Shown here piece by piece: positions 1 through 64,000 of a DNA stretch of 64,000 bases. The DNA lies in the NCBI RefSeq assembly GCF_034932065.1, contig NZ_JAYGHP010000009.1:1-64000 (forward strand), in the 5' to 3' direction. The DNA comes from Crocosphaera sp. UHCC 0190 (GTDB lineage Bacteria; Cyanobacteriota; Cyanobacteriia; Cyanobacteriales; Microcystaceae). The stretch's first letter is position 1. Each line of letters starts with the position of its first letter. The notes beneath the pieces are model-generated. The model worked only from the letters and a program-made list of their open reading frames with translations. It did not search any database and was not told where the DNA came from. A program made the translations under genes and the position numbers.

Positions 1-71
1 GCTTTAATCAAGTCAGGTTGAGATTATGTCTTGCAACCCCGTCATAAGTTCATTTGTTTGCCCACTGAGTT

Positions 72-344
72 CTAGCGGGGTTCCAAGCCATAATCTTTTT
101 TGGGACGAAAGATGTGCGGAATGTGGGATGAAATATAGTTCGGTCCCCCAACACCAAAGAAAATGCGAATCGTTTCACCGACTTTGGCACGAAGGGGCGA
201 TTGGGTCGCCAGAGCTTTTGAGGCACCGTTAAACACAAAGTATTCGGGATCTTCTTTGAGCAGTTTCTCGCAGAAGGCCAAGAAGGTTAGAAGCAGCAGG
301 GCGATCGCGATATTTAGCCATCGCTGTGGTTTAAAAAGTTTCAT
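72..344 (-). pseudogene. remnant of a copper nitrite reductase / multicopper oxidase
   Basis: The 90-residue frame opens with a hydrophobic N-terminal segment (about residues 10-25). It then passes straight into a stretch that looks like the interior of NirK-type copper nitrite reductases: YFVFNGA, then LRAKVGETIRIFFG and GGPN. In the family this block lies well over 100 residues from the start and is followed by a SSFHVIGEIFD-like copper-site segment. Here the reading is lost right after GGPNYISS, and nothing downstream resumes the family. Both ends therefore look truncated: an internal deletion joins an N-terminal anchor to a mid-domain piece, and a frameshift or truncation ends it. No function is expected. 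The family call rests on recognition of this short motif only. Confidence 0.4.
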
Positions 345-531
345 AACAAGGGAAGGTTGATTGAGGGACCTAATCTCTGAAAGGCTTACAGTTTAGAGAG
401 TAGCTCAAAAATACCTTTCTGATCAGCGATCGCCTGTAACATTTCTCAATAATTTGTCCCTTGTTTATTAGACATCTCCAAGAATATATAATCCAGTCAC
501 AGCTTAGGGGGACAGGTTTCTAATTTCGATG

Positions 532-1125
532 TCAGGAACTTTGCTGAGATCTGCTAGGAAATATCCTATTTAATTCTAAATATAGATCGAGAAACTCTGG
601 AATTGCAACCGTAGTATCGGGTAGGATAATTAGTTTATTTCTATAATTAAAGTTACCTTGTAAGTCTTGAAAAGGTTGTTGATAGGTTTCTAGATAATTA
701 TCAACTAAATTGATTATCCAATAATTTTGAATTCTGGCTTCACTATATAGGGGTAATTTAGTTTTTTTATCATATTTTAAAGTCGAGTCTGAAATTTCGA
801 TGAGCAATAAAATATCTTCAGGACAAGGGTGAGAAGATAGATAGTCATCAGGTTTATTAATGGCAATCACCACATCAGGTTGGGGTTCACTATCAGGAGC
901 AATAATAATGGGTTCTTGACCCCTAATCGTCACTTTTTCTCCTAAAAGTAGAACTAATTGAGTGATTAAACGGGTATTACAAACTGAGTGAGGAGTTTTT
1001 TTCGTTGGCATGGTAATAATTTCTCCCCGAATTAACTCCACTTGTTCTTCTTCGTGAAAAAACCCTAATTCCCCTAATCGATGATATTCTTCTATCGTAA
1101 ATCGTTTACGGGTGACTGTAATCAT
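532..1125 (-). CDS. Uma2 family (DUF820) restriction-endonuclease-like protein
   Basis: A 197-residue protein typical in length for Uma2/DUF820, a family expanded to dozens of paralogues in cyanobacteria. It has a PD-(D/E)xK nuclease fold: the N-terminal FTIEEYHRL and VELIRGEI segments, the acidic PQPDVVI strand near residue 80 and the LLIEISDSTLKYD segment followed by a lysine fit the predicted active site. The molecular role of these proteins is not established; nuclease activity is inferred from the fold. The start codon lies 5 bp after the stop of a broken small ORF on the same strand, so the two were probably co-transcribed. No signal peptide or membrane segment is visible. Confidence 0.85.
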   Translation of the reverse strand: MITVTRKRFTIEEYHRLGELGFFHEEEQVELIRGEIITMPTKKTPHSVCNTRLITQLVLLLGEKVTIRGQEPIIIAPDSEPQPDVVIAINKPDDYLSSHPCPEDILLLIEISDSTLKYDKKTKLPLYSEARIQNYWIINLVDNYLETYQQPFQDLQGNFNYRNKLIILPDTTVAIPEFLDLYLELNRIFPSRSQQSS

Positions 1126-1130
1126 AATTT

Positions 1131-1360
1131 TTAATGGATCTCACTGACTAATGATTTCCTGATTTTTGCTCTTTGATTTTCATATTCAGCAAGACTTGCT
1201 GCATCTAAGAGATTCGATTTTTGACTAAGTTTTTTGTCAATTTCATGGAGAAGTTGACTTAAGTTATCATCTAATTCTGCTATTTCCAGAATTTCAACTA
1301 AACGCTTTTGCTGTGATTCAGATAGTTACTGTCTGTTCTCTCAAATTTTCTTAAGATCAT
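1131..1360 (-). pseudogene. frameshifted small helical protein upstream of the Uma2 gene
   Basis: Reading the minus strand, an ATG at 1358-1360 starts a frame (MILRKFERTDS...) that stops after 14 codons. A second frame, open from 1325 to 1131, encodes about 65 charged, helical residues (core SESQQKRLVEILEIAELDD, ending SLVSEIH) but has no start codon of its own. Joining the two by a single frameshift near 1326-1330 would give a protein of about 76 residues ending 5 bp before the Uma2 start. I do not recognise the family. It could be an antitoxin-like or accessory partner of Uma2, but that is only suggested by position. A sequencing error is an alternative to true decay. Confidence 0.4.
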
Positions 1361-1479
1361 ATATAGTATATTTCTGGAAAATTGTCAACACTAAATATAT
1401 TATATTGACAAAAATTAACAAGATAACGATTAGGGTAAAAACTCGTTAAAATAGAGATAAGAATTAGGGTCAAATATTT

Positions 1480-3966
1480 ATGGTAACTGTCAACTCTGAA
1501 ATCACTTCAACAACTAACAGAGAAACGACATTTATTCTTTGGTTTGAAGAAGTTGGTACTCATGACGTGGGTTTAGTAGGGGGAAAAAATTCATCCCTTG
1601 GTGAAATGATCCAACAATTGCAATCGAAAGGAGTGAACGTTCCCACGGGATTTGCAACAACCGCTTATGCCTATCGTTATTTTATAAAATCTGCTGGTTT
1701 AGAGTCAAGATTAAGGGATTTGTTTGCGGATTTAGATGTTAATGATGTGACCAATTTACAGGAAAGAGGGCAATTAGCTCGTTCCTTAATTTTAAATACT
1801 CCCTTTCCTCTGGATTTACAAAAAGCGATCACAGAAGCTTACAAAAAATTATGCGATCGCTATCGTAATGACTGTAGTCAGTTAAATGCTAAATACCGCG
1901 AAGAATGTGAAATTGAAACCCAAAACCTTGATGTTGCCGTGCGTTCCAGTGCTACGGCCGAAGATTTACCAGAAGCGAGTTTTGCCGGACAACAAGAAAG
2001 TTACCTCAATATTCATAGTGTAAAAGGAGTCTTAGAAGCTTGTCATAAATGTTTTGCTTCGTTGTTTACAGATCGGGCTATTTCTTATCGTCAAAATAAA
2101 CATTTTGATCACTTTGAAGTTGCCCTTTCTGTGGGAGTTCAAAAGATGGTGAGATCAGATTTAGCTTCAGCAGGAGTCATGTTTTCTATTGATACGGAAA
2201 CTGGGTTTAAAAATGCTGCCCTAATTACCGCAGCTTACGGGTTAGGAGAAAATGTGGTTCAAGGATCGGTTAACCCCGATGAATATTATGTCTTCAAACC
2301 AACTTTAAAACAAGGTTTTCGTCCCATTTTAGAAAAACGAATTGGCACAAAAGCTATTAAAATGGTCTACGATACGGGAGGAACCAAGCTGACAAAAAAT
2401 GTAGAAGTTTTGCCCCAGGATCAAGAGCAATTTTGTTTAACTGATGAGGAAATTTTAAAACTTGGTAAATGGGCTTGTATCATTGAAGATCATTATTCCC
2501 AAGTCAGGGGAATTTATACCCCGATGGATATTGAATGGGCCAAAGATGGCCGCACGGGAGAACTCTACATCGTCCAGGCCCGTCCTGAAACCGTACAATC
2601 CCAAAAAGCGGCAAATATCCTGAAAAATTACCAATTAAAAGACCATAGTAACGTGATCGCCATTGGGCGCAGTGTGGGGGCGGCGATCGGCCAAGGGAAA
2701 GCCCGTGTTATCTTAGAAGCCAGCAAAATTGAACAATTTAAACCAGGGGAAGTCCTTGTTACTAATCGTACCGATCCTGACTGGGAACCGATTATGAAAA
2801 AGGCCAGTGCGATCGTGACTAATCAGGGGGGTAGAACCTGTCACGCCGCTATCATAGCCCGTGAAATGGGAATTCCGGCTATTGTGGGATGTGGTGATGC
2901 GACGGATAAAATCAAAACCCGTCAAGAAATTACTGTTTCTTGTTCAGAAGGAGACGAAGGAAAGGTTTATGAGGGATTATTGCCCTTTGAAATTCAAGAA
3001 ACCCCTTTGGATAATTTACCCACCACTCGCACCCAAATTTTGATGAATGTGGGCAACCCAGAACAAGCATTTTCTTTAGCAGGAATTCCTTGTGACGGTG
3101 TAGGTTTAGCTCGTCTAGAGTTTATCATAGCCAATCATATTAAAGCCCATCCTTTAGCTTTGATGAAATTTGATGAATTAGAGGATGAAGATGTTAAAGA
3201 ACAAGTCACTGAATTAACCAAACGCTATGACAATAAGCCACAATTTTTCGTCGATAAATTAGCGCGGGGTATTGCTACAATTGCCGCCGCATTTTATCCC
3301 AAACCTGTGATTGTACGGATGTCTGATTTCAAATCTAATGAGTATGCTAACTTATTAGGAGGACAACAATTTGAACCAAAAGAAGATAATCCCATGATTG
3401 GGTGGCGGGGGGCTTCTCGTTATTATGATCCCATGTATCGGGAGGCATTTGCATTAGAATGTCAGGCCATGAAAACCGTAAGAGATGATATGGGATTAGT
3501 CAATGTTATCCCCATGATTCCCTTTTGTCGCACCCCAGAAGAAGGCAAAAAAGTAATCGAAGAAATGGCAAAACATGACCTTAAACAAGGGGTTAATGGG
3601 TTGCAAGTTTATGTAATGTGTGAGTTACCGAGTAACGTCATTTTAGCAGATCAATTTGCTGAAATCTTTGACGGTTTTTCCATCGGTTCTAATGATTTAA
3701 CCCAGCTTACATTAGGGTTAGATCGGGATTCTGCCTTAGTTTCTCAATTGTTTGATGAAAGGAATGAAGCCGTCAAACGAATGGTTAAATCAGCCATACA
3801 AACGGCTAAAGAAAAAGGGCGTAAAATTGGGATATGTGGCCAGGGGCCGAGTGACTATCCTGAGTTTGCTCAATTCTTAGTAGAATTAGGCATTGATTCC
3901 ATGAGTTTAAACCCTGATTCTGTGTTGAAAACTTTGTTAATGGTAGCAGAGGTTGAAAAGGGTTAA
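1480..3966 (+). CDS. ppsA: phosphoenolpyruvate synthase
   Basis: Converts pyruvate plus ATP to phosphoenolpyruvate, AMP and phosphate in the cytosol, feeding gluconeogenesis and aromatic biosynthesis. The 828 residues match the family length. The N-terminal ATP-grasp PEP/pyruvate-binding domain runs to about residue 370 (LVGGKNSSLGEM, then AVRSSATAEDLPEASFAGQQ). The swivelling phosphohistidine domain carries GGRTCHAAI with His455 as the phosphorylated residue. The C-terminal TIM barrel contains SIGSNDLTQL and GICGQGPSD, with the conserved catalytic cysteine. It is a single gene, convergent with the PBP gene downstream. Upstream, 1381-1479 is very AT-rich; a TTGACA lies at 1405-1410 without a convincing -10 at the right distance. 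Confidence 0.96.
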   Translation: MVTVNSEITSTTNRETTFILWFEEVGTHDVGLVGGKNSSLGEMIQQLQSKGVNVPTGFATTAYAYRYFIKSAGLESRLRDLFADLDVNDVTNLQERGQLARSLILNTPFPLDLQKAITEAYKKLCDRYRNDCSQLNAKYREECEIETQNLDVAVRSSATAEDLPEASFAGQQESYLNIHSVKGVLEACHKCFASLFTDRAISYRQNKHFDHFEVALSVGVQKMVRSDLASAGVMFSIDTETGFKNAALITAAYGLGENVVQGSVNPDEYYVFKPTLKQGFRPILEKRIGTKAIKMVYDTGGTKLTKNVEVLPQDQEQFCLTDEEILKLGKWACIIEDHYSQVRGIYTPMDIEWAKDGRTGELYIVQARPETVQSQKAANILKNYQLKDHSNVIAIGRSVGAAIGQGKARVILEASKIEQFKPGEVLVTNRTDPDWEPIMKKASAIVTNQGGRTCHAAIIAREMGIPAIVGCGDATDKIKTRQEITVSCSEGDEGKVYEGLLPFEIQETPLDNLPTTRTQILMNVGNPEQAFSLAGIPCDGVGLARLEFIIANHIKAHPLALMKFDELEDEDVKEQVTELTKRYDNKPQFFVDKLARGIATIAAAFYPKPVIVRMSDFKSNEYANLLGGQQFEPKEDNPMIGWRGASRYYDPMYREAFALECQAMKTVRDDMGLVNVIPMIPFCRTPEEGKKVIEEMAKHDLKQGVNGLQVYVMCELPSNVILADQFAEIFDGFSIGSNDLTQLTLGLDRDSALVSQLFDERNEAVKRMVKSAIQTAKEKGRKIGICGQGPSDYPEFAQFLVELGIDSMSLNPDSVLKTLLMVAEVEKG

Positions 3967-3984
3967 AAGTTGTTGAATTTATGG

Positions 3985-4003
3985 GGGAAGTTAACCACTT
4001 CCC
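3985..4003. terminator. hairpin between convergent ppsA and PBP genes
   Basis: GGGAAGT at 3985-3991 and ACTTCCC at 3997-4003 form a perfect 7-bp stem with a 5-base loop. It fills the 46-bp gap between two convergent stop codons. There is no long T tract on either side, so it is at best a weak bidirectional terminator. Confidence 0.4.
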
Positions 4004-4012
4004 TTGTTATCC

Positions 4013-6244
4013 CTAATCCGGTAATTCCTTCATATAACTACCCCACAAAGCGGCTGCTTGACCACTACTTCCCCTAGTTGCCGAATTATCATCATTACCC
4101 AACCAAATACCCGTAGCCACCTGACGACTGGGAATATAGCCCACAAACCAGAGATCCACCGCTTTATTAGTGGTTCCTGTCTTTCCCGCTTCCCCCAATC
4201 CAATACTAGCCGATCGCCCCGTGCCACTGCTAACGACACCCCGTAACATGGTGGTCATGGTTTGAGCCACTGGGGGAGACATAGCTTGTTGCGTCGCGCT
4301 ATTATCGTGGTCAAAGGTATAAATTTCTCGACAAGTTTGCCAATTATTCTTATCTGTGCAGTCACTGCCATCTAAAATACGACGAATAGCATGGGGACGG
4401 TTCCAAACCCCATCATTAGCAAAAGCAGCATAGGCCCCGGTCATTTCTAAGACCGTTACCTCACTTTGCCCTAAAACTAAGCCAGGAACCGCCTTTAACT
4501 CAGATTTCACCCCCAACCGTCGGGCCATCTCTACCACACGGTTTAACCCCACTTCTCGCGCCACCTGGAGCGCAATAGTATTCTCAGACTGGGCCAAACC
4601 CCGATACATATCCGCGGCCCCGCTACTTCTTTCACAGGGTTTATAAGCTTGTCCTTGCCAACGTATTCCCCCACAAGAATAGGACTTGCCTGGGGAGATC
4701 CCCTGTTCTAAAGCCGCAGCATAGGCAAACACTTTAAAAGTTGAACCTGGTTGGCGTTTTGCTTGGGTGGCCCGGTTAAACTGGCTTTGTTTATAGTCTG
4801 TTCCCCCCACTAAAGCCAATATTTCTCCTGTTTTGGTGTCTAAAGTTACCATGGCCCCCTGAGAAAAGCCATAATTAGGCCCTTGGGTTTTTACTGTTTC
4901 CCCTAAGTTTTTTTCGGCTTTAGCTTGTTGTTTAATATCAAGGCCAGTTTCTACAATAAAGTTACCTTCTTTGGCCACTTCATCCCCTAATAAGTCCTGT
5001 AACTCTTCAAAAACATAACCATAGAAATAGGGTGCAATGCTGTTAGCGAGGGCTTTTCGGGCCTTGGGACTAATATCAATACGCGATCGCCGGGCCCGGG
5101 CCGCTTCTTCTGGGGAGATCATCCCTAAAGCGGTCATGCGACTAATCACTCGATTTCGTAATTGTACGGCGGTATCATAGTCTTGGACGGGGTTATATAA
5201 ATTAGGGGCCGGTAACATGGCCACTAAGGTCGCTGCTTCAGAAATATTCAGTTTAGTGGCAGATTTGTCAAAATAGAATTGGGCCGCATCTTCAAACCCA
5301 TAGCTTCCTACCCCTAAATAGACACGGTTGAGATAGGTTTTCAAGATAAAATCTTTGCTATAAACCGCTTCTAATTTGACAGCGACGATCATTTCCCTTA
5401 ATTTGCGCCCTGCGGTGTTTTGTCGTCCCACTTCGGGGAACAAACTACGGGCCAACTGTTGGGTTAAGGTACTGGCCCCTTGACGAATACCATCATCTTT
5501 TAGATTAATGACTAAGGCCCGAACAATACCATAGGGATCAACCCCAAAATGCCAATAAAAGCGGCTATCTTCGGAAGCAATCACAGCTTTGCTTAAATAG
5601 GGAGAAAAATCTTTTAAATTCTTAATTTCTTGGTGAGTATCGCTACTAATGGGGTTTAGGGGGGTTTCTTGATCCCTTGCATAAACGACAACGGGGCCAC
5701 TAACTCCAGAAGGTAGGGGACGCACAGCAATTTTACTGGTTTCCCAGATCAACCAGACAATGAGTAAAGTTAAGAGTGATCCAGTGCCATAGAGTCCGTA
5801 TCTCAACCAAACCATCCATGTTGGCGGGGGATTATGATAGGTTAGGGTGGCTGCATGAGTTAATTCTGGGGGGCCCAAGGTGATAATGTCCCCATGACGC
5901 AGGGGTAAATTATCTAGTCGTTTTCGTTTGACATAAACTCCATTGGTAGAGTTTTCGTCTTTGAGGATGAAGTGACGAGGGTTCTTTTGATCGCGGTGCA
6001 GGGAACAATGAACTTGACTAACAACGGGGTTTAGTATCTTGATATCACAGGATCTCGAACTGCGTCCGATGATATAGCGATCGCCAATTAAAGGATAGGT
6101 TTTCGCTTCTTCTTTTTCGTCTTCTTTTACCCTTAATTCTGGCACTTTTGCCCCTTTTTTCAGCACTGATGGGCCAAGGTTTGCCTTTGCTATTTGTTGA
6201 ACCGCTTGGGTTAATATTTGACTTAGGGGTGGCTTTTGAGTCAT
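4013..6244 (-). CDS. class A penicillin-binding protein with N-terminal FHA domain
   Basis: Bifunctional peptidoglycan synthase. Order of parts: a basic N-terminal tail; an FHA phosphothreonine-binding domain (about residues 50-125, with YIIGRSSRSCDI, VSQVHCSL and ENSTNGVYV); one membrane helix (about 145-165); a GT51 glycosyltransferase with the EDSRFYWHFG motif (Glu225 the likely catalytic acid) and GASTLTQQLARSLF; then a transpeptidase with RQPGSTFK (nucleophile Ser501), the SEN motif and KTGTT (Lys688). The FHA domain lies on the cytoplasmic side, which fits regulation by a Ser/Thr kinase; that is inference. At 743 residues it is longer than a plain GT51-transpeptidase because of the FHA extension. 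Its paralogue at 32751-35174 lacks FHA. It is transcribed alone. Confidence 0.93.
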   Translation of the reverse strand: MTQKPPLSQILTQAVQQIAKANLGPSVLKKGAKVPELRVKEDEKEEAKTYPLIGDRYIIGRSSRSCDIKILNPVVSQVHCSLHRDQKNPRHFILKDENSTNGVYVKRKRLDNLPLRHGDIITLGPPELTHAATLTYHNPPPTWMVWLRYGLYGTGSLLTLLIVWLIWETSKIAVRPLPSGVSGPVVVYARDQETPLNPISSDTHQEIKNLKDFSPYLSKAVIASEDSRFYWHFGVDPYGIVRALVINLKDDGIRQGASTLTQQLARSLFPEVGRQNTAGRKLREMIVAVKLEAVYSKDFILKTYLNRVYLGVGSYGFEDAAQFYFDKSATKLNISEAATLVAMLPAPNLYNPVQDYDTAVQLRNRVISRMTALGMISPEEAARARRSRIDISPKARKALANSIAPYFYGYVFEELQDLLGDEVAKEGNFIVETGLDIKQQAKAEKNLGETVKTQGPNYGFSQGAMVTLDTKTGEILALVGGTDYKQSQFNRATQAKRQPGSTFKVFAYAAALEQGISPGKSYSCGGIRWQGQAYKPCERSSGAADMYRGLAQSENTIALQVAREVGLNRVVEMARRLGVKSELKAVPGLVLGQSEVTVLEMTGAYAAFANDGVWNRPHAIRRILDGSDCTDKNNWQTCREIYTFDHDNSATQQAMSPPVAQTMTTMLRGVVSSGTGRSASIGLGEAGKTGTTNKAVDLWFVGYIPSRQVATGIWLGNDDNSATRGSSGQAAALWGSYMKELPD

Positions 6245-6526
6245 AGGTTTGGAATCGGCGATCGCTTGTTAATGCGTATTCTAGCTTACCTATTATAGAG
6301 ACGATGGCAAGGCTTTCAGGTGTTTCCTCAATTTCTTCAGTATCACCATCAATGTTGTTCCCTATTCTCTACTTTTTGCCAAAGTCTCTTTTACAAGAGG
6401 TCTATGAGTCAATCATTTGATAAACTAAGAAGGCACAGTTGCGGTGTATCTATTATCTTCATTTTCAAAAAATGAAGAATTTAAGATGACCTGTGACGAC
6501 TTTTGAGAATACAAGCAGATACAATC

Positions 6527-6913
6527 ATGTTTAATTTTTCAGGAACCAGACCCAATAATTTAGGTGTTAAAGATAGTAAATTGACCGCTTGTCCAGGAAC
6601 CCCTAATTGTGTCAATAGTCAGAGTTCAGATACTCAATCAAAAATTGCTCCCCTTCCCTCTCTGGCAATTTCCGAATTAAAAAAAATTGTTGAAAGTATG
6701 GAAAGAACTACCATTATTGAAGCAACTGATAACTACCTTTATGCTGAATTTAAAACCCCATTAATGGGATATGTTGATGATGTTGAATTTTATCTTGATC
6801 CCAAGGAAAATGTCATTCATGTCCGCTCAGCTTCTCGTCTTGGAAAATCTGATTTGGGACTTAACCGCAAACGAGTTGAAGAAATCCGTGCTAAAATGCA
6901 AGCCCAAAACTAA
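6527..6913 (+). CDS. DUF1499 domain-containing protein
   Basis: A small protein of about 128 residues carrying the DUF1499 pattern: TACPGTPNCVNSQ near the N-terminus, an EATDNYLYAEFKTPLMGYVDDVEF strand pair in the middle (shown here only as a label of the conserved region), and a C-terminal VRSASRLGKSDLGLNRKRVE motif. The function of DUF1499 proteins is unknown; plastid and cyanobacterial members are common. I chose the ATG at 6527 because MFNFSGTRPNNLG begins the conserved part, whereas the open frame from 6503 adds eight unconserved residues. It lies 56 bp before the esterase gene on the same strand, so co-transcription is possible. Confidence 0.8.
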   Translation: MFNFSGTRPNNLGVKDSKLTACPGTPNCVNSQSSDTQSKIAPLPSLAISELKKIVESMERTTIIEATDNYLYAEFKTPLMGYVDDVEFYLDPKENVIHVRSASRLGKSDLGLNRKRVEEIRAKMQAQN

Positions 6914-6969
6914 CCTTAAATAATGGTAAGATTGGTAAAAAATTCAAAAATTGATAACTGACATAACCC

Positions 6970-7881
6970 ATGGCTGAACAATTTACAAAAGGTGGACAAG
7001 ACGCTTGGTATCATGACCGAGGACATTGGGCCGGTTACTTTCATACTTATGATAATTTTAAAGTTGGTGGCCCCAATAAGCAACCACGTAGAATTCATAT
7101 TTTCTTACCAAGAAACTATGAATATAGCCATGAACACTATCCCGTTATTTATATGAATGATGGGGATACTGCTTTTTTTCCTGGGGGTGCTTATCATAAA
7201 ACTTGGAATGTGTCAGGAATTTTAACCAGACTATATTTAGGCAATCAAATTCGTAAAGTGATTGTGGTTGCTATTTGTCCTATTAACCGCGATTACGAAT
7301 ACACTCACGCTCCTGTTTGGGGTTCAGAATGGGGAGGATTAGAGCATTATTCTAACTATGTTGCTGAGTCAGTAAAAGGGTTTGTTGATTCTAATTATAG
7401 AACCCTTCCTGATCCCTATAATTCAATGTTATTAGGGTCATCTCATGGAGGATTAGCTGCTTTTTATACCGCGACTAGATATCCTGAAAAATTCCGTTGT
7501 GTGGCGGCTCTTTCTCCCTCTTTTTGGGTAGGATTAGATTCTACAATTGATTTTTCTCTATTAGAATTATCAGGAGGATTTTTAGGATCTCTTGAATATT
7601 CTGCCTTACTTCTAGAAGGTTCTAATACTTTAAAAGATATCAGTTTACAACCTAAAATTTATTTAGATTGGGGATTAATTCGTGAGGGAGGATTTCACAA
7701 TTCTTTTATTGAAGAAAGAGCCACAGCAAGGGGTCGAGAAATGCGAGATTTATTGCTGCGAGACTTTGGTTATCGATACAATGAAAACCTATTTATTGTT
7801 GAAGATGGAATCGGTCAACATAGTGAAGAATCTTGGTCAGGTCGTCTGGAAAATGTGTTAAAAATCTTTTTTAGTTGGTAA
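6970..7881 (+). CDS. putative esterase, alpha/beta hydrolase (esterase D / enterochelin esterase-like)
   Basis: A 303-residue alpha/beta hydrolase of the PF00756 esterase type. The start of the fold is seen in RRIHIFLPRNYE and YPVIYMNDGDTAFF. The nucleophile elbow is GSSHGG with Ser158, followed by the typical AAFYTATRYPEKF and SPSFW. A late histidine occurs in GIGQHSEESWSGRL, the usual position of the catalytic His. There is no signal peptide, so it is probably cytosolic. The substrate cannot be told from sequence; relatives hydrolyse S-formylglutathione, siderophore esters or acyl sugars. It follows DUF1499 by 56 bp and is convergent with the glycosyltransferase. Confidence 0.82.
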   Translation: MAEQFTKGGQDAWYHDRGHWAGYFHTYDNFKVGGPNKQPRRIHIFLPRNYEYSHEHYPVIYMNDGDTAFFPGGAYHKTWNVSGILTRLYLGNQIRKVIVVAICPINRDYEYTHAPVWGSEWGGLEHYSNYVAESVKGFVDSNYRTLPDPYNSMLLGSSHGGLAAFYTATRYPEKFRCVAALSPSFWVGLDSTIDFSLLELSGGFLGSLEYSALLLEGSNTLKDISLQPKIYLDWGLIREGGFHNSFIEERATARGREMRDLLLRDFGYRYNENLFIVEDGIGQHSEESWSGRLENVLKIFFSW

Positions 7882-7923
7882 GTTTGATGATGAAAACCTC
7901 GGCCCAACCTACATTTATCCTTA

Positions 7924-9024
7924 TCAAGTGGATATAAATTTCTCATGCCATTGTTGAGCGACTTTATCCCAACCAAATGAATCTTTAAGAGCTAATGCTT
8001 CCCGTCTTAAAGATTCTTGTTTCTCAGGATTTTTTAGCAAGTCTATCACTGCTTCAATAAAAGCATTATTAGTTTCTTCATCGCCAGCAGGCCCCTTAAT
8101 TCTGATACCTGATTTCACAGTTTCATCTAAAGCTGCACAAGTTGTCACCACAGGAACACAACCAGCAGCTTGCGCTTTCCAAGCACTAATACAGAAAGTT
8201 TCCGCAGCCGTATGACAAGGATAAACCCAGATTCCCGATTGAAATAATTCTTTAACTAACTCCTTGTGTCCAATTCTGCCATGTTCATAGACATTTTTAT
8301 GCTCAAAAAGTTGTAAAATTCGTTTCTTTTTATCTGGTAATTGTGGAAACCTCTCAATATAAGGTGAATTGATTAAAGCATCAATTCCTTGCCAACCATA
8401 AAAAATATGTAATTCAACATCTGGCACTTCTTGGAGAACCCTATCCCATTGATTTAGTAAATGTTCAATTCCTCTTGTATAATCACTAATCGAAATTAGT
8501 CTCTTGGGATTCCTAGTAATTCCTGTTAAACTAAAATCTTCTAGATTAATACCATTAGTTGTTAAAAATATCTTGTCTTCAGGAATCCATTCTGGGAGAA
8601 GAGATGTCTGGAAATTTGAAAGCATAAATAACTTGTCAAAACTGGCTAAAAATTCTGATTTCTGAGAATCTTCTACTGGAGAAAATAATTGAGGGTTGTC
8701 GTGCATCCAGACAGCAGTTTTTCTGGCTTTAACTTTCATTTGCATTGGTTGTATCCAAGCACGATGAAAGATTAAGACATTAAAGTTATCTTGGGGATTA
8801 AATTTATCAGCAGACTGATAAACTACACCATTATATTTCCCTTCCATCTCACCGCATCTATTAAAAATAGTAACCTGATAGCCTAACTTAACTAATTCTT
8901 GACTTAAGTAAATTACCGCTTCCTCGCTTCCTCCAACACCTTTATTTACAGATAACGGCGACCAATCTTCTACATGAAATGGAAAATTAGCATAAATTAC
9001 AATTGAGTCATTGTCCCAGTTCAT
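7924..9024 (-). CDS. glycosyltransferase, GT4-like
   Basis: A 366-residue GT-B glycosyltransferase. The N-terminal domain has the KGVGGSEEAVIYLSQELVK helix typical of nucleotide-sugar GT-B enzymes, then YQVTIFNRCG. The C-terminal domain has HGRIGHKELVKELFQSGIW and YPCHTAAETFCISAWKAQAAG, with the E(x7)E-like signature used to bind the sugar-nucleotide, and a helical tail. The cytosolic location and a role in surface glycan or lipid glycosylation are inferred from the family. It stands alone; the 5' side is a 270-bp gene-free stretch with a repeat. Confidence 0.82.
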   Translation of the reverse strand: MNWDNDSIVIYANFPFHVEDWSPLSVNKGVGGSEEAVIYLSQELVKLGYQVTIFNRCGEMEGKYNGVVYQSADKFNPQDNFNVLIFHRAWIQPMQMKVKARKTAVWMHDNPQLFSPVEDSQKSEFLASFDKLFMLSNFQTSLLPEWIPEDKIFLTTNGINLEDFSLTGITRNPKRLISISDYTRGIEHLLNQWDRVLQEVPDVELHIFYGWQGIDALINSPYIERFPQLPDKKKRILQLFEHKNVYEHGRIGHKELVKELFQSGIWVYPCHTAAETFCISAWKAQAAGCVPVVTTCAALDETVKSGIRIKGPAGDEETNNAFIEAVIDLLKNPEKQESLRREALALKDSFGWDKVAQQWHEKFIST

Positions 9025-9164
9025 ATTATTTGATTATTTGATCATCAGAAAAAATTATAATGGAAATATTTTATACGTAATTTCAACATTTTGTCAAATG
9101 AATTTTATAAATAAAAAATCCTTGATTTTGTGTAACTGAAGCATAAAAAATAGTAGAATTAATA

Positions 9165-9275
9165 CTTGTATACAGGCTCAAGCCTTATGCTATAAAAACA
9201 AAGACTGTCTACACAGCCTAATTATAAGCCTGGGAAAACAGGCTTTGTTTGTCTAACTTAACCTTTCAGGGTTAA
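9165..9275 (-). repeat. intergenic multi-hairpin repeat, copy 1
   Basis: Read on the minus strand it shows three successive small inverted repeats: AACCC...GGTT (9260-9273), AAGCCT/AGGCTT (9226-9231 with 9240-9245), and an imperfect AGGCT...AGTCT pair near 9201-9219. They are followed by a tail like ATAGCATAAGGCTTGAGCCTGT. The same order of hairpins and similar linkers appear on the plus strand at 63654-63766. The space 9025-9293 holds no gene I can support. Confidence 0.55.
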
Positions 9276-9293
9276 ACTCAATGATATTTAATC

Positions 9294-9602
9294 CTATTCC
9301 CTTTCTTCCAATTTCTTTTGTAAACTTTTTAAGGTTTGATACATCTCAGGAAGCCGCTTATAAATAGCAGATACTTTTAAATATAATTTATTAGGAACTG
9401 CTGGACTACTAGAGACAATTTCACCAGCAGCAACATCATTGGGAATACCTGTTTGAGCCGTAGCGATCGCCCCGTCTCCAATTTTAGCTTGATTGGCAAC
9501 CCCTACCTGTCCCGCCAAAATCACCCGTTTACCGAGGGTTACGCCCCCTGCTAACCCGACTTGGGCCGCCATGACACAATTTTCATCAATTTGGCAGTGC
9601 AA
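9294..9602 (-). pseudogene. lpxD: duplicated 3' end of lpxD
   Basis: The 102-residue frame is a copy of the last ~100 residues of LpxD (encoded in full at 10425-11465). From CQIDENCVMAA to the KKLE end the proteins differ at one position (K here, R in the full copy, in ANQAKIGDG). At DNA level I count nine substitutions over about 300 bp; eight are silent. Similarity starts abruptly at TTGGCAGT (about 9590-9597), so five left-handed-helix turns and the entire N-terminal domain are missing, and the fragment cannot be an active acyltransferase. The tail here reads EERE after KKLE, while the full copy stops at KLE. See the finding on this duplication. Confidence 0.85.
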
Positions 9603-9671
9603 TTAATTTTGTTTAGGCACTTAATACAATCGCCAATTTCACCATAACCTAGTTTCGTCGAACTCAGATTG

Positions 9672-10343
9672 TCAGGTTAAGTCAGTTGGGCTTATTTTTT
9701 TTTGTTTCTTTTTCGAGAGTTCCCTCCTAAAAAAACCTCCAAACCCCAGAGCTATTCCTGCACCGAGAAAAGTCAGAGGCTCTGGAACCGGTTTCTTTGT
9801 TGCTGTCCAAGTACCTCCATCCTGAGGAGGATCTGGATAAAAATTTAAGGATTGACGCCATGACCCATCGCTCCAAATATATAAGACAATCCCATCCTCG
9901 TAGCCATATCTATCACCGAATGACCAAAAGTTCTCTAGATAACCATACAGACCTGATACTTTGTTGTGAGATATTTGCCTAGGGATATTGAATTCTGTAT
10001 CCCACCAGATATCTGCCTTTTCTCCCAAATCATATACCCACTCATGTCCTTGTATTTTGGCATCAAAACTAATTAATTTACCCTCGGATGCGGTAGCTTC
10101 TCCATTTTCGATCAGAGTTTCTATGGGTATATATTCCAAGTAGGCACAAGAAGATGGATCATTAGCAGGAGCACAAAAAGTCGTATTTGAATCGTAACTA
10201 AACCCACCAGAACCTAATTGGTTGCCAGAGTCATCAAAAAATTTTAAATCATATTCTATTTTTGCGGCATACGATGGATTAACATTAAGTATCCCTACAC
10301 TGAGAGCAAAAGTGGCCATAGTTAGTGAAATTTGATTAATCAT
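9672..10343 (-). CDS. PEP-CTERM sorting domain protein
   Basis: A 223-residue exported protein. A signal peptide covers about residues 1-27 (ends NPSYAA). The mature part is rich in aromatic and acidic residues and has one cysteine pair (TFCAPANDPSSCAY). The C-terminus carries the PEP-CTERM signal: VPEP, then a hydrophobic helix (LTFLGAGIALGFGGFF), then the basic RRELSKKKQKK. Such proteins are processed by exosortase and delivered to the cell surface or exopolysaccharide. The mature domain is not one I recognise; related cyanobacterial proteins are annotated only as PEP-CTERM proteins. It sits between the full lpxD and the duplicate lpxD 3' end, all on the minus strand. Confidence 0.85.
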   Translation of the reverse strand: MINQISLTMATFALSVGILNVNPSYAAKIEYDLKFFDDSGNQLGSGGFSYDSNTTFCAPANDPSSCAYLEYIPIETLIENGEATASEGKLISFDAKIQGHEWVYDLGEKADIWWDTEFNIPRQISHNKVSGLYGYLENFWSFGDRYGYEDGIVLYIWSDGSWRQSLNFYPDPPQDGGTWTATKKPVPEPLTFLGAGIALGFGGFFRRELSKKKQKKISPTDLT

Positions 10344-10424
10344 TAGCTTCCTTTAAAATTAAGATTCAACCCTACTATAGCTCATTCAACCTAAGTTCGA
10401 TTTTAGGAGTTCGGAGGAGTTATT

Positions 10425-11465
10425 TTATTCCAATTTCTTTTGTAAACTTTTTAAGGTTTGATACATCTCAGGAAGCCGCTTATAAATAGCAGACACTTTT
10501 AAATATAATTTGTTAGGAACTGCCGGACTACTAGAGACAATTTCACCAGCAGCAACATCATTGGGAATACCTGTTTGCGCCGTAGCGATCGCCCCATCCC
10601 CAATTCTAGCTTGATTGGCAACCCCTACCTGTCCCGCCAAAATCACCCGTTTACCGAGGGTTACGCCTCCTGCTAACCCCACTTGGGCCGCCATGACACA
10701 ATTTTCATCAATTTGGCAGTTATGGGCAATATGAACCAAATTATCCAGCTTGCTATTACGTCCAATGCGCGTCGTTCCCACCGCCGGGCGATCAACTGCA
10801 CTATTACAGCCAATTTCTACCCCATCCTCTAAGATGACATAGCCTGATTGTTCCATCTTAAACCAACCATCAGGAGTCGGAACAAAGCCAAACCCTTCTG
10901 AGCCAATTACTGCCCCACTGTGAATCGTGCAACCAGATCCAATTTGGGCCCGTTCATGGATGGTACAATTAGCATGAAGAATCGTGCGATCGCCAATGGT
11001 TACATCAGGATAGATGACCACATTGCCATGCAGACAAACGCGATCGCCAATGGTTACACCCTCTTGAATTACTACATGGGGGCCAATAAACACATCTTGA
11101 CCAATTTTTGCCGTGGGATCAATGACTGCCGTGGGATGAATACCAGGGGCAGGATGGAAGGGACGATAAAATAATTTAATAGCGTGAGCGAAGGTTAAAC
11201 GGGGTTCTGGGGTAGTTAACCAAGCAATACCGAATTGTGTTGCTTGTTGTTGTAAAGCCTCATCATGGGGCAAAATCAAGGCACTGGCGGCGGTTTTTCC
11301 GATCATCGCGGCAAACTTTGGCCCTTCAATGTAGCTGAGGTTTCCTGTTACTGCTTCATTCACCGCAGCGACTCCAGTAATTTCTGGGTTATTCTCACTA
11401 TTCGTCGTCAAACTATGTTCAGTTACTAACGGATGTAAACTGTCAACAATTTCCTGAAATTTCAT
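10425..11465 (-). CDS. lpxD: UDP-3-O-(3-hydroxyacyl)glucosamine N-acyltransferase
   Basis: Third enzyme of lipid A synthesis: transfers a 3-hydroxyacyl chain to the amine of UDP-3-O-acylglucosamine in the cytosol. The 346 residues match LpxD. The N-terminal uridine-binding domain (about 1-105) is followed by a left-handed beta-helix of hexapeptide repeats (IHPTAVIDPTAKIG onwards, to about residue 310) and a C-terminal helix (KRLPEMYQTLKSLQKKLE). The catalytic histidine is expected in LVHIAHNCQIDENC, about residue 245. It is not next to lpxA, lpxC or fabZ here. The last ~100 codons are duplicated at 9294-9602; the protein itself appears intact. Confidence 0.94.
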   Translation of the reverse strand: MKFQEIVDSLHPLVTEHSLTTNSENNPEITGVAAVNEAVTGNLSYIEGPKFAAMIGKTAASALILPHDEALQQQATQFGIAWLTTPEPRLTFAHAIKLFYRPFHPAPGIHPTAVIDPTAKIGQDVFIGPHVVIQEGVTIGDRVCLHGNVVIYPDVTIGDRTILHANCTIHERAQIGSGCTIHSGAVIGSEGFGFVPTPDGWFKMEQSGYVILEDGVEIGCNSAVDRPAVGTTRIGRNSKLDNLVHIAHNCQIDENCVMAAQVGLAGGVTLGKRVILAGQVGVANQARIGDGAIATAQTGIPNDVAAGEIVSSSPAVPNKLYLKVSAIYKRLPEMYQTLKSLQKKLE

Positions 11466-11509
11466 AGTAATTAAAGCTTGTTACCTTGGTATTTATTAAT
11501 TATTACTTA

Positions 11510-12502
11510 TTACTTATGAACTTTCCCATCAGGCATGGTGGCCCCGCGTAAAATCACCCCGGCCAGATTAGCACTCATTAATTCTGCCCTAGTTAAATTA
11601 GCATTAGTCAGATTAGCTCCCATCAGATTTGCTCTAGCAAAAAAGGCTTCCACGAGATCGGCCTCACTTAAATTCGCCCCAGATAAATTAGCCCGACTCA
11701 AATCCGCATGATTCATCCGAGTTAAGCTTAAATTAGCCTGATTGAGATTAGCACGATTTAGCACCGCATGAGTCATCACAGCCCCCTTAGCATTAATTCC
11801 AGCTAATTCTGCTTGGGAAAGTTGGGCCCGCACTAAGTTAGCATTGGTTAAGTTAGCATCGGTGAGTTTAGCCCCGGTTAAATTGGCATCGGTGAGCAAG
11901 GCCCCTTTGAGATTAGCATTAGTTAAATCTGCCTTGCGTAAATCCGCATCCCGCAAATTTACTTCTTTCAGATTAGCCCCAACCAGGTTAGCGCGACTGA
12001 GATCAACCCCTTTCATATTTGCCCCTTGAAAATCGGCCCTGGCCAAATTAGCCGCTTGTAAGTTTGTGTAATAGCCCTTCTTTTCCTGACGCATATTAGC
12101 CCCCCGAAAACAAGATCCGGTAAGGGTGGCCCCGCTTAAGTCAGCCCCCCGTAAATCAGCCGAGATGAGATTTGCGTCTAAAAAGTTGGCTAGAGTAATG
12201 TCTGTATCTCTAAGGTTTGCCCCTTGTAAGAGGGCCCCATGTAACGTCGCACTCCGTAAGTCAGCCCCACTGAGATCCGCTTGACTGAGATTGGCACCGC
12301 TTAAATTTGCCCCTACTAAATTTGCTTGAGTCAGGTTAGCGCGGTTAAAGTAAACAAAAAGCAGATTAGCCCCATGTAAATCTGCTTCATTGAGGATAAT
12401 GCCGATTAAATCTGCCCCGACTAAGTTGATTCCTGGTAATTTCAATCCATGAAAGAGGGTTTCTCCCGCAGCATAACGCTCAATAAGTTCATTGGCTTTC
12501 AT
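11510..12502 (-). CDS. pentapeptide repeat protein
   Basis: The 330 residues consist almost entirely of A(D/N)LXX pentapeptides, for example LSGADLRSATLHG and NLTGAKLTDANLT, which fold as a right-handed quadrilateral beta-helix. A short N-terminal helix (MKANELIERYAAGE) caps it, and a break near residue 140 (MRQEKKGYYTNLQ) interrupts the repeats. There is no signal peptide. The biochemical role of most cyanobacterial pentapeptide proteins is unknown. It starts 6 bp after the stop of the helical-repeat gene at 12509-13660, so the two form an operon. Strong codon repetition along the gene could mimic a tandem DNA repeat. Confidence 0.9.
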   Translation of the reverse strand: MKANELIERYAAGETLFHGLKLPGINLVGADLIGIILNEADLHGANLLFVYFNRANLTQANLVGANLSGANLSQADLSGADLRSATLHGALLQGANLRDTDITLANFLDANLISADLRGADLSGATLTGSCFRGANMRQEKKGYYTNLQAANLARADFQGANMKGVDLSRANLVGANLKEVNLRDADLRKADLTNANLKGALLTDANLTGAKLTDANLTNANLVRAQLSQAELAGINAKGAVMTHAVLNRANLNQANLSLTRMNHADLSRANLSGANLSEADLVEAFFARANLMGANLTNANLTRAELMSANLAGVILRGATMPDGKVHK

Positions 12503-12508
12503 AATAAA

Positions 12509-13660
12509 TTAAATGAAGGGTTTAATCGCTTCCACAATGGTGCTGGCTGTTTGGAGATGAGAGTCGGGATCATTGAGAGATTTGGCGGCATGGTAGAGTT
12601 TGGCTTCAATATCTGTCATGGGGCGGCCACTTTGGAGGATTTGTTCTAATAAATCATCGAGGGTATAACTTCTCAGCATTGACCAATCCTGTCCACTGCG
12701 ATCCCAAGGGTGAAACAGTAGGGAGAATAACAGTATTTTAGCCCGTAATGGGTTGGTATATTGCATGATTTCTAGGCGCAATTCAAAGATATCATAGGTT
12801 TTTGACGGTGACGGCGGGACTGCTTGTACCTGTTTTAACTCAGTGACCATTTGTTCTGAGGTGATATCAATCACAGAGGTTTCAAAAGCTGATGCTGAGG
12901 AAGTTTGGAGGTTAGCATAATTTTGAGTCGTATTGATGGCAATAATTTGGGTACTATAGCTTGAGGACTGCTCTGGCAACATGGGATCATTTTCCCCTGG
13001 TAAGTTGTCATATAATCCGCCAATTTGATTCAAAATAATTTTAGAGATGGCTAAATATAAATTCTTTTTATTAATATTTTCGACTAATTGTAAAAAGGCG
13101 AATTCTAGATCTTTTTTGGAAGGATAAATCTCTAAGATTTCCACAATTAAGTTTTTTAAACCATATTGCTGAATCCGATTTAAGTCATTTTCCCAACTAT
13201 TTTTACCAATAGCATAAATTAATTTATGAATTCTTGCCGTTTCTGGATGACTATTTAAATTTCTCAGAGCCTGTTCTAAGAGGAAGGTAGCATCAGAAAC
13301 ATGAGTCTGTTCAGCCCCTTGTAGCTCAGGTTCTAGAGTCATGACCTCTGTGGGTTTGGCCATGTTCCGATAAATAGGGCCCAATTGCTCAATAATCGCT
13401 TTGGCAACCCCGGCATAGACTTTAGGACGGTTAAGGGTTTTAACCAGTTTATAAAGAGATAGGGTCAATTGTTCAACAGTTTTTTGCTCTTGAATTAATT
13501 CTTTGATCAAAGTTTCTAAGGGAAAACTATTGAGAATATTGATATCATTTTCCCAAGATTGTTTACAAATACAAAAAATTAATTTTTTAATTCTGATCGA
13601 CTCTGGATGATTGTCGAGATATTGGACAGCTTTGTAAAATGAATCAGATGATAATTGCAT
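12509..13660 (-). CDS. conserved hypothetical helical-repeat protein
   Basis: I do not recognise a named family. The 383 residues hold three copies of a ~75-residue helical unit. Unit 1 (about 10-75) contains NHPESIRIKKLIFCICKQSW; unit 2 (about 130-210) contains NSHPETARIHKLIYAIGKNSW; unit 3 (about 305-380) contains NPLRAKILLFSLLFHPW. Each is followed by a WENDIN or WSMLRSY-type segment and a LIKELIQE or LLEQIL helix. A linker of about 215-300 is low-complexity, rich in S, T and Q. The gene is the first of a two-gene unit with the pentapeptide protein (6-bp gap), which suggests a joint function. No membrane segment is seen. Confidence 0.7.
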   Translation of the reverse strand: MQLSSDSFYKAVQYLDNHPESIRIKKLIFCICKQSWENDINILNSFPLETLIKELIQEQKTVEQLTLSLYKLVKTLNRPKVYAGVAKAIIEQLGPIYRNMAKPTEVMTLEPELQGAEQTHVSDATFLLEQALRNLNSHPETARIHKLIYAIGKNSWENDLNRIQQYGLKNLIVEILEIYPSKKDLEFAFLQLVENINKKNLYLAISKIILNQIGGLYDNLPGENDPMLPEQSSSYSTQIIAINTTQNYANLQTSSASAFETSVIDITSEQMVTELKQVQAVPPSPSKTYDIFELRLEIMQYTNPLRAKILLFSLLFHPWDRSGQDWSMLRSYTLDDLLEQILQSGRPMTDIEAKLYHAAKSLNDPDSHLQTASTIVEAIKPFI

Positions 13661-13829
13661 AATTACCTCTTAAATAGAAAAGATACTGGAGTTGATCCTG
13701 GTGTCATCAGACTTCACTGAACAAAAATTCCCCCCACACCTCCTCAACGGACAACGGCCATAAATCCCTGCTCTAGTCTCACCTTAACATTTTTAGCTAT
13801 CCCGTCTCCTGTATGGGAATGGCAGATTT

Positions 13830-13990
13830 GACACTCCCCGACCTAAAGGTACGGGGATTTTCAATCAACGACCCGTCTTGCTGTCCCAGGACGAACCAAC
13901 AACAGTAGAGGACAAATCTCCTGAAGCGTTCGGATCTAAGATCCAGGTTCCGACGTGACCCGTCGTACCCAAGGCTCGATTAAGAATATT
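13830..13990 (-). ncRNA. putative reRNA/omegaRNA of TnpB (extent approximate)
   Basis: TnpB nucleases are guided by an RNA made from the 3' end of tnpB plus the right end of the element, with the guide lying just outside the element. The right-end hairpin at 13836-13856 and the last tnpB codons would form the scaffold here. The guide would then begin near 13829 and read into the flank (minus strand, starting near TCTGCCATTCCC). Placement follows the family rule; I see no direct evidence of a transcript. Confidence 0.35.
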
Positions 13991-15124
13991 AATAGCTGCG
14001 TTTTCATCACGATCTAATTGACACCCGCAAGCACAAATATGGGTTCTTGTAGATAAGGATTTTTTAACAACAGCACCACAATTAGAGCAATTTTGAGAAG
14101 TATATGCAGAGTTAACAGCAACAGTTACCCTCCCCATTTTTACCCCAAAATATTCTAACCATTTTCTGAATTGATACCAACCAGCATCAACCCCCCAACC
14201 CCCCTTACTAAGGGGGGCAGAGGGGGGTGCTAAACAATGGTTTTTAACTAAGTTTTTAATCCTCAAATCTTCATAGGCGACCAAATCGTTAGATTGGATT
14301 ACGCAACGGGCTAGTCTCTTAGCGTGTTCTTCACGTTGCCTAATTATTTTAAGGTGTTTACGACCAAGCTTATTAATGGCTTTTTTTCGGTTGATTGAGC
14401 CTTTCTTTTTACGAGAAACCCGATGTTGATAAAATCTTAGTCGTTCTTCCCCTTGACGATAAAATCTAGGGTTAGGTTCAGTCTGTCCCATTGAATCAGT
14501 GTAGAATTCCTTTAAACCAACATCTAAACCAATGGTTTTCTGGGTTGGAGGTAATTCTTCTCTTACATCAACAGAGATGCAGAATTGACAGTAATAACCG
14601 TCTGCTCTACGCACTAACCTAACTCTTTTAATCTTGTTTTGTGGGTAAAAAGCCAAATCCCAAGTCCCAATTAACTTGAGTTTTCCGATTCCTTTTTTAT
14701 CAGTAAACTCTATATGTTTAGGATCTAAAAGTTTCCATCCACTGGTTTTATACTCGACTGAACGAGCATTTTTCTTAAAACATGGATAGCCTGCTTGGTT
14801 TCCATAATCTCGCCGTGCGACGGCGAGTTGCGAATCCACTTTTTTCCCAGGAATTTGCTTCTTACAATTATCAAAGAATCTAGCTATGGATGACCAGCCT
14901 CTTTCAACAGAAGCCTGAGTTGCATGAGAGTTCAAGTCTTTAACAAAGGGAAATTCAGAACGTAATTTTGTATTGTACCGATAAAGCTCAGCACGACTAA
15001 CATTCTTACTATCCATCCAATGACGCAAGCATTTGTTTCTAACGAATTGAGCCGTTTTTATGGCTTCATCGATAGCTTGGTATTGATGTTTTTTTCCTTT
15101 GACTTTGAACTCGTAGACTATCAT
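13865..15124 (-). CDS. tnpB: RNA-guided nuclease TnpB (IS200/IS605 family)
   Basis: About 419 residues. An N-terminal helical region (IDEAIKTAQFVRNKCLRHWM) precedes a split RuvC nuclease domain with all three acidic motifs: Asp in IGLDVGLKEF (about residue 201), Glu in VAYEDLRIKNL (about 285) and Asp in LDRDENAAINIL (about 371-373). A zinc ribbon lies between the last two (CSNCGAVV and CACGC). The catalytic residues are intact, so cleavage activity is plausible. I chose the ATG at 15124; the frame can be opened 3 codons earlier at a TTG. Two in-frame segments look foreign: about residues 96-111, and about 300-312 (SAPLSKGGWGV). Each is encoded by a GC-rich palindrome and absent from the usual TnpB pattern. 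A TTATACT -10-like box lies at about 15153-15159. Confidence 0.92.
   Translation of the reverse strand: MIVYEFKVKGKKHQYQAIDEAIKTAQFVRNKCLRHWMDSKNVSRAELYRYNTKLRSEFPFVKDLNSHATQASVERGWSSIARFFDNCKKQIPGKKVDSQLAVARRDYGNQAGYPCFKKNARSVEYKTSGWKLLDPKHIEFTDKKGIGKLKLIGTWDLAFYPQNKIKRVRLVRRADGYYCQFCISVDVREELPPTQKTIGLDVGLKEFYTDSMGQTEPNPRFYRQGEERLRFYQHRVSRKKKGSINRKKAINKLGRKHLKIIRQREEHAKRLARCVIQSNDLVAYEDLRIKNLVKNHCLAPPSAPLSKGGWGVDAGWYQFRKWLEYFGVKMGRVTVAVNSAYTSQNCSNCGAVVKKSLSTRTHICACGCQLDRDENAAINILNRALGTTGHVGTWILDPNASGDLSSTVVGSSWDSKTGR
14199..14217. repeat. GC-rich palindrome inside tnpB (insertion 2)
   Basis: CCCCCCTTA C TAAGGGGGG: 9-bp arms around one base. It encodes part of APLSKGGWG in tnpB, a peptide that recurs in unrelated cyanobacterial proteins wherever this type of intergenic palindrome has landed in frame. 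It lies between the RuvC-II glutamate and the zinc ribbon. Confidence 0.7.
14809..14827. repeat. GC-rich palindrome inside tnpB (insertion 1)
   Basis: CTCGCCGT GCG ACGGCGAG: 8-bp arms and a 3-base loop. It is translated as part of the segment SQLAVARRDYGN that interrupts the usual GKKG(Y/F)P.FKK run of cyanobacterial TnpB proteins. The GC content contrasts with the surrounding AT-rich gene. Confidence 0.65.
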
Positions 15125-15217
15125 TTGACGCAAGACTTGTGAGCGTAAACTCAGTATAACATAAAATATTGAGACTGTGCGCCGTAAACGGCGGGGCTTG
15201 AACCCCTGATTTTTCGG

Positions 15218-16330
15218 TCAATCTTGATTTCCTGGTATTTGATTAACCTCTTGATCAACGATTTGGGAAAATGGATTATGAAACAAACTACCTGTTTGTG
15301 GGGGTAAGGTGGGATCACCGATAATTTCTGCTAAACCTTTAATCACACCCGTTAAGGGAATGGCCAAAATAACCCCTAAAAGTCCACCAATTTTTGCTCC
15401 TAATAGTAAGGCAATAAAAATCACCACAGGAGGAAGTCCCGTTAAATTTCCCATGATTCTAGGGGCCACTAAATTATCTTTAATTTGTTGAATTCCTATA
15501 GCAATAGCTAAGACTTGTAAGGCTAACCACCAATCAATAAATGTTAAAATAATCGCAACAGTTCCAATACCTAAAGTTGCTCCAATAAAAGGAATAATTT
15601 CCATCCCCCCAATGAAGATAGCAAACAGGAGAAAAAACGGAATTTTCAGAATACTAAAGACAATGGTAAGACTGATTGCCATAAATAATCCTAACAATAA
15701 TTGACCCGTGAAAAAGCGTTGTAAATTCTTTTCTAAAGTTTTGGTCAAAACACTGCGAATACTTGGGGAAAAAAAGCTCGTTAACCCGCGCCATAAGCGT
15801 TCACCATCTAATAACATATAAAAGGAAATAACCAGCAAAACAACTAAGTCAATAAACCAATTAAAGGTACCAACAACTAACCCAAATCCAGTGGAAGCAA
15901 TATTTTTGGCTTGATCTTCAACACGAGTTAACAATTGTGAGGTCAAAAATTCAACATCAACCGGTAAATTCCGCGTATCACTCCAAGCTTGAAAAGTGAC
16001 TAATTGTTGTTGTCCTTCTTCTAATAAACTGGGCAATTTAGTAATTAATTGTCTCGCTTGATTTGCCACGGGAGGAAGTAAGGTTATGGCTAACAATCCC
16101 AGGATAAAAATAGCCCCTAAATAGACTAAAATAGCGGCCAATGAACGAGGAATAATCGGTTTAAGAGCAAGGACAGCATAATTGAGTAAAAAAGCAATTA
16201 AAGAAGCTGTTAGGATCAAACTAATTAATCCCCCCACATAACTTAAGGTTTTGATCGTTAGCCAACCTGTGACTAAAATAAGTAACCAAGTAATTAGGAT
16301 TTTTTGGGAACGAGAAAACCAAGAATTCAT
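15218..16330 (-). CDS. AI-2E family transporter (PerM/YdiK-like permease)
   Basis: A 370-residue integral membrane protein of the AI-2E exporter-like superfamily. Hydrophobic segments lie at about 13-30, 33-55, 62-90 and 150-175, then a cluster at about 210-330. The family signature is seen in the C-terminal half: IIPFIGATLGIGTV and VAPRIMGNLTGLPPVVIFIALLLGAKIGGLLG (split here as two neighbouring blocks). Members export small molecules or ions; the substrate here is unknown. The stop codon lies 7 bp from the estimated left end of the TnpB element. The gene follows split dnaE on the same strand with a 50-bp gap. Confidence 0.88.
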   Translation of the reverse strand: MNSWFSRSQKILITWLLILVTGWLTIKTLSYVGGLISLILTASLIAFLLNYAVLALKPIIPRSLAAILVYLGAIFILGLLAITLLPPVANQARQLITKLPSLLEEGQQQLVTFQAWSDTRNLPVDVEFLTSQLLTRVEDQAKNIASTGFGLVVGTFNWFIDLVVLLVISFYMLLDGERLWRGLTSFFSPSIRSVLTKTLEKNLQRFFTGQLLLGLFMAISLTIVFSILKIPFFLLFAIFIGGMEIIPFIGATLGIGTVAIILTFIDWWLALQVLAIAIGIQQIKDNLVAPRIMGNLTGLPPVVIFIALLLGAKIGGLLGVILAIPLTGVIKGLAEIIGDPTLPPQTGSLFHNPFSQIVDQEVNQIPGNQD

Positions 16331-16380
16331 AAGTTAGTTGATAGTTGACAGTTGACAGTTAATAGTTAGATGACCTTTAA

Positions 16381-17730
16381 CTACTGAGGAACCAAAGGAG
16401 CCGAATAAGCCTGAAAATTAGCCTGGTTTAAAGCATTAATTACCGTCTCTGAATTTTGTACCCAATAATTTTGATTAAAGCGAATTAATTGTTTATTTTT
16501 ACCATTTCCTATAGTGGCAATAACTGGAGTTTTAGCTTTATTTTTATCCCCAGAATACTCCTGCAAGATTGCTTTTAGACTATGATTACAACTATTATCC
16601 ATTGCCTGTTTTAAGCTTAAATTAATCATCACCATTTTAACACTTTCAACCACTTCTGCATCTTCAATCAGTAACTGAACTTTCTCATCTCGATGATCAA
16701 CTTTTCCCCAAATAATCAAGTGAGTGTCTTCAATTAATAAATCCTTAATTTGTTGATACGCATCAGAAAAAACAACCCCTTCAACCTGTCCTGACACATC
16801 TTCTAGGGTTAAAAAAGCCATTTGATCACCTTTTTTAGTGATATGTTGTTTGACCGTATTTATCATTACAACAGCACTAACTTTTTTGCGAGATTTCTGT
16901 TCTCCCAATTCACTTAAATTGATAGGCGATAAAATGTGAGCCGCTTTACTAATCGATTTTAAAGGATGTTCAGATACATAAAATCCGAGATGTTCTTTTT
17001 CTAATTTTAATTTGTCTTGTAAAGAATAATCAGCCACAGAGGGAGAACTCGGAGCTTGATCAAATTGATGCTCAGTCTCTTGATTATTTGATGAGTCATT
17101 CCCTAGTAAATCTAGTAAATTCATCTGACCACTCTCTTTATCTTTAGCCCGTTTCTGCGCCCAAGAAATTACTAATTCTACATCATTAATTAATTGCTTG
17201 CGATTGGCATTCAGTTTATCAAATGCCCCACAATAAATTAAGGTTTCTAAGGCCCGTCGATTGACCGCCCGTAAGTCAACACGAGAACAAAAATCTGCCA
17301 AAGATTCAAAATTTCCTGCGGCTTCTTCCCTTGCTTTCAGAATATTTTCAATCGCCCCTTCTCCTAAGTTTCTCACCGCCGATAAACCAAAAAGAATTTT
17401 TCGTCCGATGGGGGTAAAATCTTTCTGAGAACGATTGATGTCGGGAGGTTGCACATCAATCTTCATTTTTTGACAGTTTTCTCGATATTTTTCGATCTTA
17501 TCTTGATTGTCACTACTGGCCGTCAATAAAGCAGTCATATATTCAACGGGATAATTAGCCTTTAAATAAGCGGTTTGATAGGTAACATAAGCATAGGCCG
17601 TAGAATGGGATTTGTTGAAACAATTAGAGGCAACTAACCCATTCCCTAAGAGAAAATTATGGTCATTTTCTACCCCAATATCGTAAACCGTTTGCATCCC
17701 TAAAGACTGACGCTCAATAATTTTAACCAT
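16381..17730 (-). CDS. dnaE: DNA polymerase III alpha subunit, C-terminal half, with split-intein C part
   Basis: C-terminal partner of the cyanobacterial split DnaE. Residues 1-36 are the intein C-fragment ([30 protein letters not shown], ending VASN with the catalytic C-terminal Asn). The extein begins at Cys37 in [10 protein letters not shown], the invariant junction. After trans-splicing, about 413 residues join the N-terminal half made elsewhere in the genome. They include the fingers/HhH region, an OB-fold nucleic-acid-binding segment ([28 protein letters not shown] in consecutive blocks) and the C-terminal domain. I chose the ATG at 17730: it is the canonical intein-C start, whereas the frame open to 17793 would overlap the divergent glycosyltransferase. 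Confidence 0.96.
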
Positions 17731-17780
17731 TATGTTGACCGGAATGATATCCTGATAAATGTGAACAAACTTAGACCAAA

Positions 17781-18749
17781 ATGGATCTCGCAATTGTCAT
17801 TATTAACTATCGCACTCCCCATTTGGTAATTGACTGTTTACAGTCTCTACAACCTCAAATCGAAGTTAATCGACATCGTGTCATGGTCGTCGATAATGAT
17901 TCCGGGGATGAGTCCGTTCCTATTTTAAAGCAAGCCATTGCAGATAATCATTGGCAGTCTTGGGTAACTTTGCTCCCCTCTCCGGTAAATGGGGGCTTTT
18001 CTGCGGGTAACAATATTGGCATTAAAGCAATTACAGCTAAAGCCTATCTGTTACTCAATAGTGATACCATTGTTAGACCGGGGGCGATCGCCAGTTTAGA
18101 AGAAGCCTTAGCTAAGCATCCTGAAGCGGGATTAATTAGTCCCCGTTTAGAATGGCCCGATGAAACCCCCCAAATAAGCTGTTTTCGTTATCATTCTCCT
18201 ATCAGTCAGCTAATTGATGCCGCCGCAACTGGCCCCGTTACCCTGTTATTGAAGGATTACGACGTTTCCATTCCTGTCAGTGACACACCATTTGAACCAG
18301 AATGGACAAGTTTCGCTTGTGTGTTAATTCGACGGGAAGTCATTGAGCAAATTGGCTTGATGGATGAAGATTATTTCATGTATTTTGATGATGTGGACTA
18401 TTGTCGTCGTGCAAGAGATGTGGGCTGGAAAGTTCTTCATTGGCCGATGGCTAGGGTCGTTCATCTGCGCGGTGGTAGCGGTTCCGTTAAAGCAGAAGTT
18501 GCTGCCCGTAAGCGTCCTCGTCCCTATTTATATGCGTCTCGTTCTCGTTATTTTGCCAAATTTTATGGAAAAATTGGCTTATGGATCGCCAATATTTTTT
18601 GGTTAATCGGACGGTGTATTGCTTGGGTGAGAGAATTTAATCGGGCCACCCATATTTGTGAGTATGCCGAACAAGATATTTGGATGAATTGGCAAGATCC
18701 TTTTAAACAGCCTATTTTACCCTCTAGTAGTCATGAAAAAACTGCCTGA
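17781..18749 (+). CDS. GT2 family glycosyltransferase (rhamnosyltransferase-like)
   Basis: A 322-residue GT-A enzyme. The nucleotide-binding start is [20 protein letters not shown] is the first acidic motif and LLLNSDTIV holds the DxD-type metal site. The acceptor-side motif [17 protein letters not shown] (ED.D.C.R) is typical of dTDP-rhamnosyl- and related transferases that build O-antigen or capsule. No membrane helix is obvious. Its end overlaps the sulfotransferase start by 17 bp, so the two are translationally coupled and probably act on the same glycan. It is divergent from dnaE with a 50-bp shared promoter region. Confidence 0.9.
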
Positions 18750-19602
18750 TTTTATTATTATTGGTGCCATGAAATGCGCCACCAGTTCTTTACATGAACA
18801 ACTCGCATTACAATCGGGTATCTTTATGAGTGAGCTTAAAGAACCTAATTTTTTTAGTGATGATGATCAATATCAACAAGGAATTGATTGGTATTTGTCC
18901 CATTTTAAGGAAGCCAAACCTGATGATTTGTGTGGTGAATCGAGTACCCATTATACAAAATTACCGACTTATCCCCAGACCATTCAACGATTACAAAAAT
19001 ATCTGCCAGATGCTAAGTTTATTTATGTGATGCGTCATCCCATTGATCGGTTGGTTTCTCAATATACTCATGAATGGAGTCAACGGGTGATTTCAGTAGA
19101 GATTAATGAGGCCATTGAGAAACATCCTGAATTAATTGACTATAGTTTATATACAAAACAATTAAAACCCTATTTTGACACCTTTGGACAAGATAAAATT
19201 TTACCGATCTTTTTTGAGCGAATGTTAACCTATCCTCAAGAAGAATTAGAGAGAATTTGTCAATTTATTGGCTATCCAAATCAACCCCAATGGGATGTCG
19301 AACTGAATGCGAGTAATGTGTCCAGTGAACGGATGATTAAAAGTGGTTGGCGAGATGCGATTGTTGAAACACCAGGGTTAAAACAACTACGACAGTGGTT
19401 GATTCCGAAAACTTTTCGGAATTGGGTAAGAAGTCTTTGGACAATGAAACAAAAACCAGAATTAACCCCTGAAAATATTGATAAACTTCAAGCAATTTTT
19501 GAGCAAGATTTAGCCCTCTTAGGAACTTGGTTAGGAACAGAACTATCTTGTACAAATTTTAAGGAAACGGTTAAAATGACTCCGGTTAATTGGGTTAAGT
19601 AA
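18733..19602 (+). CDS. sulfotransferase domain protein (PAPS-dependent)
   Basis: A 289-residue cytosolic sulfotransferase. The 5'-phosphosulfate loop is GAMKCATSSLHEQL near residue 12, and the 3'-phosphate-binding strand and helix is YVMRHPIDRLVSQY near residue 100. Both are diagnostic for PAPS binding. ELKEPNFF after the loop is typical of heparan/oligosaccharide sulfotransferases. Its start lies inside the upstream glycosyltransferase gene (17-bp overlap), which suggests that it sulfates the product of that enzyme: probably a surface glycan or a lipid-linked sugar. The acceptor is inference. Confidence 0.9.
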   Translation: MKKLPDFIIIGAMKCATSSLHEQLALQSGIFMSELKEPNFFSDDDQYQQGIDWYLSHFKEAKPDDLCGESSTHYTKLPTYPQTIQRLQKYLPDAKFIYVMRHPIDRLVSQYTHEWSQRVISVEINEAIEKHPELIDYSLYTKQLKPYFDTFGQDKILPIFFERMLTYPQEELERICQFIGYPNQPQWDVELNASNVSSERMIKSGWRDAIVETPGLKQLRQWLIPKTFRNWVRSLWTMKQKPELTPENIDKLQAIFEQDLALLGTWLGTELSCTNFKETVKMTPVNWVK

Positions 19603-19626
19603 GGGCAATTCATGAATTTCTCCTAC
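19601..19626. repeat. palindromic repeat, ATTCATGAAT-type, copy 1
   Basis: AGGGCAATTCATGAATTTCTCCTA: a degenerate copy of a palindrome centred on AATTCATGAATT with flanks of TAGGG...CCCTA type. It also occurs at 36265-36292 and 37591-37620. Confidence 0.5.
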
Positions 19627-19639
19627 AACAAAAAACACA

Positions 19640-19682
19640 ATTTATACTTAATACAATTCATACTTAATACAATTCATACTTA
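19640..19682. repeat. short direct repeat TACTTAATACAATTCA
   Basis: The 16-bp unit ATACTTAATACAATTC occurs twice in tandem, followed by a third partial copy, at the 3' edge of the RNA methyltransferase gene. The last partial copy includes its stop codon, so small slips here alter the end of that protein. Confidence 0.5.
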
Positions 19683-20791
19683 AGCAAGGTACAGGGAAGG
19701 GAACCATTATAAACAGGAATTCTACGGGCTGTTCTCAATCCAATTTTTTTACTTAATTCTTTATTTCCTGTTAAAACATAAGCTGTCCATCCTTTAAAAC
19801 GCTGTTTAAAAACATCTCCTAATAATGTATATAACGTTCCTAATTCTTGCGTATTTCCCAAGCGTTTACCATAGGGAGGATTACAAATGATGATACCTTG
19901 ATCTGTCGGTGCTTCAATTTCTTCTAAAGCAATTTGTCTTAATTTAATGTGATGATCAATGTTGCATTTTTTAGCATTTATTTTGGCCTGTTGAAGCACT
20001 TCTAAATCTTGATCACTACCAAAAATTGGGGCTTCTAATTGATGATTTTGACGACTGATCGCTTCTTTAATTATGGTATCATATAATTGGGAATCAAAAT
20101 CAGACCAATGCTGAAAACTAAAGGAATCTCTAGCTAAACCAGGGGCAATATTTAAGCTTTTTAGGGTGGCTTCTATGGGTAAAATACCTGAGCCACACAT
20201 CGGATCTAAAAAAGGAAGATCTGGTGTCCAATTAGCTAGATCTAAAATAGCAGCAGCCAAGGTTTCTTTTAAAGGGGCAAGTCCCATGGCGGGGCGATAT
20301 CCTCTTCTATGTAAACTTTCTCCTGAACTATCTAAACTAAGAAAACAATGATTTTCATAAATATGAGCATTGATTAAAATATCAGGATTTCTAATATCAA
20401 TATCAGACCTTTCTTTATACCGATCTTGTTGTTGATCGATAATGGCATTTTTGATTTGTAATGCGGTAAAATGACTATGATTTAATTGTTGATTACTGCC
20501 TGTACAATTGACCGCAAATGTTTGATCAGGTTGTAAATATTCAGTCCAATCTATTTGTTGAACACTGTCATAAAGTTGAGTTGAGTCAGCACTAGGTATG
20601 GTTTGGATAGGAACTAAAACTCGAAAAATTATTCTTGACCATAAATTAACCTTATAAAGTAAAGTTTTATCCCCTTGAAAATGAACGCCAGTAAACTCAG
20701 GTTTAACTGCTGTTGCCCCCAAATTTTCTAATTCCTGAGCCGCAATTTCTTCTAACCCTCTGGCAACGGTAGCAAAATACTTGTTAGTCAT
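19664..20791 (-). CDS. THUMP-domain class I SAM-dependent RNA methyltransferase (RlmL/YcbY N-terminal type)
   Basis: About 375 residues. The N-terminal ferredoxin-like and THUMP domains run from FATVARGLEEIAAQELENLG to about residue 165. The Rossmann methyltransferase follows with DPMCGSGILPIEAT (SAM binding, near residue 190) and the catalytic NPPYGKRLG motif (near residue 305), which marks N6-adenine or N2-guanine RNA methylation. The closest well-studied relative is RlmL (23S rRNA m2G), of which this would be the N-terminal enzyme alone. I place the start at the ATG at 20791: the frame is open a further 52 codons upstream, but that part is low-complexity and unconserved. Confidence 0.88.
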   Translation of the reverse strand: MTNKYFATVARGLEEIAAQELENLGATAVKPEFTGVHFQGDKTLLYKVNLWSRIIFRVLVPIQTIPSADSTQLYDSVQQIDWTEYLQPDQTFAVNCTGSNQQLNHSHFTALQIKNAIIDQQQDRYKERSDIDIRNPDILINAHIYENHCFLSLDSSGESLHRRGYRPAMGLAPLKETLAAAILDLANWTPDLPFLDPMCGSGILPIEATLKSLNIAPGLARDSFSFQHWSDFDSQLYDTIIKEAISRQNHQLEAPIFGSDQDLEVLQQAKINAKKCNIDHHIKLRQIALEEIEAPTDQGIIICNPPYGKRLGNTQELGTLYTLLGDVFKQRFKGWTAYVLTGNKELSKKIGLRTARRIPVYNGSLPCTLLKYELY

Positions 20792-21244
20792 ATAGTAGAT
20801 CTCATCTTGATGGGGCAATACTGCTCGGTTAACCGGGTTGTCTGTTGAGACGGGGAAGGGAAGAGGGGGGAAGAAGGAAGGGGTTAAAGACAAAAACCTG
20901 GCTATTTGTTTAATTCCCCCTCCACATCTCGCACACTTCCCACACACCCCTTATGATAAAGCTTTCGGACTCAACCGAGTAGTATTGATTGATGGGGTAC
21001 AAAGTTTCTGGGTTTTAGGGAAGAGGCAATAAAAGTGTGTCCTTAAAACTTACCTTACTAGATATTAGTAAAAATAAAACTGAATTAACTCTTAAAAATA
21101 GACAGATAAATACTGGATTTTATTTTCTTTTTATAGCTTGGCTTTAAGGACTGCTTTTAGAGTGGAGGTAGAGAAAGGAATTGTTCACAACTGAGGTAAA
21201 AATTAACTTTAATACCTCAGTCATCCCAAATTGAGGGAATTAAA
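20792..21244. other. gene-free stretch
   Basis: About 450 bp between the methyltransferase start and the secreted-protein start. A purine-rich patch lies at about 20850-20885 (plus strand) and a CGGTTAACCG palindrome at about 20826-20836. I see no gene, RNA motif or convincing promoter. The open frame that continues the methyltransferase upstream to 20947 has no conserved sequence. Confidence 0.5.
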
Positions 21245-21568
21245 ATGAATCGCTTTTTGATCGGGATAATACCAATTATCGCCCTAACTTCTGCTGTGCA
21301 AATAACCACAGCCCAAACCATGAATCAATCTCAGGGAGAAACAACAGCAGCTACCCAAGGAATCAATGGTAATTCTCCTTATTTAGTCGGGACAGTGGTT
21401 GGGGTTGTTTCTGGCCCTTATGGCAGTATTTTATTTGTGGAATTAGCAGATAAAACAAAATTAAAATTTCATCATCCCAGTAGTTCAGTTGATCGAGGTG
21501 AACGGGTTCTAGTCTATAAAAAGAATGGAGATTTTTATTTGATAGAAGCTGCAAATCCTCAGTATTAA
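21245..21568 (+). CDS. small secreted hypothetical protein
   Basis: A 107-residue protein with a clear signal peptide (MNRFLIGIIPIIALTSAVQ, cleavage near TTA-QT at about residue 23). The mature part is a Q/T-rich linker followed by a compact beta-rich domain (YLVGTVVGVVSGPYGSIL, then FVELADKTKLKFH and RVLVYKKNGDFYL). This fits a small SH3- or OB-like barrel and a periplasmic location. I do not recognise the family. An AGGGA sequence lies just before the ATG. Confidence 0.65.
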   Translation: MNRFLIGIIPIIALTSAVQITTAQTMNQSQGETTAATQGINGNSPYLVGTVVGVVSGPYGSILFVELADKTKLKFHHPSSSVDRGERVLVYKKNGDFYLIEAANPQY

Positions 21569-21778
21569 GATCAGGTAATTACCCAGAATACAACAGGTTA
21601 TGAGTTTAGTCCCTGTACTTTTTCTGAAAATAAAGCAGTTGTTATGTAGATGAGGAACAAAGGTTTTTAATTTTAGGAAACAGGAGAAAAAATTAGGGAC
21701 TATCTCATACTTATTGAGAAACGCTATATATTCTATAACAACTGAGTCCCTGTATTCTATACACTTGTTTGCATAGCA

Positions 21779-22186
21779 TTAAGCAGCACATAAAGTAGAT
21801 TCTGAGTAGAGTTGTTTGAATAAAGTATTAGCGACTTCTGCGGCTAATTTGACAGGAAAATTACTTGAGCCAATGGAATGTAAGATACAATTATCAACAT
21901 TAGCTTGTCTTTCTTGTTTTAACTGAAAACCTACTAATAATTCTTGATTGTAATTATAGGATTCTAGCTTGGGAGTAATTTTGTTTTTTAAGGTTCTTTC
22001 AGAAAATAATTGAGCGAGATCTGTTTCATAATCCAAACTAATTGCTCCATCATATTCATCCACAATAATTACTAACATCCCATCCCCTTGTACTTGACGA
22101 AAATGCCAAAAACAACTAGATAGCACTGAATAGTTACATTGTAAAAACTTTTGTCTAACTTCCCGATCTGATAAATTCATCATCAT
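21779..22186 (-). CDS. hypothetical protein
   Basis: A 135-residue protein of unknown family. It is a mixed alpha/beta sequence with a beta strand pair (GDGMLVIIVDEYDGAISLDYE) and a helical C-terminus (KLAAEVANTLFKQLYSES). There is no signal peptide or membrane segment. The start could be any of three successive ATG codons at the beginning. It stands alone between the secreted protein and the aldo/keto reductase. It is likely real, given its length and its codon usage like neighbouring genes. Confidence 0.6.
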   Translation of the reverse strand: MMMNLSDREVRQKFLQCNYSVLSSCFWHFRQVQGDGMLVIIVDEYDGAISLDYETDLAQLFSERTLKNKITPKLESYNYNQELLVGFQLKQERQANVDNCILHSIGSSNFPVKLAAEVANTLFKQLYSESTLCAA

Positions 22187-22314
22187 AGCCCTCTCACTAG
22201 GTCTGTTTTAAGAATCTTTAAAAATTTTACGCCTTTTTAATCTTAAAAGCAGTGAGCTTGCTACACTTTTAAAGTGAGTTTCGTCACTCAATAATTACCC
22301 CTAGATTCAACAAG

Positions 22315-23346
22315 ATGGAAACCCAACCGTCAGCGAAATTATCAGAAAATCACCAAGAAACCCCAATTTTTATCAACCCATCTTTATCTCTTTCTCCCAT
22401 GGGATGTGGCACTTGGGCCTGGGGAAATCGTCTACTATGGGGTTATGATGAAACTATGGATCAGACACTACAGCAGGTATTTAATCTGGCGGTGAGTCAA
22501 GGTGTTATCTTATTTGATACAGGGGATTCTTACGGGACGGGGAAACTCAACGGACGCAGTGAAAGTTTACTAGGAAAATTTGCCCAAGCCTATCAAGGCC
22601 CCAATCAGGATAAAATTTGTCTAGCAACGAAATTGGCGGCTTATCCCTGGCGATGGACTCGTCAGGCTATGGTAAAGGCAGGAAAAGCCTCAGCTAAGCG
22701 TTTAGGCAGAAATATTGATTTAGTGCAGATGCACTGGCCAACAGCAAATTATGCCCCTTGGCAAGAAGGGCCCTTATTAGATGGCTTGGGAGATCTCTAT
22801 GAACAAGGGTTAGTTAAAGGGGTGGGCTTATCTAATTATGGGCCAAAACGTCTTAAACAGGTATATGAGAAATTTGCAGCCAGAAATATTCCCATTGTCA
22901 CCCTACAGGTTCAATATTCCTTATTATCCACTTATCCTGTGACTGAATTAGGGCTTAAGGAAGTTTGTGATCAGTTGGGCATTCAATTAATCGCTTATAG
23001 TCCCTTAGCGTTAGGATTATTAACGGGAAACTATACAGAACAAGGGCCGTTTCCTAAAGGGTTGCGGGGGATATTTTTCCGACAAATGTTGCCGAAAATT
23101 CGTCCCCTCTTAGATGGGTTAAAGGCGATCGCATTAACTCGTCAGAAAACCATGGCACAAGTGGCGATTAATTGGTGTATTTGTCAGGGTTTTATCCCCA
23201 TTCCTGGAGCAAAAACCGTTCAACAGATGGAACAAAATTTAGGAGCTTTGGGTTGGCGACTGAGTGAGGGGGAAATGACAGAACTTGATCGACTAACGGA
23301 AAGGGTTGAGAAAAAAATGATCCAAAATTCTTTTCAAACCCAATAA
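22315..23346 (+). CDS. aldo/keto reductase
   Basis: A 343-residue NAD(P)H-dependent oxidoreductase with a TIM-barrel fold. The catalytic tetrad is visible: Asp and Tyr in FDTGDSYGTG, Lys in LATKLAAYPW and His in VQMHWPTANY. The cofactor-binding C-terminal part includes YSPLALGLLTG and IPGAKTVQQMEQNLGALGW. Plant plastid and cyanobacterial homologues of this length act on sugar aldehydes and other carbonyls; the physiological substrate is not known. It is a single gene, convergent with the DUF3177 gene. Confidence 0.92.
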   Translation: METQPSAKLSENHQETPIFINPSLSLSPMGCGTWAWGNRLLWGYDETMDQTLQQVFNLAVSQGVILFDTGDSYGTGKLNGRSESLLGKFAQAYQGPNQDKICLATKLAAYPWRWTRQAMVKAGKASAKRLGRNIDLVQMHWPTANYAPWQEGPLLDGLGDLYEQGLVKGVGLSNYGPKRLKQVYEKFAARNIPIVTLQVQYSLLSTYPVTELGLKEVCDQLGIQLIAYSPLALGLLTGNYTEQGPFPKGLRGIFFRQMLPKIRPLLDGLKAIALTRQKTMAQVAINWCICQGFIPIPGAKTVQQMEQNLGALGWRLSEGEMTELDRLTERVEKKMIQNSFQTQ

Positions 23347-23366
23347 TTCTTATAACCCCTGTTAAA

Positions 23367-23996
23367 TTATTGTTCTAAAGCCGATCTGCCCTGTTTTCCC
23401 AGTCGAATTAACAAAAAATAGGCAAAATAAAGAACATAAATAGAGAGTCCCAGTAAGCCCAAAAAGGCTAAAAATCCAGGTGTTGCATCTTGATGAACAA
23501 TTGACCAGTAACCCACAGGAACTTGAAGCCAAACTTGACAAGATGGCGTTTCTAAGGTGCTGCGAGAAACAGCACAGGAAAGAAAAGGCACATCAACCAT
23601 TGCCCCCAAACTCGAATAAACCGTAACTGCCCAACGCCATGAGGTTAAGACTAACTTGAGGAAACTGGGGGGTAGATCCTTGATTTCATCATTCAAATCT
23701 ACCCAAAACCACAAAGAAATAGGAATCAGAATACGGGCAACTAGGACAGTGACAAAACCCATTTGTCCAGAAAAAGCTTGAAAGGGGGTATTTTCCCCTA
23801 ACCAACCAGGGGCCATCAGATAAACAGTAATCATTAACAGACTGGCCACTCGCCAATAGATGACGAGCAAACGTCCGATCGCATCCATTTGTCTGACAAA
23901 AGCCCAAATTGTCAGGATAATTGGGATAATTAAATTAAATAAGAGTGCTAATCGGTAATCTGTCCAGATTAACGGTCGAAACCAAAGATCTTCCAT
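23367..23996 (-). CDS. DUF3177 family membrane protein
   Basis: A 209-residue protein conserved in cyanobacteria and annotated as DUF3177. It has about five hydrophobic segments (about 17-33, 45-65, 80-100, 115-135 and 170-195) and starts with MEDLWFRPLIWTDYRLA, a characteristic opening. The function is unknown. It is monocistronic and faces the aldo/keto reductase end to end. Confidence 0.8.
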   Translation of the reverse strand: MEDLWFRPLIWTDYRLALLFNLIIPIILTIWAFVRQMDAIGRLLVIYWRVASLLMITVYLMAPGWLGENTPFQAFSGQMGFVTVLVARILIPISLWFWVDLNDEIKDLPPSFLKLVLTSWRWAVTVYSSLGAMVDVPFLSCAVSRSTLETPSCQVWLQVPVGYWSIVHQDATPGFLAFLGLLGLSIYVLYFAYFLLIRLGKQGRSALEQ

Positions 23997-24081
23997 GGTG
24001 TTTGTGGATTCCTCAAAAATTCTTCAATTATTGTAAAGGGTAATCCGTTCCCCGTCCCTGACTTTTGCAACAAGTCTAGAC

Positions 24082-24115
24082 AAAAAAGCAGTGAAAATTT
24101 GGGAATTCTCACTGC
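24082..24115 (-). terminator. rho-independent terminator of the CP12 gene
   Basis: On the minus strand GCAGTGA ... TCACTGC (stem 24109-24115 with 24088-24094, 14-base loop) is followed directly by TTTTTT (24082-24087). It lies about 57 bp after the CP12 stop codon. Confidence 0.8.
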
Positions 24116-24171
24116 TGCACGATTTAAGATGAATCACAAGGAAAAAAGGCAACTAGAGCAACCCATCCTCT

Positions 24172-24396
24172 TTAGTCATCATAAACTCGGCACTCAACGG
24201 CATCAGGATTATCGTCACAATATTTTTCCAAGGATGTCTGGGTGGGTTGTTTTTGGCGTTGGTGAGCAGCTTCTGCTTGCAGTTCTTCAACAGCATCCCA
24301 AGCAGCGGCACAATCACCAGATGTACTGCCTTCGACACTACAAACTTCTCTGGCGTTGCTTAATTCCTGTTCAATTTGTTCGTTAATGTTACTCAT
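24172..24396 (-). CDS. cp12: Calvin-cycle regulator CP12
   Basis: A 74-residue intrinsically disordered regulator. In its oxidised form it bridges glyceraldehyde-3-phosphate dehydrogenase and phosphoribulokinase in the cytosol and switches off the Calvin cycle in the dark. Both redox cysteine pairs are present: Cys19/Cys29 (REVCS...GDCAAAWD) and Cys60/Cys69 (EKYCDDNPDAVECRVYDD). The core AAAWDAVEELQAE and the C-terminal YDD tail that enters the GAPDH active site are canonical. It is a single gene with its own terminator downstream. Confidence 0.96.
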   Translation of the reverse strand: MSNINEQIEQELSNAREVCSVEGSTSGDCAAAWDAVEELQAEAAHQRQKQPTQTSLEKYCDDNPDAVECRVYDD

Positions 24397-24566
24397 GATT
24401 CCTCTAACTGTCTAACTTTAACTTTAGATGTCAGTAAACTAATTTATCCTAACGGATTTTAGCGTGCTATGAATAGATTAGACTGTCAAACAGGATTTTT
24501 AGGTATCGGGTTTCCCTACCTCTAGGGTTCTGGTTTGTCCTTATTGTCTATATTCCTTAAGTTTCC

Positions 24567-25814
24567 ATGACTGATCATTTATCAATGCAGTGGACTAATG
24601 CTCTCTCAACCCGTCCTTCTTTAGAGGGGGCCGTAACGGAAGTGGTTGCAACAATTCAACAATCTTTATCTCATCCTCCTGATTTGGGAATTGTCTTTAT
24701 TTCTTCTGCTTATGCCAGTGATTACACAAGATTAGTCCCTCTGATCTTAGAAAAACTCCCTTTATCGGTTTTAATCGGCTGTGGTGGGGCTGGTATTATT
24801 GGTCAAAGAGGGCAAGAGCAAGCGCAGGAACTGGAAAATAATCCGGCCTTAAGTTTAAGTGTGGGTTATTTACCGGATGTGACACTTCAGCCATTTTTGC
24901 TGAATGCTGAAAGTTTACCTGATCTCGATAGTTCTCCTGAAACCTGGCATCAGTTGCTTGGAGTTTCTCCTCAACAACGACCCCATTTTATTTTACTTGC
25001 GGATGCCTTCTCGACTCGCATTAATGATTTATTGGAGGGCTTGGATTTTGCTTATCCTGACTCGATTAAAGTGGGAGGATTAACCAGTAGTAGTATGACG
25101 GGGGTTCCTAGTGCCTTATTTTATTATACTACCGGAGATCAAGGCTCAGGGTTATACCATCAAGGAACGGTTGGCCTGGCCTTAAGTGGCAATATTGAAG
25201 TAGAAGCGATTGTGGCCCAAGGATGTCGTCCCATTGGTCAACCTTATCAGGTGGTGCAGGGGGAACGGAATATTATTTTAGAACTGTCTCAAGATGGCAA
25301 TATTCGGCCTCCCTTAGATGTTTTGAGAAACTTAATTGAAACCTTAAATGAGTCGGATCGTCAGTTAGCTCAACACTCTTTATTTATTGGTATTGTACGG
25401 GATGAATTTCAGCTAGAATTGCAAGCCGGTGATTTTTTAATTCGGAATTTATTGGGGGTTGATCCCAGATTAGGAGCCATTGCCATTGGCGATCGCGTTC
25501 GTCCTGGACAACGGATTCAATTTCATTTACGAGATGCTCAAACTTCGGCTGAAGATTTAGAACTGCTCCTGCAAAATTATCTGTCATCCTCTAATTTATC
25601 TACCTCCATTAAAGGGGCATTAATGTTTGCTTGTTTAGGTAGGGGTCAAAATTTATACGGCACAGCTAATTTTGATTCTGAACGTTTTTCTCACTATTTT
25701 CCTGGGGTTTCCTTGGGGGGATTTTTTTGTAATGGAGAAATTGGCCCCGTGGGTAAACAAACATTTTTACATGGTTATACGTCGGCTTTTGCTCTATTTA
25801 GACAACCGGGCTAA
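24567..25814 (+). CDS. FIST domain signal-transduction protein
   Basis: A 415-residue protein with FIST_N (about 30-220; GIVFISSAYAS, IGCGGAGIIG, VGGLTSSSMTG) and FIST_C (about 230-395; LFIGIVRDEFQ, GDFLIRNLLGVDP, FSHYFPGVSLGGFFCNGEIGP as adjacent blocks). FIST is a predicted small-molecule sensory domain, thought to bind amino acids or similar ligands. There is no output domain in this protein and no signal peptide. It is followed 129 bp later on the same strand by a GAF-GAF-nucleotidyl cyclase, a possible output partner. Confidence 0.9.
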   Translation: MTDHLSMQWTNALSTRPSLEGAVTEVVATIQQSLSHPPDLGIVFISSAYASDYTRLVPLILEKLPLSVLIGCGGAGIIGQRGQEQAQELENNPALSLSVGYLPDVTLQPFLLNAESLPDLDSSPETWHQLLGVSPQQRPHFILLADAFSTRINDLLEGLDFAYPDSIKVGGLTSSSMTGVPSALFYYTTGDQGSGLYHQGTVGLALSGNIEVEAIVAQGCRPIGQPYQVVQGERNIILELSQDGNIRPPLDVLRNLIETLNESDRQLAQHSLFIGIVRDEFQLELQAGDFLIRNLLGVDPRLGAIAIGDRVRPGQRIQFHLRDAQTSAEDLELLLQNYLSSSNLSTSIKGALMFACLGRGQNLYGTANFDSERFSHYFPGVSLGGFFCNGEIGPVGKQTFLHGYTSAFALFRQPG

Positions 25815-25943
25815 AATTCCCATGAAAATTTCCATTGCTTTTTTTATTTTTGAGCATCTTAACACAAATTTAAACGCAATTTTTCAACAAGTTTATGATA
25901 AACTAATGGATGCCTGAGATTATCAAAAGCTGCGTAAGTTGTT

Positions 25944-27665
25944 ATGAACCAGCTAACTCCTGCTTCTTTAGAAGACACTTTACAACGAATGATTAATCAG
26001 TTAGGGCAACTGTTAAAAGTTGATTGGTGTCTCCTGCGTTCCTTTCAGTCAGATGGGTTATTTACTCATAGTCTTATTTCTCAAAAATTAAGGCCTTCAA
26101 AATCATCTCAAGTGCCTATTAATTTTGAGATTTTAGAAAAAACTATAAAAAAAATAGATAGTATTGAAATCATTTCTTGTATCAGTAATCATCAGCCTTT
26201 TCGGCAGCCTAAAACCCAAGAAGAACAGCAAATAAAAGCTGCCTATCAACAAACAAAGATTGGAGCTTCTTTATTGGTTCCCCTGTCCCTAAAAAAAGAA
26301 TTGATAGGGGTTTTAGGCTTACATCATTGTTGTTTTTTCTATGATTGGCGAGAAGAAGAAATACAAATCGCTGCTATGGTGGCTGAACAAATTATCCTGG
26401 CGATTTCCCAAGCTCAAGCTTATCAACAAGTTCGGAACTTGGCAAGACAAGAAACCCTGATTAATAAAATTACTGCTGCCATTCGTTCTAGTCTCGATCC
26501 CCAAATGATTTTTACTGCTATTACTCATGAATTAGGAGATGGCTTAGAAGTGGATGGATGCGCCCTTTCTTTATGGACAAAAACGGAGCAATTTGTGCAA
26601 TGTGTTGGCCTTTATGATAGACAAAAAGGCAGCATTAATCCCCTCCCTCAATCTATTGTTCCCATCGCTAATAATCCCGTTTTACAAAAGCTTCTTCACA
26701 CCCTAAAACCTGTCATCTTAGAAAACATGGATAACCATCCTGAGATGAATCAATTTGATTTACCTTTACGGCAAGAAGCTCAAGCCTTATTAATTGTGCC
26801 ATTAATCGTGGATCAGGAAATTATTGGCAGTATTTCCTTAAGACAAATTGCTCGTTCCCGTCATTGGTTATCCTCAGAAATTAGTTTAGCTCAAGGAGTT
26901 GCTTCTCAAGCAGCAATAGCAGTTCAACAGGCCAGACTTTACGAAAAAATGAAACAACAGGCTGAACAATTACGCCACAGTGAACAACAAGTTAAACAGT
27001 TAAATCAATACCTTACAGAATCGGTTTTAAAACGGTTTTTACCCCCTTCTATTGTTAATAAAGTAGCGACGGGAGAATTAAGTTTAGATTTAACCCCTGA
27101 ACCCCGTTTAGTGACAATTTTATTTACTGATTTGGTGGGGTTTACTCCTCTGTCTCATCAGTTGGGAACTCAAGGAGTTGCTACCCTCTTAAATCAGTAT
27201 TTAGAAGCAATGACTGTGGCAGTTTTTCAATCTGGGGGAACGGTGGATAAATTTATTGGGGATGCAGTGGTGGCGTTGTTTGGTGCGCCAGAAGACTTAA
27301 CCCCTGCTGAACAAGTGCATCGGGCGATTGCGGTTGCTAGAGGAATGCACCATCAGTTAGACTCTTTAAATCAACAATGGCAGTCTCAAGGGTTAGTCCA
27401 GTCCCCTGTACAGTTTCGCTGTGGTATTCATCAAGGAATGGCGGTGGTAGGAATGTTTGGAGGGGGACAACGCTCTGATTATACGGCGATTGGGCAAGCG
27501 GTTAATATTGCGGCTCGGTTGCAAGAAGTGGCTGAAAGTGACATGATTTTAGTATCAGAAACGGTGGCTAAATTTTTAACCCCTCAAGAAATCACCCCGA
27601 TTCAATCTCTACAATTAAAAGGAATTCAGGAAGAAATTTTGATGTTTTCCGTTAAGATTAATTAA
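25944..27665 (+). CDS. GAF-GAF class III adenylate/guanylate cyclase
   Basis: A 573-residue soluble signalling enzyme. GAF domain 1 (about 10-155) and GAF domain 2 (about 170-330) are followed by a coiled-coil linker (KMKQQAEQLRHSEQQVKQLN) and a class III cyclase domain (about 385-573). Cyclase motifs: ILFTDLVGFTPLS (first metal Asp), GGTVDKFIGDAVVALFG (second metal Asp, with a Lys of the kind that selects ATP) and DYTAIGQAVNIAARLQ (transition-state Asn and Arg). cAMP is the likely product. The GAF domains probably bind a ligand or mediate dimerisation. The downstream ion-channel gene overlaps its end by 4 bp on the opposite strand. Confidence 0.92.
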   Translation: MNQLTPASLEDTLQRMINQLGQLLKVDWCLLRSFQSDGLFTHSLISQKLRPSKSSQVPINFEILEKTIKKIDSIEIISCISNHQPFRQPKTQEEQQIKAAYQQTKIGASLLVPLSLKKELIGVLGLHHCCFFYDWREEEIQIAAMVAEQIILAISQAQAYQQVRNLARQETLINKITAAIRSSLDPQMIFTAITHELGDGLEVDGCALSLWTKTEQFVQCVGLYDRQKGSINPLPQSIVPIANNPVLQKLLHTLKPVILENMDNHPEMNQFDLPLRQEAQALLIVPLIVDQEIIGSISLRQIARSRHWLSSEISLAQGVASQAAIAVQQARLYEKMKQQAEQLRHSEQQVKQLNQYLTESVLKRFLPPSIVNKVATGELSLDLTPEPRLVTILFTDLVGFTPLSHQLGTQGVATLLNQYLEAMTVAVFQSGGTVDKFIGDAVVALFGAPEDLTPAEQVHRAIAVARGMHHQLDSLNQQWQSQGLVQSPVQFRCGIHQGMAVVGMFGGGQRSDYTAIGQAVNIAARLQEVAESDMILVSETVAKFLTPQEITPIQSLQLKGIQEEILMFSVKIN

Positions 27666-28339
27666 AGTTTTTCATCAGTATTCTCTGAATCATGTTGATA
27701 TAAACTGACTAATCTGGCAATAAAAATGGCGGGGTATAATTGTCCGACGATTGCTTGAGCATTGGTTAAGGTCATAGCTACACTATGAACTGGAGTAATA
27801 TCACCATAGCCTAGGGTGGTTAGGGTGGTAAAACTGAAATAGGAGAGTTGATAACCGACATTATTGCCAGATAAATTGGTAAATGCTTGGTGATCAAATA
27901 GGAAAATAATACGATAGAGTAAAAACCAAAATAAGCCAAGTAAAAGATAAACACAGATGCCGCCTCTCAGAATATCCTGAGAGACTTTTTTAGTCGAAAA
28001 AATTCTTTTACTAATAACAAGAATGGCAGCTAAACAGAAAGCCGCATAACAAATATAAGCAATTAGGGATAGTTTTTCAGAAAAATATTCATATTGAGGA
28101 AAGTAAAAAATATCAAAAATAAATCCTGTTCCGGCAATGATTCTCAACAGAGTTAAAAATTTGGGATTAATTGATAAAGCTTCTAAGACGAATAAATTGC
28201 TGAGTAAGAAACATAAAGATAGAATCAGACCTGTGATTCTATTAGTCACCAAAGAAGACACAAAAAATACAATAATTAAAGAAATTAAAAGTTTGGTATA
28301 AGTTTTTTGATCTAATTTAAATCGAGATTTAACTTTCAT
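27662..28339 (-). CDS. two-pore-segment potassium channel family protein
   Basis: A 225-residue membrane protein with about four N-terminal hydrophobic segments, then a TM-pore-TM unit. The selectivity filter is TTLGYGDITP near residue 190. The C-terminal helix (AQAIVGQLYPAIFIARLVSLY) is the inner pore helix. There is no RCK/TrkA domain and no voltage-sensor charge ladder, so it is a simple ion-channel-like (Ion_trans_2) protein. K+ conduction is inferred from the filter. It is convergent with the cyclase gene (4-bp overlap). Confidence 0.85.
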   Translation of the reverse strand: MKVKSRFKLDQKTYTKLLISLIIVFFVSSLVTNRITGLILSLCFLLSNLFVLEALSINPKFLTLLRIIAGTGFIFDIFYFPQYEYFSEKLSLIAYICYAAFCLAAILVISKRIFSTKKVSQDILRGGICVYLLLGLFWFLLYRIIFLFDHQAFTNLSGNNVGYQLSYFSFTTLTTLGYGDITPVHSVAMTLTNAQAIVGQLYPAIFIARLVSLYQHDSENTDEKL

Positions 28340-28397
28340 GGTTTCAGCTAATCTTAGAGATCAGGAATTATTTCACCTTTTACCTAAACAACGAGTT

Positions 28398-28417
28398 ACC
28401 CGCCTGCGGAGGCGGGT
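28398..28417. repeat. hairpin ACCCGCCT-GCGG-AGGCGGGT
   Basis: 8-bp arms and a 4-base loop, GC-rich in AT-rich surroundings. It resembles the middle hairpin of the multi-hairpin repeat at 63682-63701 (AAACCCGCCTACATGGGTTT). It lies 58 bp upstream of the ion-channel start on the other side of its promoter region. Confidence 0.5.
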
Positions 28418-28500
28418 TAATCAGTGTACAAAGGATATGGACTCCTAGAAATCTAAAATGAATCGTTAGATAGTGACTAAAGTTGACACTGAAGACACAA

Positions 28501-28735
28501 TGAATCTCTCACATTCCTAACATCTTTTTGCCGACTCAGGTGTTGATTATGGTTCTCACCCTTACACCTCCCTAAAAACTCGTTTTCAAAAGCTGCGGGT
28601 AATACCATCGTTGTTCGTGTAGGATGTCGGTGTTTGAAACCATTGCGTTGATTAGTGGGCGGCGGCACAAACCCTAATCAATTCTTTCCGTTTAGAAGTT
28701 TGGTGTACTTCCTTGTGCCTATTCGTATAGTAGCA
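28501..28735. ncRNA. candidate structured RNA, pseudoknot-capable
   Basis: Pairings visible by eye: TTGATTAG (28648-28655) with CTAATCAA (28674-28681), 8 bp. GGCACAA (28664-28670), inside that loop, pairs with TTGTGCC (28713-28719), 7 bp, which makes a pseudoknot. GAAGT (28695-28699) pairs with ACTTC (28707-28711). AGGTGT (28538-28543) pairs with ACACCT (28564-28569), enclosing GGT/ACC. CCGAC (28531-28535) pairs with GTCGG (28626-28630). No protein explains the sequence. The strand is undetermined. Among known classes, a relic of an IscB-associated HEARO/omegaRNA is one possibility, but no iscB follows. Confidence 0.4.
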
Positions 28736-28862
28736 CTGACCTTAGAAAACTGTGGACAACTCTTTACCAAACTTAACAATTAGTTTTGAGGCAATAATTA
28801 AACCTAATAAAATTTCTGGTAATCTCATCGTCAAGGGTATTTATACTGATCCCTAACCATTT

Positions 28863-28904
28863 GGGTTGATGGTTAATCATTCTCTAATGAATTGCCATCA
28901 ACCC
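28863..28904. terminator. 10-bp perfect stem downstream of hemJ
   Basis: GGGTTGATGG (28863-28872) pairs with CCATCAACCC (28895-28904), 22-base loop. It lies 36 bp beyond the hemJ stop. There is no T tract, so an intrinsic terminator is uncertain; it may instead protect the 3' end of the mRNA. Confidence 0.4.
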
Positions 28905-28940
28905 TTAGGTATCAACAATTAGCTTCAAATTTGCTTAATT

Positions 28941-29504
28941 TTAGTCAACAGATGAGCTTAACTTCTCTTGCGCTAAGCGACGCTTTTTGGCATAAAGTTG
29001 AATGGAAGCTGCCATGGCAATCACTAAAGCAAAAATTAGCCAGGTGGTTAAATCTAGAGGTAAATTGTTCTTGAATACTGCTAATAAAACAATAACAACT
29101 AATAACAGGGTTGGGGCTTCATTTAAGGCTCGAAACTGTTGTCCTGTCCATTGACATTCCCCTTTGTCTAACTGCTTCATGATGCGTCCACAGTAAAAAT
29201 GATAACCCAATAATAAGACAACAAATGCTAATTTAATATGCAGCCATCCTGATTTTAAGATATCGGGTTCTGTGGAAACTAAGCCAATGGCCATGGCCAC
29301 TGTCACCGCCATTCCTGGGGTCGTAATAATATTGTAGAGTCGTTTCTCCATAATTTCATACTGAGTCTTGAGAATGGTCTGAGCAGGTTCCGGTTGCTCA
29401 GATGCTTCGGCATGATAGACGAACAAACGTACTAAATAAAATAAACCGGCAAACCAAACCACAATACCGATTAAATGAAAGGCTTTAAACCAATAATATG
29501 CCAT
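28941..29504 (-). CDS. hemJ: protoporphyrinogen IX oxidase HemJ
   Basis: Oxidises protoporphyrinogen IX to protoporphyrin IX, the last common step of haem and chlorophyll synthesis; it is the cyanobacterial type of this enzyme. A 187-residue membrane protein with four or five helices. It opens with YYWFKAFHLIGIVVWFAGLFY, whose histidine is a conserved haem ligand. It continues with LVRLFVYHAEA, KRLYNIITTPGM, a TM segment with GWLHIKLAFVVLLLGYH and the RALNEAPTLLL motif. Length and order match Synechocystis HemJ. It is a single gene divergent from the lyase gene. Confidence 0.93.
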   Translation of the reverse strand: MAYYWFKAFHLIGIVVWFAGLFYLVRLFVYHAEASEQPEPAQTILKTQYEIMEKRLYNIITTPGMAVTVAMAIGLVSTEPDILKSGWLHIKLAFVVLLLGYHFYCGRIMKQLDKGECQWTGQQFRALNEAPTLLLVVIVLLAVFKNNLPLDLTTWLIFALVIAMAASIQLYAKKRRLAQEKLSSSVD

Positions 29505-29515
29505 AATTACTTACA

Positions 29516-29624
29516 AAATTGCTCCATTATTGCTCTGAAAATGAGTTTATCTGTTTTGGAGCAATTTCTCCTGAATTTTCAATAAAAGTTAAGACAGTAA
29601 ACAGGATCGCAGGGGCTGTTTACT
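29516..29624. repeat. two adjacent inverted repeats in a divergent promoter region
   Basis: AAATTGCTCC (29516-29525) pairs with GGAGCAATTT (29558-29567), a perfect 10 bp. AGTAAACAG (29596-29604) pairs with CTGTTTACT (29616-29624), a perfect 9 bp. Both lie in the 220 bp between hemJ and the lyase. The rest of the gap shows nothing I can call. Confidence 0.5.
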
Positions 29625-29724
29625 ATTATTGGTGTCAAGTTAAGTTCAAAACCCTTATTATCAATCTACCACACTCAGTCTGGAAGAGCCAGATTTTTTT
29701 ACTTATTCCTTTTAACACTTTTCC

Positions 29725-32025
29725 ATGAAACAGCGTTATCTTTTCCTATTTCCCTTACTTTTATTTCTCCAAGGCTCAAATTCACCTCCTCTTAAACCCT
29801 TTGATCTGACTCAACTTTCTGGTGATCTTCATTTAACCCTTAAACATGGGGTTTGGAAACTCTGGGAAGATAAACCTGTTTATCAAGATATTACCCTAGA
29901 TTTAGTCTGCGATCGCGGTCAATGTGAACCGGAAGTCTGGGGATATGCACCTAAGTTTAATCAAGATGTTGATCATCAAGGAAAGCTACAAAGTAATAGT
30001 TTAGAAACCCCTAAAATTAAAACGATTGAACTGAGAAGATCTCTGGATGCTTGGCGGTTAAAAATTGCTATACAAATTCAATTTCATCCTTGGGAACCGA
30101 AAACCTCAGAAGGGATCTATAATCTTGAATTAGTTCCCCATAAAAATCAAATTGTTGGTAGTTATCAAGGTACTTTTAATCAGCGTTATTTACAAGGAAG
30201 TGTGATAGGAAATATTACCCCATTATGGCCGATTCCAGTTGCTGAACATCTTCCCCTTTCTCCTCAAGAACATCCCCGTTTGATTTTTCGTAATCATGAA
30301 TTATCGAGTCTCAGAAAAACGTCTCAAACCTCAATAGGAAAGGCAATTTTAGCCCAATTAAAAAAGACATTAGAACAACCGATTTATTATGATGGTTATG
30401 TCCCTAATGGGGGATATCATGCCACTGGATATTGTTTTTTGGGTCTACTTAATGAGGATAAAAAAGCAGCAGAGATGGGTTGGAAATTGGTCAGAAAATC
30501 TATGGAAAATCCTAGTCCCCGTTTGTTAGAACAGTCAGCCATTGTTGCAGGTGTTGCCCTAGCTTATGATCTCTGTTATCCTCTATGGAATGAAGAAAAA
30601 ATCACTATTGTTACTCAGTGGTTAGCCGGCCAAACTACTCAATTAATTAAAGGGAGTTCCCCTAGTAAGGGTTGGAATAGTAATGCTGCTAGTAATTGGA
30701 ATGCAAGAGCAAGAGGTGCCGCAGGTTTGGCAGCTTTAGCTATTATGAATGAACCTTCTATTCCTAATCATAATACCTACCCTTTAATGCGAATGGCTGA
30801 GCGTAATCTTAAACGTTATTTTACCATAGCTATTGGTGATCATGGGTTAGGAAGTGAGGGAGATCATTATACCACTGAACCATTAGTTTTGACGGTTTTT
30901 CCCTTTCTACAAGCTTATGGCAATGTGATGGGAAAAGATCTAGTTACAGGTTCTCATGCTCAATGGATTTTACCTCATTATGTTATGCGAATGGTAGCGG
31001 ATAATAAGCAGTTAAATGTTGCTACCTATGGACGACATCGCTACTATGCGGGGGGATCTCTTTTTGCCCTAGGTTTAGGGATTATTCCTGATGAATTTTT
31101 ACCAGGAATTAAGGGGATATTTGAACAATATTTAGGTGATCAGGGAAATCAAACTTTCGGTATGGATAGTCCTTATCAAGCTCCTTTTGTTTTAGCTTAT
31201 TATAACCAGAAAAATCAAGAGCAATCTCAAAATCCTATTGCCTTATTTGAGCGGGTTTTTCTTGATCAACAAAAGGGATTTTATAATTTTCGTAATCAAT
31301 GGCAAGATCAGAATGATTTTGTGGCTAATATTTACTTGAAAAAACAATCTATTGGGGGAAGTTGGTCTTTTCCTGATGTGGGAAGTTTTCGCATTTTAGG
31401 GTTAGGAGAACAGTGGGCAATCGCTGGTAATTCTGAGGGAAAATGGCAAGAGGAAAATGTTGTTTTTATGCCTAATAGTTCTCCCTGGAATTCCTCAAAA
31501 CCAATCTTTTTTACATCAAACCCTGATGGTTCGGGCATTGTGAGTTTGCAAACTAATACAATTTGGCGCAAAAATAGTAAGCCTTCTGTGGGAATTTCTG
31601 GTTTACGTTCCTTTGCTGTTGACTATAGTGGAAAATCAGGAGTTCCTGGTTTATTTATCATTGTTGATCAGTTTACTGGTTCAATTTTAGCAGAAGAATT
31701 TAAGGAAAAGATTTGGGTAATGCACACAAAAGGCAATGTAAAAATTAATGCAAATACATTTACCATTCAAGGTAAAAATGGGTCAACAATGCAAGGAACT
31801 TTTATCGCACCATCTCAAGTAAAAATAACCTATCAACCCACAGAAACAGGGGGTAAAATTATGGCAACAGCTGGGAATGAATTTTTTATCATCATGACAG
31901 TTCAAAAAGGAAAATCACCCCCATTAATGGTTACAGGTTCGGGGATGACTGCTAAAATCAAACTGGGTAAACAAACAATTTCTTTTGATCAAGATCGTAT
32001 TAAACTATCAACGATTAACCCCTAG
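29725..32025 (+). CDS. secreted heparinase II/III- or alginate-lyase-like polysaccharide lyase
   Basis: A 766-residue exported protein. A signal peptide covers residues 1-18 (MKQRYLFLFPLLLFLQG). An N-terminal beta domain (about 20-170) is followed by an (alpha/alpha) toroid (about 190-480). The toroid opens with the family-like HPRLIFRNHELSSLRK and contains NSNAASNWNARARGAAGLAALA and GLGSEGDHYTTEPL. The C-terminal half (about 500-766) is a beta-sandwich rich in S, G and K, as in heparinase II/III-like lyases. Candidate catalytic residues (Asn, His, Tyr) exist in the toroid, but I cannot assign them. It probably cuts or remodels acidic exopolysaccharide in the periplasm or outside the cell. 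The substrate is unknown. Confidence 0.72.
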   Translation: MKQRYLFLFPLLLFLQGSNSPPLKPFDLTQLSGDLHLTLKHGVWKLWEDKPVYQDITLDLVCDRGQCEPEVWGYAPKFNQDVDHQGKLQSNSLETPKIKTIELRRSLDAWRLKIAIQIQFHPWEPKTSEGIYNLELVPHKNQIVGSYQGTFNQRYLQGSVIGNITPLWPIPVAEHLPLSPQEHPRLIFRNHELSSLRKTSQTSIGKAILAQLKKTLEQPIYYDGYVPNGGYHATGYCFLGLLNEDKKAAEMGWKLVRKSMENPSPRLLEQSAIVAGVALAYDLCYPLWNEEKITIVTQWLAGQTTQLIKGSSPSKGWNSNAASNWNARARGAAGLAALAIMNEPSIPNHNTYPLMRMAERNLKRYFTIAIGDHGLGSEGDHYTTEPLVLTVFPFLQAYGNVMGKDLVTGSHAQWILPHYVMRMVADNKQLNVATYGRHRYYAGGSLFALGLGIIPDEFLPGIKGIFEQYLGDQGNQTFGMDSPYQAPFVLAYYNQKNQEQSQNPIALFERVFLDQQKGFYNFRNQWQDQNDFVANIYLKKQSIGGSWSFPDVGSFRILGLGEQWAIAGNSEGKWQEENVVFMPNSSPWNSSKPIFFTSNPDGSGIVSLQTNTIWRKNSKPSVGISGLRSFAVDYSGKSGVPGLFIIVDQFTGSILAEEFKEKIWVMHTKGNVKINANTFTIQGKNGSTMQGTFIAPSQVKITYQPTETGGKIMATAGNEFFIIMTVQKGKSPPLMVTGSGMTAKIKLGKQTISFDQDRIKLSTINP

Positions 32026-32029
32026 ATAG

Positions 32030-32560
32030 TTAATTAATTGCTTGCTCATTCGGTAATTGTGCTAAGCTTTCTTGAAAGACTTCAATTTGGAGATTTTCGT
32101 CTTCTCTAACAGATAGAGAACGCTTAACTTGTCCTAAATATAAAGGGATACTTACACCAGGCTCAGGGTGGATTAAAGTGCGAACACGAATTGTTAATTG
32201 ATTATCTTCTCCTGCGGTTCTTCCATAGGAAAAATAATCATTGGCAGCTTGTTTTAAAGTAGCTTCTAATTCTGTTTCAGTAATCGAAGGTTTAACCACA
32301 ATTACCATTTGATTTGCTCCATTGTCATAAACACGGGAAAAGCGAACTGCTCCAGGAATTTCTGTGCGGGTAAATAGACCTAATCCTAACCCAAATAATC
32401 CAACAGTCAAAACTGCCATAAAACCCGTAATTCCGACTAAACGGAAGCGAATTCCCCACTTAAATATAAAGGCAAGAATCCCTAAAAAGAGAAAGGTGAT
32501 CGTTGCAATTCCTGACCATTGAGTATAGGTAGAAAAACCAAGGGATGTGAGGGTTTCCAT
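32030..32560 (-). CDS. ycf51: Ycf51 family protein
   Basis: About 176 residues, conserved in cyanobacteria and some algal plastids; function unknown. Two N-terminal membrane helices (about 14-33 and 42-62) flank the characteristic FKWGIRFRLVGITGF. A soluble C-terminal domain (about 75-176; RVYDNGANQMVIVVKP, RTLIHPEPGVSIPLYLGQVKRS) follows. I chose the ATG at 32560, which gives METLTSLGFSTYTQWSG, the conserved opening; the open frame adds ten residues upstream. It is convergent with the lyase gene, 4 bp apart. Confidence 0.85.
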   Translation of the reverse strand: METLTSLGFSTYTQWSGIATITFLFLGILAFIFKWGIRFRLVGITGFMAVLTVGLFGLGLGLFTRTEIPGAVRFSRVYDNGANQMVIVVKPSITETELEATLKQAANDYFSYGRTAGEDNQLTIRVRTLIHPEPGVSIPLYLGQVKRSLSVREDENLQIEVFQESLAQLPNEQAIN

Positions 32561-32750
32561 AAGAAATAGTTGGGGGAAATTTTCACGCATTAAACCAACT
32601 GATTATAGTTAATTTGGGGGCCGTAATGCAAAGATTGTCTCACTTCCTCTGCTCCTCACTGCTATGCTATGAGAAACGGATCAGGTGGCGTAGTTAACAA
32701 ATTGTTCTACAATCTAAACTAATCGAAACAGCAAGGTGCGAGGAGTTGTC

Positions 32751-35174
32751 GTGTTTAATCAGTTTGGCTCAAATTTTAAGCAGCAGGTTAGTCACTTACT
32801 GCACTCAATAGCGGACAAATTGGACAGTAAAGAGCAAACACCCCAAGAAACTAAAGACCCTTTAGACCAGATTAACTCACCGCCGAAACCCTTGCCAAGA
32901 CGCAGATATCGACGAGAGAAAGGAGGAAAATTTCCCGTTAATCTTCCTCCTATACCATCACAACTGACAGCATTTTCTCAACAAGCTGTTATTTTCCTGA
33001 AAAATGTCGCTTCAGTGCGCCATCATCCTCGATTTTGGCTATTTTTTGGCATCGGATTGGGAGCTAGTACCAGTGCGATCGCCTTAAGTTACAGTATCTA
33101 TCAACTGGAAAGCAGTATCACTGAATCTGTCGAAGATGTCTTAGTCTATGCTCCCCCTGAAACCCTGACTATTAAAGGGGCTGATGGGGAAATTTTACGG
33201 GAAATTGGTCCCGTTACCCACGAAAATTTGAAAATTTGGCAAGTTCCTCAACCTGTAATTAACGCTTTCATCGCTAGTGAGGATAGTCGGTTTGAAAATC
33301 ATCACGGGGTAGACATTCAGGGTATTGTGCGGGCGGCGTTTTCTAACCTCCAAGCGGGGGAAGTGGTAGAAGGCGGTAGTACCATTACTCAACAGGTAGC
33401 CCGCATTGTATTTTTGAGTCAAGAGCGCAGTTTTACCCGTAAATTTAAAGAAATGCGCCTCGCTCAGAAAATCGAAAATAATCTACAAAAAGAACAAATC
33501 TTAGAAAGATATCTTAATTTAGTTTATCTGGGATCGGGAGCCTATGGCTTAGGAGATGCCGCTTGGGTCTATTTTAGTAAGCCCGTTGACCAATTAACCG
33601 TATCAGAAGCCGCTACCTTAGCAGGTATTGTTCCCGCACCTAGTGTTTATTCTCCCCTAGAAAATAAACAAGCTGCCACCACCAGACGAAACCTAGTATT
33701 ACAAAGGATGGCAGAACAGAAATTTATTAGTCAAGCAGAATTAAAAACGGCGATCGCGGCTCCCATTGTCCTCAAACCCAGTCAACCGAAACGGTTTGAG
33801 CGAACAGCCCCTTATTTTACCGATTATATTCAAAAAGAACTGCCTAAATACGTCTCAGAAGATGTTTTAAAAGCGGGAGGCATTACCGTTGAAACTACCC
33901 TCAATACTCAATGGCAAGAAGCGGCGGAAAAAGCCATTGATAATGCCATCCGTTATGGCCGTTGGCAAGGCTATAAACAAGCTGCTTTAACGGCAGTTGA
34001 CCCCCGTAATGGACAAATTAAGGTGATGGTGGGGGGTAATGATTACGAAAATCATCAATATAACCGAGTTACTCAAGCTCAACGGCAACCAGGCTCAACT
34101 TTTAAGGCTTTTGTCTATACTACTGCGATCGCGGCAGGATTTTCTCCCTATCGTTCCTATACCAATGCTCCCTATATCGTAGACGGCTACCAACCGGAAA
34201 ACTATGGGGACAAGTATAGTGGGGGACAAGTTACCATGGAGCAGGCCCTCGCGTCTTCTCTGAATGTGGTGGCTGTTCAAACCTTAGTTAATGTGGGTTG
34301 GAACCCTATTATCAGAATTGCTCATCGTATGGGCATTAAATCTGAGCTAAAACCGACTTATTCCTTGGCATTGGGAGCTTGGGAAGTCAATTTATTAGAA
34401 TTAACCAATGCTTACGGAACCTTGGCTAATAAGGGGGTTCATCAAGAAGCTTATGGCATCAGTCGTATTTTAGATCGACATGGTAAGGTACTCTATCAAG
34501 CCAAGTTTACCCCTACACAAGCCATTGATGCCAACACTACCGCCATTATGACTTGGATGTTACGGGGTGTGGTTACGTCGGGAACAGGAACTCCGGCCCA
34601 ACTAGGAAACCGACCCGTCGCGGGCAAAACCGGAACCTCAGATAAAGCGAGAGATTTGTGGTTTGTGGGCTATATTCCTCAATTAGTAACCGGGGTTTGG
34701 TTAGGGAATGATAATAACCGGCCCACTTGGGGTGCAAGTACCACTGCGGCCATCGTTTGGGGTGAGTTTATGAAGGAAGCTACGGAACATATGGAAATTG
34801 AATCTTTTCCCAAATTACCCCATTTAAATGGACGTAAAGGCAGCATTAAGGCAGAACCCCTCAAACCGAAAAAGGCTTACTATCAAGTGGTTAAACCGCC
34901 GGAAACGGAAAAAGAAACCCAGTCTAATACCAACCGTGAAGAAAGACGTTCCTCCCGTCGTTCCCGTCGTCGTCGTAATACAGAACCATCTGAACAAACC
35001 TCAGCCCCCCGTAGACGCTCAGTAGCGTCTCGTTCGGCCCCCACTCGTTCCCCTAGGGCAACTGCTCCTCAAGCAGCCCCTGAGACTGCTCCTGCGCCAG
35101 TTGCTGAACCTGTAGCGGCTCCTGTCGCTGAAGCAGCACCCCCTGCGCCCCCTGTAGCCCGTAAAACCGAGTAA
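32751..35174 (+). CDS. class A penicillin-binding protein (PBP1A type)
   Basis: Bifunctional peptidoglycan synthase of about 807 residues. A basic cytosolic tail (about 1-95), one TM helix (about 97-120), GT51 with IASEDSRFENHHGVD and GGSTITQQVARIVFL, and a transpeptidase with RQPGSTFK (nucleophile Ser449), the SSLN motif and KTGTSD follow in order. The C-terminal 130 residues are low-complexity: an Arg/Ser-rich block, then an Ala/Pro/Val-rich tail. This is likely an unstructured periplasmic extension that binds wall or partner proteins. I chose the GTG at 32751 because AGGAG (32741-32745) lies 5 bases upstream; a GTG at 32736 is an alternative. Confidence 0.93.
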   Translation: MFNQFGSNFKQQVSHLLHSIADKLDSKEQTPQETKDPLDQINSPPKPLPRRRYRREKGGKFPVNLPPIPSQLTAFSQQAVIFLKNVASVRHHPRFWLFFGIGLGASTSAIALSYSIYQLESSITESVEDVLVYAPPETLTIKGADGEILREIGPVTHENLKIWQVPQPVINAFIASEDSRFENHHGVDIQGIVRAAFSNLQAGEVVEGGSTITQQVARIVFLSQERSFTRKFKEMRLAQKIENNLQKEQILERYLNLVYLGSGAYGLGDAAWVYFSKPVDQLTVSEAATLAGIVPAPSVYSPLENKQAATTRRNLVLQRMAEQKFISQAELKTAIAAPIVLKPSQPKRFERTAPYFTDYIQKELPKYVSEDVLKAGGITVETTLNTQWQEAAEKAIDNAIRYGRWQGYKQAALTAVDPRNGQIKVMVGGNDYENHQYNRVTQAQRQPGSTFKAFVYTTAIAAGFSPYRSYTNAPYIVDGYQPENYGDKYSGGQVTMEQALASSLNVVAVQTLVNVGWNPIIRIAHRMGIKSELKPTYSLALGAWEVNLLELTNAYGTLANKGVHQEAYGISRILDRHGKVLYQAKFTPTQAIDANTTAIMTWMLRGVVTSGTGTPAQLGNRPVAGKTGTSDKARDLWFVGYIPQLVTGVWLGNDNNRPTWGASTTAAIVWGEFMKEATEHMEIESFPKLPHLNGRKGSIKAEPLKPKKAYYQVVKPPETEKETQSNTNREERRSSRRSRRRRNTEPSEQTSAPRRRSVASRSAPTRSPRATAPQAAPETAPAPVAEPVAAPVAEAAPPAPPVARKTE

Positions 35175-35212
35175 TATTAGTAGTCTCTATTCCCTATTCC
35201 CTCAAAAAGTTT

Positions 35213-35596
35213 ATGACTGACTTACAACAAAAAATTAAACAAATTGATGACGAATTTTCTAAACGCCATATTGATCTTGATCCTGGGGGCTATTATATTA
35301 TCTATGTAGATCGAGAAAATCAGTTAATTTGTGCTAAACATTTTACGAATGTAATTAATGATCAAGGGTTAGCAGTTGATCCAGCAACCGGAAAAGTTAT
35401 TCCCGCAAAAGGGAAAGTTAACCGAACGGCTGAAACCCTGTTTAAGGGACGCAGTGCTAAGGAATTATGTATCAAAGTTATTGAAGAAAATCCTGATTGT
35501 CCTATTACTATGTTAGACCATGCTGCCTATTTAGGACGGGAATTTATGAGGGCTGAGATGGCTTTAATTCAGGGAATTGAATATATTCAGGATTAG
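35213..35596 (+). CDS. stand-alone DUF4346 domain protein
   Basis: A 127-residue soluble protein that is essentially one DUF4346 domain. It starts with a short helix (LQQKIKQIDDEF), then IDLDPGGYYIIYVDRENQL, the FKGRSAKELCIKVIEE helix and the C-terminal LDHAAYLGREFMRAEMALIQGIEYIQD region (two neighbouring blocks). DUF4346 occurs elsewhere fused to dihydropteroate-synthase-like proteins of archaea, so a link to pterin or one-carbon chemistry is possible. The same domain pattern ends the thymidylate synthase at 37748-39241. It lies 38 bp after the PBP gene and is followed by a terminator. Confidence 0.82.
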   Translation: MTDLQQKIKQIDDEFSKRHIDLDPGGYYIIYVDRENQLICAKHFTNVINDQGLAVDPATGKVIPAKGKVNRTAETLFKGRSAKELCIKVIEENPDCPITMLDHAAYLGREFMRAEMALIQGIEYIQD

Positions 35597-35619
35597 AAAA
35601 ATTGGAGAGTTTAAGATAT

Positions 35620-35655
35620 AGTCTATAAGCCTAAGTTTATAGGCTATTTTATTTT
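35620..35655 (+). terminator. rho-independent terminator after the DUF4346 gene
   Basis: AGTCTATAA pairs with TTATAGGCT (one G-T wobble; 35620-35628 with about 35637-35645), followed by ATTTTATTTT. It lies 24 bp after the stop codon. Confidence 0.75.
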
Positions 35656-35726
35656 GAATTCTGAATAATCCCATAAATTGTAGTAAAATATAAATTGAAT
35701 CCATCTTTAATTATCCTGAAAAAATC

Positions 35727-36128
35727 ATGGAAATTTACCCCAGTTTAGTGACAGTTGGTGCATTAGCAGTCTATTTCATTATCACCCTTAATGTGGGTCG
35801 TGCTAGATTTAAGTATAATGTTAAACCACCCGCAACAAGCGGTGATCCCAACTTTGAAAGAGCGTTAAGGGTTCAACAAAATACCTTAGAACAGATGATT
35901 TTTTTCCTGCCCTTATTATGGATTTTCTGTTACTATATTAACCCTATTTGGGGATCTGGGGTTGGGGCATTTTGGATTATTGGCCGTATTTTATATGCTT
36001 GGGGATACTATCAAGCTGCCGAAAAAAGAATGATCGGTTTTGCTATTGCTTCTTTAAGTAGTTTGGTATTATTAATTGGTTCATTAGTCGGGATGATTTT
36101 AGTTTTAAGTAAACAATTTTCTGCCTAA
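35727..36128 (+). CDS. MAPEG family membrane protein
   Basis: A 133-residue protein with four membrane helices (about 8-25, 60-80, 82-100 and 108-130). The MAPEG signature is clear: RVQQNTLEQMIFFLPLLW in the second helix region, with FERALR before it, and FWIIGRILYAWGYY in the third. The family includes glutathione S-transferases and peroxidases of eicosanoid metabolism; bacterial members conjugate or reduce lipid hydroperoxides. The exact substrate here is unknown. It has its own space on both sides and a terminator upstream, so it is probably monocistronic. Confidence 0.88.
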   Translation: MEIYPSLVTVGALAVYFIITLNVGRARFKYNVKPPATSGDPNFERALRVQQNTLEQMIFFLPLLWIFCYYINPIWGSGVGAFWIIGRILYAWGYYQAAEKRMIGFAIASLSSLVLLIGSLVGMILVLSKQFSA

Positions 36129-36140
36129 TCTAAAATAATT

Positions 36141-36203
36141 GTCGGGTGGGCAATACTCACCTTTTTTCACAGATATTGTATAGATTAATCAACATTGCCC
36201 ACC
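36141..36203. repeat. GTGGGCAAT-type inverted repeat
   Basis: GGTGGGCAAT (36145-36154) pairs with ATTGCCCACC (36194-36203), a perfect 10 bp, with an inner partial CTCACC copy. It belongs to the family also seen at 49401-49421 and 52845-52865. Confidence 0.6.
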
Positions 36204-36262
36204 ATCTTAAATTCTTGAGTTACACAAAAGATTATATTCAGGATGTACTCATAGATGTTACC

Positions 36263-36292
36263 TGTAGAGTGAATTCATGAATTAACCCTACA
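36263..36292. repeat. palindromic repeat, ATTCATGAAT-type, copy 2
   Basis: GTAGAGTGAATTCATGAATTAACCCTAC: imperfect palindrome with GTAG...CTAC ends, centred on AATTCATGAATT. Confidence 0.6.
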
Positions 36293-36324
36293 AAAACAAA
36301 CCTCAGTTTTAAATTTTAAAAATA

Positions 36325-36951
36325 ATGAAACCATTATTTATTGTTTTAGAAGGAATTGACAAAGCGGGAAAATCCACTCAAGCAGAACTCCTTAAAACCT
36401 ATTTAATTAATCAAGGAAATTCCGCAATTATTAGTTCTGAACCCACAGATGGAGTGATCGGTAAATTAATCCGTGAAGCGATGCAAAGTCAAAGTATTTC
36501 CATCAAAAAACAAGCCAAATTTGATGAACAAATGGCTTACTTGTTTGCTGCGGATAGACACTATCATTTATACAATGATGTCGATGGAGTTTATAAACTT
36601 ATTCAACAGGATAATAGTCATGTGATTGCCACCCGTTACTATTTTTCATCCCTCGCTTATAATTGTAATAATCAGGAAGAATTTGACTTTGTTTATGGAT
36701 TAAATCAACGCTTTCCTAACCCAGATTTAGTTATATATATTGATATTGCTTTAGATGTTGCTTTATTTCGCCTTTATAATTATTCCTATCTCGAAGTTTA
36801 TGAAACCGAAGAAAAATTAAAACAAGTGAGAGAAAATTATCATAAGATTTTTCAAAATTACGATGGTGAAATGTTAAAATTGGACGGACAGAATACAATA
36901 GAGAGTATTCAGCAAGAAATTATTACTTATCTTGAAAAGAATTTTATTTAA
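36325..36951 (+). CDS. tmk: dTMP kinase (thymidylate kinase)
   Basis: Phosphorylates dTMP to dTDP with ATP in the cytosol. A 208-residue P-loop kinase. The P-loop is LEGIDKAGKSTQAE near residue 8, SEPTD is the dTMP-site motif, FAADRHYH is the DR(Y/H) motif near residue 75 and ATRYYFSSLAYN follows. The P-loop reads D-K-A-G-K-S rather than the D-G-A-G-K of most bacterial enzymes, and so resembles eukaryotic and viral thymidylate kinases. The LID region (SYLEVYETEEKLKQVRENYHKIF) lacks the arginine-rich LID of E. coli-type enzymes. It is followed by thymidylate synthase and dCMP deaminase on the same strand. Confidence 0.9.
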   Translation: MKPLFIVLEGIDKAGKSTQAELLKTYLINQGNSAIISSEPTDGVIGKLIREAMQSQSISIKKQAKFDEQMAYLFAADRHYHLYNDVDGVYKLIQQDNSHVIATRYYFSSLAYNCNNQEEFDFVYGLNQRFPNPDLVIYIDIALDVALFRLYNYSYLEVYETEEKLKQVRENYHKIFQNYDGEMLKLDGQNTIESIQQEIITYLEKNFI

Positions 36952-36959
36952 GGTATTCT

Positions 36960-37027
36960 GTAGGGTGGGTTAGACGGGAACAACTTAAAACAAAAACTAT
37001 TTAATTAAATATCCGTCGTAACCCACC
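36960..37027. repeat. GTAGGGTGGGTTA...TAACCCACC repeat, copy 1
   Basis: Terminal arms GGTGGGTTA and TAACCCACC enclose about 50 AT-rich bases. It ends in CCGTCGTAACCCACC and matches the copy at 51495-51561 in both arms and in the ATCC(A/G)TCGTAACCCACC end. Confidence 0.65.
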
Positions 37028-37090
37028 AATGCCAAACCTTAGAAGTAATCATGCTACAATCAATTTAATATTAAATGGGAATAAATAAAT

Positions 37091-37543
37091 ATGAAAGCAG
37101 TTAAAAACCTTTATGAAACTGATTTTAATCTCTGGTTAGAGGAAACAGTTAAATTGCTAAAACAAAAAAAATTAGATCAATTAGATATTGATAACTTAAT
37201 AGAAGAAATTGAAGCAATGGGAAGAAGTGAAAAAAAGGGATTTCGCAGTAATTTAGAGCAATTATTGATGCACCTGTTAAAATGGAAATATCAACCTAAT
37301 AAACGATCAGGAAGTTGGGAATGTTCTATTCTTGAACATCGGAATAGAATTTTAGAAGACTTAGAAGACAGTCCGAGTTTTAACCCGTATTTTGATGATA
37401 TTTTTGACAAGTGTTATCAAAATTCAAGAAAATATGCTAAAGCAGAAACTGGTTTAAATCTTAATACTTTTCCTGAAGTTTGTCCCTTTACTAAAACTGA
37501 AATTTTAACCCCTGACTATCTCCCTGAAGATGACAATAATTAG
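37091..37543 (+). CDS. DUF29 family protein
   Basis: A 150-residue all-helical protein of the DUF29 family, abundant in cyanobacteria. It starts with LYETDFNLWLEETVKLL, followed by LDIDNLIEEIEAMGRSEK and LMHLLKWKYQP, with a C-terminal CPFTKTEIL segment. The function is unknown; members have been noted near mobile or toxin-like genes. It lies between tmk and thymidylate synthase but has its own repeat-bounded flanks, so it may be an insertion into the cluster. A paralogue is at 50241-50708. Confidence 0.88.
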   Translation: MKAVKNLYETDFNLWLEETVKLLKQKKLDQLDIDNLIEEIEAMGRSEKKGFRSNLEQLLMHLLKWKYQPNKRSGSWECSILEHRNRILEDLEDSPSFNPYFDDIFDKCYQNSRKYAKAETGLNLNTFPEVCPFTKTEILTPDYLPEDDNN

Positions 37544-37590
37544 AAAGTATCATAAAACAAAGCTTAATAGGACTTACCCACAGACGCTAT

Positions 37591-37620
37591 GGGTAAAAGT
37601 AATTCATGAATTGCCCCTAC
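37591..37620. repeat. palindromic repeat, ATTCATGAAT-type, copy 3
   Basis: GGTAAAAGTAATTCATGAATTGCCCCTAC: the right arm is complete (AATTGCCCCTAC), the left arm degenerate. Confidence 0.55.
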
Positions 37621-37747
37621 TTAAAACAAAATTACGGCTAGTCATTGATGGGTTAAAATAAATTATAATGAAGCTCATTGGGTTAAAAAATTATGCCATC
37701 TAACCCACCTTACCCCTTAACATTATTGTACAGACTATTGAAAAACT

Positions 37748-39241
37748 ATGACTATTACATCATCTAATTATCAATTTACTTATACCCCCCATTATAAACC
37801 CAATCAATTAATTTGTGGTTATGGACAAACAGCTATTATTACCGGATGGACAGTTAAACAGTCAGTTGCTAAACATTTAAACCCCGAAGATTATGCAGTT
37901 ATTGGTAATTTATATAGTCCAACCAGAGGAATTAGTCCTTTAATTCGTAATTTATTAGCTAATCCTCATGTTAGGTTTTTAGTCATTTTACAAGCAACAA
38001 AAGAAGACAAAAATGCAGGAGGATGTCAATGTTTATTAGACTTTTTACAACAGGGGTTTAGTCAAGGAAAGAGTGATACAGGGAGAGATACATGGGTTAT
38101 TAATTCTGATATTACTGGATATATTGATATTGAAATATCTGCCGATGCGTTAGAAACTTTGCGTCAATCTTTGGAATATAAAGAGGCAAAATTAATCAGT
38201 GAAGCGGTTAATTATATTAAAGAGTTTAGTCATCAAACTAATAAGCAACCTTGGGGAAGTCCTTTAATTTTTCCTCAGTTAGAAACTACTCCAACGGTTT
38301 TACCTGGGCCAAGATATGGCCATCGTATTGAAGGGAAAACTATTGCAGAAACTTGGGTTAAAATATTACATCGAATTAAAACAACCGGAACTATTAGACC
38401 GACAGGTTATGATGGAAAATGGCAAGAATTAATTGACTTAACAGCAGTCATTACTAATGAACCTACTGAGTTTTATTTTCCTGATCCTAATTATTTACCT
38501 ATTGATCGTTCTTTTCTTCAAGAATATATCCCCCAAATCTTAGATGATGCACCTTATACTGAAGGGGTAAAATATACTTATGGTCAACGTTTAAGATCTT
38601 GGTTTAAAAAGGATCAAATTGAACAAGTTATTAATAAATTGATTGGTGAAATTGATGCAGCAAGCGGGGTAATGTCTCTTTGGGATGTTAATGATCATGA
38701 TAAAGGAGGAAGTCCTTGTTTAAATCATATTTGGATGAGAGTTGTGGAGAATGAATTGTCTTTAACTGCTACTTTACGCAGTAATGATATGTTTGCTGCT
38801 TGGCCTGCAAATGCAATGGGTTTAAGAGCATTACAACAACATATTCGTGATGAAATTGCTAAGCGTTCCGACTATAATTTACAGATGGGGCCATTAATTA
38901 CTATTAGTCAAAGCGCACATATTTATGATGATACTTGGGAAAATGTTGATAAATTAATTGCTAATCAATATAATAAAATTATTAGTCAACGAGACTATTT
39001 TGATCCATCAGGTAACTTTTTAATTGAAGTGGAAGATGGGCAAATTATGGTTAAGCAAACAACTCCAGGAAGTGGGGAAATTGTTGCTTGTTATTCTGGC
39101 AAAAATTCGAGCAAGTTAATTCGAGAAATTTGCGCTGCTTCTCCTGCAATACAACCTGATCATATTGGATATTTAGGAATTGAATTACAGAAAGCTTATC
39201 AATGTATTAAGATTGGTAAACAGTATATTCAAGATCAGTAA
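37748..39241 (+). CDS. three-module thymidylate synthase (ThyA superfamily, archaeal-like)
   Basis: A 497-residue protein with three parts. Residues about 20-180 resemble the MtrA/tetrahydromethanopterin S-methyltransferase-like domain (PEDYAVIGNLYSPTRGI, NPHVRFLVILQ). Residues about 190-410 are a ThyA-type core with Cys324 in GGSPCLNHIW, Arg344 and Asp347 in TLRSNDMF and Asn355 in WPANAMGLR. These match the nucleophile, phosphate-binding and dUMP-recognition residues of thymidylate synthase in the archaeal arrangement. Residues 416-497 (DYFDPSGNFLIEVEDG ... DHIGYLGIELQKAYQ ... YIQDQ) look like DUF4346. It should convert dUMP to dTMP; the folate or pterin donor is uncertain. It lies upstream of dCMP deaminase and downstream of dTMP kinase. 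Confidence 0.82.
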   Translation: MTITSSNYQFTYTPHYKPNQLICGYGQTAIITGWTVKQSVAKHLNPEDYAVIGNLYSPTRGISPLIRNLLANPHVRFLVILQATKEDKNAGGCQCLLDFLQQGFSQGKSDTGRDTWVINSDITGYIDIEISADALETLRQSLEYKEAKLISEAVNYIKEFSHQTNKQPWGSPLIFPQLETTPTVLPGPRYGHRIEGKTIAETWVKILHRIKTTGTIRPTGYDGKWQELIDLTAVITNEPTEFYFPDPNYLPIDRSFLQEYIPQILDDAPYTEGVKYTYGQRLRSWFKKDQIEQVINKLIGEIDAASGVMSLWDVNDHDKGGSPCLNHIWMRVVENELSLTATLRSNDMFAAWPANAMGLRALQQHIRDEIAKRSDYNLQMGPLITISQSAHIYDDTWENVDKLIANQYNKIISQRDYFDPSGNFLIEVEDGQIMVKQTTPGSGEIVACYSGKNSSKLIREICAASPAIQPDHIGYLGIELQKAYQCIKIGKQYIQDQ

Positions 39242-39286
39242 TCTTGTGGTTGATTAGAATTATCAGTGCTAGGAGGGCTAACCAGC

Positions 39287-39499
39287 GTGAAAAAAGAAAA
39301 TATTACCAGAGTGTCCCGTCAAGAATGGGCAACAATGAAGGGTCAAACTGATTGGGATAAAGTTAAAGGGATGACCAATGAGGAAATTGAAAAAAATGCC
39401 CTAGAAGATCCAGATAGTCAGCCTATTCCTGACGAAATGTGGGATGATGCCAAAGTTGTTTTTCCTCAACAAAAGACTGTCGATAAATTTTTGCCTTAA
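39287..39499 (+). CDS. small BrnA-like protein
   Basis: About 70 residues: TRVSRQEWATMKGQTDWDKV, then GMTNEEIEKNALEDPDSQPI and DEMWDDAKVVFP. This follows the N-terminal pattern of BrnA antitoxins (TDW..V..MTDEEI, then .D..FW..A.VV.P), but the usual C-terminal ribbon-helix DNA-binding part is absent; the chain ends 10 residues later. No BrnT toxin is adjacent. I chose the GTG at 39287 because AGGAGG (39270-39275) lies 11 bases upstream; a GTG at 39266 would overlap that site. It sits 45 bp after thymidylate synthase and 29 bp before dCMP deaminase, in operon-like spacing. Confidence 0.65.
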   Translation: MKKENITRVSRQEWATMKGQTDWDKVKGMTNEEIEKNALEDPDSQPIPDEMWDDAKVVFPQQKTVDKFLP

Positions 39500-39528
39500 C
39501 CTAAATAACTACCTATTTAAAAATATCA

Positions 39529-40077
39529 ATGACATTTCTAGAAGAACAAAGACCTACCTGGGACGAATACTTTATCATGATAGCTAAATTGGCTGCCACC
39601 AGGTCAACTTGTTTGGCCTTTCCTGTGGGTGCTGTTATCGTCAAAGATAGACAATTATTGGCCACAGGATATAATGGTTCTCCATCAGGTTCGGCACATT
39701 GTACAGCCCAAGGTTTCTGCTATCCTGGGTTAAGTAGTTGTGATGCTTCGAGTAGCTTACCTTCCCGTGCAGTTCATGCAGAAGCAAACGCGATCGCACA
39801 AGCAGCAAAACACGGAATTTCTACCAATGGAGCCGTTATTTATGTTACCTTAGAACCCTGTATTTCTTGTTTGAAATTAATCATTTCTGCGGGTATCAAA
39901 GAGGTTTTTTATGAAACAGAATTCAACAAAGGAGACAAAGTTTTAGTAAGAGATTCTTTCCTCGAAGATGGGTTAGTTACTTTAACTAAAATTAAGTTAT
40001 CAGAAGAAATAGCCAAAAATGCTGCCTTATTTCTTTTAAATACTACCTCCATTGCTAGGGAAAAATTAGACCCTTAA
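39529..40077 (+). CDS. deoxycytidylate deaminase (dCMP deaminase)
   Basis: Deaminates dCMP to dUMP, the substrate of thymidylate synthase. A 182-residue zinc enzyme of the ComEB/dCMP-deaminase family. It opens with RPTWDEYFIMIAKLAATRSTC. The zinc site is HAEANAIAQ (His ligand, catalytic Glu) plus LEPCISCLK (two Cys ligands). YNGSPSG and the CTAQGFCYPG segment are typical of family members. It is the last gene of the plus-strand run and overlaps the end of the opposite trkA-like gene by 4 bp. It is allosterically controlled by dCTP/dTTP in relatives; not testable here. Confidence 0.92.
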   Translation: MTFLEEQRPTWDEYFIMIAKLAATRSTCLAFPVGAVIVKDRQLLATGYNGSPSGSAHCTAQGFCYPGLSSCDASSSLPSRAVHAEANAIAQAAKHGISTNGAVIYVTLEPCISCLKLIISAGIKEVFYETEFNKGDKVLVRDSFLEDGLVTLTKIKLSEEIAKNAALFLLNTTSIAREKLDP

Positions 40078-40763
40078 ATTGGTAATCTTTGAATATCTTT
40101 ATTATTACCAATAACTACCATGACTAAATCTTTATTAAGTTTTTCTTGAGGTTCAGGATTAATCTTAAATTTATCTTCTTTCCCAATTGCTAAAACACTA
40201 ATTCGATAACGACTCCGAAGTTTTAATTCTTCGATACTTTTCCCATGAAATTCTTCAGGAATACGAGTTTCAACAATACTATGATCGGGATCAAGATCGA
40301 ACCTTTCTAAGATAGCAGGTTTCGTCAATTTATAGGCTAATTCACAACCCGCATCATATTCAGGAAAAACCACCATATCAGCCCCAACTCGCTTTAATAG
40401 TTTACCATGAATATCAGAGGATGCTTTAGCAATAACGTGTTTAACACCACCTTCCTTTGCATTTAAAGTTGTAATAATACTTTCCTCTAAATAGTTGCCA
40501 ATGGCAATAATTACCGTATCAAATTCAAAGATTCCTGCTTCTTTTAAAGCATTGGGTTTAGTAGAATCTAATTCAATAGCACTAGAGGCCATTTTTTCTG
40601 CTAAAACCTGCGCCACTAGAGACTCTTTAATATCAGTTCCTAACACTTCATACCCCAGTTTATGAAGGGTTTGGCAAACAGCACGTCCAAAACGTCCTAA
40701 ACCAATGACAGCAAATTGACGACTTTCTTGACGAAGACTACCTAAAAATTTTAAGGATTTCAA
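40074..40763 (-). CDS. ktrA: K+ uptake regulatory subunit, KtrA/TrkA-N family
   Basis: A 229-residue cytosolic RCK protein. An N-terminal Rossmann domain (FAVIGLGRFGRAVCQTLHKLG, then EVLGTDIKES) binds nucleotide, and a TrkA-C domain (about 150-229; IVETRIPEEFHGKSIEELKLRSRY) follows. It gates the KtrB pore in response to ATP/ADP or NAD(H). It is encoded 102 bp downstream of ktrB on the same strand, as one transport unit. In Synechocystis the Ktr system is the main Na+-dependent K+ uptake route for osmotic adaptation. Confidence 0.9.
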   Translation of the reverse strand: MKSLKFLGSLRQESRQFAVIGLGRFGRAVCQTLHKLGYEVLGTDIKESLVAQVLAEKMASSAIELDSTKPNALKEAGIFEFDTVIIAIGNYLEESIITTLNAKEGGVKHVIAKASSDIHGKLLKRVGADMVVFPEYDAGCELAYKLTKPAILERFDLDPDHSIVETRIPEEFHGKSIEELKLRSRYRISVLAIGKEDKFKINPEPQEKLNKDLVMVVIGNNKDIQRLPI

Positions 40764-40865
40764 ATTAACCCCCCTATCTTCATTTTAAAACTTATAATTA
40801 CTTGCTTATTTTTCATGTTTATGGTATGAGAATTACTTTTTGATCGAGATGATTAGGGTGAGTAA

Positions 40866-42230
40866 TTATCCCACAAGCAAAGTTTCTTCAGGATATTGAA
40901 TTACCCTCGGACGACTATCACCCACAATCGCCGCCATTAACAAGAGAACTCCTACCCTTCCAGTATACATGGTTAGGACTAATAAAAGTTGAGAGAATGG
41001 GGAAAGACTAGCAGTAATTCCCGTTGAAAGTCCCACAGTCGCAAAAGCAGAAATCACCTCAAATAAGACTTGGAGAGAGTTAAAATTAACCTCAAAAAAA
41101 TCAGGGTTTAAACTTGCTTCAATGAAGGAAATAGAAAAGGTGATTAAAACAACAAGATTGGTTGAACCAAAGACCACAGCAACAGCCTTTAATACTAAGG
41201 AAATAGGAACTTCTCGCTTATACATTACCACTTCATCATTGCCTCGTAAAACTGAGCGAGTGCAGTCACTTAAAATGCGAAGGGTTGTCGTTTTAATGCC
41301 GCCACCCGTACCGCTAGGACTCGCTCCAACAAACATTAATCCCATGGTAATAAATAATCCAGCGATAGTCATTTGACTAATATCAATGCTGTTAAAACCT
41401 GCTGTTCTTGTGGTCACAGATTGAAACCAAGCAGCTAATAGTTTATCTTTAAAATTGAGGGGGGCTAAGGTATCAGTATTATTATATTCAATTAATAAAA
41501 AAACAATAGTTCCAGAAATCAATAATAGTAGAGTGGTACTGGTGACAACTTTAAAATTAAGGGAAAAAATCATTCTTTCTTGTTTTTGGGTAATTTTATG
41601 AGACAAAAACAAATACATTTCAATAATAACTTGATAGCCAATTCCTCCAAAAATAATTAGCATTGTAATGGCAAAATTAATTGAAAATGAGCTTTGATAA
41701 CTCACTAAACTATCTTTTAATAGTGCGAATCCTGCATTATTCCAAGCACTTATACTATGAAAAACAGCAAACCAAAGTGCCTCTAAAGTTTCATGTTTTT
41801 GTGAAAATTCATTCAACATAATAATTGCTCCTGCCAACTCAAACAGCAGAGTTGTGGCAATAATGGAACGAATTAAACTCTGACTATTTCCTTGAAGAAA
41901 AGGGCGATCAAAAGATTCTTTAATGGCTAATTTTTGCCGCAAATCAAAGCGTCTTCCCACCAGTAAAATTAAAAATGTGGTTGTAGTCATATAACCTAAC
42001 CCACCCACTTGAATTAAAAGCATTATAATCAGTTGACCCCAAAAGGAAAAATAAGTCCCCGTATCAACCACAATTAACCCCGTGACACAGACAGCAGAAG
42101 TCGAGGTAAATAAAGCAATAATCGGATTTGTCCAACTCCCATCATGGCTGGAAAATGGTAACATTAATAGTAAGGTTCCCACAGCAATTACCGCCAGAAA
42201 ACCCAAACAAATCGTCCGAGCAATCGTCAT
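40866..42230 (-). CDS. ktrB: Na+-dependent K+ transporter, KtrB/TrkH family
   Basis: A 454-residue pore subunit with four TM-pore-TM repeats. The four filter regions, each with a central glycine, are TSTSAVCVTGLIVVD, ISAWNNAGFALL, VTTRTAGFNSID and SAFATVGLSTGIT. FGGIGYQVI and GGLGYMTTTTF precede pores two and one. The length matches KtrB rather than the longer TrkH. It forms a complex with the KtrA-like protein encoded next to it. It imports K+ across the plasma membrane, usually coupled to Na+. Confidence 0.93.
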   Translation of the reverse strand: MTIARTICLGFLAVIAVGTLLLMLPFSSHDGSWTNPIIALFTSTSAVCVTGLIVVDTGTYFSFWGQLIIMLLIQVGGLGYMTTTTFLILLVGRRFDLRQKLAIKESFDRPFLQGNSQSLIRSIIATTLLFELAGAIIMLNEFSQKHETLEALWFAVFHSISAWNNAGFALLKDSLVSYQSSFSINFAITMLIIFGGIGYQVIIEMYLFLSHKITQKQERMIFSLNFKVVTSTTLLLLISGTIVFLLIEYNNTDTLAPLNFKDKLLAAWFQSVTTRTAGFNSIDISQMTIAGLFITMGLMFVGASPSGTGGGIKTTTLRILSDCTRSVLRGNDEVVMYKREVPISLVLKAVAVVFGSTNLVVLITFSISFIEASLNPDFFEVNFNSLQVLFEVISAFATVGLSTGITASLSPFSQLLLVLTMYTGRVGVLLLMAAIVGDSRPRVIQYPEETLLVG

Positions 42231-42341
42231 AGTATGTTAGAATCATGTTATTAGACTGATTGACCTATCACCTTACCATAGGATCAACCCTAATCAACCA
42301 CTAAACTTTAGTTTGGCGGCTCAAAAAAGAAATGATTCAGC

Positions 42342-42908
42342 TTAAATAGAGTTATCTGACCCGTGATGAGTTAAGGTTAAATAGGAAGCAGGAGAAAGGT
42401 CAGGTTCGGAAGCTTGAGAACCAGCTTTAGACCATTGGGCAATGCTAGATGGGGGTGTTTCTTCCTGAAGTTGATGAAGGGTAGCGACGAAATCTTTAAT
42501 ACCTTGAAACCGGCCATAAACAGAGGCAAAACGAATGTAAGCAACCTCATTTTCTTGCCGTAGATATTTCAACACTAACTCTCCAATTTCTTGACTGCTC
42601 ACTTCTCGTTGGGGACGCTGTTGTAGTTGTGCTTCAATATCATCCACAATGGTTTCAAGACGCTGATGAGAAATTCCTGTTTTTTCACAAGCTCTCACCA
42701 TTCCCCGCAGAAGTTTCGAGGAATCAAAAGATTCTTTTTTGCCATCATGTTTAATAACAGTAATGGGAACAAATTCAATACGCTCATAAGTGGTAAAGCG
42801 ATGTTTACACTTTAAACATTCCCGACGACGACGAATACTTTGTCCACCTTCAGAAGAACGAGATTCTAAAACACGACTATTGGTATGCTGACAATAGGGA
42901 CATTCCAT
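42342..42908 (-). CDS. nrdR: transcriptional repressor NrdR
   Basis: Represses ribonucleotide reductase genes when dATP and ATP are bound. A 188-residue protein with an N-terminal zinc ribbon (MECPYCQHTNSRVLESR ... CLKCKHRFTTYE) and an ATP-cone domain (about 48-138; VIKHDGKKESFDSSKLLRG, EVAYIRFASVYGRF). About 35 C-terminal residues beyond the cone are Ser-rich, a tail longer than in E. coli NrdR. It lies downstream of psbT on the same strand, a common cyanobacterial neighbourhood, but separated by 189 bp with a large hairpin. Confidence 0.95.
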   Translation of the reverse strand: MECPYCQHTNSRVLESRSSEGGQSIRRRRECLKCKHRFTTYERIEFVPITVIKHDGKKESFDSSKLLRGMVRACEKTGISHQRLETIVDDIEAQLQQRPQREVSSQEIGELVLKYLRQENEVAYIRFASVYGRFQGIKDFVATLHQLQEETPPSSIAQWSKAGSQASEPDLSPASYLTLTHHGSDNSI

Positions 42909-42974
42909 AAGACTATCCGTAGCAACGGAAAATTAGGAGGGAGGAGAGTAAGACGAAAATTCAAAATTCAACGG

Positions 42975-43052
42975 AGTAACAAAAAATACAAGAGTCTGAG
43001 CCGTTTTTATTCTCCTGCTTGAAATCAAATCAGGAAAATAGTCGCGGCTCAG
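42975..43052 (-). terminator. hairpin between psbT and nrdR, likely psbT terminator
   Basis: On the minus strand CTGAGCCG (43052-43045) pairs with CGGCTCAG (43003-42996), a perfect 8 bp. It encloses an inner CCTG/CAGG stem. About 9 bases later comes TATTTTTTG. The loop is long for a terminator, so processing or a regulatory role is also possible. Confidence 0.5.
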
Positions 43053-43097
43053 AGGTATATTAAAGGGGTTAACTTTAATTGAATTGATAATCGAAAT

Positions 43098-43193
43098 TTA
43101 TTTTTCGATGCGGGGGGGTTCCCGAAACGCAATGGCGAAGAACAACACAGCGAGGGCCATGGTTAAAACTAAGATATAAGCGACGCTTTCCAT
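43098..43193 (-). CDS. psbT: photosystem II reaction centre protein T
   Basis: A 31-residue single-helix subunit of photosystem II at the monomer-monomer interface next to D1 and CP47. The sequence begins MESVAYILVLTMALAVLF and ends with the family signature FREPPRIEK. It is too short for ordinary ORF finders. It is followed by nrdR as in many cyanobacteria. Upstream is not psbB (CP47), the usual partner, but a glycosyltransferase-like membrane protein gene whose stop codon is 76 bp away. A TGaTACACT extended -10-like box at about 43226-43234 may give it its own promoter. Confidence 0.95.
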   Translation of the reverse strand: MESVAYILVLTMALAVLFFAIAFREPPRIEK

Positions 43194-43225
43194 CTTAAGA
43201 ATTTCCTAAAATTACTTGCGTCTCT

Positions 43226-43234
43226 AGTGTATCA
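43226..43234 (-). promoter_or_regulatory. possible extended -10 promoter of psbT
   Basis: On the minus strand TGATACACT (TGn plus TACACT) lies about 33 bp before the psbT ATG. No good -35 at 17 bp is visible; the upstream region is a T/A-rich run. Position and the loss of psbB linkage are the main support. Confidence 0.3.
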
Positions 43235-43269
43235 AAAAATTGACAAAATTAAATTAAATTGTATTTTTC

Positions 43270-44682
43270 CTAACGATTAAAGACATGATTGAGGAAATAG
43301 GGAAGGACAAACAGTTGATTCTGGATAATTTGTCCCATCGTTACCGGAGCTTCTGAGGGAATCATCCCTGAGTCATACTGTAACCCCAATAGACCATTCC
43401 AAATCATAAAAAATACTGTTGAGATTAAACCGAAACGTTGCCAACTCGGACGGGGAAAATAATCCCAAAAGGCCGCCAACCCCATCACAAAAATAAAGCT
43501 ACAGTTGGCAAACATTCTCCCTCCAAAACTCGAACCTTGCCACCAACACCACCAAGCAGCGACCAAATACACTTGCATGGCAAAAGCGGTTAACATAATG
43601 CCAACTAACTGAGGAAATTTGCGGCTAACTAAGATTAAGCCAATAATTGACACCAATAGTAAGGGGTGCCAGGAAAACAAGCCATGAAACCCCGAAAATA
43701 GGACATTGAGAATTTGGGGGTTACTAAATTGAAAACTCCCTTGATGGCCTTCTGCTGTTCCTTCCTGTAAATAGGGTATATCAAAAAAACTGCCAAATTG
43801 CCACTGATAGATCAAAAATTGGGGCAACTGCATCAAAATTGCTACCAACCCAATAATCATTAAAGGACTCAACCCTGGCCAAATTAACTTAGTCTTTGAA
43901 ATTCCTTCTTGTCTTCCCACACTTCCTCCACTCTTTTGAGAAACCCATCGAGAAATCAGCCCCCAAACCACCGTTAAAATAGGCACAATAGCAAATAGAA
44001 TATCTTGAGGACGAACAAACCCTGCTAACCCTAAAATCAGTCCCATTAAAACCTGTTGACGGCGTTGTTTAAGCCAAGGGGTTGCTATCCAGATGTAAAA
44101 AAACATAGAAATCAAAAACTGCGATACAGCATGAGACATCGAAGTTTCTAAAGTCAGGTAAAAACTGAGGGGAGAAGCAAACCAAACCCCTGCCACCCCT
44201 AAAATACAAGCATTATGACTAAAAAAACGTCGGGCCCCTTTGTAACAAATTACCAGTCCCGTAATGCCTAACCCAATGCTACCTAAACAATAAAATAATT
44301 CATAAGGCCAAGATAAACCATTGACAGCCACATCTACCCCTAAAGCATTTAAGATCAAGGTGGCGAAATGTCCCACAGCAAAGAAGGGAGAAAGGACTAA
44401 GCCCAGACCTAAAGTATATTTACTATATTCGGGGATTTCTTTATCCACTCGCACACCACCCCCAAAATTAGAGGCAGAGTGAGATAAGTATTCATATTCA
44501 TTAGAAATTTTGAGATCGCCATCGAAAACCAGGGAACGGAGGGGCGTATAATAACCAATACCGTCCCCATAGACTCCAAACCCCACCAAATAAAAATTAA
44601 CCAAAAAAATCGTTAAGGTAATCCCGATACCCACCCATAGTAATCGTTTCGCCCAGACTGTATCGAGATTTTTTACATTCAT
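43270..44682 (-). CDS. membrane glycosyltransferase-like protein (GT39/ArnT-like)
   Basis: About 470 residues with roughly ten membrane helices. The first periplasmic loop after helix 1 carries an acidic GDGIGYYTPLRSLVFDGD segment. This resembles the DxD/DE loop of polyprenyl-phosphate-dependent mannosyl and aminoarabinose transferases. FVRPQDILFAI and FFDIPYLQEGT are also seen in bacterial relatives. The donor and acceptor are unknown. I chose the ATG at 44682; a GTG ten codons earlier is possible. It lies 68 bp downstream of the 2OG-oxygenase gene on the same strand. Confidence 0.7.
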   Translation of the reverse strand: MNVKNLDTVWAKRLLWVGIGITLTIFLVNFYLVGFGVYGDGIGYYTPLRSLVFDGDLKISNEYEYLSHSASNFGGGVRVDKEIPEYSKYTLGLGLVLSPFFAVGHFATLILNALGVDVAVNGLSWPYELFYCLGSIGLGITGLVICYKGARRFFSHNACILGVAGVWFASPLSFYLTLETSMSHAVSQFLISMFFYIWIATPWLKQRRQQVLMGLILGLAGFVRPQDILFAIVPILTVVWGLISRWVSQKSGGSVGRQEGISKTKLIWPGLSPLMIIGLVAILMQLPQFLIYQWQFGSFFDIPYLQEGTAEGHQGSFQFSNPQILNVLFSGFHGLFSWHPLLLVSIIGLILVSRKFPQLVGIMLTAFAMQVYLVAAWWCWWQGSSFGGRMFANCSFIFVMGLAAFWDYFPRPSWQRFGLISTVFFMIWNGLLGLQYDSGMIPSEAPVTMGQIIQNQLFVLPYFLNHVFNR

Positions 44683-44750
44683 TCGCTTAACCTTATAAAT
44701 CGATCTCGTCACCGATTATATAGCTATTTTTAAGGGAGTGCGAACATAAA

Positions 44751-45638
44751 TTATTCTCCACGGCGCAACCATCCATTAATAGTAAAGCGACTATTTGCAA
44801 AGATTCGAGAAGAACAACTTACGGGCATTACTTCATGTTTACTGCGACTATCAAAAAAGACAATACTATTATTACGGGGTTCAACAATTTGGAAATTTTC
44901 ATGTCTTTCTAGAGAAGTCTCTTGTAAGTCAGTTTCATAAATCCTTAATTCTCCACCAGAGAAAGATTTTGGTTCTCGATAAAAGTAGTAGACATAGGTG
45001 AATTCACGAGTACAAGTTTCTGGGGAACCAGAATCATTATGAATTTTATAATAACAACCATCATTGTGCGCCGTTAGCTGCATTTCAACTTCACTGATAG
45101 AAAATGAAGGATGATTTAATTGTTTGAGTATCCCCCCGATCATCCCCAAAAGTTTCTGGCGAATAATTTGATAGAATTCAGGAAAAAATGTTGCATAAAG
45201 CACCGCAGACTTCCGATAATCTGAGGCTTGTGTTGAGGTGGTAGAGCCGATAAAATTATCGGAATATTGAAGGGCAATTTCTAACAATTTTTGGTTTTCT
45301 TTTGGAGATAAAAAGTTATCAATTTGATAGTATTTTGCTGGTAAATTATTTGAGTGCAACAAGGTTGAGGATGGCGATGAAGTCTTCTGACAGCAAGCAT
45401 TTGGCAGAGAGAGACTGTTGGTTAATTGCGGTGATGTTCCCACCATCTCTAAGATTTTTAGGGCGACTGCTGCCTTATCTTGTGCCGAAAATTCTGGATT
45501 ATTAAGAATACTTTCAAGGGTATCAAAGGATTGAGCAACTAAAGATTGAAGCCTGTCTATAGATGAGTAATTTTCAGGGATAATTGACCCTAATTCATTT
45601 CTTACTCCATTGGGGATAACACTTTTTTCTGAAAACAT
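44751..45638 (-). CDS. 2-oxoglutarate/Fe(II)-dependent oxygenase, prolyl 4-hydroxylase type
   Basis: About 295 residues. The N-terminal third (to about 100) is a helical unknown part; the rest is a P4H-like double-stranded beta-helix. Iron ligands: His and Asp in YYKIHNDSGSP (HxD) and His in SRSKHEVMPV; Arg in RFTINGWLRR should bind 2-oxoglutarate. TYVYYFYREPKSFSGGELRIYE is typical of the fold (read as two blocks). The substrate is unknown; relatives hydroxylate proline in proteins or free amino acids. I chose the ATG at 45638, with GAGGA upstream, rather than a TTG at 45653. Confidence 0.87.
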   Translation of the reverse strand: MFSEKSVIPNGVRNELGSIIPENYSSIDRLQSLVAQSFDTLESILNNPEFSAQDKAAVALKILEMVGTSPQLTNSLSLPNACCQKTSSPSSTLLHSNNLPAKYYQIDNFLSPKENQKLLEIALQYSDNFIGSTTSTQASDYRKSAVLYATFFPEFYQIIRQKLLGMIGGILKQLNHPSFSISEVEMQLTAHNDGCYYKIHNDSGSPETCTREFTYVYYFYREPKSFSGGELRIYETDLQETSLERHENFQIVEPRNNSIVFFDSRSKHEVMPVSCSSRIFANSRFTINGWLRRGE

Positions 45639-45901
45639 TGAATAAATCCTCAAATATTACTATGGTTTTTATTCGTTAGAATAATAGTGCAATAGAACTT
45701 TAGTACCAAGACAATGATTAAAATTCAGCATTTTCTAACATAAGTCTAGAATGCCCAAATTTTTCTGATCTCTTAAGCCCCATTTTCTTAAACAGCATTT
45801 ATCCTGAAAGATATAGCCAATTCAGGGATCACACGCCCCAATTACCCAACCTTCCTAACCCCCCTCTGCATTGGTAAGATTGTCAGTCTAGTAGTGTGGT
45901 A

Positions 45902-46576
45902 ATGAAAGAATTAGAACGGTATTACAAAGTGTTAGGATTACAGATAGGCGCATCCCTTGAGGAAATTAACCAAGCCTATCGAGACTTGGCGTTTATTTGG
46001 CATCCTGATCGTCTTCCGAAGGATAATGAGCGATTATTAGCTAAAGCGGTGGCTAAACTGCAAGAAATTAATCACGCTCGTGAACAACTTAAGTCAATTC
46101 AAGTATTATCTCAACCGTCGAGTCGTACTCAAGTGAGTCAGGAAAAACCTTCTCCTTCTTCTGTTTATCGTGATCGTCGTCCTTCTGAAAGTCAAGCACA
46201 ACGCCCTTATTATCGAGATTTAACGGGAGTTGATTTGAGGGGGGCTAATTTAAAAGAAAAAGATTTATCGGGTAGAACACTCATTCAAGCGAATTTAAGT
46301 TATGCGGATTTGAGTGATACTTTTTTGCATAAAGTTAATTTAGAACAGGCTAATTTGTTTCGGGCTAATTTATTTCGGGCTAATTTACTTCAAGCTAATT
46401 TACGTCAAGCTAATTTACAGGAAGTTAATTTAATCGGGGCGGATTTGAGTGGGGCAGATTTAAGTGAGGCGGATTTATCAGGGGCAAAAGTGAGTGCAGG
46501 TAATCGAATTTTAGTGAAGTTAACGGGGACAATTTTAAGGGGGGCAATTTTGCCTGATGGAACCATTCATCCTTAG
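45902..46576 (+). CDS. DnaJ domain - pentapeptide repeat fusion protein
   Basis: About 224 residues. An N-terminal J-domain (about 5-65; YYKVLGLQIGASLEEINQAYRDLA, read as the J helix I-II region, with the HPD motif in FIWHPDRLP) is joined by a Ser/Gln/Arg-rich linker to about 15 pentapeptides (about 110-200; ANLFRANLFRANLLQANL). The J-domain should recruit DnaK/Hsp70, and the beta-helix may be the substrate-binding part. The start is the ATG at 45902; the frame opens two codons earlier at GTG. It is divergent from the 2OG-oxygenase gene. Confidence 0.9.
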   Translation: MKELERYYKVLGLQIGASLEEINQAYRDLAFIWHPDRLPKDNERLLAKAVAKLQEINHAREQLKSIQVLSQPSSRTQVSQEKPSPSSVYRDRRPSESQAQRPYYRDLTGVDLRGANLKEKDLSGRTLIQANLSYADLSDTFLHKVNLEQANLFRANLFRANLLQANLRQANLQEVNLIGADLSGADLSEADLSGAKVSAGNRILVKLTGTILRGAILPDGTIHP

Positions 46577-46608
46577 AGTTAAATTGTGATTTATAGGAGA
46601 ATAAATCA

Positions 46609-46782
46609 ATGATAATGAAGGTGCAAAAAGCAACTTTAACGACTATATTGATTGGTTTACTTTTCTGCTTTCCTGTTGTTATTGATAGTAATTATTTTGA
46701 TTTTTTGCTAGTTTTAAGCCACTCAAACCACAATATACTAATCATCCCTCCTACTAAACAAATCCCTAAATCTAGAGGATGA
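46609..46782 (+). CDS. possible truncated secreted or membrane peptide
   Basis: A 57-codon frame with a strong ribosome site (AGGAGA at 46595-46600, 8 bases before ATG) and a signal-peptide-like start (MIMKVQKATLTTILIGLLFC). It lies 33 bp after the DnaJ-pentapeptide gene, and its second half runs antisense into the end of the P-type ATPase gene. It may be the remaining N-terminus of an exported protein whose body was lost. It is weakly supported as a functional gene. Confidence 0.3.
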   Translation: MIMKVQKATLTTILIGLLFCFPVVIDSNYFDFLLVLSHSNHNILIIPPTKQIPKSRG

Positions 46783-49271
46783 AGCGTCGAAAAACGAAAG
46801 AGGTGACGCAAAAAAGGAATATATAACACCAACCCCATAAACACGATCGCACCGCCAATAACCCACCAGAGAGCGGGATTCGGGGCTTGTACTGTTTCTA
46901 CAATGGTTCTTGACCAAGATCGGTTAGTGAGAATTAAGCTTAAATTTGCCACAATTAGGGTAGTAAAGGCAAAAGCGCGGGCCTCTTGTTCTCCCTGTCC
47001 TCGATAAAGGGCGATCGCAAAGATAATCACAAGAATTAACAATACCCCAACCCCTTGCAACACACTTAACCCCAACATCTCACGACTAAATAGGGGAATT
47101 TTGGGGTCACGGGGGGGACGCTTCATCACATTGTATTCGGCTGATTCAGCTTCAAAAACGATGGAACAGGCAGGATCAATGATTAAATGCAAAAAAGCAA
47201 TATGAATAGGAAGTAAAACCAGGGGCCATTTTAATAAAACCGGAATTAAAGACATTCCAGCAATAGGAACATGAATGGCTAAGGTGTAAGCCATCGCTTT
47301 TTTAAGATTGTCGAAGATACGCCGCCCTAATTTTACTGATTGGACTATAGAAGCAAAATCATCATCTAATAACACTAAATCTGCTGATTCCCTGGCGACA
47401 TCTGTGCCTCTACCACCCATCGCAATACCAATTTGAGCAGACTTCAAGGCCGGGGCATCATTGACCCCATCTCCTGTCATAGCAACGATTTCGCCGTTTT
47501 TCTTCAACGCATTGACGAGACGGAGTTTCTGTTCAGGAACCATACGTGCAAAGATATTCACCGTTTGGATGCGTCCGAGTAATTCGTTATCCCCCATTTC
47601 TTGCAGTTCTTGCCCTGTAATGACTGAATTACTGGCATTTAACCCTATTTCTCGCGCAATTTTCTGGGCTGTTCCTGGATAGTCTCCCGTAATCATCACT
47701 ACTCGAATTCCTGCGGTGTAACATTCTTTAATAGATTGTGCTACGGTAGGACGTACTGGATCAGCTAATCCAATTAATCCTAAAAATTCAAATTGAAAGT
47801 CATGTTGTTGTTGAGGAAGGTCATTTTTGACTAAAACATCAGGATGAACCCCTTTTCCTCTAGCTACCCCTAAAACCCGTAACCCTTGATTTGCAAGGCA
47901 TTGAATGTGTTGAGAGAGTTCTTCTCGCAAGTTAGGATCAAAATGACACAAATCGGCGATCGCTTCGGGGGCCCCTTTTGCGGCAATGACATAATTTGAG
48001 TTATCTGATGACTGCCAAACCCTAGACATGGCTAATAATTCAGGAGAGAGAGGATATTCATGCACCAGAGTCCAATTCTTATGAATATGCTCAGTATTGG
48101 CTAAATAATCATCCCCTAGCTGTTTAAATGCCTTTTCCATCGGATCAAAAGGATCTTTCTGACTGGCTAAAATACTAAACTCAATTAACCCATGAACCGC
48201 TTCCGGTAAAGCTTCTCGTTCATGAAGGGTCAAATCATAGTTATAAGCATTAAAGGGGGAGTCCTTAAACGCAACCATCTGATGCACAGACATTTGATTT
48301 AAGGTTAGGGTTCCTGTTTTATCGACACAAAGAACAGTTGCAGAACCCAAGGTTTCAACGGCCGGCATTCTGCGGGTTAAAACGCGATTTTGAGAAATTC
48401 GCCAGGCCCCTAACGCCAGAAAAATGGTCAAGACAACGGGGAATTCATTGGGCAAAATCGCCATTGCTAGGGCAATTCCGGCTAAAAATCCCTGTAACCA
48501 ATTACCTCTGGTTAGACCATAAATGACAATTACGGCCAGACAAATGGCGATCGCAATCCAAATTAATTTATTAACTAAATCTTTAGTTTCCCGTTGTAAG
48601 GGGGTGTCTTCGGTGGTAACGGTTTGTAACGCTTTGCCAATTTTACCTAATTCTGTTTGAGGACCGATGGCTTTAACTTCGGCCATACCTTGGCCCTGAA
48701 CGATCAAAGTCCCGGAATAAACAAAGGGTAAGTCATCCCCTCCTGGGTGGTCTATGGGGGTTTGAGAGTTTCCTGATACTTTTCTAACGGGGAGAGATTC
48801 TCCGGTTAATAAGGATTCATCGGCGGTTATATTAGTAGACGAGAATAGGAGGGCATCGGCTGGCACACGGTCGCCTTCTGATAATATTAAAATATCCCCT
48901 CGTACCACTTCCCGTCCGGCAATGCGTTGTTTTTGTCCATCTCTGATGACGGAAGCGCGAGGACTAGAGAGATCTCGTAATGCGTCTAAGGCACTTTCGG
49001 TTTTTTGGTCTTGATAGAGGGTGATCCCCATAATAAAGAAGATGAAACCTAGCAATATCAAGGCTTCTTGTCTGTCTCCGAGTAACCAATAAATGATGCC
49101 ACAAGCGACTAATAATAAGAAAATGGGTTCGCTGAGGACTTCTAAGGCGATCGCCAATAAGCCACCTCGTTTACTGGTGGGGAGTTCGTTGTAACCGTCT
49201 TGTTTGAGTCTTTGGGCAGCCTCTAGATCGGATAAACCCATTGGGGTGTTAGGATCTGGTAAATTAGTCAT
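46692..49271 (-). CDS. P-type cation-transporting ATPase (P2 type, Ca2+-like)
   Basis: An 859-residue ATP-driven cation pump of the plasma membrane. It has the N-terminal cation-ATPase domain (LSDLEAAQRLKQDGYNELP), the actuator motif LTGESLPVRK, the phosphorylation site VDKTGTLTLNQM (Asp317), the nucleotide-binding loop AKGAPEAI, MTGDGVNDAPALKSAQIG and six C-terminal-half helices. The membrane motif AILPNEFPVVL (helix 4; PEG-like position reads PNEFP) differs from the PEGLP of classical Ca2+ pumps, so the transported ion (Ca2+, Mn2+ or other) is open. It is transcribed alone, downstream of sodB on the same strand. Confidence 0.9.
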   Translation of the reverse strand: MTNLPDPNTPMGLSDLEAAQRLKQDGYNELPTSKRGGLLAIALEVLSEPIFLLLVACGIIYWLLGDRQEALILLGFIFFIMGITLYQDQKTESALDALRDLSSPRASVIRDGQKQRIAGREVVRGDILILSEGDRVPADALLFSSTNITADESLLTGESLPVRKVSGNSQTPIDHPGGDDLPFVYSGTLIVQGQGMAEVKAIGPQTELGKIGKALQTVTTEDTPLQRETKDLVNKLIWIAIAICLAVIVIYGLTRGNWLQGFLAGIALAMAILPNEFPVVLTIFLALGAWRISQNRVLTRRMPAVETLGSATVLCVDKTGTLTLNQMSVHQMVAFKDSPFNAYNYDLTLHEREALPEAVHGLIEFSILASQKDPFDPMEKAFKQLGDDYLANTEHIHKNWTLVHEYPLSPELLAMSRVWQSSDNSNYVIAAKGAPEAIADLCHFDPNLREELSQHIQCLANQGLRVLGVARGKGVHPDVLVKNDLPQQQHDFQFEFLGLIGLADPVRPTVAQSIKECYTAGIRVVMITGDYPGTAQKIAREIGLNASNSVITGQELQEMGDNELLGRIQTVNIFARMVPEQKLRLVNALKKNGEIVAMTGDGVNDAPALKSAQIGIAMGGRGTDVARESADLVLLDDDFASIVQSVKLGRRIFDNLKKAMAYTLAIHVPIAGMSLIPVLLKWPLVLLPIHIAFLHLIIDPACSIVFEAESAEYNVMKRPPRDPKIPLFSREMLGLSVLQGVGVLLILVIIFAIALYRGQGEQEARAFAFTTLIVANLSLILTNRSWSRTIVETVQAPNPALWWVIGGAIVFMGLVLYIPFLRHLFRFSTLHPLDLGICLVGGMISILWFEWLKTSKKSK

Positions 49272-49393
49272 AAACGGTTGTATATAGTAATTTTTATGCT
49301 GATGTGGAACAATCTTCTAGCTTGTCACCGGCAGGATGTATTTTACTTGTGCGCGAATAATTTAGACTAGCTATATAAACATAATCCTACCCC

Positions 49394-49421
49394 AAAAATA
49401 AGGGTGGGCATTGCCCACCCT
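49394..49421 (-). terminator. sodB terminator made from a GTGGGCA palindrome
   Basis: AGGGTGGGCA/TGCCCACCCT (49401-49421) is a near-perfect palindrome, followed on the minus strand by TATTTTTG (49394-49400). It lies 27 bp after the sodB stop. The same palindrome family occurs at 36141-36203 and 52845-52865, so a dispersed repeat seems to serve as terminator here. Confidence 0.7.
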
Positions 49422-49447
49422 ACTAAGAGACTTTTTAATTAAGAGAA

Positions 49448-50050
49448 TTAGGCAACTTTGGCATAATTAGCTGCCACAAAGTCCCAATTTATTAAGCTAC
49501 TAACAAAAGTATCCATGTAAGCAGGACGCTTATTTTGGTAATCTAAATAATAGGCGTGTTCCCAAACATCCATTGTTAATAAGGGAATTTGTCCAGCCGT
49601 CATGGGGTTGTCTGCATTAGGGGTTTTGGTAACTTTTAAGGTACCATTATCTAATACTAACCAAGCCCAACCGCTACCAAATTGAGTAGCACCTGCACTT
49701 TTGAAGGCTTCAACAAACTTTTCAAAGCTACCAAAATCAGCTTTAATTTTATCAGCTAATGCGCCAGTTGGAGTGCCACCACCATTAGGTTTGATACAAT
49801 TCCAATAAAAGGAATGATTCCATGCTTGGGCAGCATTATTAAATAGTCCTTGTTTAGAAGCATCACCCGCAATATGTTTGATAACTTCTTCAAGGGTTTT
49901 ACTGTCTAAATCAGTCCCTTTAACTGCATTATTGTAGTTAGTGACGTAAGCTGCATGATGCTTATCGTGATGGAATTCTAAGGTACTTTTAGAAATATGG
50001 GGTTCTAATGCAGTATAGTCGAAAGGTAATGTAGGAAGTTCGTAAGCCAT
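49448..50050 (-). CDS. sodB: superoxide dismutase (Fe)
   Basis: Converts superoxide to H2O2 and O2 in the cytosol. A 200-residue Fe/Mn-SOD. Metal ligands: His in STLEFHHDKHH (about His27), His in QAWNHSFYWNC (about His79) and Asp/His in DVWEHAYYLDY (about Asp162, His166). The Fe type is indicated by NNAAQAWNH, with the outer-sphere Gln in the N-terminal domain, and by FGSGWAWLVL. It has its own hairpin-bearing leader and a terminator. Confidence 0.95.
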   Translation of the reverse strand: MAYELPTLPFDYTALEPHISKSTLEFHHDKHHAAYVTNYNNAVKGTDLDSKTLEEVIKHIAGDASKQGLFNNAAQAWNHSFYWNCIKPNGGGTPTGALADKIKADFGSFEKFVEAFKSAGATQFGSGWAWLVLDNGTLKVTKTPNADNPMTAGQIPLLTMDVWEHAYYLDYQNKRPAYMDTFVSSLINWDFVAANYAKVA

Positions 50051-50114
50051 GGGTGTTCAATCCTCTGTCGATTGCTTCGATTAATCATTATTTATTAAGT
50101 TATGTTTGTCATTG

Positions 50115-50145
50115 CTCAGACTTTTGCGTATGAATACGGTCTGAG
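50115..50145 (-). promoter_or_regulatory. hairpin in the sodB upstream region
   Basis: CTCAGAC (50115-50121) pairs with GTCTGAG (50139-50145); an inner CGTA/TACG stem closes the loop. It lies about 65-95 bp before the sodB start, so it may be a transcription-factor operator or part of the 5' leader. Confidence 0.4.
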
Positions 50146-50240
50146 GCTGACTGCAATAAAACTTAATACTTAGATCTTAGCTTAAAACGTTACCGAATCC
50201 AAATTAAGTAGATATACTTTCTAGATTTTGGTGTTTATCC

Positions 50241-50708
50241 TTACATTTGATTTATTTTTTCACAGAACCAATCTTCATCTAACAATTGTTGTATTGTATA
50301 GGGGCATTCTTGGGGGAAAGTATCTAATCCTGATTTAACTGAAACATATTTACGTGCTTTCTTATAAATAATAGAAAGATTCTCCTCAAGATAATTATAG
50401 AAATTCGTTGTCATACGTCTATTAATTTGAGTACGAAAACCGATCACTTCCGCACACCAGTTTCGATAATTTATTTCATTCTCATTATGCCAATATTCTA
50501 TCATCAGCAAATGACGAATAATCTGTTCTAATAGGCTTTCTATTTTATGCTTTTTTTCGCTTCCTAAATCATCTAACTCCTCAATTAAATTTTCTAAATC
50601 TAATTCATTAAACCTTTTTTCTCTTAACAATTTTAGGGTTTCTCTGATCCATAGATAATCGTCAATTTCATACAATTCTTTGAGATTATGTACTGTTGAT
50701 ATATTCAT
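50241..50708 (-). CDS. DUF29 family protein
   Basis: A 155-residue all-helical protein, paralogue of the protein encoded at 37091-37543: LYEIDDYLWIRETLKLLREKR, then LDLENLIEELDDLGSEKK, IIRHLLMIEYW and the C-terminal FPQECPYTIQQLL. The function is unknown. It is monocistronic; a MITE-like element begins 63 bp upstream of its start. Confidence 0.87.
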   Translation of the reverse strand: MNISTVHNLKELYEIDDYLWIRETLKLLREKRFNELDLENLIEELDDLGSEKKHKIESLLEQIIRHLLMIEYWHNENEINYRNWCAEVIGFRTQINRRMTTNFYNYLEENLSIIYKKARKYVSVKSGLDTFPQECPYTIQQLLDEDWFCEKINQM

Positions 50709-50770
50709 GATGCCTTACCGTTATTCTTGACCTTCCCTAAAACCATTATAGCTCATTCTATCATCTAGAT

Positions 50771-50915
50771 TATATAGCAATCAGTAATGATATGTGAGAA
50801 GCAAAAACATACTAGGACATAATGGTATTATGTCCCTACCAATATACCCTTGTAGGGATTTAACACTGTTAAATCCTCCTAATTTTCTCATAACGCCAAA
50901 CCTGATTGCTATATA
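50771..50915. mobile_element. MITE-like element, 145 bp
   Basis: Perfect 14-bp terminal inverted repeats: TATATAGCAATCAG (50771-50784) and CTGATTGCTATATA (50902-50915). If the outer TA on each side is a target duplication, the element is TATAGCAATCAG...CTGATTGCTATA, as expected for MITEs of the IS630/Tc1 type. Inside are two perfect hairpins: GGACATAAT/ATTATGTCC (about 50816-50836) and GGATTTAAC/GTTAAATCC (about 50857-50877). There is no coding capacity. Confidence 0.7.
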
Positions 50916-50965
50916 TAAACTTAGAGATAAACTAGGTTGATTTTAGTTTAATAAGATAAGAAATA

Positions 50966-51469
50966 TCAAGAATAATGATTGTCATTAAGCATTTTTTGAA
51001 CATTATTAATAGCTTTTTGAGGATTAATTGCTAAAGTTACTAAATTAGGCGATAGTTGTTTAAAAAAATGTTTACTTTCTGGGTTTTCATTTAAGAAAAT
51101 AACAGGTTTATTATTTTTCAATGCTAAAGCTATTTCTGATGCAGTTCCTAACCCCATTCCACAAGCAATTATAACATCAGAAGATAATACATTAATGTTA
51201 TTTCGAGCGTTACCTAAATCAGTCACAATAGGAATATCAATAAACTCAGAGAGATTTTTAGTATTATTATCAGGTAAAATTCCGATAGTTAACCCCCCGA
51301 ATTCTTTGGCCCCTTTGCTTGCTGCATCCATTACCCCTACATTGCGTCCACCTGTTAATAATATCCAGCCTTCTTGAGCAATTAATTTTCCTAATTCGTA
51401 GGCGTTTTTAATGTCTGTCTCTGTTGCTAATTCTCCTGGCCCCATAACTCCAATAATTGGTTTTCTCAT
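50966..51469 (-). CDS. SLOG/LOG-like nucleotide-binding protein (TIGR00725 family)
   Basis: A 167-residue Rossmann-like protein. IGVMGPGELA is the first loop, LLTGGRNVGVMDAASKGAKE is the GG(x)GxM-type phosphate and ribose-binding motif, and GMGLGTASEIALAL replaces the PGGxGTxxE motif of LOG enzymes while keeping GT..E. Relatives are cytokinin-type phosphoribohydrolases or nucleotide-ligand sensors. The weakened PGG motif makes the hydrolase activity uncertain. It is monocistronic. Confidence 0.82.
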   Translation of the reverse strand: MRKPIIGVMGPGELATETDIKNAYELGKLIAQEGWILLTGGRNVGVMDAASKGAKEFGGLTIGILPDNNTKNLSEFIDIPIVTDLGNARNNINVLSSDVIIACGMGLGTASEIALALKNNKPVIFLNENPESKHFFKQLSPNLVTLAINPQKAINNVQKMLNDNHYS

Positions 51470-51494
51470 AATTTATTCGGTTTCTCATTAACAA

Positions 51495-51561
51495 GTAGGG
51501 TGGGTTAGGTGGCAAGAATTTATGAAAATAACTGATTGTTTAAAATCCATCGTAACCCACC
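51495..51561. repeat. GTAGGGTGGGTTA...TAACCCACC repeat, copy 2
   Basis: The same outer arms as the copy at 36960-37027: GTAGGGTGGGTTAG at the left and ATCCATCGTAACCCACC at the right, about 67 bp in total. Confidence 0.65.
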
Positions 51562-51733
51562 AGAATTTGTTTATTGACTAAAATAGCGAGTCAAAAATTC
51601 TTGAGGTTTAAGAATAGAAATATCGAGATAAAGATATAATATTGTAGCTTTAGTATAACGCACCATCGGATAATCAGCCTATATCTTTAGAGATACTTAA
51701 AAAATCAAGGATTAACTATAATTGGGGATAAAA

Positions 51734-52834
51734 ATGACCCAAGCTAATCATCTTGCCTGTGGTGATATTATCATTATTGCTTTACCTGATCATAAACCCA
51801 TTTGTCAAATAAAAGAAATGAAATCTACAACTAACGAACAAAAATCATGCCTCATTATTGGTGGTGGCATTTCAGGATTAATTGCAGGAAATATGCTGCA
51901 ACGTCAGGGAATAAAAGTTACAATTCTAGACAAGGGACGAGGAATTGGTGGACGTTTAGCTACTCGTCGCATTCGTAATGAATCCTATGGTCAAGGCGTT
52001 TTTGACTACGGGGCGCAGTTTTTTACTGTCAGTGACCCCCAATTTCAAAAATGGGTAGATCAATGGCTTGAACAGGGTATAATAAAGGAATGGTCAAAAC
52101 AATTAACTAATATTGAAAAGCCTTGCTATTGCGGTGTTGAAAGTAATCGTAATTTGGCACAATATTTAGCTAAAGACTTAGATGTTCATCTTCAAACAAG
52201 AGTAATTAAGATTATCTGGGAAGCTGACTCTTGGACTATTGAAACAGAAAAAGGACATGGTTTTCAAGCAAATATTCTCATCATGACACCTCCTATTCCC
52301 CAATCTTTAGCATTACTTGAAGACTCTGACATAACTTTACCATCCCCAATAAAATCCCGTCTTGAACAAGTTACTTATTATCCTTGTATGACTGTTTTAT
52401 TATTACTCGATAAATTGAGTTTAATTCCAAAACCAGGAGGGTTACGACTTAAGGATTATTCTTTAGCTTGGATAGCTTGTAATCACAAGAAAGGTATTTC
52501 TCCCGAAGGTTTTGCTGTTACCTTGCATTCTACACCCGAATTTAGTCAAAATAATTGGGATACAGAGGACTCTTTAGTTGTCGAAAAGTTGTTAAAAGTA
52601 GCAACTTCTTGGTTAGGTTCAACAGTGGTTGACTATCAAGTTCATCGATGGCGTTATAGTCACCCTAAAACCGTCTATGGAGAATTGTATTTGCCACTAG
52701 ATCAACCTGGTTTATTAATAATGGCAGGAGATGTATTTTCAGCTATGCCATCCCTTGACTTGTCCCTAAATTTAGAAAAAGCGACTTTATCGGGACTCGC
52801 AGCAGGGAATTATCTTCTCCAAAAAATTGAATAA
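51734..52834 (+). CDS. FAD-dependent amine oxidase / renalase-like oxidoreductase
   Basis: About 366 residues. The FAD-binding Rossmann motif is CLIIGGGISGLIAGNML (about residues 37-53), followed by VTILDKGRGIGGRLATRR. This is the renalase-like signature. The C-terminal part returns to FAD with LLIMAGDVF and an SLDLSLNLEKATLSG helix. The substrate is unknown. About 30 residues precede the usual start of the fold; the ATG at 51734 has GGGGA 6 bases upstream, while an ATG at 51818 would give the normal short N-terminus. The choice is uncertain. Confidence 0.85.
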   Translation: MTQANHLACGDIIIIALPDHKPICQIKEMKSTTNEQKSCLIIGGGISGLIAGNMLQRQGIKVTILDKGRGIGGRLATRRIRNESYGQGVFDYGAQFFTVSDPQFQKWVDQWLEQGIIKEWSKQLTNIEKPCYCGVESNRNLAQYLAKDLDVHLQTRVIKIIWEADSWTIETEKGHGFQANILIMTPPIPQSLALLEDSDITLPSPIKSRLEQVTYYPCMTVLLLLDKLSLIPKPGGLRLKDYSLAWIACNHKKGISPEGFAVTLHSTPEFSQNNWDTEDSLVVEKLLKVATSWLGSTVVDYQVHRWRYSHPKTVYGELYLPLDQPGLLIMAGDVFSAMPSLDLSLNLEKATLSGLAAGNYLLQKIE

Positions 52835-52844
52835 AATTTTGCAG

Positions 52845-52865
52845 GTAGGGTGGGCAATGCCCACC
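52845..52865. repeat. GTAGGGTGGGCAATGCCCACC palindrome
   Basis: A copy of the GTGGGCA palindrome family found also at 36141-36203 and 49401-49421. It lies 10 bp after the oxidoreductase stop. No T tract follows on the plus strand. Confidence 0.6.
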
Positions 52866-52955
52866 ATTAACAAATATTTCTTACTTCAAATCAGGAATTT
52901 TTAGTTATAATTAAAAACAGATTCAGTAAATCCTAGTAATAATATTAAGAAATTA

Positions 52956-53300
52956 ATGGAGGTTCAACCGAAAGAAATACAACTCTATCTCACACGAAAG
53001 GGAATAAGTCCTTTTGAAGAATGGCTAAACAGTTTGAACGATCAAAAAGCAATCCTCAAAATAGATCATCGTCTAAGACGAGTTCGTTTAGGAAACTTGG
53101 GCGACTATAAATCAGTTGGTGATGGTGTTTTTGAACTCAGAATTGATTATGGTTCTGGATATCGTATCTATTTTAGTCAACTGGGTACAACAATTATTTT
53201 ACTCCTTTGTGGTGGAGATAAAAGCACTCAAAAGAAAGACATTAATCAAGCTAAAAATTATTGGAAAGACTATGCAAAACGTCACAACACCAACCAGTAA
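52956..53300 (+). CDS. type II toxin, RelE/ParE superfamily (HigB-like killer protein)
   Basis: A 114-residue basic protein matching the addiction-module killer family: GISPFEEWLNSLNDQKA, LRRVRLGNLGDYKSVGDGVFE, then LRIDYGSGYRIYFSQLG and LLCGGDKSTQKKDI ending in KNYWKDYAKR. The Arg-rich beta sheet would bind ribosomal A-site mRNA (RelE-like). Its end overlaps the next gene by 29 bp, the usual coupling of toxin and antitoxin. The toxin comes first, as in higBA. Confidence 0.9.
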   Translation: MEVQPKEIQLYLTRKGISPFEEWLNSLNDQKAILKIDHRLRRVRLGNLGDYKSVGDGVFELRIDYGSGYRIYFSQLGTTIILLLCGGDKSTQKKDINQAKNYWKDYAKRHNTNQ

Positions 53301-53610
53301 AAACTATCAAGACTATCTAAACATTGCCCTTAATGACCCCCAAAGAGCAGCAGGAAATATTCAAATGGCATTAGAAGAAAAAGAGCGATTAACTGGACTT
53401 TTAAAACTAACCATCGAAGATATTATAAACGCCCGCAAAAATACAAATAACCTAAGTAAATCTGCTCAATTAGCTTATGAAAAATTAGCAGAAATTCTAA
53501 GTCAAACTGATGGTCAAGAAATTTACGCTTTTATTGATTTATTAGAGACTTTGGGGTTACAATTAACGTTGATAGTTTCGGAATCATCAAATCTATCCTT
53601 TGACGATTAA
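53272..53610 (+). CDS. antitoxin of the HigB-like toxin
   Basis: A 112-residue helical protein read from the ATG at 53272, inside the toxin gene's last codons; the frame is open further upstream only as a shadow of the toxin. The N-terminal NYQDYLNIALNDPQRAAGNIQ and the C-terminal SAQLAYEKLAEILSQ and FIDLLETLGLQLTLIV follow the helices of the addiction-module antidote family, but a clear helix-turn-helix is not seen. It should neutralise the toxin and may bind the operon's promoter. It ends one base before the cobN stop codon on the other strand. Confidence 0.75.
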   Translation: MQNVTTPTSKNYQDYLNIALNDPQRAAGNIQMALEEKERLTGLLKLTIEDIINARKNTNNLSKSAQLAYEKLAEILSQTDGQEIYAFIDLLETLGLQLTLIVSESSNLSFDD

Positions 53611-56600
53611 TTATTGTCCCTCAATTTTACCCTCTGCATGATGCACAATATCCCGTAAATTATCCAAGGTTTTACTATCAACAGTTTGCCATAAACCCCG
53701 TTGATTTGCTTCTAATAATCGTTCTGCCATATCTCGTAAAGCCCAAGGATTTTTGTCTTGAATAAATTGTTGTACAGCTTCATCAAATAAATAAGCTTCT
53801 GCCACTCCTTGATACATGAAATCTTCCACACAATTTGCTGTTGCATCATAAGCAAATAAATAGTCTACCGTTGCGGCCATTTCAAAAGCACCTTTATAAC
53901 CATGTCTCATAACACCTTTAATCCATTTTGGGTTAATAACACGGGAACGATATACCTTAGTAATTTCTTCTTTTAATAACCTAACTTTAGGATTAGAAGC
54001 AATAGAATTATCCCCAAAATAAACTTGAGGATTTTTGCCACTTAACGCCCTTACCGCAACCGTTAAACCCCCTTGAAATTGATAATAATCATCAGAATCT
54101 AATAAATCATGCTCTCGATTATCTTGATTATGTAAGACAATTTGTAACTGTTTTAAGCGTTTTTGAAACACTTCAGGAACAGCATGACCTACCCCTTTAT
54201 TATCATAAGCATAACAACTCCAATTAAGATAAGCTTTAGCTAAATCATCATCATTTTGCCAATTTTGTGCTTCAATTAATCCCTGTAAACCTGCCCCATA
54301 AGCACCCGGTTTTGAGCCAAATATTCTATAACATGACTTCAGTTTTGCTTGGTCTTCTGTTAACCCTTGTTCCTGCCAAAATATCTGTTCTTCTTGCACT
54401 TTCGCCGCTAAAGGATTGATGTCTTTTTCTTCATTTAGGCTTGACACATCAGCGATCGCGTTGTACATTAGATGTAGTAGGTTAGGGAAGCTGTCCCTAA
54501 AAAAGCCCGATACCCGTACCGTTACATCCACACGGGGTCGCCCTAACACTGACGGGCTAAGAATTTCATAGTCCACGACTCGACGGGACATCCCATCCCA
54601 AATCGGTTGTACTCCCAATAAAGCCAAAACTTGCGCCACGTCATCGCCTCCCGTTCGCATGGTAGAGGTTCCCCAGATGGAAATAGCGAGGGTTTGGGGA
54701 TATTCACCTTTATCTTGAGTATAGCGTTCAATCAGAGCTTCTGCGGCTTTTCTGCCTACATCCCAAGCGGTTTGGGTGGGTATGGCACGGATGTCTACTG
54801 AGTAGAAATTACGTCCAGTGGGGAGGACTTCGGGTCTGCCTCTGGTGGGGGCCCCAGATGCACCACTGGGGATGTATTTACCATCTAATCCTCTCAGTAA
54901 ATTGCTGATTTCTTGAGGGGTTTGATACAGTTTAGGCAGTAAGAAAGTTTGTATCCAATTTAGTTCTTTTTGTGTCCTAGGTAAATGGTTTATCTGTTCA
55001 ATTTCCTGATTATTGATGAGAGTTTCAACTAAACTTTGTACATAAGTTTCTAAGATTTCTATTACATCACCGATCAGACGACACTGTTTTAATTTTATAC
55101 AGATTTCTGCTGGTATTAATTGAGAAAAATTTGAGCAAGAAAATGATTCACTAGCGTTGGCAGTCAGGGGGTTAAAATCTAGGTTAAAATCTTGAGTGAT
55201 CGCAGTTGTTAAACCGAGACGATTTAAGCTTGGAGAACGAGAAATTGCTATAATTAAGTCTCTTAATTGAGTACCTTGAGGATATTGACCAAAGATATGT
55301 AAACCGTCTCGAATTTGTGCCTCTTTAAGTTCACATAAATAACCGTCTGCGAGGGTGAGAAATTGAGATAGAGAGTCACTATTTAAGGTATTAATTTCTA
55401 AGTCTTGGTTTAGGTTAGTTTGAGTGACTAATTGGGTGATGCGATCACCGATAATTGTTAAGCGTTTGGGGTCTAAAGTTTGTGCTTCATAATATTCATC
55501 AATAAGGGTTTCTAATTGTTCTAAATCACCGTATAATTCAGCACGAGTCAAAGGTGGGGTAAGATGGTCTAAAATGATGGCATGGGAACGACGTTTTGCT
55601 TGTGATCCTTCCCCTGGATCATTAACAATAAAGGGATAAAAATTAGGGATTGTTCCTAGGGTAATTTCGGGGTAGCAAGTTGATGATAAAGCCAAGCTTT
55701 TTCCGGGTAGCCATTCTAAGTTACCATGTTTACCAACATGAATAATTGCTGAGGCTTTAAATTGATGTTTAAGCCAATAATAATAAGCTAAATAGTGGGG
55801 AGTGGGTTCTAAGTCGGGGGCATGATAATTTAAACGGGGATCAAAATCATAACCTCTTGAGGGTTGAATGCCAATAAATATATTACCTAATTGAATACCA
55901 GAAACAGGAAAAGATGAACAATTTTTAAATTCTGAAATTTTGTCCCAACGCTTGGTAACTGCTTCTTGAATTTGAGGGGGTAAAGTTTGAAAATAGTGGC
56001 TATATTCTTCATGAGAAACTGCTTGATAAATGGGACGTAACTCTTGCCCTTCAGGATCATTAGTAATTCCTTTTGTTAACTGTTTAATTAGTTCATCTCC
56101 GGTTTCTGGAAGTTCTGTAACTTCATAACCGGCTAATTGTAAAGCCTTAAGAATTTCTAGACAGCTTGCAGGAGTATCTAAACCAACTCCATTCGCTATT
56201 CTGCCATTTTTATTGGGATAATTTGCTAAAATTAAAGCTATTTTTCTTTGGGAAATTGGAGTATTTTTAAGCTTAATAAAATTTGCTGCTAATTCTGTAA
56301 CAAAGTTAATTCTATCTGGGGATGGTTCATAAATAATGACATCAGTTTCTAACTGCTCATTCCACGTTTTGACTGACTTAAAAGAAACCGCACGAGTAAT
56401 GATTTTACCATCTACTTCTGGTAAAGCAACATTCATCGCTACATCTCTTGGCTGTAAGCCTTGAAAACTATTTTGCCATTGTTCAAAGGTTCCACTACTT
56501 AAGATAACTTGTAAAATAGGAACATCTAATTTTTGCCATAAATTAGTCAAATTGTGATGCTCAGAATCCTGGTCAATTTTAGCCAAAGAAAAACTGGTTG

Positions 56601-57378
56601 TATTCAGCACAAGTTGTAGAGAATTAGTCGGTAAAGATTGAAGATAACTAATTAAATCACCTTGAACTCCTGGATCACGGAGAGAAGAAACAAATAAGGG
56701 TAAAGGGCTTAAATTTTGGGTAACTAAGCTTTTACATAAAGCATCAATCGGTGATAAATTACCTGCTAAATAATGGGAACGATAAAAAACAATTACCACC
56801 ATTTTAGATGATTCAGAGTGAATCATCTCAGGCTGATAAATACCAAAATCAGGAACCTTTTTAGGGCCAGGAGGATGATAATTAGTATGCCAGGAAAGAT
56901 CAGAAATAAACTTTAAGCCATTGAGCCAGTTTTCTTGTCCTCCTTGAGTCAAATAATTCCATAATTGATGACTTTGAGTTAAGGAGACAGTTGCCTGACT
57001 CATTAATTCTGGATCAAGACGGTCATCCCCTGGTAAAATAAACAGTGTTATCTGATTTAATTCAGCAATTTCTTTAATAACTTCCAACCCATAAGACCAA
57101 TAAGAACGGCCTCCTAATAAGCGTAAAATAATCACATTAGCCTGAGATAATACCGTCTCAGCATAACTATCAATACTCAATTGTTGTTGTAATTGTAAAA
57201 GATTAGTTGCTCGTATTTGGGGAAATTTAGCAGGTAAATGGGGGAGAGAAGCAGCTAAACTTTGAATATCCGTATCTGCTGCTGTTAGGAAAACAATGGG
57301 AGCCGGATTTTGTTCAATAAAGATAACACCTTCTTGTTCAGGATTCCAACCTCCAGGGGTAGCAGCAATTCGGTGCAT
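53611..57378 (-). CDS. cobN: cobaltochelatase subunit CobN
   Basis: Large subunit that inserts Co2+ into hydrogenobyrinic acid a,c-diamide with ATP-driven partners. The 1255 residues match CobN. Motifs: SAIIHVGKHGNLEWLPGKSLALS (central, split over two turns), YPFIVNDPGEGSQAKRRSHA, ALSIWGTSTMRTGGDDVAQ and RVSGFFRDSFPNLL. It is shorter than ChlH, and its N-terminus (GGWNPEQEGVIFIEQNPAP) is CobN-like, so I do not call Mg-chelatase. CobS/CobT-type partners are not nearby; cyanobacteria often use the ChlI/ChlD proteins. The start has AGGAG in its ribosome site. Confidence 0.9.
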   Translation of the reverse strand: MHRIAATPGGWNPEQEGVIFIEQNPAPIVFLTAADTDIQSLAASLPHLPAKFPQIRATNLLQLQQQLSIDSYAETVLSQANVIILRLLGGRSYWSYGLEVIKEIAELNQITLFILPGDDRLDPELMSQATVSLTQSHQLWNYLTQGGQENWLNGLKFISDLSWHTNYHPPGPKKVPDFGIYQPEMIHSESSKMVVIVFYRSHYLAGNLSPIDALCKSLVTQNLSPLPLFVSSLRDPGVQGDLISYLQSLPTNSLQLVLNTTSFSLAKIDQDSEHHNLTNLWQKLDVPILQVILSSGTFEQWQNSFQGLQPRDVAMNVALPEVDGKIITRAVSFKSVKTWNEQLETDVIIYEPSPDRINFVTELAANFIKLKNTPISQRKIALILANYPNKNGRIANGVGLDTPASCLEILKALQLAGYEVTELPETGDELIKQLTKGITNDPEGQELRPIYQAVSHEEYSHYFQTLPPQIQEAVTKRWDKISEFKNCSSFPVSGIQLGNIFIGIQPSRGYDFDPRLNYHAPDLEPTPHYLAYYYWLKHQFKASAIIHVGKHGNLEWLPGKSLALSSTCYPEITLGTIPNFYPFIVNDPGEGSQAKRRSHAIILDHLTPPLTRAELYGDLEQLETLIDEYYEAQTLDPKRLTIIGDRITQLVTQTNLNQDLEINTLNSDSLSQFLTLADGYLCELKEAQIRDGLHIFGQYPQGTQLRDLIIAISRSPSLNRLGLTTAITQDFNLDFNPLTANASESFSCSNFSQLIPAEICIKLKQCRLIGDVIEILETYVQSLVETLINNQEIEQINHLPRTQKELNWIQTFLLPKLYQTPQEISNLLRGLDGKYIPSGASGAPTRGRPEVLPTGRNFYSVDIRAIPTQTAWDVGRKAAEALIERYTQDKGEYPQTLAISIWGTSTMRTGGDDVAQVLALLGVQPIWDGMSRRVVDYEILSPSVLGRPRVDVTVRVSGFFRDSFPNLLHLMYNAIADVSSLNEEKDINPLAAKVQEEQIFWQEQGLTEDQAKLKSCYRIFGSKPGAYGAGLQGLIEAQNWQNDDDLAKAYLNWSCYAYDNKGVGHAVPEVFQKRLKQLQIVLHNQDNREHDLLDSDDYYQFQGGLTVAVRALSGKNPQVYFGDNSIASNPKVRLLKEEITKVYRSRVINPKWIKGVMRHGYKGAFEMAATVDYLFAYDATANCVEDFMYQGVAEAYLFDEAVQQFIQDKNPWALRDMAERLLEANQRGLWQTVDSKTLDNLRDIVHHAEGKIEGQ

Positions 57379-57441
57379 TGAGACTCCTTTTCTTTAAAAA
57401 ATATTAGGTTTCAGGATAGGATAGGGAAATCGAGAGATTCT

Positions 57442-59778
57442 ATGAAAGATTGTATCCGTTTTCCTCTCGCCGTCACCAAGCTGATGAATTCTTCCCAAGC
57501 CTCTATTTTACGTCGAGCCTTACCGATAAGTATATTCGAGGAACTTTGTTCTCTCTGGCGACAGCTAGTGGAAATCGAAGGTTCGACAGCGATATTGCTA
57601 AGCAATGAAATTATTTCCTCAGAAATCTCTCAAAGAGAGACAAATTCACTCAGAGGAACCTTTTATCTCCTGCTGTCTTCTCAGCTAAACGCCTTGCTTC
57701 AAGCAACCCTGAATTCGACTTCCCTATCTTATCAGGTGACAATTACTTGGGAACCCCAAGCCATCACAGACTTCATCCATCAATTACAGCAGCACCTCTC
57801 TAATGCCTCTCCTTGGCGCGATCGCCTCACCCCCTTCCTAAAGCCTCAATCTGTCGAGTCCACACCCCTACAAACCTATTTTATGACTCGCTTATTCGAT
57901 ATTTTAGTGCCTCAATTCTCAGAAGATGGAGAAGTTTGGTGCGGAGTGCCAGCCGTTTGTAAACCCGTTGAAGATGCCCTACGTCAACAAATTGCCCAAG
58001 AACGCTTACTATATCAATTAATTGGGCAAATTCGTCAAAGTTTAGAATTGTCCGTTATTTTGGAAACGGCTGTCAGAGAATTGAGAAGTTTTCTGCAAGT
58101 TGATCGCTTAGTTATTTATGAATTTGGCTCTAAGAATTTTCCCCAGGTTAACCAGTCTAAATTATCAAAAACTTTGGGGCGTGTCACCTACGAATCACGA
58201 GTTTCTAAAAGTATTCCTTCCTTACTAAATGTTGTTGCAGAAGATAACTGTTTTGGCCGAATTCCTCACTATCAACAAAAATACAGTCAAGGATCAATTG
58301 TCGCTGTCGAAGATGTAGAGAGAACCTATTCATCTTCTTTGTGTTTAATTCAGTTTCTTGAAAAATATTGGATTTTATCGAAATTAATTGCTCCGATTAT
58401 CCTAGAGGGGAATTTGTGGGGCTTATTGATTGCTCATCAATGTTTCAAAAAACGAGAATGGTCAGAAAGTGAAAAAAACTTTTTAGGACAAATCGGAGAA
58501 CATTTAGCCGTTGCGATTTATCAAGCTCAATTATACGCCCAAGTCCAAGAACAAAAAAAGACTTTTGAACAACGGGTAATTGAAAGAACACAGGAACTCA
58601 GAGATACCTTAATTGCTTCTCAAGCAGCCAATCATTCTAAGAGTGAATTCTTAGGAAATATGAGCCATGAATTACGCACCCCATTAACTTGTGTGATTGG
58701 ATTATCAGGGACCTTATTACATTGGTCAGGGGAAAGTTCATCTTTACCCTTAGAAAAACAACGACAATACTTACAAACAATTCAAGATAGTGGCAAGCAT
58801 TTACTAGAAATCATCAATGAAATCCTCGAATATTCTCAGTTACAAGCAGGTAAATATGTGTTAGCAGTTCGAGATTTTTCTCTCAGTTATGTTGCTAGAA
58901 GTGTTTTGAAACGGTTAAGTGATGAAGCAGAAAATCGTCAAATTAATCTGCAATTAGATCTAAGAATAAATCCAGAAGAAGATAGATTTTTCGCAGATCC
59001 AGAACGGACTCAACAAATTTTATATCATTTGCTGAATAATGCTCTCAAATTTACCCCGGAAGAAGGTACAGTTATTTTAAGAGTTTGGCGAGAAAATAAT
59101 CAAGTTATTTTTCAGATAGAAGATACAGGAATTGGTATAAAAACTGAACAAATTCCTTTACTATTTGAGTCATTTCAACAGTTAGAACACTCTCGCAGAC
59201 GTACCTATGGAGGAACAGGTTTAGGGTTAGCTTTAACCAAGCAATTAGTAGAACTTCATGGGGGAACAATTGAAGTAGAATCAATCCTTAAAGAAGGATC
59301 AATTTTTACCGTGAGATTGCCCAATCAACCCCAGCGTCAACATAAAATATTAGCTAATCTAGAAGATGAAGAAGGGTTATTATCTCGAAATCGAACTATT
59401 GTTTTAGTAGAAAGTAATGAAGAACTTGCCACGTTAATTGGAGAATTATTAACCGCCGCAAACTATCAATTTATCTGGTTAATCGATAGTGCTAATGCTA
59501 TTAAAAAAATTGAATTACTTCAACCCAGTGCTATTATTTTAGACCAAGACTTAGAGGATGCTTTGAAAATTAGTAAAGATCTCAAAAAAATCCCAGAAAC
59601 TCAATGGATAAAAGTGTTACTTTTGAGTCATCAGCTATCCTCTCAAGAATGGACGGAAATTTCTCAAATAGGCATTGATGATTATTTAATTAAGCCAATT
59701 CAGCCTAATCTTTTACTGAAACGAGTTAATACTCTAATGGGAGGTGATCGTCCGGTGCTTAAAAATGGTACAATCTAG
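57442..59778 (+). CDS. GAF hybrid histidine kinase with degenerate receiver (CikA-like)
   Basis: A 778-residue soluble sensor kinase. The N-terminal domain (about 1-180; LCSLWRQLVEIEGSTAILLS) is followed by a GAF domain (about 190-365; ILETAVRELRSFLQVDRLVIYEF), a coiled coil (KKTFEQRVIERTQELRDTL), HisKA (FLGNMSHELRTPL, His409) and HATPase_c (N box YHLLNNALKFTPE, G1 EDTGIGIK, G2 GGTGLGLALT). The C-terminal receiver-like domain (about 650-770) has VLVESNEEL in place of the acidic DD pair but keeps IILDQD and LIKPI. This order is that of the circadian input kinase CikA. The GAF domain lacks an obvious bilin cysteine. It is divergent from cobN. Confidence 0.82.
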   Translation: MKDCIRFPLAVTKLMNSSQASILRRALPISIFEELCSLWRQLVEIEGSTAILLSNEIISSEISQRETNSLRGTFYLLLSSQLNALLQATLNSTSLSYQVTITWEPQAITDFIHQLQQHLSNASPWRDRLTPFLKPQSVESTPLQTYFMTRLFDILVPQFSEDGEVWCGVPAVCKPVEDALRQQIAQERLLYQLIGQIRQSLELSVILETAVRELRSFLQVDRLVIYEFGSKNFPQVNQSKLSKTLGRVTYESRVSKSIPSLLNVVAEDNCFGRIPHYQQKYSQGSIVAVEDVERTYSSSLCLIQFLEKYWILSKLIAPIILEGNLWGLLIAHQCFKKREWSESEKNFLGQIGEHLAVAIYQAQLYAQVQEQKKTFEQRVIERTQELRDTLIASQAANHSKSEFLGNMSHELRTPLTCVIGLSGTLLHWSGESSSLPLEKQRQYLQTIQDSGKHLLEIINEILEYSQLQAGKYVLAVRDFSLSYVARSVLKRLSDEAENRQINLQLDLRINPEEDRFFADPERTQQILYHLLNNALKFTPEEGTVILRVWRENNQVIFQIEDTGIGIKTEQIPLLFESFQQLEHSRRRTYGGTGLGLALTKQLVELHGGTIEVESILKEGSIFTVRLPNQPQRQHKILANLEDEEGLLSRNRTIVLVESNEELATLIGELLTAANYQFIWLIDSANAIKKIELLQPSAIILDQDLEDALKISKDLKKIPETQWIKVLLLSHQLSSQEWTEISQIGIDDYLIKPIQPNLLLKRVNTLMGGDRPVLKNGTI

Positions 59779-59851
59779 AAGTTATTATCCTAAATTAAAC
59801 CCTCAAAAAACACGGTAAATCAAGATATTAAAAAATCCAGAATAAACCCTT

Positions 59852-60523
59852 ATGACCATTCCTAAATCTTGTCTAATTGTATCCTGTCAAGCTCCCCCTG
59901 AATCCCCATTACACAACCCAATAATTATCGCTGCTATGGCTGAAGTAGCCATAAATCAAGGAGCAGCAGGGGTAAGAATTGATACCCCTGCCCATGTTAA
60001 AAAAGTCAGAGAAAAATTACCCCAGATTCCCATTATTGGCCTATGGAAACAGAACTATTCAGGCTCTGATGTTTATATTACCCCCTGCTTTAATGATGCT
60101 GTTGCAATAGCAGAAGCCGGAGCCGATATTATTGCCATTGACGGAACATTAAGAAATCGTCCCCAAGGGGAAACTTTAGCTGATTTGATTGACAAAATTC
60201 ATCAACAATTAGGTAAGTTAGTAATGGCAGATGTTGATACGATTGAAAATGCGATCGCCTCAGAAAAAGCTGGGGCAGATTTTGTCGGAACTACCCTTTA
60301 TGGTTATACAAAAGACACTCAACATTTATCCCCGCCAGGTTATTCTCTACTCATAGAAATGACACAAAAATTAAGAGTTCCTCTCATTGCTGAAGGAGGA
60401 ATTTCTACCCCAGAAGATGCCAAAAAAGCTCTAAATTATGGGGCTTTTTCCGTAGTGGTTGGAACAGCGATTACGGGCATAGATTTAAAAGTTAAAGCCT
60501 TTCAATCAGTTTTTATGAAGTAA
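59852..60523 (+). CDS. nanE: N-acetylmannosamine-6-phosphate 2-epimerase (NanE)
   Basis: Interconverts ManNAc-6-P and GlcNAc-6-P. A 223-residue TIM barrel: SCLIVSCQAPPESPLHNP, AAGVRIDTPAHVKKVRE, PIIGLWKQNYSG, then ADIIAIDGTLRNRPQGE, MADVDTIENAIASEKAGADF and IAEGGISTPEDAKKAL as the phosphate-binding loop. The conserved lysine lies in GLWKQ and the acid in ADVDT. No other sialic-acid or amino-sugar genes are near, so it may serve amino-sugar salvage or wall recycling. It lies 73 bp after the kinase gene. Confidence 0.92.
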   Translation: MTIPKSCLIVSCQAPPESPLHNPIIIAAMAEVAINQGAAGVRIDTPAHVKKVREKLPQIPIIGLWKQNYSGSDVYITPCFNDAVAIAEAGADIIAIDGTLRNRPQGETLADLIDKIHQQLGKLVMADVDTIENAIASEKAGADFVGTTLYGYTKDTQHLSPPGYSLLIEMTQKLRVPLIAEGGISTPEDAKKALNYGAFSVVVGTAITGIDLKVKAFQSVFMK

Positions 60524-60576
60524 AGATAAAGGGCGTATAATATCACAGAAAAATTTAACTTTTTACTTTTAATCTT

Positions 60577-61158
60577 ATGTATCCCAATGAGTTACCTTCT
60601 ACCTATCGACGATTTCCTAAAGTTCCCTTGGAGAGACGCGCTTATGCTTTCCTCTTGGACTTTGTAACTGTTTGGTTTTTAAGTTCTTTTTTTCAGGGTT
60701 TTGTCCAAGACTTAGTTTTTATTGCTCTTTGGTTAATTTTACGGGTGATTATTGTCGAAAAAAACAAAGGACAAAGTTTAGGAAGTTGGGCCTTTGATAT
60801 TAAAGTAATTGATCCTCGTTTCAGTCGAATTCCTGGGTTAAAAGAATTAACTAAACGAGAAGGAATTCTAGGAATAGCCGCATTATTAGCAATGATAGGA
60901 TTAAGTATTAATGTCAGAAATGGACTCTCAATGTTAATCTTAATAACCCCTTTAATTATTGATTGTGGTATTGCTTTAGGGGATGAAGACTATGGCCAAG
61001 CTTTTCATGATCGTGTTGCTCAAACCATCGTAATTCAAACCCAGAGAGGATTTTCTCTAGATTTACGTTTAAAACAACTTTGGAAAATTATTCAGAAAAA
61101 ACTACAAAGTCGTAAAAATCAAAATAGAGATGATAGAGATTATGATTACCGAGAATAG
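60577..61158 (+). CDS. RDD family membrane protein
   Basis: A 193-residue protein with an RDD domain: LERRAYAFLLDFVTVWFLSS (Arg and Asp of the signature in helix 1), helix 2 VFIALWLILRVIIVEKNKGQSLG, and a C-terminal pair of helices before AFHDRVAQTIVIQT. The tail (about 165-193) is strongly charged and cytosolic. Some RDD proteins are Na+/H+ antiporters; the role here is not known. It lies 53 bp after nanE and abuts the opposite SGNH gene (stop codons adjacent). Confidence 0.85.
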   Translation: MYPNELPSTYRRFPKVPLERRAYAFLLDFVTVWFLSSFFQGFVQDLVFIALWLILRVIIVEKNKGQSLGSWAFDIKVIDPRFSRIPGLKELTKREGILGIAALLAMIGLSINVRNGLSMLILITPLIIDCGIALGDEDYGQAFHDRVAQTIVIQTQRGFSLDLRLKQLWKIIQKKLQSRKNQNRDDRDYDYRE

Positions 61159-62088
61159 TTAATTATTGATTTTAACTAATTGACTAATATGTTGACTCAC
61201 TAATTGATTCCCCAAGGGACTAAGATGAATATGATCTCGATATAAATTCAAAGTATGTTCCTGTTTTTTAAAGATTGGTAAAAAATCAAGATAAACAACT
61301 TCATGAGTTTTTGTCCATTCTTCTAGTCTTTCTCTCGCCCGTTTTTCATAATCTTTCGGTTCCCTTTCTACCTCACGCTTAAGAGGTGTTAAAGCAATCA
61401 TAAATTGGCTATTCTCTTGAGTTGCGATCGCATTTATTCGTGCCAATGCTTGAAGATTAATCCCAACGCGATCACCTTTTTCAGTTAATAATTCTGACAT
61501 TCCAGGAATTGGTTGAGGACGAATAAATAAACGTTCTAAAATTTCCCCAATTGCCGAAGATGGTTGATGATCAGGATAATTATTATCTTTCCCCACAACC
61601 AAAGAAATTGGGGCCGTGGCAAACAAATCATCCGTATTCATCAATAAGATAATCTTTTGAGCTTCAAATGTGCCAAACCGTTGAAGATAAGCCAGTTGAT
61701 TCCTGGGGCCCCAAGAATTGGCCGAAGCATTTAACACTTCAACTTTTTCAGATAAAATAGTTTGTAAATCTTCAGTCATCAAGGCAGAAATTGTCTCTGT
61801 TTGATCCGTCCACCAAGCCCCATTAGCAATAGAATCTCCTAATAAAAATAAGCGTAACCTATTCTCTTCTCGATGGGGTTTAATCTCCCCAGTTCGCATC
61901 GAATATTGATTAATTATGGTAGACTTCCCAAAACGACGAATGTTTTGATTGGGGGCCAAAAGATAACCAATCTCAGGGTCAGCAATGTAAAGGGGACGTT
62001 GGCCCAACCCGAAAATTAAGCGAAGACAGCCTTCTAGTAACAATAAAACCCCTAAAATTACCCCAAGACTTAAGAATAAGATTTTCAT
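61159..62088 (-). CDS. membrane-anchored SGNH/GDSL hydrolase
   Basis: A 309-residue protein with one N-terminal membrane helix (about 3-24), then an SGNH hydrolase domain. Block I is LFLLGDSIANGAWW (Ser nucleophile), the Gly/Asn blocks are in LNASANSWGPRNQLAYL, and block V is YRDHIHLSPLGNQL (Asp-x-x-His; catalytic His). The domain probably faces the periplasm. Relatives acylate or deacylate polysaccharides (AlgJ/AlgX-like) or cleave lipids; the substrate is unknown. It is monocistronic. Confidence 0.83.
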   Translation of the reverse strand: MKILFLSLGVILGVLLLLEGCLRLIFGLGQRPLYIADPEIGYLLAPNQNIRRFGKSTIINQYSMRTGEIKPHREENRLRLFLLGDSIANGAWWTDQTETISALMTEDLQTILSEKVEVLNASANSWGPRNQLAYLQRFGTFEAQKIILLMNTDDLFATAPISLVVGKDNNYPDHQPSSAIGEILERLFIRPQPIPGMSELLTEKGDRVGINLQALARINAIATQENSQFMIALTPLKREVEREPKDYEKRARERLEEWTKTHEVVYLDFLPIFKKQEHTLNLYRDHIHLSPLGNQLVSQHISQLVKINN

Positions 62089-62231
62089 AACCTAAACATA
62101 AAGATTTAACTTTCTTATTTTTACGGATTTTTGTCACAATTTCTTCGCCCATTCTCCCCCAATTTTCGCTAACCTAGATATTAAGCGTGCCTTATCTGGC
62201 CGGTTTAACTCGTACAAAGGAACAAAGTTCT

Positions 62232-62372
62232 ATGTCAGATCTAAATCGTGGCATCATGAAATTTGAAGGGGCTGATAAACCCGCTTTAGTAGCTATTTCA
62301 GCCTTTTTGGTTTTAGGTGCGATTACTGCCCTCATCATTTGGGCCCTCAAAGCAGCTTACACAGTTAGTTAG
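62232..62372 (+). CDS. single-helix membrane protein, possible small photosystem/HLIP-related subunit
   Basis: A 46-residue protein: a soluble N-terminus MSDLNRGIMKFEGADKPALV and one membrane helix of about 22 residues (SAFLVLGAITALIIWALKAAY). I chose the ATG at 62232: the frame opens 15 codons earlier, but that part is unlike a protein start and AAGG lies 11 bases before 62232. Size, acidic N-terminus and single helix are those of accessory photosystem II or NDH-1 proteins such as Psb35; I cannot confirm the family. It has its own promoter space (143 bp) upstream. Confidence 0.7.
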   Translation: MSDLNRGIMKFEGADKPALVAISAFLVLGAITALIIWALKAAYTVS

Positions 62373-62450
62373 GTAAGCTTGACAATTCTCTCCTCTCAGT
62401 TAATCTTTTGTCATCTTCAGTTCTCAGAAATCCTAGCTTGCTGTTTCTGA

Positions 62451-63584
<1,134 letters not shown>

Positions 63585-64000
63585 GCAGATAACCCCTAAG
63601 AATATCGGCTCTATCGAACCTGTTATGTAAAACTATTAAAAAATATAGGCTCAAACCCTTAAGGGTTAAGCTATACAGACAAAACCCGCCTACATGGGTT
63701 TAATTTAGTCTCCGAAGAGAGACTTGGTTTCTATAGTGTCAGGCTTCAGTCTGTATGTAGGTGTTGATTTAGCATAACAAGTTCGGTAGAACCAGAATAT
63801 CAAAGACATTAGTAATGCTTATCTTCGCTGAATATTAAAAAAATCAGTATTTTGTCGTCTAGGATGCACTAATTATGGGAGATTCTGAGTAAGATTGACC
63901 GACAAGCATATTTTCCAAGTGAAATGTGAATTTATCATAAACTTTACAAAAGTTAACACTACCATGTATTATTGTTAAGGAACAAATTAAGAAAACAGCT
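63585..64000. other. gene-free 3' edge of the window
   Basis: Apart from the multi-hairpin repeat at 63654-63766 this stretch holds AT-rich sequence without a gene. The final 100 bp may be the promoter region of a gene beyond the window. Confidence 0.5.
63654..63766 (+). repeat. intergenic multi-hairpin repeat, copy 2
   Basis: Three successive inverted repeats: AACCCTTAAGGGTT (63654-63667, perfect, no loop), AAACCC/GGGTTT (63682-63687 with 63696-63701) and AGTCTC/GAGACT (63707-63712 with 63719-63724). A tail of ATAGTGTCAGGCTTCAGTCTGT follows. It is the counterpart, in opposite orientation, of the copy at 9165-9275. Confidence 0.65.

Follow-up and report, generated by a model that had tools for sequence, protein, structure and literature searches.

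Homology-facilitated illegitimate recombination, together with the by-products of single crossovers, is known from S. pneumoniae, A. baylyi and P. stutzeri, and in E. coli the e14 prophage inserts into icd in such a way that the insert brings its own 3' end for the gene, the old end being left as a fragment. When events of the former kind were selected in E. coli, most proved to be partial duplications in which 109-950 bp from the homologous end of lacZ were repeated, which were explained by a circle route, and the published microhomologies were mostly of 3-10 bp (PMC3240628). A related process has been proposed to account for the displaced effector 3' ends found, along with orphan immunity genes, in the type VI clusters of Vibrio and in Rhs loci (PMC5361080).

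The lpxD locus considered here lies in a 64-kb stretch of DNA, the whole of which was analysed and which we refer to as the window. It shares with the E. coli lacZ events one apparently homologous junction, a second at short homology and a cargo between the copies, and its partial duplication (297 bp) falls in the same size range (PMC3240628). An old 3' end would have been pushed downstream, and left as a remnant, by an incoming module that is anchored by homology, as is proposed for the type VI clusters of Vibrio and for Rhs loci; those loci, however, carry selected effector-immunity cassettes in arrays, whereas here a housekeeping gene, lpxD, provides the anchor, and there is one cargo gene and no array (PMC5361080). 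Partial duplication by recombination with incoming DNA is also a property of the merodiploids that arise on transformation of S. pneumoniae, but these are mainly tandem duplications of 100-900 kb between repeats (PMC3784515). The kind of event is thus already known, and the present example is clean rather than extraordinary. On the minus strand, intact lpxD is followed by an 81-nt spacer, a gene for a PEP-CTERM protein, about 73 nt and then a second lpxD 3' end, beyond which are a dispersed repeat and a glycosyltransferase gene. The features, in this order, are as follows.

10425-11465, minus strand: intact lpxD (UDP-3-O-(3-hydroxymyristoyl)glucosamine N-acyltransferase), 346 aa, ending KLE-stop; TIGR01853
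10425-10720, minus strand: the lpxD 3' end that is repeated downstream, carrying the derived R287 and early stop at codon 347
10344-10424, minus strand: spacer of 81 nt from the lpxD stop to the PEP-CTERM start
9672-10343, minus strand: PEP-CTERM protein gene (223 aa; TIGR04155), the cargo between the two lpxD ends
9634-9666, plus strand: 33-nt piece, 32/33 identical to one other site in the genome (G000:C8:151141-151173)
9597-9624, plus strand: 28-nt putative IS630-type or MITE terminus, joined by its inner side to lpxD at a shared GT
9302-9598, minus strand: lpxD 3' end in its displaced position (codons 249-346); eight changes are synonymous and, as in relatives, residue 287 is K
9294-9301, minus strand: extra codons of the fragment (the end of EERE-stop), at the edge of the dispersed repeat and of uncertain origin
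9153-9293, plus strand: dispersed repeat of ~140 nt, present in the genome 28 more times in whole or in part (71-87% identity)

The intact gene scores 324 bits with TIGR01853 (equivalog cut-off 242.5), and the LpxD proteins of Crocosphaera and Cyanothece align full-length with its product at 81-86%; the stranded fragment by itself reaches 80.7 bits, below that cut-off. The duplication of about 300 bp of lpxD reported in the initial annotation is confirmed as a direct repeat of 297 nt (9302-9598 against 10424-10720, 96.6% identity, offset 1122); no other strong repeat occurs in the window. Homology stops, however, at about 9302, so that positions 9294-9301 may not be derived from lpxD. A recount of codons 250-346 agreed with the differences already reported (nine of the 97 codons, eight of them synonymous, with one K/R change at codon 287), and the difference in the last codons, KLE-stop against KLEERE-stop, is likewise real: codon 347 is a stop in intact lpxD and Glu in the fragment. 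Several contigs of this assembly are terminated by the same repeat end of ~126 nt, which suggests that the assembly k-mer was near 127; by comparison, the longest exact run common to the two lpxD ends is 66 nt, making misassembly an unlikely source of the arrangement.

Between the two ends dS is 0.127 and dN 0.0045, giving a dN/dS of 0.036 (Nei-Gojobori, 97 codons), and orthologue pairs from related genomes gave values of 0.006-0.054 for the same codons at a dS of 0.36-0.87. The probability of at least eight synonymous changes out of nine would be 0.00007-0.0006 if all changes had been neutral (transition weights 1 to 8) and 0.003-0.015 if only the fragment had been neutral since the split, the argument being drawn in each case from nine sites. 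Because the ratio is like that of functional orthologues and the probability for a neutral fragment is low, these figures support the view that most of the divergence arose while both copies were constrained, before truncation. A pseudogene since its origin would be expected to show unbiased changes, and the opinion given in the initial annotation, that a dead duplicate would not be so biased towards synonymous differences, is upheld (P at most 0.015).

Some of the differences can be polarised by comparison with relatives. Lys287 is found in most of these, and in all of the nearest, Arg287 being peculiar to the intact gene; moreover, position 347 is occupied in nearly all close relatives, as in the fragment, the intact gene stopping one codon earlier. 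Because the relatives resemble the fragment in both respects, it is the living gene that holds the derived protein changes, at 287 and 347. At synonymous sites, each copy has some states that are derived when judged by the majority state of the relatives, but such sites are saturated when polarised in this way, and a consistent direction is suggested at no sites other than K287, E347 and a few synonymous ones. Taken together, both copies look like two functional alleles that may have been brought together late.

The check proposed in the initial annotation was whether close relatives end in EERE and lack the PEP-CTERM gene, in which case the fragment would be the native 3' end and the insert foreign. 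The gene is absent from beside lpxD at all 33 loci inspected in relatives, which belong to other genera and in which the neighbours of lpxD were not conserved either; no relative, however, ends in EERE, most of the close ones ending KLEE-stop or KLED-S-stop. Only E347 can therefore be called ancestral. The EERE tail may or may not be native, since the far end of the fragment abuts the dispersed repeat of 140 bp and its last codons may have come from outside lpxD. Synteny was also considered as a means of picking the native lpxD end, but none of the neighbours in the window adjoins lpxD in the 33 relatives, and this decided nothing.

At its other end the fragment has a junction that the initial annotation missed, and that is newly described here: the cut end of lpxD is joined to the inside of what is probably a terminus of the IS630 or MITE type. 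The broken 5' end is fused at 9597-9598 to GTGCAATTAATTTTGTTTAGGCACTTA; 2 bp, GT, are common to codon 249 of lpxD and to the terminus on its inner side, and only the outer 28 nt of the element remain in the window, lpxD starting where the inside of the element should be. A 26-nt pattern representing the terminus occurs at nine sites in the genome, including this one (a reversed control gave none). In three of these, which lie at contig ends, it is preceded by the 39 C-terminal codons of a transposase, for which short tail alone Pfam gave no match. Assignment to the IS630/Tc1 type is suggested by the TA at the tip and by a complete relative in another genome (L189), which shares this terminus (TAAGTGCCTAAACAAAATTAATTACA) and encodes a DDE_3/HTH_32 transposase. 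Other copies of the terminus resemble MITEs with a GGTGGGCATTGCCCACC-like core, and where the 33-nt piece at 9634-9666 recurs in the genome, the sequence has the appearance of a short inverted-repeat element; pieces of mobile elements thus account for most of the ~73 nt that separate cargo and fragment. Because the broken end is fused to a terminus of this kind, the second junction is, as far as its sequence can tell, illegitimate or element-associated and not homologous.

We think it probable, with no great confidence, that the locus is a recombination scar, one side of which would have formed by homologous recombination within lpxD and the other by short-homology joining. An incoming segment of ~1.1 kb from a close relative would have comprised an lpxD 3' end, directly after it the PEP-CTERM gene and then the IS630-type terminus. 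On one side, homologous recombination inside the resident lpxD would have kept the gene whole, with a slightly different 3' end, and on the other, joining over ~2 bp would have fused the terminus to codon 249, leaving a second 3' end stranded behind the cargo. In a linear form, this would be homology-facilitated illegitimate recombination; in a circle form, the fragment would have been end-joined into a circle of 1122 bp before a single crossover into lpxD. What the sequences show are the two copies, their constrained divergence, both junctions and the single tail in relatives, whereas we infer that the segment was foreign, in which order the steps took place and that the stranded copy now serves no purpose. 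Insertion by recombination within the gene had already been put forward in the initial annotation, an interpretation that is supported in part, and it remains the best fit to the constrained divergence and to the presence of a single tail in 48 relatives, with the correction that the second junction is not homologous.

The details agree with this proposal to different degrees. At one junction, lpxD reads unbroken into a 3' end homologous to the stranded copy, as is expected where recipient-homologous DNA has recombined; at the other, the short homology is weak, at 2 bp instead of the usual 3-10 bp. Further departures from described cases of homology-facilitated illegitimate recombination are that this is a natural event, that an element terminus is present at the junction and that the gene is full length. 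Site-specific integration into the 3' end of a gene, as practised by e14 with its integrase, is not indicated: the insert of 0.8 kb has no integrase and is filled by the PEP-CTERM frame alone, and a repeat of 297 nt with 3% divergence is unlike the short core site of such systems. The illegitimate side shows a duplication and no deletion, whereas deletion is usual there, and duplications belong to the circle or single-crossover by-product class (PMC3240628). Competence is described for several cyanobacteria (PMC7690421), and in agreement with the proposal, homologues of comEC and dprA are present here, although these are widespread and no proof of competence.

The cargo itself is a PEP-CTERM protein gene. 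Its product has the C-terminal sorting signal (TIGR04155, 49.1 bits; cut-off 21.6), and a cyanoexosortase A (TIGR03763, 301 bits) is encoded on contig C2 of the genome. No paralogue of the body of the protein was found in this genome, where only the C-terminal signal has matches elsewhere; the best homologue of the body within the family (43% identity, in G027) is on a contig other than that of lpxD. The GC content of the gene is ordinary (0.393, against 0.383 in the window), and this counts against a foreign origin. A counterpart of the 81-nt spacer at 10344-10424 was sought elsewhere in the genome, and none was found.

The start of the PEP-CTERM gene is exactly 1122 nt from that of lpxD (10343, 11465), which is the offset of the repeat and equals lpxD (1041) plus the 81-nt spacer. 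The start would thus sit where that of a second lpxD would be, and the strongest of the other explanations, to which we give a minority chance of being right, is that a tandem pair of full-length lpxD genes diverged under selection and that 248 codons were recently lost from the start of the second gene. The PEP-CTERM gene and the IS630-type element would have come in, a deletion would have followed, and the fragment would be a freshly truncated paralogue. This explains the constrained divergence equally well, with no need of a donor, and outside the family, the order includes genomes with tandem or nearby lpxD pairs (G074, G133, G142 and G165). Against it, the 49 other genomes of the family provide no such pair: the lpxD tail is matched in 49 of 50 family genomes, twice only in this one and once in each of 48 others. 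Order-wide, 144 of 148 genomes have a match, and two matches were found, apart from this genome, in G074, G133, G142, G165 and G179, most members of these pairs being full-length to judge from how far their frames stay open (of those in G133, one is short and contains a stop). A tandem pair would also require a replacement that kept length to within about 1 nt, and lpxD homology in register is absent outside 9302-9598 (identity per 50 nt 0.14-0.40). Hidden homology between the PEP-CTERM gene and the 5' half of lpxD, suggested by the 1122-nt spacing, was looked for and not found. We count the match between the starts as a coincidence, and the recombination scar that we prefer does leave it to chance.

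Plain local duplication of the 3' end of lpxD, the copy being dead since then and its differences synonymous by chance, would be the simplest event, and partial duplications are common; we nevertheless regard it as improbable, as the synonymous excess has the low probability given above for a neutral fragment even with the intact copy constrained, and as the fragment keeps the K287 and E347 of the relatives, the non-synonymous change being in the living gene. The junction with the terminus, repeated as this is in the genome, could instead suggest that an IS630-type element or MITE near the lpxD of another strain carried the tail here by one-ended or aberrant transposition. This we find quite improbable: no opposite terminus was seen on the fragment's left, where 9025-9300 had matches to none but the other dispersed repeat family, and it would be left unexplained why the fragment follows its own gene in the same orientation. 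It is also highly doubtful that the lpxD tail and PEP-CTERM gene form a recombining module in this lineage, in which the tail would anchor swaps of surface-protein genes between strains and two tails would permit loss of the cargo. Least credible of all is that the fragment is kept because it is functional, whether by storing sequence for gene conversion or by providing a repeat through which the PEP-CTERM gene can be lost and regained, for although recombination between direct repeats of 297 nt with an exact run of 66 nt could remove the cargo, the fragment's open frame starts from a TTG within the element terminus with no evident ribosome site by eye, and the arrangement had no clear recurrence among about 190 genomes.

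If it is a recombination scar, the locus offers a natural and readable instance, in a cyanobacterium, of a small foreign gene landing by way of a housekeeping gene used as its anchor; both junctions can still be seen, and so can the divergence of the alleles. Such a case would be of use in showing that acquisition by one-sided homology takes place beyond the few species studied in the laboratory, and the understanding of LpxD and of PEP-CTERM proteins is unchanged by it.

Finally, we draw attention to some other aspects of the sequences discussed. An Rfam search of 8900-11600 matched no family; the repeat at 9153-9293, which was among the sequences without an Rfam match, contains several small inverted repeats, and some of its copies have the outer ends GTTCTACCGAAC and GTTCGGTAGAGCC. 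The nearby lpxD pairs in other families are at G074:C86:25562-26960, G133:C2:3233019-3234395, G142:C168:15167-18338 and G165:C1:1479326-1480667. Directly upstream of lpxD in the window is a long gene for a pentapeptide-repeat protein (11510-12502), a neighbourhood not seen in relatives, and 2.4 kb upstream of lpxD, at 13865-15133, there is a gene for a TnpB-family RNA-guided endonuclease (NF040570).
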